A stretch of 47,237 bases of DNA from the NCBI GenBank assembly GCA_013607635.1, contig VCAY01000008.1, positions 1 through 47,237 of the forward strand. Reading direction: 5' to 3'. This DNA comes from Campylobacterota bacterium (GTDB lineage: Bacteria > Campylobacterota > Campylobacteria > Campylobacterales > Sulfurimonadaceae). The notes under the pieces are model-generated. The model was not told the DNA's origin. It worked only from the letters and a program-made list of their open reading frames with translations, and did no database searches. Below, piece by piece: positions 1 through 47,237 of the stretch (positions are counted from its first letter, which is position 1; the number at the start of each line of letters is the position of its first letter). The position numbers were made by a program, and so were the translations under genes.

Positions 1-21
1 CCATTTCTACCATCCTTTTAA

Positions 22-234
22 TTTTTTTGCAATCATAGTCAATTTGGAATTTACAGAAATTATTTTACACTACCAGATTTTTTAGTAGATGAGAAATATA
101 CTTTTGAAATAGGTGGTAAAAATAAAGGGTTTGAACAGATTAAAAGTATTGAAAATTCTTATGTAGTAGCAGATGGGATAGAAGTTGGTTTTAAAAATAA
201 GTTGCCATTGTGGCTGTTTGGATTTCTTTACTAA
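22..234 (+). pseudogene. C-terminal remnant of an AAA-family ATP-binding protein (DUF4143-type)
   Basis: Frame reads ...QFGIYRNYFTLPDFLVDEKYTFEIGGKNKGFEQIKSIENSYVVADGIEVGFKNKLPLWLFGFLY*, resembling the C-terminus of COG1373-type ATPases; same frame has a stop at 19-21, so the N-terminal part is absent. Confidence 0.5.
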
Positions 235-315
235 GGAGCTAAATTTTTATTAAATTTCATTTTTTTGCGAAATTATAGTAAAAAAAGAGTACTATGTGAA
301 AAAAATTATAGGTAG

Positions 316-801
316 ATGGAAAGATTAATGAAACAAGAGAGTTACGAACTTTTTGCTGCCGGCAGTGTAGAGCAGATTGTCAAGCAGATTGGCGATGAGC
401 TTGAGAAAAGAAATGAGTCCCCTTTTTGGAAAGAGAAAGTTGCACCTTTTAGTAAGGCGATTTTATCTGTTTTGATTCCTTTGCGAGATAATGGCATACT
501 TTTTGACCCCCAAGGGGATAAACAAGAGAGATTAACGCCTGAGCTTTTTTTTGAGTGGAGTGATTTTGTATCACTTAAGATGTTACTTTTTACCATAACA
601 GCATCGAATGAGGTAGGTGTTTTGCAAAGAACAAAGCTAAGTGAAGAGGATTGTGCAAAATATCAAGAGATCGATCTGGAAAAATTGGCAAGTTATCTTG
701 GCAAATACAGTGTCAATCTTGAAAACGAAGCGTTTGACTTTCCCATCGCAAACTACAACCTGCATCAGGGTGTTAGCAATGTTATAAAGTCACTGCTTTA
801 G
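316..801 (+). CDS. conserved hypothetical protein
   Basis: 161-aa ORF, intergenic on its strand, ends just before the convergent rhodanese gene. Confidence 0.7.
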   Translation: MERLMKQESYELFAAGSVEQIVKQIGDELEKRNESPFWKEKVAPFSKAILSVLIPLRDNGILFDPQGDKQERLTPELFFEWSDFVSLKMLLFTITASNEVGVLQRTKLSEEDCAKYQEIDLEKLASYLGKYSVNLENEAFDFPIANYNLHQGVSNVIKSLL

Positions 802-1197
802 AGGGTATGTCGGGAGTTTTAAAACTTTTGTAGCGTAATCCATCCCACCTTTGAGACTGATCACCTTATAACCGAGTTTTTCTGCCATCCAATGACCAAC
901 CAAGGATGTTCTACTGCCTGTATGGCAGATGATAGCAAAGGGCTTTGTGGTATCTACTTTGGCGTTGAGTTCTTGTAAAAAACGGTTAATATTGTACCCA
1001 CCTCGTGTGTCAAAGAACATGATGGGTATGGCACCTTTGAGCAGTCCCGTTTGTTGCCACTCCGGTGGTGTTCTAATATCAACGATGGGGATGTTGGAAT
1101 CAAGCAACTCTTTTGTGATGTACTCGCTTTTATACTCAGCAAAAAGTGATAATGTGAAAATGAGTAGTACTATTATTTTTTTCAAGGTAAACTCCAA
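790..1197 (-). CDS. rhodanese-like domain protein, probably exported
   Basis: N-terminal hydrophobic signal (KKIIVLLIFTLSLFA), VDIRTPPEW motif and active-site loop CHTGSRTS. Confidence 0.85.
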   Translation of the reverse strand: MEFTLKKIIVLLIFTLSLFAEYKSEYITKELLDSNIPIVDIRTPPEWQQTGLLKGAIPIMFFDTRGGYNINRFLQELNAKVDTTKPFAIICHTGSRTSLVGHWMAEKLGYKVISLKGGMDYATKVLKLPTYPLKQ

Positions 1198-1245
1198 AAT
1201 CGATTCATGCTACAATTATAACTATGTAAAACTAATGAGGTGACA

Positions 1246-1617
1246 ATGGCAGCATCAACAAAAGCGATACAGAATGCGCAAAGAGTTCGTTATATTCGAG
1301 CTTTGGAGCGATTCCATAAAACGATCCACACTTTCTTGGCAAAAAATGAGACAATTACCAAAGAGGCTTTGGATAAAAAGATAGACAATGCGTTCAAGCT
1401 TTTAAGCAGGGTTGAAGAGGTGCAACTTTACAAAGGGGAGTTGCAAGATTTACAAACTCTTGTCAAAAAGATGATAGCATCCAAACAGAGCGATGAAGAT
1501 ATACAGCAGATTCGCTCAGACCTGCTTTATGGATGTAACCAGTTAGATAAAAGGAGAAATGCCAGAAAGTATAAAAAGCAAAAACACTCAAACTCCCACT
1601 ATGAGGAGTTTGCATAA
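1246..1617 (+). CDS. conserved hypothetical protein
   Basis: ORF with start MAASTKAIQ; charged, helical protein. Confidence 0.6.
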   Translation: MAASTKAIQNAQRVRYIRALERFHKTIHTFLAKNETITKEALDKKIDNAFKLLSRVEEVQLYKGELQDLQTLVKKMIASKQSDEDIQQIRSDLLYGCNQLDKRRNARKYKKQKHSNSHYEEFA

Positions 1618-1625
1618 GAGGGTAG

Positions 1626-3178
1626 TTACTGTTTTGCCTCCTCAAGCATCGCTTCAAGAATCCCAAAGAGTCTATTGGAAGCTTCCTCCATCGCTTCAAA
1701 GTTTTTGATGATCTCATCTTCGGCATCAAGAATGTTAAGTTCTGGATCTTCTGCTTCAAGGTATGCAAGGTTTTTGTTGGCATTGGTGTGTACAATGTTG
1801 TGAGGCTGTTCAAGTGCTGTATATGCTTGTGTTGTACCAAAACGCTCTCTCCCCTCTCCTTCATACCATTTACCAAGGTTACACTGGTGATGATTGACCG
1901 GTTTGAGCATCTGTTTTTGCGAGATGAGGGAGTTGTAGGCGCGCGATTTGTAAAGAATGTGATCAATTTTTGCAAGAACAGTAAAGATACTGTTCTCCAT
2001 ATTGATAGACTGGTGAACATTATCAAGTGCGCTCGAGCTAAGCTCAACAAGTGTACTTTCAAACTGTTCGATTTTTTCAGTTGATTTGTCAACAGTCTCT
2101 TTTATCACTTCGGAACTCTCCTGGATCTCACCCGCACGCGCTGCTTCAATCGCCGCGTTGAGTGCAAGAAGGTTGGTTTGATCTGCAATATCTGTGATGA
2201 GGTCAATAACGGTCGTGATGCTTGCTGTTTGGTTGGCAAGCTCCTCGATGTTGCCGTTGTTGATGTTAACATGCTCGTTGAGTTGGTGCAACTCTTCAAC
2301 GACAGTTGTGATATTGTCACGAGAATCGTTCGCAAGGCGTGAGGCATCGTTGGTAGAGGCGGTTACACTTTTGAGACTCTCAATGTTATGTTTGAGGTCT
2401 GACTGGATGATAGTAAGCGACTCGGTCACCTGTACACCCATAGCACTTAGTTTTGCGTTTAAAAGGTCGATCTTGAGGCGGATATTTTGCTCTTTCATAA
2501 AATTGATTGTTTGTTCTACATTGCTCACAGCTTCTAAAAATGCACCACTAAGCCCCTCTTTGTTGATAGGTTTGCTAAAGTCACCTTTTGAGGCATTGCT
2601 AATAGATGTAATCACCTCAGAGATACCTCTCTCAATGTGCTCAATCAGTCGCATCAGTGATTTACCCATATAGTCTAGTTCTGTGTTTCCGCTGATGCGA
2701 ACCTCACTTTTTTTGCTAAAGTCACCTTCGGAAGTGGTATCGATAAGAGATCGGAAGCGATTAAGTCCACCGATAATTCCCTTTCTAATCTTCCAACTAA
2801 TAAAGGTGAGAGGAGTTTGTGATACTTTTCGTAGTTTTGTTCTTTATTGTTTGCAATCTGCTCAGGTGTTAAAGAATCAAGGTAGCTGTATGCCTGAGGA
2901 ATAAATGTCATGGTTGATTTTTTAGAGTTTTGTAGCAGAGTGTAGTCTGCATCACCGCCTAGCATAATATCTCGGTCATTACGGCTGATGTAGTTCATCC
3001 TTTTTTCTATGTCATAAATTGCCAATGATGTTTCGATTGACTTGTTTTTTATGACACGGAACTCACCCTCCATATCTCCAAATGCATAGTAAGTAAAACC
3101 AGCCGCACTGACAAGTGATATGGTGACAATAGCTATGAGAAACCACATCTGTGTTTTGATGGTTGTATTTCTAAACAT
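1626..3178 (-). pseudogene. methyl-accepting chemotaxis protein with C-terminal CZB domain, frameshifted and internally deleted
   Basis: ORF 2675..3178 gives TM1 plus partial sensor domain; ORF 1626..2669 gives HAMP/MA domain and CZB (HHQCNLGKWYEGEG). The HAMP-like sequence WKIRKGIIGGLNRFRSLIDTTSEGDF continues upstream of 2669 in the shifted frame. Confidence 0.8.
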
Positions 3179-3371
3179 GCACTTTTTGTCGTTTTAGGGC
3201 ATTGTAACATAATAAAAAAAATATTTCTATAAAATTACATTTTTTCTATGATAAAATACATAAAAATTTTAGAAGGTGATCGTGACACTGGCAGAAAAAG
3301 AGATTAAAAAGTTTGAAAGGGGAGATTGTGTACAGGAGTAGATGGTATGATCGCTGAGGGGATATAGGCAG

Positions 3372-4568
3372 ATGCAAAGAGTTTGGAGTTTTTTTTTAGA
3401 AGATTTTGCACAGAAGATATCTCCATGGCTTGGTGATTATGGGGTTGGCGTAGCAAAACTGCTTTTTGTTCTGCTGTTGATCTTGATCGTTTTTGTGGTA
3501 AGGCGGTTGTTTGTGATGGGTTTAAAGTTTGCACTTTTGCGAATAGAACTCTTTAAAGATGCGACTACTCATATTCTCGAGAGATTGCCACGGACCATCA
3601 ATCTTCTTTTTATTGTGATCAACAGCAATATGATTGTATATATCTACAATGATTTTAGCTCGATTGTTGCAGTAACGAGATTTTTTAATATGTTGTATGC
3701 GATCATAGAAATATATATCGTTTACACCATTGTGAATACTGCAATAGCGGTTAAGTTAAGTAGTTTTAATCCACATCGACACCATTTGAAGAGAGATGTT
3801 GTCAACGTTGGTATTAAAATTATGAACTTTATAATCTTCTTAATGGGTCTTTTAGTAGTGCTTTATTTTGCCGGTGTTGATCTTACGGCTGTACTCTCAG
3901 GTCTTGGGATTGGTGGTTTTGCTCTGGCATTTGCAGCTAAAGATACCATCTCAAACTTTTTTGGTACACTTTCAGTTCTTTTTTCTGATGTTTTTTCCCA
4001 AGGGGACTGGATCGAAATAGATGGCAAAGAGGGGACGGTTGTTGAGATAGGACTGCGTGTGACAACGATCCGCACTTTTGATAACGCGCTCATCTCAATC
4101 CCTAACGGCATTTTTGCATCTAAAGATGTGAAAAACTGGAATAAGCGTAAAGTTGGGCGTCGGATTAAGATGAATATTGGTGTTACATATAACTCCAAAG
4201 TGCAAGATATCCAAAATGCAGTCAAGCAGATAAGACAGATGTTGTTGCAGCATCCAGATATTGCGACACCAAATACAAAATATGAACATGCGCATCATCA
4301 CAGTACAAAACTGGTCTCAAAAGATGATCTTGAAGGGGTTAAAACCACACTTCTAGTCTATCTTGATACTTTTGCAGATTCAAGCATCAATATCTTGGTG
4401 TATTGTTTTTCCAAGTCGGTCAAATGGGAAGATTGGTTACAAACAAAAGAGGATGTGATGCATAAGATCATGGAGATTATTGAGCAAAACAATTTAAGTT
4501 TTGCATTCCCATCACTCTCTATCTATGATGAAACGCGTTGTAAAAAGGATAATACAAATGATGAATGA
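3372..4568 (+). CDS. mechanosensitive ion channel family protein (MscS-type)
   Basis: TM helices followed by MscS signature GIGGFALAFAAKDTISNFFGTLSVLFSDVFSQGDWIEIDGKEGTVVEIGLRVTTIRTFDNALISIPN. Confidence 0.93.
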   Translation: MQRVWSFFLEDFAQKISPWLGDYGVGVAKLLFVLLLILIVFVVRRLFVMGLKFALLRIELFKDATTHILERLPRTINLLFIVINSNMIVYIYNDFSSIVAVTRFFNMLYAIIEIYIVYTIVNTAIAVKLSSFNPHRHHLKRDVVNVGIKIMNFIIFLMGLLVVLYFAGVDLTAVLSGLGIGGFALAFAAKDTISNFFGTLSVLFSDVFSQGDWIEIDGKEGTVVEIGLRVTTIRTFDNALISIPNGIFASKDVKNWNKRKVGRRIKMNIGVTYNSKVQDIQNAVKQIRQMLLQHPDIATPNTKYEHAHHHSTKLVSKDDLEGVKTTLLVYLDTFADSSINILVYCFSKSVKWEDWLQTKEDVMHKIMEIIEQNNLSFAFPSLSIYDETRCKKDNTNDE

Positions 4569-5313
4569 AGAGAATAGAATCTCTACACAGACAAAACTGT
4601 TTGGCTATATTGGTGAACATGCCGGTGCAAGCAGATTTTGTGCTGTGCTTAATAAAAATTTTAAACAAAATGGTGATGATGCGATGATTATCCCGATGAA
4701 TATTCGAGAAGATGATCTCTATTTTACCCTAAGCAATATGAAAAACTCCCATCTTAACGGTGCCGTGATATCGAGTGAATATGTTAGCGATGTTGTCGAT
4801 ATTTTAGATGATGCGCCTGCATTAGTGAGCAAAAGCGGGATGTGTGACATCATCTACAAAGAGGTAAATCGCCTAAGGGGAGATCTTTTTAGTATAAGAG
4901 TCTTGATAGAGCACCTTAAAGATCTGTGTGCATCTAAGATAGCCATTATAGGAGTTAACCCCTATGCGAAGGCATTTTCGTTTCTTGCATGTGGTTTTAA
5001 TGTGAGCTATTTTCACGATAACCTTGAGGCGTTAATGGAGTTTTCCAAGCAAACGCAACAGGATGATATCGATATGAACCGTATCGCTTTGGATATGCCC
5101 GTTGATCTCTCAGAGTTTGATGTTGTGCTTGATTTTTCAGATTTTGATTCACTTACGATGGTACAAGCACTTGGAAAAAACAATTTTGATATGAAAAACA
5201 CGAAACAGTTTTCAGCACTCAAACAAAGAGCATCAGAGTTAGAAGCTACATACACAAGTTATGATGCTATGCTCGAGCAGCTTACAGATAAAGTGTATCA
5301 GTTGATCCACTGA
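4558..5313 (+). CDS. shikimate dehydrogenase-like (AroE-fold) protein, divergent
   Basis: Start MMNEEN overlaps the mscS 3' end; KLFGYIGEHAGASRFCAVLNKNF resembles the AroE N-terminal region and SKIAIIGVNPYAKAFSFLACGFNV a Rossmann segment; catalytic motifs not obvious. Confidence 0.45.
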   Translation: MMNEENRISTQTKLFGYIGEHAGASRFCAVLNKNFKQNGDDAMIIPMNIREDDLYFTLSNMKNSHLNGAVISSEYVSDVVDILDDAPALVSKSGMCDIIYKEVNRLRGDLFSIRVLIEHLKDLCASKIAIIGVNPYAKAFSFLACGFNVSYFHDNLEALMEFSKQTQQDDIDMNRIALDMPVDLSEFDVVLDFSDFDSLTMVQALGKNNFDMKNTKQFSALKQRASELEATYTSYDAMLEQLTDKVYQLIH

Positions 5314-5807
5314 GATAGCTGTAGCCACCCCTGCCAAAGGAGTGCAGAAGAGATTCCCGCTGCAAATCCGGCGATGATATCATCTCCCATCACACCAATG
5401 CCACCTTTGGCTTCACGGTCAATACGACCAATAATAGAGGGCTTGGTGATATCAAAATAACGAAAAAGTAAAAACGACAATAGAGATTGGATCAAAAAGC
5501 CATTGTCAAGATTACTTACTTCAGAGAAACTGACACTCAATGCCGGCGCAACACTAAGTGCAAACCACATACCGGCAAGCTCATCGATCACAATCTGTTG
5601 ATTGTCATGGATTGCACTCTCTTTTTCATATCTGTTAATCTGTTCGATTGCTATTACAGAGACAAGTAAGGCGGCTAGAAAAAGTGTTGTGACATCCATT
5701 GTAATAAGAATCAACATCCCAAGAGGAAGAGAGACCAGAGTACCGATGGTGCCGGGAGCTTTTGGTGAGAGTCCGCTGTACCCCACTGTTAAAAAAAACC
5801 AACGCAT
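5298..5807 (-). CDS. pgpA: phosphatidylglycerophosphatase A
   Basis: SGLSPKAPGTIGTLVSLPLG, DELAGMW, and MGDDIIAG motifs. Confidence 0.9.
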   Translation of the reverse strand: MRWFFLTVGYSGLSPKAPGTIGTLVSLPLGMLILITMDVTTLFLAALLVSVIAIEQINRYEKESAIHDNQQIVIDELAGMWFALSVAPALSVSFSEVSNLDNGFLIQSLLSFLLFRYFDITKPSIIGRIDREAKGGIGVMGDDIIAGFAAGISSALLWQGWLQLSQWIN

Positions 5808-5816
5808 AGAGAAACC

Positions 5817-7007
5817 TTATGTGAGAGATGTTGTTTGGTAGAGTTTCATCAACTCAAGGTAGAAATCGCGCTCTGTATGCTCTTCCAAAAGACCTGTTAC
5901 AGGGAACGTGTCATAATAGAGTTTTTCAAGGTTTTTAAATCTATTTGGAAAAAGTTTTGAAAGGATAAAAGAGGAGATCTCTTTTCTAATGAGAACCGCA
6001 GGAGGTAAAAGACCATATTCGAGTATCTCAAGGATCGAGTCTGCATGGTATGATATCTGATGGTGTTGTCCGTGTGGGCAAGTGTTTTTACTTACGAGTG
6101 TTCGACATTCGTTGCAATATACATATTCGCTAGCTACAGATATTTCAATATCTATTCCAACAACTTTGTCAATGATCGATTTATTGGAGTTGCAATCGTA
6201 AAACATCCCAAGTCCCGCATGGTTACGTCCAACTGTTAGTCTATCACATTCATAGTTTTTTGCGACAATCGCATCGATGATGATCTCGTTGTATCCGGCA
6301 AAGATATAACTATTTTCAAGTGGTACAACCACAACACGGTTTTTTGGAAGATAGTTGTTGATAAAGTACTCCAGCGCTTCTTTTCGTATCTCGAAATTTA
6401 AGTGAGCACTGTTGTATGGTTTCAAAAGAAAAATGACGAGTAAATCGGTAGTTTCAAGTGTCTGGCGTATCAACCTTTCATGTGCTCGATGTAGAGGGTT
6501 GGCTCCCATCATTAGCGATGTGACATGTTTGGCGTCAACAGCTTTTTTTGCCTTTTGGATTATCTGCTTACATTCATTTGGCTTTGGATTCATGAGTTGA
6601 TACTCTCCAGAAACTGCCCATGAACCCAACCTTTTAACAGTCGCCATAACACCGGGATGTGTTGGATCATTTGTCCCATAGATATGTTTGACACGCTCTT
6701 TAGGATCTATTTGATATACCTCTTCAACACTCAAAAGAGCATACTCTTCCCCTTCGCACAACAGCAACACCTCTTCACCGGTTTTGAGTGATTGGATCAC
6801 CTCCTCATTCTTTTTCCCAGAAGGTGCCAGGATAAAAGGGAAAGGGAAAGATTTACCATCAATTAGACCGGTACGAAGAATCTCTTGAGATTCTTCTTGG
6901 GTCATTAGTTTTGTCACGGGATACAAAAGCCCCTCTTGAAGCAAAGTAAGAGCAGAAGCTGCCTCTTTGTCGATATAAATAGTTTTATTTTTGTTTGATG
7001 ATGTCAT
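5817..7007 (-). CDS. sat: ATP sulfurylase (sulfate adenylyltransferase) family protein
   Basis: NPLHRAHERLIR (HxxH), TVGRNHAGLG, and CNECRTLVSKNTCPHG zinc-type motif; gene order as C. jejuni Cj1607-Cj1610. Confidence 0.85.
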   Translation of the reverse strand: MTSSNKNKTIYIDKEAASALTLLQEGLLYPVTKLMTQEESQEILRTGLIDGKSFPFPFILAPSGKKNEEVIQSLKTGEEVLLLCEGEEYALLSVEEVYQIDPKERVKHIYGTNDPTHPGVMATVKRLGSWAVSGEYQLMNPKPNECKQIIQKAKKAVDAKHVTSLMMGANPLHRAHERLIRQTLETTDLLVIFLLKPYNSAHLNFEIRKEALEYFINNYLPKNRVVVVPLENSYIFAGYNEIIIDAIVAKNYECDRLTVGRNHAGLGMFYDCNSNKSIIDKVVGIDIEISVASEYVYCNECRTLVSKNTCPHGQHHQISYHADSILEILEYGLLPPAVLIRKEISSFILSKLFPNRFKNLEKLYYDTFPVTGLLEEHTERDFYLELMKLYQTTSLT

Positions 7008-7872
7008 ACTTTTTTCTTTTTTCCCAAAGACTTTTACGGCTGATTCCCAGTTTTTTTGAAAGTTCCGTATCGGGGTATTTGTCCTGATAATTGATCACAA
7101 TATACTTGACATAGTCCTCGATAGGGAGAATCTCGTTTTTGTCAAAGATATTGCTTTCGTTTTTGATCTCAATCACTTGATGTTGTACATCCTCTACTTT
7201 GTCTGTTGAGGCGATGATCGCTTTCTTACCGGTAATAAGATCGCAAAAGCGTTTTTTGTCGTTTTTTTTCAATGTTTGGTAATTGATTAGGTATATGATA
7301 CTGTTTTGTGGAAGATTTTCTATCTCTTGGAGTGCTTTTGGATCACTGAGTGTTACAAAATGTATCGGAAGGTTCTGTTTTTTAGCAAATTCAAAAGCAA
7401 ATGCATCGGCATATTTTTGAAAATTTGATGAGATGAAGAGTGGCAGTTCTATATTTTCAAGGCTGACCTCATTTTTTGCATTTTCAAAGGTGTAATCAAG
7501 ATATTTTTCATACGCCTCTGTTCGTTTTTTGAGCTTTTCATAATCTTGGTAATGATCGATCTTTCGCACAAGCTCTTCGATCATAAACGGTTTTAAGATG
7601 TAGTCTTTCGCTCCGGCACTGAGTGGTTTTGAAACAGTATCGTTGCTGATGTATGAAACCATTAAAATAACGATGGAGTTTTTAAAAGTCTCGATGACGG
7701 GATTGAAATCTTGACCGTTAATGTTTGTTGAGAGCAGCACCACATCGTAGTTGTTACCTCTAATGGCATCTTTTGTCGATGTACACATCTCACACACATG
7801 ACCCAATTCACCTAGTTTTGTTGCAATACTTTGTGCTAAATAGACTTCGTTTTCTATAATGAGTATCTTCAA
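6985..7872 (-). CDS. cemR: atypical orphan response regulator of the HP1021/Cj1608 (CemR) family
   Basis: Receiver-like N-terminus MKILIIENEVYLAQSIATKLGELGH with the phosphoacceptor position as Ser (VVLLSTNINGQD); C-terminal HTH (DTELSKKLGISRKSLWEKRKKYDI); between ispDF and sat. Confidence 0.8.
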   Translation of the reverse strand: MKILIIENEVYLAQSIATKLGELGHVCEMCTSTKDAIRGNNYDVVLLSTNINGQDFNPVIETFKNSIVILMVSYISNDTVSKPLSAGAKDYILKPFMIEELVRKIDHYQDYEKLKKRTEAYEKYLDYTFENAKNEVSLENIELPLFISSNFQKYADAFAFEFAKKQNLPIHFVTLSDPKALQEIENLPQNSIIYLINYQTLKKNDKKRFCDLITGKKAIIASTDKVEDVQHQVIEIKNESNIFDKNEILPIEDYVKYIVINYQDKYPDTELSKKLGISRKSLWEKRKKYDIIKQK

Positions 7873-8990
7873 TTTCTTTTCCAGTTAAAATATTTTAAAT
7901 TTGCATTGGACCATACGGCTACACCTTCACCTCTTCCGATAAACCCCAGCTTTTCGGTAGTGGTTGCCTTGACATTAACGTTTGCCATCGGTATTTCTAA
8001 AATTTTTGCCAATCTCTGACGTATTTTTGTTTTATATGGTGCTAAGCGCGGTGTTTGCGCGGCAATAGTAATATCAACATTGATAATCTCAAAGCCAAAC
8101 TTGGTGAGTTTTTCTACTACATTTTTAAGAAGTATTTTTGAATCTATCCCCGCGTACGCTGCATCATTATCGGGAAAGAGCATCCCGATATCACCCATGC
8201 CGCTTGCTCCCAAAAGAGCATCGATAAGCGAATGGATGGCAACATCCCCATCACTGTGCGCTTTAAAGCCAAACTCTGAGTCTATCAAAACACCACCGAG
8301 CCACATCTCACCTTTGGTGTCAAACGCGTGTACATCAAAGCCGTTACCGCTGAGTGTCACATCACTTGGTGCCTTGAGGCATTTAATGTTGTTAAGATCA
8401 TCTATATAGGTGATCTTATTTGCATTGGCATCACCTAAAACAAAAGTGCGTGTACCGCCGTTTGCGACGATGGCACTGCTTTCATCGGTGTATTGTATTG
8501 CACTTTGCAGAGCTTCTTTGAGTACAGCAGTTTTGGAGAGTTGCGGTGTTTGTACCTGTTTTACCTTCTCACGGTCTATCGTTTCATTGCCATAAACTAT
8601 TGTATCTACCGCTTTAAGATAAGGAACAACACAATCTGCTTCACCTTTTTGTGCGATAATTCTTTGCAAAAGCGTAGTATCGACACACGCTCTTGCAACA
8701 TCACTCACCAGCACATACTCACTTGTTACATGTAGTAACGCATTTTTGAGTGAGTCTTGGCGGGTAGCACCACCTGCTACAAACTCATAAGTGGCAAAGT
8801 TTTTCATGTACTCAATATCATCTTCGGCAGCAACAACGATCACCTTTGCCACAAAACCGCTGTTTTCAAAGCTTTGTGCAACAAATTGCCAAAGAGGCAT
8901 TTGGTCAATGCGAAGCCACTGTTTCTTGACGCCCATCTCAAATCTTGTTGAGTTTCCGGCACATAGTAAGAGAAGTGTTAGGTCTGACAA
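7869..8990 (-). CDS. ispDF: bifunctional 2-C-methyl-D-erythritol 4-phosphate cytidylyltransferase / 2,4-cyclodiphosphate synthase
   Basis: IspD motif LLLCAGNSTRFEMGVKKQW fused to IspF motifs GNGFDVHAF, HSDGDVAIHSLIDALLGASGMGDIGMLFPD and KATTTEKLGFIGRGEG. Confidence 0.95.
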   Translation of the reverse strand: MSDLTLLLLCAGNSTRFEMGVKKQWLRIDQMPLWQFVAQSFENSGFVAKVIVVAAEDDIEYMKNFATYEFVAGGATRQDSLKNALLHVTSEYVLVSDVARACVDTTLLQRIIAQKGEADCVVPYLKAVDTIVYGNETIDREKVKQVQTPQLSKTAVLKEALQSAIQYTDESSAIVANGGTRTFVLGDANANKITYIDDLNNIKCLKAPSDVTLSGNGFDVHAFDTKGEMWLGGVLIDSEFGFKAHSDGDVAIHSLIDALLGASGMGDIGMLFPDNDAAYAGIDSKILLKNVVEKLTKFGFEIINVDITIAAQTPRLAPYKTKIRQRLAKILEIPMANVNVKATTTEKLGFIGRGEGVAVWSNANLKYFNWKRN

Positions 8991-9085
8991 ATAGACTCCT
9001 TGAAAGTGTTACGAAATTATACACTTTTTTAGCTTTTGAAATCTTAAGCAGTCTGAATTTTTTAGGTTAAATTAACTTTATTTGA

Positions 9086-10501
<1,416 letters not shown>

Positions 10502-10509
10502 AAAGTAGT

Positions 10510-10585
10510 TGGTGGAGTCAAGGGGGATCGAACCCCTGACCTATACGCTGCCAGCGTATCGCTCTCCCAGCTGAGCTATGACCCC
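10510..10585 (-). tRNA. tRNA-Ala (anticodon GGC)
   Basis: Minus strand GGGGTCATAGCTCAGCTGGGAGAGCGATACGCTGGCAGCGTATAGGTCAGGGGTTCGATCCCCCTTGACTCCACCA folds as a cloverleaf; anticodon loop CTGGCAG; encoded CCA. Confidence 0.95.
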
Positions 10586-10725
10586 AAAGTTGTAGAGTGA
10601 AATTGTGTAATATTACCCCTTAAAACTTCCTAAAAACATTAAGAAATCGTTAAATATTCGGTGCTATAATTCCCTCAAATAGAAATAGGATAAAATTACT
10701 CTTATTTTAATGAAAGGATTTTTAA

Positions 10726-11886
10726 ATGACTGAAGAGATTGTAAAATCTGCACTTTCAAAGGTTATGTACCCTGGTTTTACCAAAGATATCGTAACTTTT
10801 GGTTTTGTAAAAGATATACAGATTAATGGCAGTGATGTAAGTGTTACGGTAGATATCACTTCATCTGCACCGGAAGTTGCACAGCAAATCACCGATGAGG
10901 CAACAACAGAACTAAAACGTGCAGGAGCTTCAAATATAAATGTAAACATCAAAGCACCTGTGATGCCAAGAGAGTCCTCTTCTCACGGTAAAAACATTGC
11001 GCCACAAGTAAAAAACTTTTTAATGGTAAGTAGTGGTAAAGGTGGTGTCGGTAAGTCAACAACATCGGTAAATATCGCTATCAGCCTTGCGAAGATGGGT
11101 AAAAAAGTTGGACTTTTAGATGCGGATATCTATGGACCAAACATCCCTCGTATGCTCGGTGTTGCTGATGTAAAACCTGAAGTAAACGGTAACAAAGTAC
11201 TTCCTATCAAAGCGTACGGCGTTGAGATGATGTCTATGGGCTCACTTATGGAAGAGGGGCAGTCGCTTATCTGGAGAGGGGCTATGATCATGAAAGCGAT
11301 CGAGCAGTTCTTACGTGATATTTTATGGTCTGAACTTGATGTTTTAGTTATCGATATGCCACCGGGAACGGGTGATGCACAGCTTACATTGGCACAAAGT
11401 GTTCCTGTGACAGCCGGTCTTACAGTAACAACACCACAAAGTGTCTCTTTGGATGACTCTCGCCGTTCACTCGATATGTTTAAAAAACTGCATATCCCAA
11501 TCGCGGGTGTAGTGGAGAATATGAGTGGTTTTATCGCTCCAGATACAGGTGTAGAGTATGATATCTTTGGTAAAGGTACATCTGAGCCGATGGCTAAAGA
11601 GTTCGATACACAGATCATTGCTGAGATCCCAATTGAGCCGGCAATTAGAACCGGTGGTGATGAAGGTAAACCGGTGAGTTTCGTTGCACCTGAGAGTGAG
11701 AGTGCCAAACGTTACATGCAAGCAACTGAGGCTATTTGGAACTTTATTGATGAGATCAATGCAAGTGGTGGTGTTGATAATGCTGCTGTGCAACCAACAA
11801 CGCCTCCAGGTGTGAGTGCATGCTCAACCGGCGGCGGTGCAGCGGCAGCACCACACTCTAGTGGCGGCGGATGTGGTTGCCACTAA
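10726..11886 (+). CDS. mrp: Mrp/ApbC family iron-sulfur carrier P-loop ATPase
   Basis: SSGKGGVGKSTTSVNIA deviant Walker A, DADIYGPNIPRMLG, DMPPGTGDAQLTLAQ; N-terminal DUF59-like region. Confidence 0.95.
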   Translation: MTEEIVKSALSKVMYPGFTKDIVTFGFVKDIQINGSDVSVTVDITSSAPEVAQQITDEATTELKRAGASNINVNIKAPVMPRESSSHGKNIAPQVKNFLMVSSGKGGVGKSTTSVNIAISLAKMGKKVGLLDADIYGPNIPRMLGVADVKPEVNGNKVLPIKAYGVEMMSMGSLMEEGQSLIWRGAMIMKAIEQFLRDILWSELDVLVIDMPPGTGDAQLTLAQSVPVTAGLTVTTPQSVSLDDSRRSLDMFKKLHIPIAGVVENMSGFIAPDTGVEYDIFGKGTSEPMAKEFDTQIIAEIPIEPAIRTGGDEGKPVSFVAPESESAKRYMQATEAIWNFIDEINASGGVDNAAVQPTTPPGVSACSTGGGAAAAPHSSGGGCGCH

Positions 11887-11900
11887 CTAAAAATAAACAT

Positions 11901-11923
11901 AGCAACGCATAAACTGCGTTGCT
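11901..11923. terminator. hairpin between convergent mrp and glmS
   Basis: Perfect 9-bp stem AGCAACGCA-TAAAC-TGCGTTGCT; second small hairpin TGTCA..TGACA follows. Confidence 0.6.
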
Positions 11924-11956
11924 CATTTGTCACATTTTTGACACACCCTCTGTTTA

Positions 11957-13771
11957 CTACTCCACTGTTACACTTTTTGCCAAGTTTCTCGGCATATCGA
12001 CATCATTACCAAGTCTGATTGAGACCTCAAGAGAGAGCAGTTGTACCACAACCATCATCTCAAAAAACTCTAACATGTAGTGATCATACCCTTTTGTTTG
12101 GATAAAATCATCCGCTTTCTCAAATGCAAGCGGGCTGATTGCACAGATGGTCGAGTCTCTAGCACTAAGCTCCTCTACATTACTTTTTGATTTCTCATAA
12201 AGCAGGTTTTGTGGTAAAAGTGCTATGGTAAAAAGCTCTGGATCGGCTAAAGCGATAGGACCGTGTTTCATCTCTCCACTAGGATAGCCCTCGGCATGCA
12301 AGTATGATATCTCTTTTAACTTTAAGGCTCCCTCAAGTGCCAATGGAAAAAAGATATCGCGCCCTATAAAGAAAAAACCATGACCATGCAGATAACGCTT
12401 TGACAGTCTTTTAATACGCTCATGCATCGCATCATCCACCTTGACCGAAGCAGGGATTTGGCGGATAAGTTCTATTTGTTTGGTAATCTCTTGTGGCTTA
12501 AGTGTGTTACGTAGTTTTGCTACATGTAATGATAGCATCCAAAAGATTGTCACCTGTGTGGCAAACGCTTTGGTTGATGCTACACCTTTTTCAACCCCTG
12601 CGCGTGTGAGGATGGTGGCATCGGCAAGACGAACCATTGAAGAGTTGTCAACATTACAGATCGCAAGTGTTTTAAGTCCTGCATTTTTTGCCATCTTGAG
12701 CGTCTCTAGTGTGTCGGCTGTCTCACCACTTTGCGAGATCACGATAAAAAGAGTGTCTTTGTTCATGATAGGCTCGCGGTAACGAAACTCACTCGCAATC
12801 TCAACACAGCACCGCACTTTGCTGTAGCGCTCAAAAAGATACGACGCGCTAAGTGCTGCATGGTAACTTGTACCACATGCACACAGTTTGATCTCATTAA
12901 CTCCATCAAAAAGATCATCACTCAGCTCTTCAAACACCACTGCATCTTCACTGAGGCGTCCTAAGAGGGTGTCAGTAATCACATCGCTTTGCTCATAGAT
13001 CTCTTTTTCCATAAAGAAGCGGTACCCATCTTTTTGAGCTGAGAGTTTGTTGGTGGCAAGTTTACTCAAGTGAGGTTGCTTTTGCTTACCGTTAGTACCA
13101 TAGATCACTATCTCACTTGGTGTGACATAGCCAAAATCACCATCTTCAAAGTAGTTTACACTCTCACACTGCCCAATAAGTGGTGTGTCGGATGAGGCGA
13201 AATATTTTTCATCTTCTGCATTGATCCCAACAAGTAGGGGTGAGCCCTGTTTGGCAAAAAAGATGGTATCGGGTTTTGATTTGGTTGCAAGCAAGATCGC
13301 ATAAGCACCCTCTAGTTGTGTAATGGTTTGGCGAAATGCCGCAAATACATCGGTAGCAGATTTGAGGTTTTTCTCAAAAAGGTGCACGATCACTTCGGTA
13401 TCTGTCTGGCTTAAAAAGGTAACTCCCTCATCTACCAACTCTTTTTTGAGTGCGGCGTAGTTTTCGATGATGCCGTTGTGAACCACATAGGAGGATTCAC
13501 CCAAATGGGGATGCGCATTAAGCTCTGTCGGTTTGCCGTGGGTTGCCCAGCGTGTGTGACCAATCCCTACGGCAAACTTCTCTGTAGTGAAATCTTTTAT
13601 TTTTTCCTCTAAGTTTACAAGCTTGCCAACCGCTTTAAAGCTGTTGAAACTTCCTTCGCTTAGTATCGCTATACCTGCAGAGTCATACCCACGATACTCT
13701 AACTCTTTTAAACCATTAAGGAGTATCTCTTTGGTGTTTTTCCCCCCGATATAGCCAACAATTCCGCACAT
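11957..13771 (-). CDS. glmS: glutamine--fructose-6-phosphate transaminase (isomerizing)
   Basis: MCGIVGYIGGKNTKEILLNGLKELEYRGYDSAGIA N-terminus, two SIS domains, and C-terminal DVDMPRNLAKSVTVE. Confidence 0.97.
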   Translation of the reverse strand: MCGIVGYIGGKNTKEILLNGLKELEYRGYDSAGIAILSEGSFNSFKAVGKLVNLEEKIKDFTTEKFAVGIGHTRWATHGKPTELNAHPHLGESSYVVHNGIIENYAALKKELVDEGVTFLSQTDTEVIVHLFEKNLKSATDVFAAFRQTITQLEGAYAILLATKSKPDTIFFAKQGSPLLVGINAEDEKYFASSDTPLIGQCESVNYFEDGDFGYVTPSEIVIYGTNGKQKQPHLSKLATNKLSAQKDGYRFFMEKEIYEQSDVITDTLLGRLSEDAVVFEELSDDLFDGVNEIKLCACGTSYHAALSASYLFERYSKVRCCVEIASEFRYREPIMNKDTLFIVISQSGETADTLETLKMAKNAGLKTLAICNVDNSSMVRLADATILTRAGVEKGVASTKAFATQVTIFWMLSLHVAKLRNTLKPQEITKQIELIRQIPASVKVDDAMHERIKRLSKRYLHGHGFFFIGRDIFFPLALEGALKLKEISYLHAEGYPSGEMKHGPIALADPELFTIALLPQNLLYEKSKSNVEELSARDSTICAISPLAFEKADDFIQTKGYDHYMLEFFEMMVVVQLLSLEVSIRLGNDVDMPRNLAKSVTVE

Positions 13772-13784
13772 AAAATACCTTTCT

Positions 13785-16304
13785 TTAGCTAGTTGTTGTT
13801 AAAAAATTATAAACTTTGCCAATATTATCACATATATTGTTTTGTTTTTCCATTAAAAAGCTGTCACGCACTTTAAATTTGCTTGAGTGGATCTTTGCGC
13901 TGACGATGTTGATTGAAAGCTCTTCAAATTTTTGCATCACAAAAGCAAGCAGACCCCTTTGGTTTTTTGTCTGGATATTGATCTGGGCATGAGCCAAAGA
14001 GTGCTCACAATCGATGGTGATATCCTCTTTTTTAATCTCTACAGCACGCAATGTGACCTCTTTGGACATATCAAACGCTTGTTCAACCATCTCTTCGATT
14101 TGGATAAGGAGATTTGCATCGACACTTTGTGTGAACTCTATTTTAAAATATTTCAGCTCATCAAAAAGGGTAAAGATCTCCATCGAACCAACATCAAGGT
14201 GTGAGAGGTTGGAGAGCAGATATCCTACATTTAAAGGGATGCGACGAAAGATCTCAATGGTTAGAGAGTTGGCATTGGAGGTGCGAAAACGGTACTCTTT
14301 GGTATCTCTTGCAATTTGGGCAATGCCGACAATATCTTTTGGGGTGTGTTTAAAGAAAAAGAGATTAGACACGATAGTAAAGATTTTGTTTTGCAACAGT
14401 TTTGGCAGTGCCTTGAACTCTTCAAGATTTCGCACCCTTTTCTCGATAATAAGCCGTTTTTTTGCATCGGTGATGCGCTCAGTATTTTGTGCAACTTCTA
14501 GTGCACTTGTGTAGAGCTCCCTTAAGAGTTTGGAGCTAAAGGTTGTATAAGTGCTGCCACCTATACCGTCAACCCCGTTGATATCTGCATAGGTCAGGAT
14601 GTAGAGAAGTTTGAGGTTTTGTTCATCTTCCACTTTGGACATAAATTTGTAGAGGGTTTTTTCGTTATGGATATTCTCTTTAAATGCAACCGAACTCATT
14701 AAAACATGGTGTTTGACAAGTGTGACGGCACGCTTTGTTATATCGTCTGAAAACTGCATATATTTGGCAAATTGTACTATGAGTTTTGCCCCCACTTCAC
14801 TATGATCTTGCTTACGCCCCTTGCCACTGTCATGGAAAAAAACCACCACTTTTAAAAGCAGTTTTGTATCATCACTCAGTGAGTCGTAAAGCTCTTTGAT
14901 AAACGGCTCTTGAATATTTTCCAAGGCTTCAATACATTTGATTGAGTGGATATCGACAGGGTAGTGATGATAGCCGTCAAACTGTGGCAGATGCATCACT
15001 TTTTTAAAATTTGGAAAAAGATCTTGGAGTATTCCTGCATCGTAAAAAAGTTTCAAAAAAGAGTAAATATGCTCTTTTTGTAATAATTTTTTTATGCGTG
15101 TATAGGTCGATTTTTTGAGCGGATGTGCTATGTGGCAGTAGGTAAAAAGGTTTAAAAAACCGGCATCATATCTGTAATCTTTGTCATCTAAAGAGATAAG
15201 CAGATCTAAAAGTTTGTTAATCTCCATCGGTTTGAGATTGTATGAAGCATAAAGACGCTCACCATCAAGGTATATCCCCCTTTGCATCCTTGCGTGTTTA
15301 AATTTTGCGATATTTGACTCTTCATAAAGGTAAAGACGTACCATTTTTTTTACAAATATCTGTGTGAAGTTGTTGATTCTCCAGCCCGCTTCAAGTACTT
15401 TGCTTGCAAGCTTTTTTTGGTTTGTAAAGCCGAGCATTTTGGTCACTTGGGGGATGTGCTCAAGTCTGAGGGTATCCTCTTGTTTGTTGGTGATAAGATG
15501 CAGGGCACTGCGTACACGAAACAGCAACTCAAGTGCGATTCTAAACTCCCGATACTCCTCTTCGCTAAACACTGTATCGGATAGCTCTTTGGTGTTACTA
15601 ACCCCGTAGATTGTTTTGGCAACCCAGTAAATAAGCTGTGCGTCACGCAGTGAACCAACCCCCTCTTTGATGTTTGGCTCCATACTGATAGGGTATTTTT
15701 TTCTTCTAAGTTGTGCCTCTTCGATCTTAGCCAAGATGAAGTTTTTTGGATTGTGTAGGCGAATTTTTTGCAACTCCCTTTGGGTAGCATGCCATGTAAA
15801 GTTAGAGCCGGTAATAAAACGCGTTTCCATTAAAGCTGTTCTTATGGTGATATCTTCGTTTGCCGCTTTGTAAAGATCGCTCACCTCATGTACACGGTGT
15901 CCAAGTTTGAGTCCCGCATCAAGAGCAAGGTAAAAAAGCTTTTCGATGATAAGCTCCGAGTTGTAGCCGTGCACATCTTCATAAACGATGAGTAGATCGA
16001 TATCGCTATGGACACACAACTGTTCTCTGCCGTAACTTCCAAGGGCAGCTATGGTTATGGGGATATTGTTGCGCATCGGCAGGTAGTTGCCAAAGGTGCG
16101 GCGCAAAACTGTTTTGTACATCAGATCGATGATGCTATCGAGTTTTTTGGTGTGTTTGACTAAAAAATCTTTACCCTGGTTTTGCTCAAAAATTGTCCCG
16201 AGTGAGTCTTTGTACTCTTTGATATATTGTTTAAAAAGTTTAGAGAGTTCAAAGTCTGAGCCGTTTATCTCTATAATATCTTCTATGCGTGCTACTAAAT
16301 CCAT
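13785..16304 (-). CDS. glnD: PII uridylyltransferase/uridylyl-removing enzyme (GlnD family)
   Basis: Nucleotidyltransferase motif LGSYGREQLCVHSDIDLLI, EPNIKEGVGSLRDAQ, HD domain (FHDSGKGRKQDHSEVGA), C-terminal ACT-like region. Confidence 0.9.
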   Translation of the reverse strand: MDLVARIEDIIEINGSDFELSKLFKQYIKEYKDSLGTIFEQNQGKDFLVKHTKKLDSIIDLMYKTVLRRTFGNYLPMRNNIPITIAALGSYGREQLCVHSDIDLLIVYEDVHGYNSELIIEKLFYLALDAGLKLGHRVHEVSDLYKAANEDITIRTALMETRFITGSNFTWHATQRELQKIRLHNPKNFILAKIEEAQLRRKKYPISMEPNIKEGVGSLRDAQLIYWVAKTIYGVSNTKELSDTVFSEEEYREFRIALELLFRVRSALHLITNKQEDTLRLEHIPQVTKMLGFTNQKKLASKVLEAGWRINNFTQIFVKKMVRLYLYEESNIAKFKHARMQRGIYLDGERLYASYNLKPMEINKLLDLLISLDDKDYRYDAGFLNLFTYCHIAHPLKKSTYTRIKKLLQKEHIYSFLKLFYDAGILQDLFPNFKKVMHLPQFDGYHHYPVDIHSIKCIEALENIQEPFIKELYDSLSDDTKLLLKVVVFFHDSGKGRKQDHSEVGAKLIVQFAKYMQFSDDITKRAVTLVKHHVLMSSVAFKENIHNEKTLYKFMSKVEDEQNLKLLYILTYADINGVDGIGGSTYTTFSSKLLRELYTSALEVAQNTERITDAKKRLIIEKRVRNLEEFKALPKLLQNKIFTIVSNLFFFKHTPKDIVGIAQIARDTKEYRFRTSNANSLTIEIFRRIPLNVGYLLSNLSHLDVGSMEIFTLFDELKYFKIEFTQSVDANLLIQIEEMVEQAFDMSKEVTLRAVEIKKEDITIDCEHSLAHAQINIQTKNQRGLLAFVMQKFEELSINIVSAKIHSSKFKVRDSFLMEKQNNICDNIGKVYNFLTTTS

Positions 16305-16324
16305 AAATCATTAATCCCTCTTAC

Positions 16325-17284
16325 TTATTGACTGCGTTTTCTTTTTTGATTGGAAGCAGGAAGATAAAAAACCAAAGAAGCGCTTTTTTTAGATGTAATA
16401 GTACCATCTTCAAGTAGTTTTTGTAGTTTTGCCTTGCTGTTTGTATCAAAAAGTAGATCGATATCTTCTTTTGTAAGTGGACGCTTATCGAGTGTATTGA
16501 TAATCTCTTCTTCACTATAACTGTTGTGGTGTGCTTCGGCATGCACGCGTGAAGCGATATGGATCGGCAAGCTTGTATCAAAGAGCATCGCAATCTCGTG
16601 TAACTCTTTGTAGCTGATCCCTGTAACAGGATATGCAGGGGGTCTGTCAATCGTTCCTAGATCGATGCGCTTTGGTATTACATGTAGCAATACATCGTTG
16701 AGTTTTGCTATCTCCTCTTTGGTGTTGTTGAGTCCATCGACAAAGAGTATTTCGATGAAAAGTTTTCCTTGGTATTCTTTGGAAAATTGTATGACATAGT
16801 TTACTAGTTTCTCTACATCTATCTCTTTATGCGGTCGGTCTATCTTTTTAAAGATATCTGGACTTACTGCATCGAGTGAGAGTTTGACCTGATCGAGCTT
16901 TAAAAGAGCACGGTAAACATTGGGATCACTCAGTGCTGCACTGTTAGTGAGGATGAGTGTTTGCGTCTTTCCTTTGATAGTGCTGATGGCATCAATAAGC
17001 TCACTGAGGTGTGGATAGAGTGTCGGCTCACCATTGGCGGTAAGAGTGATAACATCGATGTTGCCATTTAAGTGCTCTTGGAGTGCTTTAATGATAGTGG
17101 CAACTTCAATCGTTTGTGATTGTTTCGCAACAGTTGCAGCGGGGGCAAGCTCGCAATAAAGGCAGTCAAAATTGCACTGTTTTAAAGAGGGGGAGAGATC
17201 AACCCCCAAACTCACACCGAAACGGCGGGAGTTGACGGGACCGAAGATGATCTTATTTTTTTCCACTGACTCTGTGGCACTCAT
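16325..17284 (-). CDS. radical SAM protein (COG0731-like)
   Basis: Likely start [32 protein letters not shown]; CxxxCxxC cluster [21 protein letters not shown]. The ORF-track start is extended into hemE. Confidence 0.85.
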
Positions 17285-18287
17285 CGATGAAGTGTTTGGC
17301 GTTTGCAACTGGCACATCGGGTAAGATGCCATGACCAAGGTTGAAGATATGGCGTTTGCCTTGCATCGTCTCTTGGATCGCTTCAACACATTTGGTTGTT
17401 GCTTCTTTAGAATACAGACGGCATGGTTCCATATTTCCTTGAAGCACATACTTCGCTCCTAAGCGCTCTTTGGCAAACGCCATAGGTGTTGACCAGTCCA
17501 CACCAAAAACATCAAAGTTACCATATACTTTGTCTAAAAATGCAGGGATCCCTTTAGGAAAAAGGATAACAGGGATATGAGGGTATTTCGCTTTGAGATG
17601 CTCTGCAATCTCTACCATATACTGCCAAGAGAACTCATCATATTTTCCCGGTTCAATCGCTGCTGCCCAGCTGTCAAAGATCTGCACAACATCAACGCCT
17701 GCTTCGATCTGTTTTTCCATGTAGATTTTTACAACATCAGTTACTTTTCTTAAGATCTTGTGAAGCAAGTCTGGATTTGAGTACATCATCTTTTTACAAA
17801 TATTGTATGTTTTTGTCCCTTGCCCCTCAATCATGTACGTTGCAAGTGTCCAAGGAGCTCCGGTGAAGCCGATGAGCGCTTTGTCATCTGCAAGCTTTTG
17901 TTTGATAAGTGTGATCGTCTCATACACATAAGTGAGTTTGCTTGCCGCTTCCTCGCCACCAATGAGGCGGTCAAGATCTGCTTCATTTTTGATAGGATCA
18001 GAAAATTTCGGACCTTCCCCTTTAACAAAAGAGAGATCCATCCCCATCTCATCTGGAATTACCAAGATATCGCTAAAAAGGATCGCTGCATCAACATCTA
18101 AGATATCGACAGGCTGCAGCGTTACTTCACACGCCATCTCAGGGGTATGACAAAGGTTAAGGAAATTTCCCGCTTTTTTTCTTACTGCCATATATTCAGG
18201 AAGATATCTTCCGGCTTGGCGCATCATCCATACAGGTGTGTATGGTGTCTCTTTACCAAAACATGCATCTACAAATATTTTACTCAT
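17253..18287 (-). CDS. hemE: uroporphyrinogen decarboxylase
   Basis: [47 protein letters not shown] motifs. Confidence 0.97.
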
Positions 18288-18307
18288 CTATTTTCCTCTA
18301 AGAGATT

Positions 18308-18820
18308 CTAATGTCCAACTTTACTTAAAAAGTATAAACCAACAGCAACAGCGGTGATTGAAAGTGCCATGTAAAGTAATTCTAGAGGTGCTGTGTAACT
18401 AGCAAGCCCAACTTTTTGAAAAAAGTTTACAACAAGTACCATCACAATCACTTTAGATATTTTGTCTTTGAGCTGGTCAAGTGAATGGATAGAGAGTATT
18501 TTGTTCTCTCGCTCCTCATCCTCTCTTGCAACGTCGATATCGGAGATAAAAAGCTCATAAAGACCAAATGAGAAGAGTAGCATCACAATACCAATGAGGT
18601 AAAAATCAACCGCACCAATAATACCGCCAATAACAAGCTCATGAAAGTGTTCAGGATGTTCATGGTTGCTGTAGGTGTTGATGACAAGTTTGAGTGTGTC
18701 GTAAATATCAAATGAAGCAACAGCAAATAAAACTATAGCACCCAAAAGCCCAAAGACAACAGCAAGGATGATAATAAAACGTGATCCCCACAGTCCGTTT
18801 TCAAAAACTTTTTCTAACAT
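18308..18820 (-). CDS. YqhA-family (UPF0114) membrane protein
   Basis: MLEKVFENGLWGSRFIIILAVVFGLLGAIVLF... with DFYLIGIVMLLFSFGLYELFIS, several TM helices. Confidence 0.8.
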   Translation of the reverse strand: MLEKVFENGLWGSRFIIILAVVFGLLGAIVLFAVASFDIYDTLKLVINTYSNHEHPEHFHELVIGGIIGAVDFYLIGIVMLLFSFGLYELFISDIDVAREDEERENKILSIHSLDQLKDKISKVIVMVLVVNFFQKVGLASYTAPLELLYMALSITAVAVGLYFLSKVGH

Positions 18821-18821
18821 T

Positions 18822-19850
18822 TTATTCCCCTTGCATCTGAACAAATTTTTGTGCAATTCGCACAGCATTGGTTGCTGCTCCTACGCGTAGATTATCTGCA
18901 ACGATGAACAGATGAAGCATATTGTTTGCAAAAAGATCCTCTCTGATTCTTCCAACATAAGTTTCGTTGGTATCGACACAATCTTTTGGCATAGGATAAA
19001 GCTCTTGTGATGGGTCATCAACCACAACGATGTTTGGTGCTTTGCTTAGGATCTCTTTTGCCTCTTGTGCATTCACTTCTGAGTCAAATGTAAGTGTTAC
19101 AGCCTCAGAGTGTCCACGAAGTACCGGTACACGCACACATGTAGCACTCAGCGCTATCTCTTTGTGCATAATCTTGGTGGTCTCATTGACCATCTTCAGC
19201 TCCTCTTTGGTAAAGCCGTTGTCTTGAAACTTGTCGATTTGTGGGATCACATTGAGTGCAATCTGTTGGTTAAACGCTTTGACTTCAGCCTCATCGAGTT
19301 TAAAAGCAAAAAATGCCTGCATCTGATGAACGAGCTCCTCCATGGCAGACTTTCCGGCTCCGCTTGTTGCTTGATATGTCGCAACATCAACACGCACCAA
19401 ATCAAATACTTCATCAAGAGGTTTGAGCGCTTGTACCATCTGGATTGTTGAGCAGTTAGGGTTAGCGATGATCCCTGTTTTCTCCCACAAAGCGATATCT
19501 TCAGGATTTACTTCTGGCACAACAAGTGGCACATCCGGATCCATTCTAAAGTGTGAAGTGTTATCGATTACTACAGCACCGGATTTGACTGCTGATGGTG
19601 CAAACTCGGCACTGACACCTCCACCTGCACTAAAGATCGCAATCTCTACATCCTCTTCATCAAAAACAGTATGTGTAAGCTCTTTTATAGTCAACTGTTC
19701 ATCATTGTATTCAACCGTTTTTCCTGCACTTCTGCTGCTTGCTAACGGGACAAGTTTTGCCAAAGGGAAATCGATCTCACTTAAAACTCTTAAAACCTCT
19801 TCGCCAACAGCACCGTTAGCACCTACGACTGCTACATTGTATCTCTTCAT
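18822..19850 (-). CDS. asd: aspartate-semialdehyde dehydrogenase
   Basis: MKRYNVAVVGANGAVGEEVLRVL, ASSRSAGK, IANPNCSTIQMVQALKPL, RVPVLRGHSEAV. Confidence 0.96.
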   Translation of the reverse strand: MKRYNVAVVGANGAVGEEVLRVLSEIDFPLAKLVPLASSRSAGKTVEYNDEQLTIKELTHTVFDEEDVEIAIFSAGGGVSAEFAPSAVKSGAVVIDNTSHFRMDPDVPLVVPEVNPEDIALWEKTGIIANPNCSTIQMVQALKPLDEVFDLVRVDVATYQATSGAGKSAMEELVHQMQAFFAFKLDEAEVKAFNQQIALNVIPQIDKFQDNGFTKEELKMVNETTKIMHKEIALSATCVRVPVLRGHSEAVTLTFDSEVNAQEAKEILSKAPNIVVVDDPSQELYPMPKDCVDTNETYVGRIREDLFANNMLHLFIVADNLRVGAATNAVRIAQKFVQMQGE

Positions 19851-19858
19851 TTTCACTC

Positions 19859-21001
19859 CTATTTTCTCGACTCTAAAAAAAGTTCCTCTTTTAGAATTTT
19901 ACTATCTTCACTCAGTATTACCGAGCGTTCAACAACTGAGATAAGCTCGCGAATATTTCCCGGCCAGTTGTAAGACAAAAGCTCCTCTTTTGCCTCTTGT
20001 GAGAAAGTTTTGTTCTCAAAACCATACTTTTTACAGTTTTGCTTACACACCGCTTCAGCGATGGAGAGTATCTCATCTTTGCGCTCCCTTAATGGCGGGA
20101 TATGCAAAGGGATGGTGTTGAGTCTATAATAAAGATCCTCTCTAAATTCACCGTTTTTGATCTTTGCTCCAAGGTTGGCATTGGTTGCTGCTACGATGCG
20201 TACATCGATCTTAATCGACTTGGATGAGCCGAGTCTGCGTACCTCTTTTTCCTGTAGGGCACGCAACAGTTTGGCTTGAACACCGTAAGGCATCTCCCCA
20301 ATCTCATCTAAAAAAAGCGTTCCGCCGTTTGCAAGCTCAAACTGACCCGCTTTGGCTTCAGTCGCATCGGTAAAAGCCCCTTTTTCAAAACCAAAGAGCT
20401 CACTCTCGATCAGGTTGTCGGGAATTGCTGCCATGTTGATAGCGACAAAAGGTTTTTTTGCACGGGGGGAGTTTTTGTGGATATAAGAGGCAAACACCTC
20501 CTTACCGACACCACTCTCACCCAGTAGTAGCATATTTGCATCTGTTTTGCACGCTTTATCTGCGAGGGATAGTACTTTTTTTAGCGCTTCGGAGCTTCCA
20601 AGAAAACCACTCTTGGAGCTTTTTATTTTTTTGCGGACACTTTTTTTAACTTTTTGAACTTTAGCTTCTCGCTGAATTGCCGCGACAAGAGTATCGATCT
20701 CAAAAGGTTTAAGCAAAAAATCTTTGACACCGAGTTGGATCGACTCAATTGCGCGTGAAAGGGTAGCATTGCCGGTCATGATGATCACTTCATATTTGCC
20801 ATCTAACTCTTTGACAAACTCAATCCCATCCATACCGGGCATATTGATATCTGTAATAACAAGCTCAAAACTATCATCAAGGCTTTTTAGAGCATCACGG
20901 GCGTTTTTAAAGGTTTTGATCTCAAACTCTTTATAATCACCCATAGCGATCTCGAGTGATTTACGCATATTGATATCATCTTCAACAATCGCTATTTTCA
21001 T
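19859..21001 (-). CDS. flgR: sigma-54-dependent response regulator, FlgR-like, no C-terminal HTH domain
   Basis: Receiver with DINMPG phosphoacceptor; AAA+ with GESGVGKE Walker A, FGFEKGAFTDA, and GTLFLDEIGEMP; ends just after the AAA+ lid; between asd and flgQ/flgP as in C. jejuni. Confidence 0.85.
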   Translation of the reverse strand: MKIAIVEDDINMRKSLEIAMGDYKEFEIKTFKNARDALKSLDDSFELVITDINMPGMDGIEFVKELDGKYEVIIMTGNATLSRAIESIQLGVKDFLLKPFEIDTLVAAIQREAKVQKVKKSVRKKIKSSKSGFLGSSEALKKVLSLADKACKTDANMLLLGESGVGKEVFASYIHKNSPRAKKPFVAINMAAIPDNLIESELFGFEKGAFTDATEAKAGQFELANGGTLFLDEIGEMPYGVQAKLLRALQEKEVRRLGSSKSIKIDVRIVAATNANLGAKIKNGEFREDLYYRLNTIPLHIPPLRERKDEILSIAEAVCKQNCKKYGFENKTFSQEAKEELLSYNWPGNIRELISVVERSVILSEDSKILKEELFLESRK

Positions 21002-21019
21002 ATAGGCTTCTTTTTCCCT

Positions 21020-21433
21020 CTATTTTATTGGCGCGATTTTAACAAAATTATCATTAAAATCGACTTGAAAACAAGTGGTTTTAAGGGTCATAGTTGTTGT
21101 AGCGTGTTGTTGCATATTGGTTGTGTATGCATCATGTGTGACGTATAAGCCGAGTTTATGCAGATAATTGAGAAACTTTTCACGGTTTATTTTGATGAGA
21201 CTGCGCAAATCAGCGGTATTGTCCCTATCTAAAATCATGCTCGTTTGAGGTGTTCCCTGACACGATTGCATGGCGGGGGATATTTGTAAGTTTTCATTAA
21301 AAAGGGTCGCATCTTTAACGACATATCTGTAAGAGATAAGGTACTCACTTGCATCAAGTGCAAGTGAAGCAAAGAGAAAAACTACCGTGCAAATTGAGCG
21401 TAAGAAAGAACGATCTCCATCTCCACTTCGCAT
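21020..21433 (-). CDS. flgQ: small exported protein, FlgQ-position
   Basis: Signal-like N-terminus; overlaps the flgP 3' end; assignment rests mainly on gene order gyrA-flgP-flgQ-flgR-asd. Confidence 0.55.
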   Translation of the reverse strand: MRSGDGDRSFLRSICTVVFLFASLALDASEYLISYRYVVKDATLFNENLQISPAMQSCQGTPQTSMILDRDNTADLRSLIKINREKFLNYLHKLGLYVTHDAYTTNMQQHATTTMTLKTTCFQVDFNDNFVKIAPIK

Positions 21434-21843
21434 AATCCCTCTTTGAAGTTAGTTTCAACAATGTTGGCGTTTCTTACCATTGCCTGCACAGATGTTCTTA
21501 TAGTGGAGCGTTTAACCATCATATTTTTGATAAGGTCTTGTCCATCAACACGCACACCTTTGACTTTTTCAGCTATGAGTCTGTAAGCATCTGCAACAGC
21601 GGCACGTTTTGCTAGTGCATAAGCTTGGGCTGGTGAAGTGGTATTCATCGGTGCGACACCCTGACCCACAACACTGATAACCATCTTTTTGTCTTTTTTC
21701 AAAACATCTTCAGCTGCACTACCTTTTGCAGAAGCTGTACTTGAAGTTGTAGTGGCTTTTGGGTGTTGTGGTTTTATTGCATCTTCATCAGCAGCACAAA
21801 TACCGATATTGAACAATGCTAGCAATACTAAAACGTATCTCAT
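21382..21843 (-). CDS. flgP: LPP20-domain protein, FlgP-like
   Basis: VVGQGVAPMNTTSPAQAYALAKRAAVADAYRLIAEKVKGVRVDGQDLIKNM is LPP20/FlgP-like; directly downstream of gyrA. Confidence 0.8.
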   Translation of the reverse strand: MRYVLVLLALFNIGICAADEDAIKPQHPKATTTSSTASAKGSAAEDVLKKDKKMVISVVGQGVAPMNTTSPAQAYALAKRAAVADAYRLIAEKVKGVRVDGQDLIKNMMVKRSTIRTSVQAMVRNANIVETNFKEGLCEVEMEIVLSYAQFAR

Positions 21844-21908
21844 AGAAAATTCCTTATATAAAGAGAGATAAAGCCTCTCAAGAGTTATTGAAGATGACTA
21901 AGCAAAGA

Positions 21909-24389
21909 TTATTCCAGGTTTAATGCCCCTTTAGCTGTTTGCCCTTCATCCTCCTCTTTTTCCTCTTTAGGACAACGTGAAATGCTCGCTACATCATCCC
22001 CTTTAACGATATATACACCTGAAGTGTTACGGCTTGATTTAGAGATAGTTTGCATATCAACACGGATCATTTTACCCGCTTTTGTCAGTGCCATCATATC
22101 CATAGACTCATCTACGATCAAACAACCCACAATATGTTTACCGGTTTTTGCTGTCATTTTCATCGCGATCACACCACTGCCACCACGGTTGGTTAAGCGA
22201 TACTCTCCAGCATCTGTACGTTTACCGATCCCTTTTTCTGAGACGACAAGGATCTCTTGCTTATCACTTTTGATGATATTCGCATCGACCACTTCATCGC
22301 CTTCGTGTTTGAACTTGATACCGCGAACACCTCGGGTACTTCTACCCTGCTCACGGGTTTTTTCGATCTCAAACTTGATACATTGCGCAAGTTTGGTGAC
22401 GATAAAGAGATATTTGACATCTTGATTGGCGATTTTTGCAGTGATAAGCTCATCCCCATCATCGAGTACAATTGCACGCACACCGTTGCTTCTGATGTTG
22501 CTAAATTCACTAAGGTTCGTCCTTTTTACAACGCCATTTTTAGTGAAAAATACAAGTGATTTCTCTTCGCTAAAGTCGGTTGTCGGGATGATAGACTGGA
22601 TGCGCTCACCTGGCATAAGATTGATGAGGTTTACAACCGCTTTACCTTTAGCCGTTCTGCTACCCTCAGGGATGCGGTAAACTTTGAGCCAGTGCAGTTG
22701 ACCCCGATCTGTTACAAACAGCAGGGTGTCGTGGGTGTTACATGTAAAGAAACTCTCTATAAAGTCATCTTCATACGTTGTAACGGCAGTTTTACCCTTA
22801 CCGCCCCGTTTTTGTTTTTCGTAGTTTGCTAAAGGTACGCGCTTGATATAGCCTCTGTGGGTAATGGTGACAACCATCGGCTCATTTGGTATGAGATCTT
22901 CGATGTCGATATCGTCATAATCATCCTCCACATCTGTTTTACGAGCTGTTTTGTATGTCTCGATCACTTCATCAAACTCATCGGCGATGATGCCGTGTAG
23001 CACCTCTTCGCTTTTGAGGATTGACTCTAAGAACTCAATCTGCTTGATAAGCTCTGCAAGTTCATTTTCAATCTTCTCAATCTCAAGACCTGTAAGTTTT
23101 CCAAGACGCATAGCCACAATGCTTGCCGCTTGGACCTCACTAAAACCAAACTCACTGACAAGGTTCTCTTTAGCTGCCTCTTCTGTTTTTGAAGCGCGAA
23201 TCACGCGGATAACATCATCGATGATATCGATCGCTTTTTTAAGACCCTCTAAGATGTGTGCACGCGCTTTTGCTTTTTCAAGATCAAAGATGGTGCGGCG
23301 GATGATGATTGTTTTGCGGTGGTTGATAAACTGCTTGAGTATCTCTTTAAGACCAAAGATGCGTGGCTCTTGGTTCAGAATAGAGAGCATGATGATACCA
23401 AAAGTTGTCTGCATCGCGGTGTGTTTAAATAGATTATTAAGCACGATCTCATTCATCGCATCTTTTTTCAGCTCAATCACGATGCGCATACCGTCACGGT
23501 CAGACTCATCTCGAATCTCTGAGATCCCCTCGATCACCTTGTCTTTAACGAGGGAAGCGACACTTTCGATAAGACGTGCTTTGTTGACTTGGTAAGGGAG
23601 CTCATCGATGATGATCATCTCTTTTTTCCCTTTTTGTTCTATGTGTGTTTTTGCACGGATACGGATACGCCCACGACCACTCTCGTAAGCTTCAACGATC
23701 CCTTTTTTACCGTAGATAATAGCACCTGTTGGAAAGTCAGGTGCTGGGATATGTTCCATAAGTTCACTGGTAGTAATCTCAGGATTTTGCAAAAGTGCCT
23801 TAAGCCCTTGCATCACTTCGACAGGGTTGTGTGGTGGGATGTTGGTTGCCATACCCACAGCAATACCGCTTGAACCGTTGATAAGCAAGTTTGGTACGCG
23901 CGTTGGAAGAACATCTGGCTCTTTTGTGGTAGCGTCGTAGTTGTCGATCATATTGACCGTATTTTTCTCAAGATCTTTAAGCAACTCTCCCGCATACTTT
24001 GTCATACGCGCTTCTGTATAACGCATCGCCGCAGCAGAGTCACCGTCGATCGATCCGAAGTTTCCTTGACCATCTACGAGCTCCATTCTCATAGAGAAGT
24101 CCTGCGCCATACGCACAAGAGCGTCATAAACAGCTGTATCACCATGTGGGTGGTACTGACCTATCACGTCCCCGACGATACGCGCAGATTTTTTGAACTT
24201 TGAACCTGCTGAGAGACTTAGTTTGTCCATCGCATAAAGGATTCTTCTATGAACCGGTTTGAGTCCATCACGCACATCCGGTAAAGCACGACCAACAATA
24301 ACGCTCATCGAATAATCAAGATAGCTGTTTTGTAAGCTCTTTTCTATATTAATAGATTGAACATTTTCATTATTTGGCAAATCACTCAT
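21909..24389 (-). CDS. gyrA: DNA gyrase subunit A
   Basis: [42 protein letters not shown] catalytic Tyr, GyrA-box-like QKRGGKGK. Confidence 0.98.
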
Positions 24390-24503
24390 TCACACATCCC
24401 AAGAGATAAAATTTTGATATATGTTACCCTAATAACTCTTAAGATTATGTTTAAATTTAGAGAAATTAAAGAGAATTTGTAAAAGGGGATAAAAAATGGC
24501 AAT

Positions 24504-24520
24504 TGATTAAAAATTAATCA
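24504..24520. promoter_or_regulatory. 17-bp palindrome, candidate operator for amt1
   Basis: TGATTAA-AAA-TTAATCA, perfect inverted repeat; identical copy at 26364..26380; 31 nt upstream of TATAAT at 24552..24557. Confidence 0.65.
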
Positions 24521-24551
24521 ATAAAATGTAGAATCAATTATTTATTTATTT

Positions 24552-24557
24552 TATAAT
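24552..24557 (+). promoter_or_regulatory. candidate -10 hexamer of amt1
   Basis: TATAAT in an AT-rich region 50 nt upstream of the ATG. Confidence 0.55.
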
Positions 24558-24588
24558 TGTGTCCGAAGATTAATTGTGTCCGAAGATT
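24555..24588 (+). repeat. tandem duplication of a 17-bp unit in the amt1 leader
   Basis: AATTGTGTCCGAAGATT repeated twice back to back. Confidence 0.95.
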
Positions 24589-24607
24589 AATCAAAAAAAG
24601 GATAAAC

Positions 24608-25906
24608 ATGAAGAAATGGTTACTTGCGATGCTACTCGCTTTACCAACTTTGGCTTTGGCTGAAGATAAACTAGATACAGGTGATACGGCATGGATGATG
24701 GTCTCTGCCGCATTAGTATTACTTATGACGCCTGCCGGTCTTGCACTTTTTTATGCAGGTATGACAAGAACGAAAAATGTTCTTAACACTTATGCGATGG
24801 TTTTAGGGGCATTTGTTGTTGCTTTTGTAGCGTGGATCGCTGCAGGTTATTCTATGGCGTTTGGTGATGGTGGAAGCCTTCAAAGTTTTATGGGTGGATT
24901 TGGTAACGCTTTTTTAAGTGGTATCAACTGGAATGATTTAAGTGGTACTTATCCAACTTATGTATTTGTGGTTTTCCAAGGTACTTTTGCTGCTATTACT
25001 GTAGCGATCGCTTCTGGTTCTGTGATTGAGCGTATCAAATTCTCAACTTGGTTGGTGTTTGTGTTTATCTGGACGATTGTGGTTTACGGACCAATCACAC
25101 ACATGGTATGGGGTGGCGATGGTGCGCTACTTTTTGATGCTGGTGCTTTAGATTTTGCCGGTGGTACTGTTGTACACATGAATGGTGGTCTTGCTGGTTT
25201 AGTTCTTGCTTACCTTGTTGGTAAAAGAGATGGTTATCCAAAAACTGCAATGAAACCGATGTCGGTTATGCTTACAGCTCTTGGTGCAGCACTTTTATGG
25301 TTTGGATGGTATGGATTTAACGGTGGTTCTGCATTTGGTGCAAACGAGATCGCTGGTTTAGCTTACCTTACAACTACTTTAGCAACTGCAGTAGCTGCTT
25401 TGGTATGGGTTCTTTTAGAGTATGCTGTGTTTAAAAAGCCGACACTTCTTGGTGCTGCTTCAGGTGTTGTAGCGGGTCTTGTTGCGATCACTCCAGCTGC
25501 TGGTTTTGTTGATGTAACGGGTGCAATGATTGTTGGTGGTGTTGGTTCTGTTGTAGGATTTTTTGGTGTTGCAGTTCTTAAAAAGAAACTTGGTTATGAT
25601 GACTCTTTGGATGCGTTTGGTATCCACTTCCTAGCTGGTCTTTGGGGTGCGCTAGCAACTGGTGTTTTAGCACTCAACGATCAAGATCTTCTTTGGGATG
25701 GACCACTGAAAGCTGCAGGTGACAGAATGGGGCAGTTCTTGGTACAACTTGAGTCTGTTGCAGTAGTTGGTGTCTTTACACTTGTTGGAACTGTTATCGT
25801 TTACTATATTGCAGCTGCACTTACTGGCGGTGGTAGAGTTGATGAAGAGACTGAGCAAATGGGTCTTGATGAAGCAGTACATGGTGAAAGAGTACTGAAC
25901 CTCTAA
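24608..25906 (+). CDS. amt: ammonium transporter (Amt family) with signal peptide
   Basis: MKKWLLAMLLALPTLALAEDKLDTGDTAWMMVSAALVLLMTPAGLALFYAGMTRTKNVL; DFAGGTVVHMNGGLAGL; FGIHFLAGLWGAL. Confidence 0.96.
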   Translation: MKKWLLAMLLALPTLALAEDKLDTGDTAWMMVSAALVLLMTPAGLALFYAGMTRTKNVLNTYAMVLGAFVVAFVAWIAAGYSMAFGDGGSLQSFMGGFGNAFLSGINWNDLSGTYPTYVFVVFQGTFAAITVAIASGSVIERIKFSTWLVFVFIWTIVVYGPITHMVWGGDGALLFDAGALDFAGGTVVHMNGGLAGLVLAYLVGKRDGYPKTAMKPMSVMLTALGAALLWFGWYGFNGGSAFGANEIAGLAYLTTTLATAVAALVWVLLEYAVFKKPTLLGAASGVVAGLVAITPAAGFVDVTGAMIVGGVGSVVGFFGVAVLKKKLGYDDSLDAFGIHFLAGLWGALATGVLALNDQDLLWDGPLKAAGDRMGQFLVQLESVAVVGVFTLVGTVIVYYIAAALTGGGRVDEETEQMGLDEAVHGERVLNL

Positions 25907-25969
25907 GCAGGTGTTGCTAAAAACTATAAAAATGGTTACAATTTTAAAATTAAAAATACGGAGTATTGA

Positions 25970-26311
<342 letters not shown>

Positions 26312-26331
26312 AGGCTTGTTCCTTTCAAAAC

Positions 26332-26353
26332 TTACACAGCACTTGCTGTGTAA
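26332..26353 (+). terminator. hairpin downstream of glnK
   Basis: TTACACAGC-ACTT-GCTGTGTAA perfect 9-bp stem followed by a T-containing tract. Confidence 0.65.
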
Positions 26354-26363
26354 ATTCTCTTTG

Positions 26364-26380
26364 TGATTAAAAATTAATCA
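26364..26380. promoter_or_regulatory. 17-bp palindrome, candidate operator for amt2
   Basis: TGATTAAAAATTAATCA identical to 24504..24520; 31 nt upstream of TACAAT at 26412..26417. Confidence 0.65.
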
Positions 26381-26447
26381 GTTTGCTTTCTGCAAATCTC
26401 TTTTTTTTCGATACAATGCACATTTTTACTTCAGAAAAAAGGGAAAA

Positions 26448-27626
26448 ATGATGTCAGAAGCTGATTTTTCATACATAATAGACACCTTCTTCGCGCTATT
26501 TTCAATGGTGCTAATTATCTTCATGGTGCCTGGTTTTGCGATGCTTGAAGCGGGGCTGGTTCGTACAAAAAACGTCTCTTCGGTACTTACCGTCAACACA
26601 ATGATCTATGCAGTTGCATCGATGATGTTTTTGCTTGTTGGTTATACGATCGCTTTTGGATCGTGGGAGAACACTTCAATGAGTATCTGGGCGGCATTTT
26701 TGTTCCAGATGGCATTTGTGGGTAAAACCGTCAATATTATGAGTGGTGGTGTGAGTGAAAGGGTGAAGATTATCCCTTTGATGATCTTTACCGTTTTTAT
26801 GGGCGGTATTATCTATCCGCTTGTTGTCAATGTTAGCTGGGGGGCTGATATGCTTGCTGGAACGCTACTTGATATCGATATGTACGATCTTGCAGGCTCA
26901 ACAGTTATCCACTCAACCGGTGGTTGGGCACTTTTAGCTGCGATTTTGATTATGGGACCTCGTAAGGGAAGATACCAAGATGGCAAGATCAAGGTTGTGC
27001 CTGCATCAAATATTCCACTCGTTGTTCTTGGTGCTATGTTGCTTTGGATCGGATGGTTTGGTTTTAACGGTGGAAGTGTTGGGAGTATCTCTTCTAAAGA
27101 GAACGCCGATGCAGTTGCACTGACAATTATGAATACTAATACGGCAGGACTTGCAGGGGCGATTATCGCAGCGATCATTATGTATTTTAGATACAAACTT
27201 CTTGATATTACCATGATCTTAAACGGTGCTCTTGGTGGGCTTGTAGCCATAACAGCAGGACCTGATATGTACGATATCTATACGCCGATCTTAATCGGTG
27301 CTATTGGTGGTGCACTTGTAGTGTTTGCAGTTCCGATGTTTGACAGACTCAAACTTGATGATCCTGTCGGTGCGCTTTCTGTTCACTTGGTTAACGGGAT
27401 CTGGGGGACACTCGCTGTTGGTATTTTTGCCAAAGATGTATCGTTTATGGCACAGCTTAAGGGTGTGCTTTTGGTTGCTGTTTTTGCTTTTGTGGTTTCT
27501 TACATTGTTCTATTTATCATCAATAAGATCACACCATTTAGAGCAAGTGATGAAGTGCAGGTTGAGGGTCTTGATGTCAATGAAGTTGGTGTTGAGGCAT
27601 ATCCCGAATTTAAACGCGCCATCTAG
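26448..27626 (+). CDS. amt: ammonium transporter (second Amt paralogue, no signal peptide)
   Basis: VPGFAMLEAGLVRTKNVSSVLTVN, DLAGSTVIHSTGGWALLAA, SVHLVNGIWGTLAVG. Confidence 0.95.
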   Translation: MMSEADFSYIIDTFFALFSMVLIIFMVPGFAMLEAGLVRTKNVSSVLTVNTMIYAVASMMFLLVGYTIAFGSWENTSMSIWAAFLFQMAFVGKTVNIMSGGVSERVKIIPLMIFTVFMGGIIYPLVVNVSWGADMLAGTLLDIDMYDLAGSTVIHSTGGWALLAAILIMGPRKGRYQDGKIKVVPASNIPLVVLGAMLLWIGWFGFNGGSVGSISSKENADAVALTIMNTNTAGLAGAIIAAIIMYFRYKLLDITMILNGALGGLVAITAGPDMYDIYTPILIGAIGGALVVFAVPMFDRLKLDDPVGALSVHLVNGIWGTLAVGIFAKDVSFMAQLKGVLLVAVFAFVVSYIVLFIINKITPFRASDEVQVEGLDVNEVGVEAYPEFKRAI

Positions 27627-27667
27627 TTTTTAACATTTATGTAACAGAGTTTAGGTAATATTTCTTT

Positions 27668-28354
27668 ATGAATAAACACCTGAGCTCTTTTTTTCTTTCT
27701 GTTGTTATACATGTAACGCTTCTTGCAGGTATCTATGTTGCCTATAAAACTATCTCTCAATCACTCTCTCAAAAAGAGCATCCTTGTCAGTGTTGTTCTA
27801 CAACTATTTATTTAAGTGCTATTCAAACAGAAAAAAAGGTTGTACCGGCACAACCTAAGCAAATTGTAAAATCCAAGCCTAAGCCTAAAGTAAAAGTGAC
27901 AAAGCAAAAGAAGAAAATGAAGAGGGAAAAGATAGCGCCTCAAAAAGTGCAGCAACCAAAAAGGGTGATGCAAGATAATAATATAACCAAACCCATAAAC
28001 TTAACAAAAAATACGATACAACAGAAGGGTTGCGATAAGAAAGTGATTGCACCACCGGTAAAAAAACAAGATTCAAAAGATTATCTTTCATTACATGTGC
28101 GACATATTGTAACACTCTTAAAGGAGAACCTTTACTACCCAAGGCGTGCAAGAAAAAGGGGGATAGAGGGTGTTGTACAGGTAAGATTTACACTTAACAA
28201 AGATGCCACAATATCAAATGTAAAAGTACTACAGAGTGATTTTGATATCCTTGCAAATGCTGCACTTAAAACTATTAAGGAACTCGATGGAGTATTACCA
28301 AAACCTGATGAGGTATTGACTTTAACGATCCCTATTAAGTACTCACTCAATTAA
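27668..28354 (+). CDS. TonB-family energy transducer
   Basis: N-terminal TM, Lys/Pro/Gln-rich linker, and C-terminal YYPRRARKRGIEGVVQVRFTLNKDATISNVKVLQSD TonB domain. Confidence 0.88.
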   Translation: MNKHLSSFFLSVVIHVTLLAGIYVAYKTISQSLSQKEHPCQCCSTTIYLSAIQTEKKVVPAQPKQIVKSKPKPKVKVTKQKKKMKREKIAPQKVQQPKRVMQDNNITKPINLTKNTIQQKGCDKKVIAPPVKKQDSKDYLSLHVRHIVTLLKENLYYPRRARKRGIEGVVQVRFTLNKDATISNVKVLQSDFDILANAALKTIKELDGVLPKPDEVLTLTIPIKYSLN

Positions 28355-28385
28355 TCACGCTACGGTAACAATGTTCAGTGGATAT

Positions 28386-28460
28386 TGGTGACCCCACGGA
28401 GACTCGAACTCCGGTAACCAGGATGAAAACCTGGGATCCTAACCGCTAGACGATGGGGCC
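28386..28460 (-). tRNA. tRNA-Glu (anticodon TTC)
   Basis: Minus strand GGCCCCATCGTCTAGCGGTTAGGATCCCAGGTTTTCATCCTGGTTACCGGAGTTCGAGTCTCCGTGGGGTCACCA; loop TTTTCAT. Confidence 0.95.
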
Positions 28461-28473
28461 AATACAAAAAAGA

Positions 28474-28549
28474 TGGTGTCCCGTGAAGGATTCGAACCTT
28501 CGGCCACATCATTAAAAGTGACGTGCTCTACCAGCTGAGCTAACGAGAC
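28474..28549 (-). tRNA. tRNA-Lys (anticodon TTT)
   Basis: Minus strand GTCTCGTTAGCTCAGCTGGTAGAGCACGTCACTTTTAATGATGTGGCCGAAGGTTCGAATCCTTCACGGGACACCA. Confidence 0.95.
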
Positions 28550-28578
28550 ATTTTGTTTCTCTTATTTAAGAGGCTGGA

Positions 28579-28607
28579 ATTATAGACAAAAAGTATTGAT
28601 ATGTCAA
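28579..28607 (-). promoter_or_regulatory. sigma70 promoter for the tRNA-Lys/tRNA-Glu unit
   Basis: Minus strand TTGACA-17 nt-TATAAT, perfect consensus hexamers and spacing. Confidence 0.85.
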
Positions 28608-28712
28608 GAGTTTTTTTTAAAAAAAGAGAAAAATATTGTAACAAGGAAGTATTAATTTCTAATTCAATCAATTTTCACTACAATTAACGCTTTAGTGGGA
28701 GGGAGTTAATAT

Positions 28713-29711
28713 ATGAAAACAGCTGTTTGTATAGTGTTTTTGATGCTCATATTTTTGAGTGGTTGTGCACAAAAAGTTGCCATAAGAGCACTTGAACCTG
28801 CTGCGGTTGACAGAATAGCCGATACCAAAAAAATTACACTCACCTATTTTGAAAATGATCGTGTAGGGCTTTCTGATAAGATCGAGGCTAACCTTGCAGG
28901 TTTTAGACTTGACAATAAAAAATATTTTACCATTGTCAGCCGTAAAGATTTTAATAAAATTTTAAATGAGCAAAAACTTCAAAACAGTGGTTTGGTGGAT
29001 CCAGGTGATGCCGTGACGGTTGGAAATATCATTGGTGCGCAGGCGATTATATCGGGTCGTGTGAGCCAACCGACACTGCAAGACAGCTATTTTTACGAGT
29101 CGCGTGTACGGTGTGCCGATAAAAAGTGTGAGTCTCTGCAGTATTATAATGTCCGTTGTATGAAAAGAGTGGCAGGGCTTGCGGCAGAGATCAGGATTGT
29201 AGATGTGCAAAAGGGTGATATTATCTTTGCAGATACTCTTAGTAAAGGGGCAACATATAAGCACTGCTCTGATGATTCAATGGCTTTACCTTCAAAAGAG
29301 ATGGCAGCACATTCACTTGCAAATGGCATCGCTGATGATTTTACTTACAAGCTTACTCCGCACTATCGCCACTTTGATGTAGAGCTATTGGAAGATCCGG
29401 ATATCGATTATACTGACACTCAAGAAAAACTCTTAGAAGTTGCTTTGAAATATATTGAGCAAAACAGGTTTGCAAAAGCAGAGAAACTTTTGATCGATCT
29501 TATCGATGCAACAAATCAGAAAAGTTATGTCCCTTTTTATAATCTTGGTGTTATCAAAGAGGCACAGGGGAATTATCAAGAGGCAAAAGAGTACTATGGG
29601 TATGCAGATGATTTGATGGTAGAGCCGGTTGAGCAGATTAACGCAGCTGTGCTTCGCATAGATAGGCTTATAGCTAAAAGGGAAAAATCGATGGAGCAGA
29701 TAAACAGATGA
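28713..29711 (+). CDS. CsgG/HfaB-family lipoprotein with C-terminal TPR-like region
   Basis: Lipobox FLSGC; KYFTIVSRKDFNKILNEQKLQNSGLVDPGDAVTVGNIIGAQAIISGRV is CsgG-like; C-terminal FYNLGVIKEAQGNYQEAKEYYGYA TPR. Confidence 0.8.
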   Translation: MKTAVCIVFLMLIFLSGCAQKVAIRALEPAAVDRIADTKKITLTYFENDRVGLSDKIEANLAGFRLDNKKYFTIVSRKDFNKILNEQKLQNSGLVDPGDAVTVGNIIGAQAIISGRVSQPTLQDSYFYESRVRCADKKCESLQYYNVRCMKRVAGLAAEIRIVDVQKGDIIFADTLSKGATYKHCSDDSMALPSKEMAAHSLANGIADDFTYKLTPHYRHFDVELLEDPDIDYTDTQEKLLEVALKYIEQNRFAKAEKLLIDLIDATNQKSYVPFYNLGVIKEAQGNYQEAKEYYGYADDLMVEPVEQINAAVLRIDRLIAKREKSMEQINR

Positions 29712-30712
29712 AAAAACGGTATAGAGGGTTTATTTTAGCATTAGTTGTAAGCTTTTTAACAGGGTGTGGCGGTGCTTCCAAAGATGTTATGCTTGAGCCG
29801 AAAAAAGAGCTTCCAAGTTGGTACACCAATCCACCACAAAGTACTGCAACAACGCTGTATGCATTAGGTGAAGGTAAAGATAAGCAAGAGGCGATCACCA
29901 ATGCGCTAAATTATCTTGCATCGACACTGAGTGTCTCAATAGAGTCCACTTACAATGCCAAAACAGTGGTGAAAGAGGGGCGCGTTGAGGAGAATAACGC
30001 TGAGTATAGATCCGATGTCACCTCAGAGGTACAAAAGATTCGTATCGGCAACTATCAGGTTGTTCAGGCAAAGCAACTTGGGTTTAAACGTTATGCCGTT
30101 TTGATAGAATCAAACAAACAAAGGTTGTTGCAAAGCCTCAAGCAAGAGCTTGAACAAACGATGCAGATATACAGAGCTATGGAGCAAGATCTTCGCAGTG
30201 ATGATGCACTGAGTCACTATATTTTTTACAAAAAAGCGCGCCAAAAACTACAAAACCTTCCTAGAACACTGCTGATTATGCAAGAGCTTGAGAGTTCGTT
30301 TGATGCAAATAGATACCTTGAAAAAGTAAAATATGTCAATGAAAAATACAGCTACTACAAAAATAACATCACTTTTTTGGTTCGCTCCAACATTGATAAT
30401 ATGGACGCACCGTTAGCTAAAGCGATCACACAACAAGGGTTTCGTATCCGTAACCTTCCTAACAAAATGCACTATACAGTTCATGTCAGCACATCGGTAA
30501 GCAAAGCAAAAGCGTATGGATTTACCCTCGCTCGTGCTGAGGTGCATATCAAAACAAAAAACTACAAAGGTGTGGTAGTAGCATCCAATGTGCTAAACCT
30601 CGTAGGGCAGTCAACACAAGGCTACAATGTAGCGATGCAAGACCTTGTAAGAAAGTTTGATCAAAAGATCCAACAAGATGGACTTGCAAAAGTGTTAAAT
30701 CTCGATATTTAA
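29708..30712 (+). CDS. LPP20-family lipoprotein
   Basis: Lipobox FLTGC; LPSWYTNPPQSTATTLYALGEGKDKQEAITNALNYLASTLSVSI; start overlaps the CsgG-like stop. Confidence 0.75.
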   Translation: MKKRYRGFILALVVSFLTGCGGASKDVMLEPKKELPSWYTNPPQSTATTLYALGEGKDKQEAITNALNYLASTLSVSIESTYNAKTVVKEGRVEENNAEYRSDVTSEVQKIRIGNYQVVQAKQLGFKRYAVLIESNKQRLLQSLKQELEQTMQIYRAMEQDLRSDDALSHYIFYKKARQKLQNLPRTLLIMQELESSFDANRYLEKVKYVNEKYSYYKNNITFLVRSNIDNMDAPLAKAITQQGFRIRNLPNKMHYTVHVSTSVSKAKAYGFTLARAEVHIKTKNYKGVVVASNVLNLVGQSTQGYNVAMQDLVRKFDQKIQQDGLAKVLNLDI

Positions 30713-30734
30713 AAACTATTTACTCCAAAGGAAT

Positions 30735-30772
30735 ATACTTGCAACACTTTAATACGATGAGGTTGTAAGTAT
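30735..30772 (+). promoter_or_regulatory. inverted repeat covering the start codon of moxR
   Basis: ATACTTGCAAC - 16 nt including GATGAG - GTTGTAAGTAT, 11-bp stem with one G-T wobble; ATG at 30771 lies at the end of the right arm. Confidence 0.55.
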
Positions 30773-31718
30773 GATTGAGAAGATTGAAGCTGTAAAAAAA
30801 GAGGTTGCAAAGGTTGTTGTTGGTCAGCAGAAGATGATCGACTCACTTTTGATTGCCCTTTTGTGTGAGGGGCATATCTTGATAGAGGGTGTGCCGGGGC
30901 TTGCTAAGACAACTACGGTTAACGCACTTTCCAAAGCTTTGGGTCTTGATTTTAAACGGGTACAGTTTACCCCTGACCTTTTACCTTCTGATATCTTGGG
31001 TGCTGAGATCTATGATCCGCAAAACAATCAGTTTAAGATCAAAAAAGGTCCTATTTTTACCAATCTTTTACTTGCTGATGAGATCAACCGTGCACCGGCA
31101 AAAGTGCAATCTGCACTCTTAGAGGTGATGCAAGAGAAGCAAGTCACCATCGGTGATACTTCGTTTAAAATAGATCTTCCATTTTTTGTAATGGCAACAC
31201 AAAACCCTGTGGAGCAAGAGGGTGTGTATCAACTTCCTGAAGCACAACTTGATAGGTTTATGCTCAAACTTGTAGTAGGGTACAACACAAAAGAGGAGGA
31301 GCTTGAGATTGCTAAGAGAATGTCAAGCGATGATTTCGAGGAGATACAGCCTGTTTTGAACAAAGAGGATATAGAAGCGATTAAGCAGGCGATCAAAGAG
31401 GTGCATGTGGACGCTGAAGTTGAGAAGTATATGATTGAACTCATCGCTGCAACGCGTGAACCTGAAGCGTATGGACTAGAGGATATCAAAGATTATATCC
31501 AGTTTGGTGCTTCTCCTCGTGTGAGTATCGATATGTTTAAAGCGGTTAAGGCGATGGCATTTATGAGAGGTAAAGATTTTGTCTCCCCTGTAGATGTAGC
31601 GTACATCATCAAAGAGCTGATGTGTCACCGTATCGTTTTAACCTATGAAGCGGAGGCTGAGGGTATCACAACCGATGCAATTATCCAAAAAGTGCTAGAA
31701 GCTGTAGCGATTCCATAA
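30771..31718 (+). CDS. MoxR-family AAA+ ATPase
   Basis: GHILIEGVPGLAKTTTVNALSKALGLDFKRVQFTPDLLPSDILG; ATQNPVEQEGVYQLPEAQLDRFML. Confidence 0.95.
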   Translation: MIEKIEAVKKEVAKVVVGQQKMIDSLLIALLCEGHILIEGVPGLAKTTTVNALSKALGLDFKRVQFTPDLLPSDILGAEIYDPQNNQFKIKKGPIFTNLLLADEINRAPAKVQSALLEVMQEKQVTIGDTSFKIDLPFFVMATQNPVEQEGVYQLPEAQLDRFMLKLVVGYNTKEEELEIAKRMSSDDFEEIQPVLNKEDIEAIKQAIKEVHVDAEVEKYMIELIAATREPEAYGLEDIKDYIQFGASPRVSIDMFKAVKAMAFMRGKDFVSPVDVAYIIKELMCHRIVLTYEAEAEGITTDAIIQKVLEAVAIP

Positions 31719-31728
31719 GGATGAGGCT

Positions 31729-32559
31729 TTGTCAAAACTGCAAAAGATCTTAGTCAAGGCACGCCGTCAGGTTTTTAGTGAGATGGTTGGTAACAACCCT
31801 TCGATATTTCAAGGGGAGGGGTATGACTTTATCGAGCTTCGTGAGTATATGCCCGGTGATGATATCCGCCATATTGACTGGAACATCACAGCCAAGATGG
31901 GTAAACCTTACATCAAGATATTTCGCGAGGAGCGAGAGCTTAATGTTGTGATCGCCTCGATGCTCAATGGAAGCATCTATTTTGGAAGTAAAAAGTTCAA
32001 ACAAGAGGTGATTGCCGAAGTTGTGGCACAGCTGAGTTTTTCGGTGATTAAAAATGGGGATCTTTTAAGCACATATACCTTTACAGACACGATGCAGGAG
32101 CATCTCAAGCCAAGTAAACATCTCCATAGTGTAGAGAGGTCTGTGGCATCGATCCTGGATTTTGATCCTTTGCATCAAAAAGCGGACTACAACAATCTTG
32201 CACAGACTCTTTACAAGCGACTCAAACGTAAGTCACTCATCATCGTTGTGGGTGATTTTTTTGAGATACCGGACTTTAAACTTTTGGCGAAAAAACATGA
32301 GGTGCTTGCTATTATTGTGCGTGATCGTTTAGAGGAAGAACCACCTGTTATGGGGTTTGCCTCACTGGTTGATCCTGAGAGTGGAGCGGTTTTAGAGGGA
32401 GATTTTAATACAAACAGTGTCAAATTATATGCTGCAAAAGTGCATGCACACGACAGCAAGCTCTACGAAGCGTTTAAAAAACAGCAGGTTCGTTTTACAA
32501 AAGTTTACACTGACGGCAATGTAAGTGTAGCACTAAGACGATTGTTTGAGGGTAGATAA
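31729..32559 (+). CDS. DUF58 domain protein
   Basis: EGYDFIELREYMPGDDIRHIDWNITAKMGKPYIKIFREERELNV. Confidence 0.9.
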   Translation: MSKLQKILVKARRQVFSEMVGNNPSIFQGEGYDFIELREYMPGDDIRHIDWNITAKMGKPYIKIFREERELNVVIASMLNGSIYFGSKKFKQEVIAEVVAQLSFSVIKNGDLLSTYTFTDTMQEHLKPSKHLHSVERSVASILDFDPLHQKADYNNLAQTLYKRLKRKSLIIVVGDFFEIPDFKLLAKKHEVLAIIVRDRLEEEPPVMGFASLVDPESGAVLEGDFNTNSVKLYAAKVHAHDSKLYEAFKKQQVRFTKVYTDGNVSVALRRLFEGR

Positions 32560-32970
32560 ATGGAGAATATGCAACAAACTATAGATATCCCATTGCACGA
32601 TATTAAACCTCTTGTCGAGATACAGGAGTATTCACTGTACTATTTTATCGCTCTTGTCGTGCTTGGAGTGGTTGTGCTGATGGCATTGGGGTACCTGTTT
32701 TACCGTTATTTTCAAACTAAAAAACGCTACAACCAACGCAAAGAGCATAAAAAGATGATTGAACAGATCGATCTGCAAAACACCAAAAGAGCTGCTTACG
32801 ATCTTACCTATTATGGTACAACTTTTGCAGATGACTCACCAAGACATCGTAAGTATTATGATTTGATGGTGGAACATTTAGCACCATATAAATACAAAAA
32901 AAATGTAGAAGATTTTGACGATGAGACCTTGCGTCATATCGGTAACTACAAGGAGATGTTGGATGTTTGA
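32560..32970 (+). CDS. hypothetical membrane protein, DUF4381-like position
   Basis: Single TM, between DUF58 and BatA genes. Confidence 0.65.
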   Translation: MENMQQTIDIPLHDIKPLVEIQEYSLYYFIALVVLGVVVLMALGYLFYRYFQTKKRYNQRKEHKKMIEQIDLQNTKRAAYDLTYYGTTFADDSPRHRKYYDLMVEHLAPYKYKKNVEDFDDETLRHIGNYKEMLDV

Positions 32971-33892
32971 TGGGATCTATTTTGAGTTTCCAAAAATAGC
33001 ATTTGTCATCTTTTTTTACATTGCCTGTGAAACACTTTGTAAGATGCGTCTGCCATCGATCTACTTTCCACACTCAGCGCAGTTTATAGCACAAAGTATC
33101 AGTCGCTCAAAACTTCTGTTTTTACTCAAGTGGCTGGGGATTGTGATGCTGATTCTAGCTTTGATGTCGCCGGTAAAAGATGAACCGTATGAGCTAAAAC
33201 CGAAAGAGGGGTATGCAATTTCGCTCATTTTAGATGCTTCGGAATCGATGGGTCAAAGGGGGTTTGATGTGACAAACCCGGGAGCTAGTAGATTTGATGT
33301 GGTGAAAAAGATTGTGAAAGATTTTATCCAAAAACGGCAAAACGATAACCTTGCTCTAGTGGTTTTTGGGCAGTACTCGTTTATAGCTTCGCCACTGACG
33401 TACGATAAAAACATCCTTGCATCGCTTGTGATGCAGATGCATGAAACGATCGCAGGAAGATATACAGCTCTTTATGAGGGTCTGGTACAGGGGATCCGTG
33501 TGTTAAAACAAAGTAAGTCCAAAACTAAAATAGCGATCCTTTTAACAGATGGTTACTCAACGAAAGGGGTAGATAAGATACCTCTTGATGTAGCGATCGA
33601 TATGGCAAAAAAAGAGGGTGTAAAGGTGTACCCTATAGGGATCGGTGGAGCTAATGAGTATAACCGTGCTGTTTTGGCAAAGATAGCCAAAGATACAGGT
33701 GGAATGGCTTTTGGTGCTTCGAGTGCAGGGCAGTTAAAAAGCGTGTATGAGCAGATTGATAAGCTTGAAAAATCGGAGATCAAAAGTGAAACATTAAGCT
33801 ATAAAAATTATTACTATATCTATCCTTTGTTTTTGGGATTTTTATCGTTGATGTTGTATGTTTACCTTCGTAATAAGCAAGGGGGTGTGTGA
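32963..33892 (+). CDS. batA: VWA domain protein, BatA-like
   Basis: MIDAS-type motif LILDASESMGQRG, later LLTDGYSTKG; start MFDGIYFEFPK overlaps the upstream stop. Confidence 0.85.
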   Translation: MFDGIYFEFPKIAFVIFFYIACETLCKMRLPSIYFPHSAQFIAQSISRSKLLFLLKWLGIVMLILALMSPVKDEPYELKPKEGYAISLILDASESMGQRGFDVTNPGASRFDVVKKIVKDFIQKRQNDNLALVVFGQYSFIASPLTYDKNILASLVMQMHETIAGRYTALYEGLVQGIRVLKQSKSKTKIAILLTDGYSTKGVDKIPLDVAIDMAKKEGVKVYPIGIGGANEYNRAVLAKIAKDTGGMAFGASSAGQLKSVYEQIDKLEKSEIKSETLSYKNYYYIYPLFLGFLSLMLYVYLRNKQGGV

Positions 33893-35652
33893 TGGAGTTT
33901 TTACATCCGGAATTTCTCTATTTGATGCTGCCGCCGGTGTTTATCCTTTTTGTTTTGTTATTAACGCAAAAAGAGTCGCAGGCGAAATTTTTTGCCGAAG
34001 AGGTGATCCAAAAACTGCGTGTCAGTGCCAATACTCTCACACTTAAAGCGCGAAATGGACTCTTTTTTTTAATGGCTCTTCTTTTGGTGATCGCTTTAGC
34101 CGATCCTGTGATCTCAGAAGGGGAGGTTGAGGTGCAGGCAAAAAGTGCGGATATCATGATAGCGATTGATATCTCCGACTCGATGCTTGCACAAGATTTG
34201 TACCCAAATAGGCTGAAATTAGCCAAACAAAAAGCGTTGCAGTTTTTACGCGAGGAGCGTACGCAGCGTGTAGGAGTGGTTGCATTTGCCAAAAATGCCT
34301 ATATGGTGGCACCTCTTAGTTTTGATCATGCAGCTCTTGGCTTTTTGCTTGAGAATCTCGATACCGATTCGATCACAGAACAAGGAACTGATCTGCTTTC
34401 GATGCTAGAGGTGGTAAACGGTGCTTCAAAGCAAGATACACAAAAATATATACTCCTTTTAAGTGATGGTGGTGATGCGAGTGATTTTTCCCAAGAGATT
34501 GCTTATGCGAAAAAGAACAATATAACGGTGTTTATTTTGGGTGTAGCCACAAAAAAAGGTGCACCGGTGCGAAAAAGTGATGGTTCGTTTATCAAATACA
34601 AAGGGGAGATCTTGATCTCCAAACTCAATGAAAAAGTTGCTAATCTTGCCATAAAAACCGGTGGGGTGTATATTGAGGCACAAAATGGTGCACAAGATAT
34701 CAAAGCGATGATCAAAGCTATTAAAAGTCATGTGAAACAAAAAGAGATTAGATCGCAAAAGATCCATAAGTATATTCCACTGTTTTACTACCCTTTGGGG
34801 CTTGCAATGATACTGTTGCTTGTTGCTACATCATCGATGAGCAAACGAAGATCGGTGGCTGTCCCGGTGCTGCTTTTGTTGGCGATGTTACATGTAGCGC
34901 CGGCTCAAGCAGGTGTGCTTGATTTTATGGAGTTGGATAAGGCGAAAAAAGCGTATAGCAACAAAGATTATAAAACCGCTGCTAAAATTTACCAGAAGTA
35001 TGCTAAACAACTTGATAGCTCTCAAAGTTATTATAATGCTGGAAATGCATTCTATAATATGAAAAAGTATGATAATGCGATCAAGATGTATGAAAGAGTG
35101 GTTTTTAGCAATCCAGAATATAAAGCAAATAAATTAGCTAACCTAGGAAAAAGTCATGCAAAGTTAGATACAGTAGAACATTTGGAAAAAGCAAAAAAAT
35201 ATATGGAAGAGTCTTTAAAAATAAAAGATGATAAAGAGTTGCAACAAGATTTTCAAGAAGTAGTAAAGCGACTCAAAAAGAAAAAACAACAACAAAAACA
35301 AAAAAATAACAAGCAAAACAATAAAGATCAAAAAAACAAACAGCAACAAAAAGGCAAGGGTAAGCAAGATAAAAAGGATCAGAACAAACAAAATAAAGAT
35401 AAAAACGGCAAAAATAAACAGAAAAAACAACAGCAGCACAAAAAAGAGCAGCAAAAAGATGTCAAGAGAGAAAAAAAAGAGGAAAAACAGCAGCAAAGTT
35501 CTGGTGCAAGCAAGCAAAAAAAACAAGCAAAAATGAGTGATGCAGAAGAGAGAAAATGGCTTAAAAAACTGGATAAAAACCCGAGTACTTTTCTCTATCA
35601 GCTTAATCGAAATAAAAAAGTAACAGGATATGAAAATGAGAAACCTTGGTAA
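33892..35652 (+). CDS. batB: VWA (BatB-like) fused to TPR (BatC-like) with a long K/Q/N-rich segment
   Basis: IAIDISDSMLAQDLYPNRLKLAK and LLLSDGGDASDF VWA motifs; SYYNAGNAFYNMKKYDNAIKMYERVV TPR; low-complexity tail. Confidence 0.88.
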   Translation: MEFLHPEFLYLMLPPVFILFVLLLTQKESQAKFFAEEVIQKLRVSANTLTLKARNGLFFLMALLLVIALADPVISEGEVEVQAKSADIMIAIDISDSMLAQDLYPNRLKLAKQKALQFLREERTQRVGVVAFAKNAYMVAPLSFDHAALGFLLENLDTDSITEQGTDLLSMLEVVNGASKQDTQKYILLLSDGGDASDFSQEIAYAKKNNITVFILGVATKKGAPVRKSDGSFIKYKGEILISKLNEKVANLAIKTGGVYIEAQNGAQDIKAMIKAIKSHVKQKEIRSQKIHKYIPLFYYPLGLAMILLLVATSSMSKRRSVAVPVLLLLAMLHVAPAQAGVLDFMELDKAKKAYSNKDYKTAAKIYQKYAKQLDSSQSYYNAGNAFYNMKKYDNAIKMYERVVFSNPEYKANKLANLGKSHAKLDTVEHLEKAKKYMEESLKIKDDKELQQDFQEVVKRLKKKKQQQKQKNNKQNNKDQKNKQQQKGKGKQDKKDQNKQNKDKNGKNKQKKQQQHKKEQQKDVKREKKEEKQQQSSGASKQKKQAKMSDAEERKWLKKLDKNPSTFLYQLNRNKKVTGYENEKPW

Positions 35653-37069
35653 GATTTTTATAACAATCCTTATGTTGAGTTTACCCCTTTTTAGCAGTGT
35701 GAGTGCAAAACTTTCACCAAAGATTGCTTATGTCGGGGATGTAGTGACACTGTCACTAAAGATTGATGGTGAAGATATCCAAAAACCGACCTTGATCGAT
35801 GTATGTGGGCACAATATCATTGCAAGTGGATCAAGTACCAGTATCGAGATGATAGGAAGTGATTATAAAAAAACCTATACACTCAATTATCAGTTTGTAG
35901 CACAAAAAAGTTGTAGAGTTGATCCTATTGAGGTTGTGATTGATGGTAAAGTGGAAAAAACACAACCTGTGGAATTGATCGTCAAAAAGATAAGTCAAAA
36001 TGCAAATGTTGATTTTTATCTTCAATACCATACTTCCAAAAAAACACTCTATGTGGGTGAGAGTTTTGATGTGACTTTGACACTGCGACAAAAAAAAGAT
36101 GCCAATGTGGTAGATAGCAAGTTTATCCCATCTGCGTTTAAAGGGTTTTGGAAAAAGGGTGAATCAAAACCGACAAGAGAGGATGATGGTAGATATCTGA
36201 TCACAAAAGTTGTCTATACCCTTGCAGCACAAAGAGAGGGTAATCTAACCATAAAGCCAGCACAACTACAAGTTGCTTCAAGGGTCGCAAGCCGCTCTTG
36301 GAGTCCTACATTTATGCCACAGGTACAATGGAAAAGTTATTTTTCCAACAGTTTGTCATTGGATGTAAAGCCGATCCCAAATGGTGCAAACATCATAGGA
36401 GATCTAAGTATTGATGCAATAGCAGATAAAACCGTAGTGCATCCAACTGAAGCGGTGAATGTGACATTACGTATTAGCGGTAAAGGGAATTTGGAAGATA
36501 TTGAAGGGTTTAAACCCTATATTGACGGTGTAAGTGTTTTTGATGAAAAACCACAAGTAGGGCAAAACAACTGGACGCAAAAGCTTACTTTTGTAAGTGA
36601 TACAAACTTCACAATCCCATCAATGAGTTTAAAATACTTTGATACCAATATGAAGCAAGTGCGAGAAATTGCAACCAAGCCAATCGTTATTACTGTAGTA
36701 GGCTCAAAAAGCAAGCCAAAACCATTAACGATTAAAACAGCCGAGGCAACGCAACAGCAACATGCTACCCCACAAGAACAATCTTCAAATGATTTTTCCC
36801 TATTTTACGTTATTGTGGCATTTTTTGTAGGTGTTGGGATGACATTGATAATTGTGATGTTTCCAAAAAAAATCACCAAAAAAGAGAAAAAAATCAACCC
36901 AATCAAAGATGAGAAATTACTGCTCGTGAAACTGTTACCTTTTAAAGATGGTGATGGAGATGTGGGTGATATTGTCAGTCAGCTTGAGAGCAATCTCTAT
37001 GAAGGTGGGAGTGAGAAAGTTGATAAAAAACTGGTTAAAGAGTTGTTAAAACGTTACAATATCAGTTAA
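35630..37069 (+). CDS. batD: BatD-like protein
   Basis: Signal peptide, beta-rich BatD-type domains (YVGESFDVTLTLRQKKDA), C-terminal TM; last gene of the MoxR/Bat cluster. Confidence 0.82.
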   Translation: MKMRNLGKIFITILMLSLPLFSSVSAKLSPKIAYVGDVVTLSLKIDGEDIQKPTLIDVCGHNIIASGSSTSIEMIGSDYKKTYTLNYQFVAQKSCRVDPIEVVIDGKVEKTQPVELIVKKISQNANVDFYLQYHTSKKTLYVGESFDVTLTLRQKKDANVVDSKFIPSAFKGFWKKGESKPTREDDGRYLITKVVYTLAAQREGNLTIKPAQLQVASRVASRSWSPTFMPQVQWKSYFSNSLSLDVKPIPNGANIIGDLSIDAIADKTVVHPTEAVNVTLRISGKGNLEDIEGFKPYIDGVSVFDEKPQVGQNNWTQKLTFVSDTNFTIPSMSLKYFDTNMKQVREIATKPIVITVVGSKSKPKPLTIKTAEATQQQHATPQEQSSNDFSLFYVIVAFFVGVGMTLIIVMFPKKITKKEKKINPIKDEKLLLVKLLPFKDGDGDVGDIVSQLESNLYEGGSEKVDKKLVKELLKRYNIS

Positions 37070-37892
37070 AGATATCGTAAAGCTTGTTGCCATCTTGCAT
37101 CTCTTGATGCACTTTGTCCCAGTTCCCATTTTTGATGGCATCTTTGAGGTTGTCAAGTTCTGTTTCAAACAGCTCGATCGCTTCAAGGACATTTTCTTTG
37201 TTTTGTTTAAAGATATCTTCCCACATAGTTGGTGAACTTTTTGCCAAACGGCTCATAGAGCGAAAACCACCCGCTGCAAGTGCTAAAATATTATGTTTAT
37301 CCTCTTGTCTTAAAACAGTGTTGGCTAACGAGTAAGAGATAGCGTGTGGCATGTGGGAGATAAATGCTGCGTGTCTGTCATGCTCGTGAGATTTCATGAA
37401 GTATTTTTTCATCCCAAGCGATTTGAAGATCTTTTTTGCATTTTCACGTTGGATATCACCGCTGTCTTCAAGGTCGCATAGAACAACCACTTTATCTTCA
37501 TACAACCCCTCAACTGCCGCAAAAGGTCCAAAGTTTTCTGTTCCGGTCATTGGGTGAGCTGCGACAAAATTTTTACGTATCTCTTTTGGAACACAAGATA
37601 CAATTTTTTCTTTTGTACTTCCAAGGTCGATGATTGTTGTATCTTTATGAACATCTTTAAGATCTTGTAGAGCTGCGATAATACCATTGACAGGAATAGC
37701 CAAAAAGATAACATCTGCTTGTTTGACTTCATCGAGCGTTGCGATCGCATCAACAAGTTCAAGATTCATCGCATCTCGCTGATGTTGTTTGTTATGATCA
37801 TACCCTACAATATATTCAACAAAATCAAGTTTTTTTAAACTGAGTGCCAAAGAGCCACCCATAAGTCCTAGTCCAATAATTGCGATATTCAT
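37062..37892 (-). CDS. tyrA: prephenate dehydrogenase
   Basis: MNIAIIGLGLMGGSLALSLKK; AAHPMTGTENFGP; HDRHAAFISHMPHAISYSL. Confidence 0.93.
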   Translation of the reverse strand: MNIAIIGLGLMGGSLALSLKKLDFVEYIVGYDHNKQHQRDAMNLELVDAIATLDEVKQADVIFLAIPVNGIIAALQDLKDVHKDTTIIDLGSTKEKIVSCVPKEIRKNFVAAHPMTGTENFGPFAAVEGLYEDKVVVLCDLEDSGDIQRENAKKIFKSLGMKKYFMKSHEHDRHAAFISHMPHAISYSLANTVLRQEDKHNILALAAGGFRSMSRLAKSSPTMWEDIFKQNKENVLEAIELFETELDNLKDAIKNGNWDKVHQEMQDGNKLYDIFN

Positions 37893-38055
37893 CTACTTAT
37901 TCTTTGTTTTTTTAATGAATTATACTCTACTTTACTAAATAAGTAATGCGAGGCAACATTGCATCTCATGTGTGCTTTCAAAACAGAGTCGCCAAAGTGG
38001 CTTTGTTCAGAATAAAAGTTTTTGATATAATTAGCTAAAAAGGTGGGAATGTAGA

Positions 38056-38343
38056 ATGAGCATAATAAAAAGAGTGACATTTATAGCAAAAGAGGGATGT
38101 GAAGCGAAGATGAAAGGGCTTTTAAGTGCCATGGTTGTGCCAAGTAAGGCTGAAAAAGGGTGTGTGTTTTATGAGATTTTTCAGTATGAAAACAACCCGA
38201 GAAAATTTATGGCAGTAGAGGAGTGGGAAGATGAAGCAGCACTTGATGGTCATAAAGCTTCAGCACACTACGCGGTGTACAAATCAAGTTATGAGCCTTA
38301 TTGTGAGAAAAAATATACCGATGAGCTGATCGTTTTAGGATAA
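38056..38343 (+). CDS. antibiotic biosynthesis monooxygenase (ABM) domain protein, YgiN/LsrG-like
   Basis: CVFYEIFQYENNPRKFMAVEEWEDEAALDGHKASAHYAVY. Confidence 0.85.
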   Translation: MSIIKRVTFIAKEGCEAKMKGLLSAMVVPSKAEKGCVFYEIFQYENNPRKFMAVEEWEDEAALDGHKASAHYAVYKSSYEPYCEKKYTDELIVLG

Positions 38344-38346
38344 ATC

Positions 38347-39525
38347 ATGGATAATCTGTTTGATAGCAATGAAGCAAAAAAGTGTAAAAGTAGTCTTGAT
38401 CTGAGAGTTTATACTTCTAATCTTTTGGGTGCAAGTGATGAGTTGGTGCTGCATGGCGGGGGCAATACTTCTCTCAAGGGTAACATCGATGGTGTGGATG
38501 TGCTTTATGTTAAAGGCAGTGGCTGGAATTTGGCTGATATCAAAGCTGAGGGGTTTGCTCCTGTGCGCCTTGATGTGTTGCAAGAGATGGCAAAGCTAGA
38601 GCATCTCAGCGATGCGCAGATGGTTGCGCGCCAAAAAGAGGCGATGCTTAACTCTTCTGCACCTAACCCTTCTGTAGAAGCGATACTGCATGCGATCATT
38701 CCGTTTAAGTTTGTCAATCATACCCATGCCGATGCGGTGGTGACGATCTCTAACTCGGTGCGTGGCAAAGAGATTATAAAAGAGTTGTATCCAAACTTCT
38801 TGATCGTTGATTATGTGATGCCGGGCTTTGAGCTTGCGCATAAAGTGTATGAGATAACACAAGATATTGACTGGAATGAGATAGAGGGGATTGTTCTGCA
38901 CCATCACGGGATTTTTACTTTTGATGATGATGCCCAAAAATCGTACAATAAAATGATCGATGCCGTGAGTAAAGCGGAGCAGTTTTTAGATCAAAATGCT
39001 GCAGTGGAGATTGTGCATAAATACACTCACAGTGATTGTGATATTATGCGTGTGGTTAAAACGATGTCGGAGTATAAAGGGGATGAGGTGCACATCGCGA
39101 TCAATCAAACCCCACTGGCGGTTTTTTACGCAGCACAACCAAATTTAAGGGAGTTTGCGTCTCGTGGGGTACTCACACCGGAGCATATCATCCGCACCAA
39201 ACGCGTACCGCTGATTATGGAAGATACTGATCTTATTGGTGGGATTGAGCGCTATATCGAAGCGTACAAAGAGTACTTTAACAAATACGCTACTGATGAG
39301 GTGATGCTTAACCCTGCACCAAATTATATGATCATCAAAAATTTGGCAGTTGTGAGTTTTGGACGCAGTAAAGCTGAGGCTAAAATTGTGCATGATATTG
39401 TGGAGCATACAATGTTGGCAGTACTGCGAGCTGACAAGCTTGGAGGGTATCAAAGTATCAGCGAAAAAAAGAGCTTTACTATGGAGTACTGGGATTTAGA
39501 GCAGGCGAAATTAAAAAAATTATAA
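38347..39525 (+). CDS. class II aldolase/adducin family protein (COG3347/RhaD N-domain-like)
   Basis: LVLHGGGNTSLKG, VKGSGWNLADI, FVNHTHADAVVTIS and IVLHHHGIFTF metal-site motifs. Confidence 0.88.
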   Translation: MDNLFDSNEAKKCKSSLDLRVYTSNLLGASDELVLHGGGNTSLKGNIDGVDVLYVKGSGWNLADIKAEGFAPVRLDVLQEMAKLEHLSDAQMVARQKEAMLNSSAPNPSVEAILHAIIPFKFVNHTHADAVVTISNSVRGKEIIKELYPNFLIVDYVMPGFELAHKVYEITQDIDWNEIEGIVLHHHGIFTFDDDAQKSYNKMIDAVSKAEQFLDQNAAVEIVHKYTHSDCDIMRVVKTMSEYKGDEVHIAINQTPLAVFYAAQPNLREFASRGVLTPEHIIRTKRVPLIMEDTDLIGGIERYIEAYKEYFNKYATDEVMLNPAPNYMIIKNLAVVSFGRSKAEAKIVHDIVEHTMLAVLRADKLGGYQSISEKKSFTMEYWDLEQAKLKKL

Positions 39526-39533
39526 TGTTATGG

Positions 39534-39539
39534 TACAAT
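39534..39539 (+). promoter_or_regulatory. candidate extended -10 promoter upstream of the kinase
   Basis: TGGTACAAT just downstream of the aldolase stop codon. Confidence 0.45.
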
Positions 39540-39591
39540 TTCTTTGAAACAAGATTAATGCTTGAGGGTAGCTCCCTCATCTCAACACTGT

Positions 39592-39628
39592 AAGCCCTGC
39601 TTCCTTATTGGGAGTGGGGCTTTTTTTT
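39592..39628 (+). terminator. strong intrinsic terminator in the kinase leader
   Basis: AAGCCCTGCTTCC-TTATT-GGGAGTGGGGCTT, 13-bp stem (including wobbles) followed by a T-run; ends about 14 nt before the ATG at 39643. Confidence 0.85.
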
Positions 39629-39642
39629 GAGAGATTGAAAAA

Positions 39643-41211
39643 ATGAAACAAAAATATTTATTAGCAATAGATGCCGGAACGGGTAGTATCCGTGCAGCCC
39701 TTTTTGATACGAACGGTAATCAGATCGCTGTTTCACAAAAAGAGTGGGTACACTTGGAAGAAGAGGGTGTGGCTAACTCGATGGGGTTTGATTTTACCAC
39801 CAACTGGAACCTTGCATGTAACTGCATTCGTGAGGTTATCAAAACCGCCATGATCGATCCAAAAGATATCTTGGCACTCTCAGCCACCTCGATGCGTGAG
39901 GGGATTGTGGTGTATGACAAAGATGGCAGGGAGCTTTGGGGTGTTGCCAATGTCGATGCAAGAGCGAGCAAAGAGGTGAAATATCTTAAAGAACACTTCC
40001 CCGAAATAGAGGAGCAGTTTTACGAACAAAGTGGGCAGACCTTTGCCCTTGGTGCTTTGCCGAGATTGATGTGGCTGAAAAACAACCGCCCTGAGATCTA
40101 TGAAAAAGTAGATAAAATCTCGATGATCGGAGATTGGGTGCTGGCAAAGCTCAGCAGTGTGATCGCAAGTGATCCAAGCAATGGTGGTACAACCGGTATT
40201 TTTGATCTGCAAAAGCGCAACTGGGCAAGAGGGATGGCACAAAAAGTTGGGATCAAAGATGGTATCTTTCCACCTGTGTATGAGGTAGGTACACCTATCG
40301 GCAGTGTTACCAAAGAGGCAAGTGAGCTAACTTCGTTAGATGTAGCAACAAAAGTTGTGATGGGTGGCGGTGATGTGCAACTTGGTAGTGCCGGTCTTGG
40401 TGTTGTGGAGGTTGGACAGGTTGCGATCCTCGGTGGGAGCTTTTGGCAACAGGTTGTGAACATCCCATCTGCAACCAAACCACCAAAAGATATGGCAATT
40501 CGTGTCAATCCCCATGTGATCGATGGACTCTCTCAAGCGGAGGGGATCACCTTTTTTAGCGGTCTTGTGATGCGATGGTTTCGAGATGCATTTTGTGAGC
40601 TTGAAAAGCTTGAAGCACAAGAGCGCGGGTGTGATGTGTATGAAATTTTGGAGCAAAAAGCTACTAGTGTACCGGCTGGGAGTTATGAGATACTGCCAAT
40701 CTTTTCAGACTCTATGAAGTATGGCAAATGGTACCATGCAGCACCAAGTTTTTTAAACCTTGGGATCGATAGTGAGGCATACAATCGTATCTCGATGTTT
40801 CGCGCTTTGGAGGAAAACGCGGCGATCGTCTCAAGCATCAACTTAGAGAAGATAGAAAAGTTTAGCGGCGTTACATGTAACGAGATCGTCTTTGCAGGTG
40901 GGGCGAGTAAAGGCAAACTTTGGTCACAGATTGTCGCAGATGTTTTGGGCAAAAAGGTAAAAATTCCAAAAGTAACCGAAGCAACAGCCCTTGGAGCTGC
41001 CATGGCAGCAGGTGTTGGTGTGGGAGTGTTTGCAAGTTTGGCTGAAGCTGCTAAAAAGCTAGTTATTTGGGAGAGAGAATATCTGCCAAATAAGCAAAAC
41101 AAACAGGTGTATGACACCCTAAAAACCAAGTGGCAAAAAGCATACCAAGCGCAATTAAAGCTGGTAGATGATAATATCACAACATCGATGTGGAAGGCTC
41201 CTGGGCTTTGA
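39643..41211 (+). CDS. FGGY-family carbohydrate kinase, LsrK (autoinducer-2 kinase)-like
   Basis: LAIDAGTGSIRAALFDTNGNQIAVSQKEWVHL; MGGGDVQLGSAGLGVV; GSFWQQVVN; MRWFRDAFC; YHAAPSFLNL; C-terminus TTSMWKAPGL matches remembered LsrK sequence closely. Confidence 0.88.
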   Translation: MKQKYLLAIDAGTGSIRAALFDTNGNQIAVSQKEWVHLEEEGVANSMGFDFTTNWNLACNCIREVIKTAMIDPKDILALSATSMREGIVVYDKDGRELWGVANVDARASKEVKYLKEHFPEIEEQFYEQSGQTFALGALPRLMWLKNNRPEIYEKVDKISMIGDWVLAKLSSVIASDPSNGGTTGIFDLQKRNWARGMAQKVGIKDGIFPPVYEVGTPIGSVTKEASELTSLDVATKVVMGGGDVQLGSAGLGVVEVGQVAILGGSFWQQVVNIPSATKPPKDMAIRVNPHVIDGLSQAEGITFFSGLVMRWFRDAFCELEKLEAQERGCDVYEILEQKATSVPAGSYEILPIFSDSMKYGKWYHAAPSFLNLGIDSEAYNRISMFRALEENAAIVSSINLEKIEKFSGVTCNEIVFAGGASKGKLWSQIVADVLGKKVKIPKVTEATALGAAMAAGVGVGVFASLAEAAKKLVIWEREYLPNKQNKQVYDTLKTKWQKAYQAQLKLVDDNITTSMWKAPGL

Positions 41212-41263
41212 CAATTTTTTTATAAAAATGTATAATATCCAAAAGACAACTTTGAGGTGAAGT

Positions 41264-41551
41264 GTGACAAAAGTGGTTGGATTAAGAGAACTTGCTCGCA
41301 ACACAAGCATACTCGATCAGTTTGATTATATCGATATCGAAGATAAAAAAACACATGAGTACAAAGGTGTTTTTATCTCTGCAAAATATGCCAAAGAGTT
41401 TAAAGAGATGCTCGAGAGAAAGCTCTCTGATGAGAATCAAAAGCAAGTAGATGCGATTATGCAGTTTTCCGGTATAGCAAATGGAGCATTGAGAGATATA
41501 GATACAAAAGATGATATCAAAAGAGAGTACGCTAAGAGGTTTAGTGAGTGA
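41264..41551 (+). CDS. antitoxin of a type II toxin-antitoxin module
   Basis: Small ORF whose stop overlaps the downstream PIN-domain gene start; own TATAAT at 41231..41236. Confidence 0.65.
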   Translation: MTKVVGLRELARNTSILDQFDYIDIEDKKTHEYKGVFISAKYAKEFKEMLERKLSDENQKQVDAIMQFSGIANGALRDIDTKDDIKREYAKRFSE

Positions 41552-41958
41552 GTCGTAAAATCTTTTTTGATACTAATGTTGTGCTCGATCTTTTAGATGA
41601 GACAAGGGTGGGTAATAAGTTTATGGAACCACTTTTAAATAAGATTGCTAAAGAGAACTATATAGTGGTGTTAAGTGAGGATATGTTAAGCACGCTCTAC
41701 TATATCATCCCAGATAAAAAGAGAGTTTTAGAGTTTTTAAAAACAGTGTTGCAATATTGGCAGATAGTTTCATACGGCACAGAGGTGATAAAAGAGGCTA
41801 TAAATGTTGCACAAGAGAAGCAAGTTGATCTTGAGGATCTTTTGCAGTGTTTGTGCGCGAAGGCAAATGGATGTGAGATGATACTCACAAATGATAAAAA
41901 ATTTTATAATTGTGGGACTAAGATTATGAGTCCCAAACAGTTTTTGGAGAGAAATTGA
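41548..41958 (+). CDS. PIN-domain toxin (VapC-like)
   Basis: KIFFDTNVVLDLLDE, VDLEDLLQCLCAKANGCEMILTNDKKF acidic PIN motifs; GTG start overlaps antitoxin stop. Confidence 0.82.
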   Translation: MSRKIFFDTNVVLDLLDETRVGNKFMEPLLNKIAKENYIVVLSEDMLSTLYYIIPDKKRVLEFLKTVLQYWQIVSYGTEVIKEAINVAQEKQVDLEDLLQCLCAKANGCEMILTNDKKFYNCGTKIMSPKQFLERN

Positions 41959-42989
41959 ACACAATAGATTTACAAACAGCATTACAATTGTACAATGAAG
42001 ATCTTTTTACACTTGGGCAAATGGCGGATGAAAAGCGACAACAGCTCCATGGTAAAAAAACCTACTTCAATATCAACCGCCACATTAACCCTACTAATAT
42101 TTGCGCCGATGTATGTAAGTTTTGTGCTTACTCGGCAAACAGGAAAAACCCAAACCCATACACCATGAGTCATGAGCAGATCATGCAGATTGTTGATGGA
42201 GTGGTTCAAGATGGTGTTAAAGAGGTGCACATCATCTCTGCGCACAATCCAGATACAGGGATAGAGTGGTATCTTGATATCTTTCGAAAGATCAAAGAAA
42301 AATACCCTGCAATACATGTAAAAGCACTTACCGCTGCCGAGGTTGATTTTCTCGCGCGCCATTATGGGCATACTTACGATGCGGTGCTTGATATGATGGT
42401 GGATGCGGGTGTGGATTCGATGCCCGGCGGGGGTGCTGAGATCTTTGATGAGGGTGTGCGTGATTATATTTGTAAAGGTAAAGTGACATCCGATCAATGG
42501 CTTGAGATCCATAAAAAATGGCACCAACGGGGTAAGAAGTCCAATGTTACCATGCTGTTTGGACATGTTGAGAGTCGTGAGCACCGCATCGATCATATAC
42601 TTCGCATCCGTGAGCTTCAAGATGAAACGGGTGGGTTTAACTGCTTTATACCGCTTGTGTATCAGACAGAGAATAATTACCTCAAAATCGATAAACCGAT
42701 CACTGCCGATGAGATACTGCGTACTATGGCGATCTCGAGACTTGTTCTTGATAATGTGCCAAATCTTAAAGCTTACTGGGTGACATCAACAGTTAACCTT
42801 GCTCTTGTAGCTCAGGAGTTTGGTGCGAACGATCTTGACGGTACAATCCAAAAAGAGTCGATCAACTCCGCAGCGGGTGCAAAAAGTGCCAACGGGATTG
42901 AGCTTGATGAGTTTGTGGGGCTGATTAAAGACAGCGGATTTACTCCGGTTGAGCGCGACAGCGTGTATAATGAGATAAAGGTTTGGTAG
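41955..42989 (+). CDS. mqnE: aminofutalosine synthase MqnE (futalosine menaquinone pathway)
   Basis: NINRHINPTNICADVCKFCAYSANRKNPNPYTMSHEQI radical SAM CxxxCxxC; VDSMPGGGAEIFDEGVR; TTG start overlaps toxin stop. Confidence 0.9.
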   Translation: MNTIDLQTALQLYNEDLFTLGQMADEKRQQLHGKKTYFNINRHINPTNICADVCKFCAYSANRKNPNPYTMSHEQIMQIVDGVVQDGVKEVHIISAHNPDTGIEWYLDIFRKIKEKYPAIHVKALTAAEVDFLARHYGHTYDAVLDMMVDAGVDSMPGGGAEIFDEGVRDYICKGKVTSDQWLEIHKKWHQRGKKSNVTMLFGHVESREHRIDHILRIRELQDETGGFNCFIPLVYQTENNYLKIDKPITADEILRTMAISRLVLDNVPNLKAYWVTSTVNLALVAQEFGANDLDGTIQKESINSAAGAKSANGIELDEFVGLIKDSGFTPVERDSVYNEIKVW

Positions 42990-43727
42990 TTGGATATATC
43001 GGTTGTTATCCCAACATATAACCGATACACCCTTACCAAACGAGCGATTGAGTCGGTTTTGACCCAAACATTACAACCCAAAGAGATCATCGTCGTTGAT
43101 GACGGATCGAGCGACAATACCAAACAACTTCAAAGCGATTTTCCTCAGATTATGTATATTTATCAAGAAAACAAAGGTGTTTCTTCTGCGAGAAATCTCG
43201 GGATTAAGTACGCCAAGAGTGAGTGGATCGCTTTTTTGGACTCTGATGATACATGGCACAAAGAGAAACTTGCCAAGCAGGTGGCTTTTCATCAACAAAA
43301 CCAAGAGTTCCTTATGAGTTATACCGCTGAGAGATGGGTACGAGATGGCAAAGTGGTGAAGATCCCCAAAAAGTACCAAAAAATAGGTAGAGACATTTTT
43401 GCTGAAAATATCGAGTATTGTAATATCGCCCCATCATCAGTATTGCTACATAAAAAGATACTGCAAAAAGTGGGGAGTTTTGATGAGAATTTTCCAGCCT
43501 GTGAAGATTTTGAGCTGTGGCTGAGAATTATGCTTGAGTTTGATATTGGACTTATCAATGAGCAACTTATAACAAAATATGCAGGGCATGGAGATCAGCT
43601 GGGGTTTTCCAAAGGGTTAGAAGGACTTCGGATCGAAGCTTTAAAAAAAATTGTCGTTTTATGTAGTGATGTTGCAAAGAGAAGGTTGATGCATGGTATT
43701 ATTGAAGATAGAGCTAAAAAGTGCTAA
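42990..43727 (+). CDS. family 2 glycosyltransferase
   Basis: DISVVIPTYNRYTLTKRAIESVLTQTLQPKEIIVVDDGSSD; FLDSDDTWHKEKL. Confidence 0.93.
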   Translation: MDISVVIPTYNRYTLTKRAIESVLTQTLQPKEIIVVDDGSSDNTKQLQSDFPQIMYIYQENKGVSSARNLGIKYAKSEWIAFLDSDDTWHKEKLAKQVAFHQQNQEFLMSYTAERWVRDGKVVKIPKKYQKIGRDIFAENIEYCNIAPSSVLLHKKILQKVGSFDENFPACEDFELWLRIMLEFDIGLINEQLITKYAGHGDQLGFSKGLEGLRIEALKKIVVLCSDVAKRRLMHGIIEDRAKKC

Positions 43728-43765
43728 AATATTCCAAAATAAGTATGCGATTGAGGAAAATCTAA

Positions 43766-45028
43766 ATGAAAATATGTATTATAGGGTTAGGGTATGTAGG
43801 CTTACCTTTAGCTCACGCTTTTAGCAAAAAATATAAAGTTGTTGGTTTTGATATCAATCAGGCTAGAATAGATGAATTAAATAGTGGGTTTGATAGAACA
43901 CAAGAGCTTACAAAAGAGCAGGTGCAAGAGGCTTTAGATAATGGGATGCAATTTACCCTTGATGTTGATGATATTAAAGATTCAGATATCTACATTGTTA
44001 CAGTTCCCACACCTATTAATGCAGAGAATGAACCGGATCTTACACCTATTGAAAAATCAACACAAACAGTTGGTAAAGTGCTTAAAAAAGATGATATCGT
44101 GATCTATGAATCTACTGTTTATCCGGGTGTGACTGAAGAGGTTTGTGTGCCGATTTTGGAAAAAGAATCAGGTTTAAAGTTTAATGAAGATTTCTTTTGT
44201 GGCTATTCACCGGAGCGTATCAATCCGGGTGATAAAGAGCATACCGTAACAAAGATTTTAAAAATCACCTCAGGATCAACCCCTGAGACAGCAAAAAAAG
44301 TAGATGACCTTTACAAGTCAATCATTACTGCCGGAACACACTTGGCACCTACGATCAAAGTAGCAGAAGCTGCAAAAGTGATCGAAAACACCCAAAGGGA
44401 TGTTAACATAGCACTCATAAATGAGCTTGCAATGATCTTTGATCTCATGGGAATAAATACTAACGATGTGATTGAAGCAGCGGCTACAAAGTGGAACTTC
44501 ATTAAACTCTTTCCAGGGCTTGTCGGTGGGCATTGTATAGGGGTGGATCCTTACTACCTGACACATAAAGCACAATCACTAGGGTATATGCCAAACCTGA
44601 TCCTTGGAGCTAGGCAGATCAATAACTCTATGAGCAAACTTATTGCCGATAAAACGATCAAAAAGATGGTGAAATTTGATAAAAAACTTAAAGGTGCTAA
44701 TGTGCTTGTAATGGGTGTTACTTTTAAAGAGAATTGCCCAGATATGAGAAACTCCAAGGTGCTTGACATCATTAAAGAGTTAGAGGAGTTTGAGTGCAAT
44801 GTTGAAGTGTATGATGATTGGGTAGATAAAAGTGATATTGAAACAAAAAATCTTTGCTTTGTGCATGAACTACCTCTTGGATCTAATAAATACGATGCCA
44901 TTGTAGTAGCGGTTGGACATGATGAGTTTAAGGAGATTACGACTGCACAATATGAAACTATGTCAAAAGGTACACCTATGGTTATAGATGTAAAAGGGAT
45001 AGTAGAAAAACCAACATGGAGACTTTAA
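43766..45028 (+). CDS. nucleotide sugar dehydrogenase (UDP-HexNAc 6-dehydrogenase, WbpA/TviB-like)
   Basis: ICIIGLGYVGLPLAHAFSKKYKVVGFDIN; YESTVYPGVTEE; GLVGGHCIGVDPYYLTHKA catalytic Cys. Confidence 0.93.
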   Translation: MKICIIGLGYVGLPLAHAFSKKYKVVGFDINQARIDELNSGFDRTQELTKEQVQEALDNGMQFTLDVDDIKDSDIYIVTVPTPINAENEPDLTPIEKSTQTVGKVLKKDDIVIYESTVYPGVTEEVCVPILEKESGLKFNEDFFCGYSPERINPGDKEHTVTKILKITSGSTPETAKKVDDLYKSIITAGTHLAPTIKVAEAAKVIENTQRDVNIALINELAMIFDLMGINTNDVIEAAATKWNFIKLFPGLVGGHCIGVDPYYLTHKAQSLGYMPNLILGARQINNSMSKLIADKTIKKMVKFDKKLKGANVLVMGVTFKENCPDMRNSKVLDIIKELEEFECNVEVYDDWVDKSDIETKNLCFVHELPLGSNKYDAIVVAVGHDEFKEITTAQYETMSKGTPMVIDVKGIVEKPTWRL

Positions 45029-45032
45029 AATA

Positions 45033-45989
45033 ATGAAGAAAAATTTTGCACTGATTGGAGCTAGTGGTTACATTGCTCCTAGACACATGAAAGCGATCAA
45101 AGAAACGGGCAATGAACTTGTAGTGGCGTATGATCCTTATGATGGAATAGGGATTATGGATAGCAATTTTCCTCAAGCTGATTTTTTTACCGAGCTGGAG
45201 AGGTTTGAAGATTTTTTAACACAGTATAAAAGAGAGAATAGTCTTGATTATATCTCTATAGCTTCACCAAACTACTTGCATAAAAGTCATATCCGTCTTG
45301 CTTTGCAAAGCGGTGCCGATGCTATTTGTGAAAAACCACTTGTGCTTAATCCTGCAGATATAGATGAGCTTAAAGTGGTGGAAAAAGAGACAGGTAAAAA
45401 GGTTTACAATATTTTACAGCTTCGTTTGCATCCATCTATCATAGAGTTGAAAGAAAAAGTATCAAAAGAGCTTAAAAACAACCCAAATAAGATGTACGAT
45501 ATAGATTTAACCTATCTTACAAGTCGTGGAAAATGGTACTTTGAGAGCTGGAAAGGGAAACAGGAAAAGTCGGGCGGTATAGCATCAAACATCGGTGTGC
45601 ACTTTTACGATATGCTTTGTTGGATATTTGGAGATGTTGAGGAGAATATCGTCCATATCAAAACAGCCGATACCAACGCAGGATATTTTAAACTTAAAAA
45701 TGCAACTGTAAGATGGTTCCTTTCAGTAAATTACGACTACATACCAGAAGAGATTAAAGCAAGCGGGATGAGAACTTACAGATCTATCACCGTTAATGGA
45801 GATGAGATCGAATTTAGTGGTGGTTTTACAGACTTGCATACAAAAAGTTATGAGCATATCTTAAATGGTGGTGGATTTGGGCTTGATGAGGCTTATGGCT
45901 CTATTAAAACAGTATCGGCTATTAGAAATATGCCTGCCGTTGGATTGCAGGGTGAGTACCATCCATTTTGTAAAAAGGTAAATATATAG
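45033..45989 (+). CDS. Gfo/Idh/MocA-family oxidoreductase, WbpB-like
   Basis: FALIGASGYIAPRHMKAIKETGNELVVAYDP; SPNYLHKSHIRLALQSGADAICEKPLVLN; GGIASNIGVHFYDMLCWIFG. Confidence 0.9.
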   Translation: MKKNFALIGASGYIAPRHMKAIKETGNELVVAYDPYDGIGIMDSNFPQADFFTELERFEDFLTQYKRENSLDYISIASPNYLHKSHIRLALQSGADAICEKPLVLNPADIDELKVVEKETGKKVYNILQLRLHPSIIELKEKVSKELKNNPNKMYDIDLTYLTSRGKWYFESWKGKQEKSGGIASNIGVHFYDMLCWIFGDVEENIVHIKTADTNAGYFKLKNATVRWFLSVNYDYIPEEIKASGMRTYRSITVNGDEIEFSGGFTDLHTKSYEHILNGGGFGLDEAYGSIKTVSAIRNMPAVGLQGEYHPFCKKVNI

Positions 45990-46559
45990 ATGAGTTCTTT
46001 TTTTGCACATGAAAGTAGCTATATTGATGACAATGTAACAATTGGTGAAAATACTAAGATATGGCATTTCTCACACATCTTGAGCCATACAACCATAGGC
46101 AAAAACTGCTCTTTTGGACAAAACTGTGTTGTTGGTCCTAAAGTGAAAGTGGGTAATGGTGTTAAGGTGCAAAATAACATCTCTATCTATGAAGGGGTAG
46201 AGATAGAAGATGATGTTTTTCTAGGACCATCTATGGTCTTTACCAATGTGATCAATCCAAGAGCTTTTATAGCACGAAAAGATGAGTTTAAAAAAACACT
46301 TCTTAAAAAGGGGTGCTCGATCGGAGCCAATGCAACAATAGTATGTGGTGTTACGATTGGCGAGTATGCACTTGTTGGCAGTGGTGCAGTGGTAAACAAA
46401 GATGTGAAACCTTATGCCCTTATGGTGGGTGTTCCTGCAAAGCAGATAGGTTGGGTTGGAGTAAGTGGAAACACACTGCAGTTTAACGAGGATAATGAGA
46501 CTTATGACAGCGATGGTAGAAAATATGCCATAATTGACGGTAGAGTAAAGGAGCTGTAA
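45990..46559 (+). CDS. hexapeptide-repeat N-acetyltransferase, WbpD-like
   Basis: [69 protein letters not shown]. Confidence 0.92.
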
Positions 46560-46834
46560 TGCAGTTGATAATAGACATAAAAAATGAGAATTTAGTTGAT
46601 AAAATTGTATGGTTTTTAAAAGCTTTTCAAGATAAAGGTGTTGAGATTTTAAATTATAAAACAAAAGAAGCAAATGAAAATAAACAAAACTTACTTGATA
46701 GCAAGTGGGATAAAGAATTTGCTAAAAAACATTGGAAAGAGATAGTTTTGGATACAGATTTAGATGATATGGATGATGATGAAAGACTTTATACAGCAAC
46801 AGCAAGATTTTATAATGACAAATATTCTGATTGA
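46559..46834 (+). CDS. putative antitoxin of a second PIN-type toxin-antitoxin module
   Basis: ATG overlaps the acetyltransferase TAA (TAATG); overlaps the following PIN-domain ORF. Confidence 0.6.
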   Translation: MQLIIDIKNENLVDKIVWFLKAFQDKGVEILNYKTKEANENKQNLLDSKWDKEFAKKHWKEIVLDTDLDDMDDDERLYTATARFYNDKYSD

Positions 46835-47237
46835 TTTAAATATATTACTTGATTACTATCAAGCAAAAAGAGGGGAAAAGTATCCTGAGTCGGTTAAAGC
46901 TTTTGATAGTTTAAGGTGTAAGGATCAGGCTTTTATATCAGTATCATCTCTTGATAATTTTGAATTTTTAATGTATGACACTATTTCACAGAAATATCCA
47001 GATAAAAGTCGAAGAGAAAAACTCAATGTAATCCATGAAAATATAAAAGAAATCCTCTCTTTTTTTAAAATAGCAAAAACACCATCTTACATAGATATAG
47101 ACTATGGAGATATAGAAGATAGTCAGGTTATGGCTAGTGCAAAAGCCATAGATGCTTTGGTTTTAACCAGAGATGAAAAAATACTTCAAAAATATCCTGC
47201 TATCACTATTCACCCAAAAGAATATATGGCACAAGTC
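46815..47237 (+). CDS. PIN-domain toxin, truncated by window end
   Basis: Frame from ATG 46815: MTNILIDLNILLDYYQAKRG...DIEDSQVMASAKAIDALVLTRDEKILQKYPAITIHPKEYMAQV, open to window edge; missing from the ORF track because it has no stop. Confidence 0.8.
   Translation, partial: MTNILIDLNILLDYYQAKRGEKYPESVKAFDSLRCKDQAFISVSSLDNFEFLMYDTISQKYPDKSRREKLNVIHENIKEILSFFKIAKTPSYIDIDYGDIEDSQVMASAKAIDALVLTRDEKILQKYPAITIHPKEYMAQV

Follow-up and report, generated by a model that had tools for sequence, protein, structure and literature searches.

The Ibs/Sib systems are multi-copy pairs of a small hydrophobic toxin peptide and an antisense RNA antitoxin. In Escherichia coli, the antitoxins of tisB, shoB, zor, and dinQ are encoded opposite to, or divergently from, their toxins (PMC4147584), and in the aapA/IsoA systems of Helicobacter pylori the antitoxin likewise occupies the opposite strand (PMC6733600). 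The antitoxin-type RNA NikS/IsoB, also from H. pylori, belongs to a type I system that has probably degenerated (PMC8322730). In type III operons, infrequent read-through yields the toxin and sets the antitoxin excess (PMC8167048, PMC4147584).

Here, we describe an element lying between an aldolase gene and a kinase gene that is most likely an orphan type I-like antitoxin RNA, its terminator now residing in the aldolase–kinase operon. Sequence comparison suggests that the complete relatives of this element constitute a previously undescribed toxin–antitoxin module that is common in Sulfurimonas and its relatives. The complete module is akin to aapA/IsoA in its occurrence in Campylobacterota, its several chromosomal copies, its short hydrophobic peptide, and its ~80-nt RNA antitoxin (PMC6733600, PMC8322730). 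In aapA/IsoA, a long-distance fold keeps the toxin mRNA inert, and for the module a comparable fold is predicted from sequence. It differs from aapA/IsoA in that IsoA is made from the opposite strand, whereas the module's RNA is encoded upstream on the same strand, ends at an intrinsic terminator, and is antisense by way of an inverted copy of the start region. Compared by description, AapA peptides are 30 aa long and those of the module ~20 aa. Ibs/Sib and tisB/istR share with the module a small hydrophobic toxin peptide and an RNA antitoxin that pairs with the toxin mRNA, but their antitoxins are opposite-strand or divergent rather than an upstream, same-strand, terminated leader. The type III operons ToxIN, AbiQ/AntiQ, and CptIN resemble the module in having one promoter, an antitoxin RNA encoded first, and a Rho-independent terminator (PMC8167048, PMC4147584). 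Type III antitoxins, however, consist of repeats in tandem and bind a protein endoribonuclease, whereas the RNAs of the module that were printed out hold no tandem repeats, the peptides examined, at ~20 aa, are no RNases, and the RNA is antisense to the peptide mRNA. A literature search, made largely outside the subscription journals, found no report linking a type I toxin–antitoxin system to Sulfurimonas.

The element in the aldolase–kinase gap

The window is a 47,237-nt stretch, VCAY01000008.1, of an incomplete draft assembly. Features of the element and of its two host genes are collected in Table 1. Terminator T1, with 13 pairs, is the strongest of 13 terminators in 15 kb, and the fold of the 90-nt leader beats all 200 of 200 shuffles (z −3.4). 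The short RNA matches a covariance model of the element (see below) at 1.3e-7. No Rfam family reaches its cut-off in the window element, and a search of the window and five homologous loci at gathering score returned nothing beyond tRNAs; we rejected matches to NsiR1, PyrR, and L10_leader, which were sub-threshold and driven mostly by the terminator hairpin.

Table 1. Positions of the element and its host genes in the window
Feature	Position	Strand	Basis or remark
Class II aldolase-like gene, upstream host	38347..39525	+	PRK08324-type models, aldolase part, below cut-offs
P1, extended −10 promoter TGGTACAAT	39531..39539	+	sequence
Antitoxin-type sRNA, predicted ~84 nt	39545..39628	+	start ±3 nt, inferred from the −10
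Helix i antisense segment AACAAGATTAATGCTT	39548..39563	+	16-nt perfect complement of the toxin ORF of G027 (L032)
First hairpin, TGAGGG-TAGCT-CCCTCA	39563..39579	+	sequence; leader fold versus shuffles
Helix ii, second pairing segment TCTCAACACTG	39580..39590	+	partner is the toxin-mRNA leader in complete copies
T1, intrinsic terminator hairpin, 13 bp	39592..39622	+	terminator scan; covarying helix 3
T1 T-run (T8)	39621..39628	+	ends 14 nt 5' of the kinase ATG at 39643
Junction without toxin half (leader, ORF, second terminator); doubles as kinase 5' leader	39629..39642	+	
Autoinducer-2 kinase-like FGGY kinase gene, downstream host	39643..41211	+	NF008187, 867 bits, cut-off 528

The original prediction, made from the letters of the window alone, had read this gap as an attenuator or riboswitch-like leader of an LsrK-like kinase or, alternatively, as a source of a ~85-nt embedded sRNA. 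Its anatomy stands: a sequence check places the extended −10, the first hairpin, and the 13-bp terminator with its T-run where it had put them, and its statement that kinase mRNA must cross the terminator holds as an anatomical consequence. The competing pairing that it offered as an antitermination switch (39565–39569 with 39594–39598) can be drawn, but its energy does not support an equilibrium switch: it lies 18.7 kcal/mol above the best fold, with a probability of ~1e-13.

Directly 3' of the kinase gene, at 41264–41958, is a two-gene unit whose second protein carries a PIN domain (PF01850, 2.8e-12). It is preceded by a predicted promoter at 41208–41236 that matches at 12 of 12 positions, and it looks like a type II VapBC-like toxin–antitoxin pair.

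A recurring module with a small hydrophobic ORF

BLASTN against 60 relatives yielded a full match in one genome, G027 (87%), and partial matches in several others. One layout is shared across differing neighborhoods: in G027 it lies in the aldolase–kinase gap, in G022 between convergent genes, and, with genes assigned by eye, beside priA in two genomes and between dapF and prfA in another. Of 135 genomes of the genus, 63 match a covariance model built from the core of the element (E ≤ 0.01); many of these carry several copies, up to six in a single genome, and about 75 matches in the genus have E ≤ 1.2e-5. The genome of the window has three matches, the window element and two complete copies encoding the peptides MLLRLLVLLIIAGYFTKLF (L099) and MNIDLIHTLGYLAIAIIYLMFAFKH (L080). 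Beyond the genus, where matches near 1e-5 include plain terminators (three loci), we counted only copies checked by eye; these fall in at least four further families of the order, with L151, L152, L153, L159, L160, L161, L163, L166, and L173 as examples. A pattern scan of named genomes recovered Sulfurimonas MAGs, one Sulfurimonas single-cell genome, two Helicobacteraceae MAGs, Arcobacter caeni, and Arcobacter sp. UBA7394, which makes Sulfurimonas the most likely genus of the window. Spread by viruses or plasmids was considered and set aside: one exact pattern run on viral contigs and one query of plasmid records each gave no match.

Complete copies consist of a promoter, an RNA of ~80–105 nt, a strong terminator with T8–9, a G-rich leader (GTGGGTAGTGTTGGGTGGGAGTG or nearly identical in the relatives read), a Shine–Dalgarno (SD) site, a hydrophobic ORF of ~20 codons, and a second terminator. 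Among 71 parsed copies, every one has a T-run of at least 7, and 63 have the hydrophobic ORF (13–33 aa, median 19), which is followed by a second terminator-like hairpin in 62 of the 63. Hairpins of the GAGG-CTGATTA-CCTC type occupy the position of the first hairpin in other copies. Thus, the embedded-sRNA option of the original prediction gains support from a promoter–RNA–terminator unit that is common to relatives and usually stands alone beside unrelated genes.

Simple rules sort the peptides into family A (n = 41, like LLKLVILLLILGFLTKLL), family B (n = 13, like LFNKIVLIMLILMFLFAVRLY), and family C (n = 9, like MPDLNLHTVGYLLIATIYIVFAFKQ); outside the genus there is a fourth type, MDYLNFSIAVIAVIITLFREEIREVLFKLGK. 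The peptides tested have no NCBIfam, Pfam, or PADLOC match. In family A, mismatch by codon position is 0.37/0.15/0.55, compared with 0.64/0.58/0.63 after the stop. This bias, flat beyond the stop codon, argues that the ORF is under coding selection, and a short hydrophobic peptide with coding-type substitution is what a type I toxin would display. The peptide could also be a benign small membrane protein.

Predicted antisense pairing and the probable source of the toxin mRNA

The short RNA is complementary to the presumptive toxin mRNA in two segments. Specifically, helix i joins the 5' part of the RNA to the toxin start codon or early codons, and helix ii joins the segment before the terminator to the toxin-mRNA leader. 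Cognate duplexes average −38.2 kcal/mol versus −25.2 kcal/mol when partners are swapped (z −24; 0 of 20,000 permutations), and the cognate advantage persists within each peptide family (z −17, −6.6, and −6.3). The longest Watson–Crick run to the start region is 10.2 nt for cognate and 5.7 nt for non-cognate pairs (z 28). Both tests are conservative, because related copies improve the swapped pairs. In the covariance-model alignment, 94% of cells are paired, compared with at most 57% when the partner is slid, and 371 double-change cells are present versus 106 in shuffles. Covariance-model hits and structure counts alike favour the model; the alignment was fitted to it, while the energy and run tests make no use of the alignment. 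The terminator, helix 3, also covaries: in 71 distinct copies, 98.6% of cells are paired, and 12 of the 13 pairs show changes on both sides. Helices 1 and 2 covary in this alignment as well. The original prediction had called for a covariation analysis of homologous regions; covariation is strong, and the element is conserved in relatives. We considered a mobile inverted-repeat element in place of an RNA, but the end sequences vary by copy and co-vary, which RNA pairing fits better than terminal repeats.

The pairing is predicted to close the ribosome site. The SD and start are unpaired at 0.41 and 0.40 when the toxin half is folded by itself; with the short RNA in trans, or in the full-length RNA, these values are 0.27 and 0.15. 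A tandem triple (L066, G108:C10, 1454–2172, minus strand) holds three complete modules that differ from one another in both peptide and antisense segments; it is a natural experiment in pair specificity.

As in type III operons, one promoter precedes the RNA. In 98% of the 63 complete copies, P1 has a −10 that matches at 5 or more of 6 positions, compared with 63% of shuffles. A second −10 after the T-run is not enriched in these copies (16% versus 12% in shuffles), nor is an antisense −10 over the ORF (63% versus 67%) or over the leader (6% versus 37%). Because the comparison relied on simple shuffles and scored the −10 crudely, a second promoter of low strength may exist. One candidate, a second promoter within the T-run (TAAAAT or TATACT in some copies), was rejected: there is no enrichment over shuffles, and in five copies the T-run abuts the leader, leaving no space for it. 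An opposite-strand antitoxin in the style of IsoA was likewise rejected, as there is no conserved antisense promoter, and the conserved terminator lies on the toxin strand. Taken together, the near-universal P1, the lack of an enriched second or opposite-strand −10, and the T-run–leader junctions point to read-through of the antitoxin transcript as the probable source of the toxin mRNA.

The sequences establish the module's architecture, covariation, coding signal, and distribution, along with the absence of the toxin half from the window copy as assembled. The notion is that, in an intact copy, P1 makes a short RNA that ends at the strong intrinsic terminator. Polymerases that read through would also transcribe the leader, the SD site, and the ORF for the ~20-codon hydrophobic membrane peptide, continuing to the second terminator. 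The short RNA, in excess, would pair with the leader and the start or early codons of the toxin mRNA and close the ribosome site. The read-through RNA would pair these segments in cis and stay inert until processed. Thus, the short RNA would act in trans once the toxin mRNA had been processed, while the full-length RNA would silence itself. The window retains only P1, the RNA, and T1, which lie between the aldolase and kinase genes; the toxin half would have been deleted, and T1 would throttle transcription into the kinase gene as a by-product. We infer expression, toxicity, read-through as the toxin-mRNA source, processing, and the kinase effect from these features.

A probable orphan copy and its alternatives

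The complete copy of G027 sits in the same gap, which spans 285 nt there and 117 nt in the window, where it ends just after T1. The RNA unit is 83% identical between the two (90 of 108 columns, promoter included), whereas fourfold-degenerate sites are only 35% identical in the aldolase gene and 41% in the kinase gene. Helix i of the window, AACAAGATTAATGCTT, is a 16-nt perfect complement of the G027 toxin ORF, compared with at most 6 nt for the toxins of its own genome. In helix ii, CAACACT of the window is matched by AGTGTTG in the leader of G027. Duplex prediction between the window RNA and the G027 toxin mRNA gives −44.1, rank 1 of 63; the two toxins of its own genome rank 34 and 58 of 63, no better than average. 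This identity and complementarity argue for loss of the toxin half: either the loss is recent, or selection has continued to act on the RNA. The ORF is lost or broken and the RNA unit kept in 8 of the 71 copies, the window and seven others. The asymmetry is no more than suggestive, since toxin-only copies would escape an RNA-based search. In one toxin-less copy, L085 (G133:C58, 1575–1701), the RNA unit lies directly 5' of a lipoprotein gene (MKSSLKLLLRASAVVLLMSGCTQ...) that has a homologue at position 28743 of the window. We dismissed capture of the lipoprotein start by this RNA, as the same resemblance exists in a relative that lacks the element.

A cis attenuator or riboswitch by which a metabolite controls the LsrK-like kinase, the first option of the original prediction, is very improbable. 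The terminator does lie 14 nt 5' of the kinase ATG with little space for another promoter. However, the element is beside unrelated genes in most genomes, and most relatives examined lack it in the aldolase–kinase gap: the kinase start directly follows the aldolase stop in many Sulfurimonas, and other gaps hold unrelated repeats. In addition, there is no Rfam riboswitch match, and the proposed antiterminator pairing is ~19 kcal/mol uphill. A switch dedicated to the kinase also fits poorly with the RNA's conserved partner, the small hydrophobic ORF, which the window lacks. The gaps themselves are varied. Eight of them carry a different palindromic repeat of the AGGACAAATCCTCC...GGTCTGAGCCT type, which marks the gap as an insertion hot spot. 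At three further loci, the kinase gene is preceded by an ORF ending KVYNYIKNNPLKAGLxDERxFSKYE, REP-associated transposase-like by eye, which is followed by tandem REP-like repeats (GTCGGCACTGAAGTACCGATTCCGGG).

Quite unlikely, though less so, is a single-transcript locus in which the short RNA is an attenuated leader, the complementarity is an intramolecular fold, and an attenuator controls a membrane peptide in place of a toxin–antitoxin pair. Every pairing can indeed form in cis as one long hairpin, there is a single promoter, and the SD and start are predicted to be closed in the full-length RNA. Against this stand the terminator, covariant and complete in all copies, from which free short RNA should accumulate; the prediction that these segments, supplied in trans, also shut the toxin half; and the eight copies that kept the RNA unit without an intact ORF, a pattern that a toxin would lead one to expect but that drift could produce as well. 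A further candidate, 6S RNA, was brought to mind by the long closed hairpin that complete copies form; it was rejected because RF00013 matches none of 60 genomes of the genus and because a T9 terminator inside the RNA does not suit a 6S RNA. The RF00013 search does give matches in 5 of 14 control genomes, which suggests that the 6S RNA of the genus is divergent or absent. The remaining alternative, itself improbable but the least so of the three, is compatible with the orphan-antitoxin reading of the element's origin: the window copy may have been co-opted in a NikS-like manner, either to act in trans as an sRNA on new targets or to serve as a fixed attenuator of the kinase. It retains an intact promoter, antisense segment, and terminator, and the contrast between its conservation and that of the fourfold sites is consistent with co-option, but recent toxin loss accounts for the same conservation. 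Regulation of the kinase by base pairing was set aside, since pairing with the kinase start (−23.0) is not clearly above shuffles (−19.5 ± 3.4). NikS itself differs in having demonstrated trans targets and in its origin from an opposite-strand pair (PMC8322730).

An orphan antitoxin RNA thus remains the preferred reading of the window, and for the family we lean, by a narrow measure, toward a toxin–antitoxin class that is type III in its operon logic and type I in its antisense logic. Both products, a terminated antisense antitoxin and a read-through toxin mRNA, would come from a single promoter and a single intrinsic terminator, with terminator efficiency alone setting their ratio. The class would span several Campylobacterota families and at least four peptide types, and it could lose its toxin, so that, as in the window, the RNA is left as a free regulator. 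In the type I systems of the sources cited here, toxin and antitoxin are opposite-strand or divergent, and the module departs from that arrangement. It accounts for an RNA and peptide family with no Rfam, Pfam, or NCBIfam match, and it supplies dozens of natural co-varying pair variants for the study of specificity and cross-talk. For the kinase, the consequence would be modest: a terminator gained by insertion, not a dedicated sensor. Finally, judged from its sequence, the window appears to be a clear case of an antitoxin RNA that has outlived its toxin.
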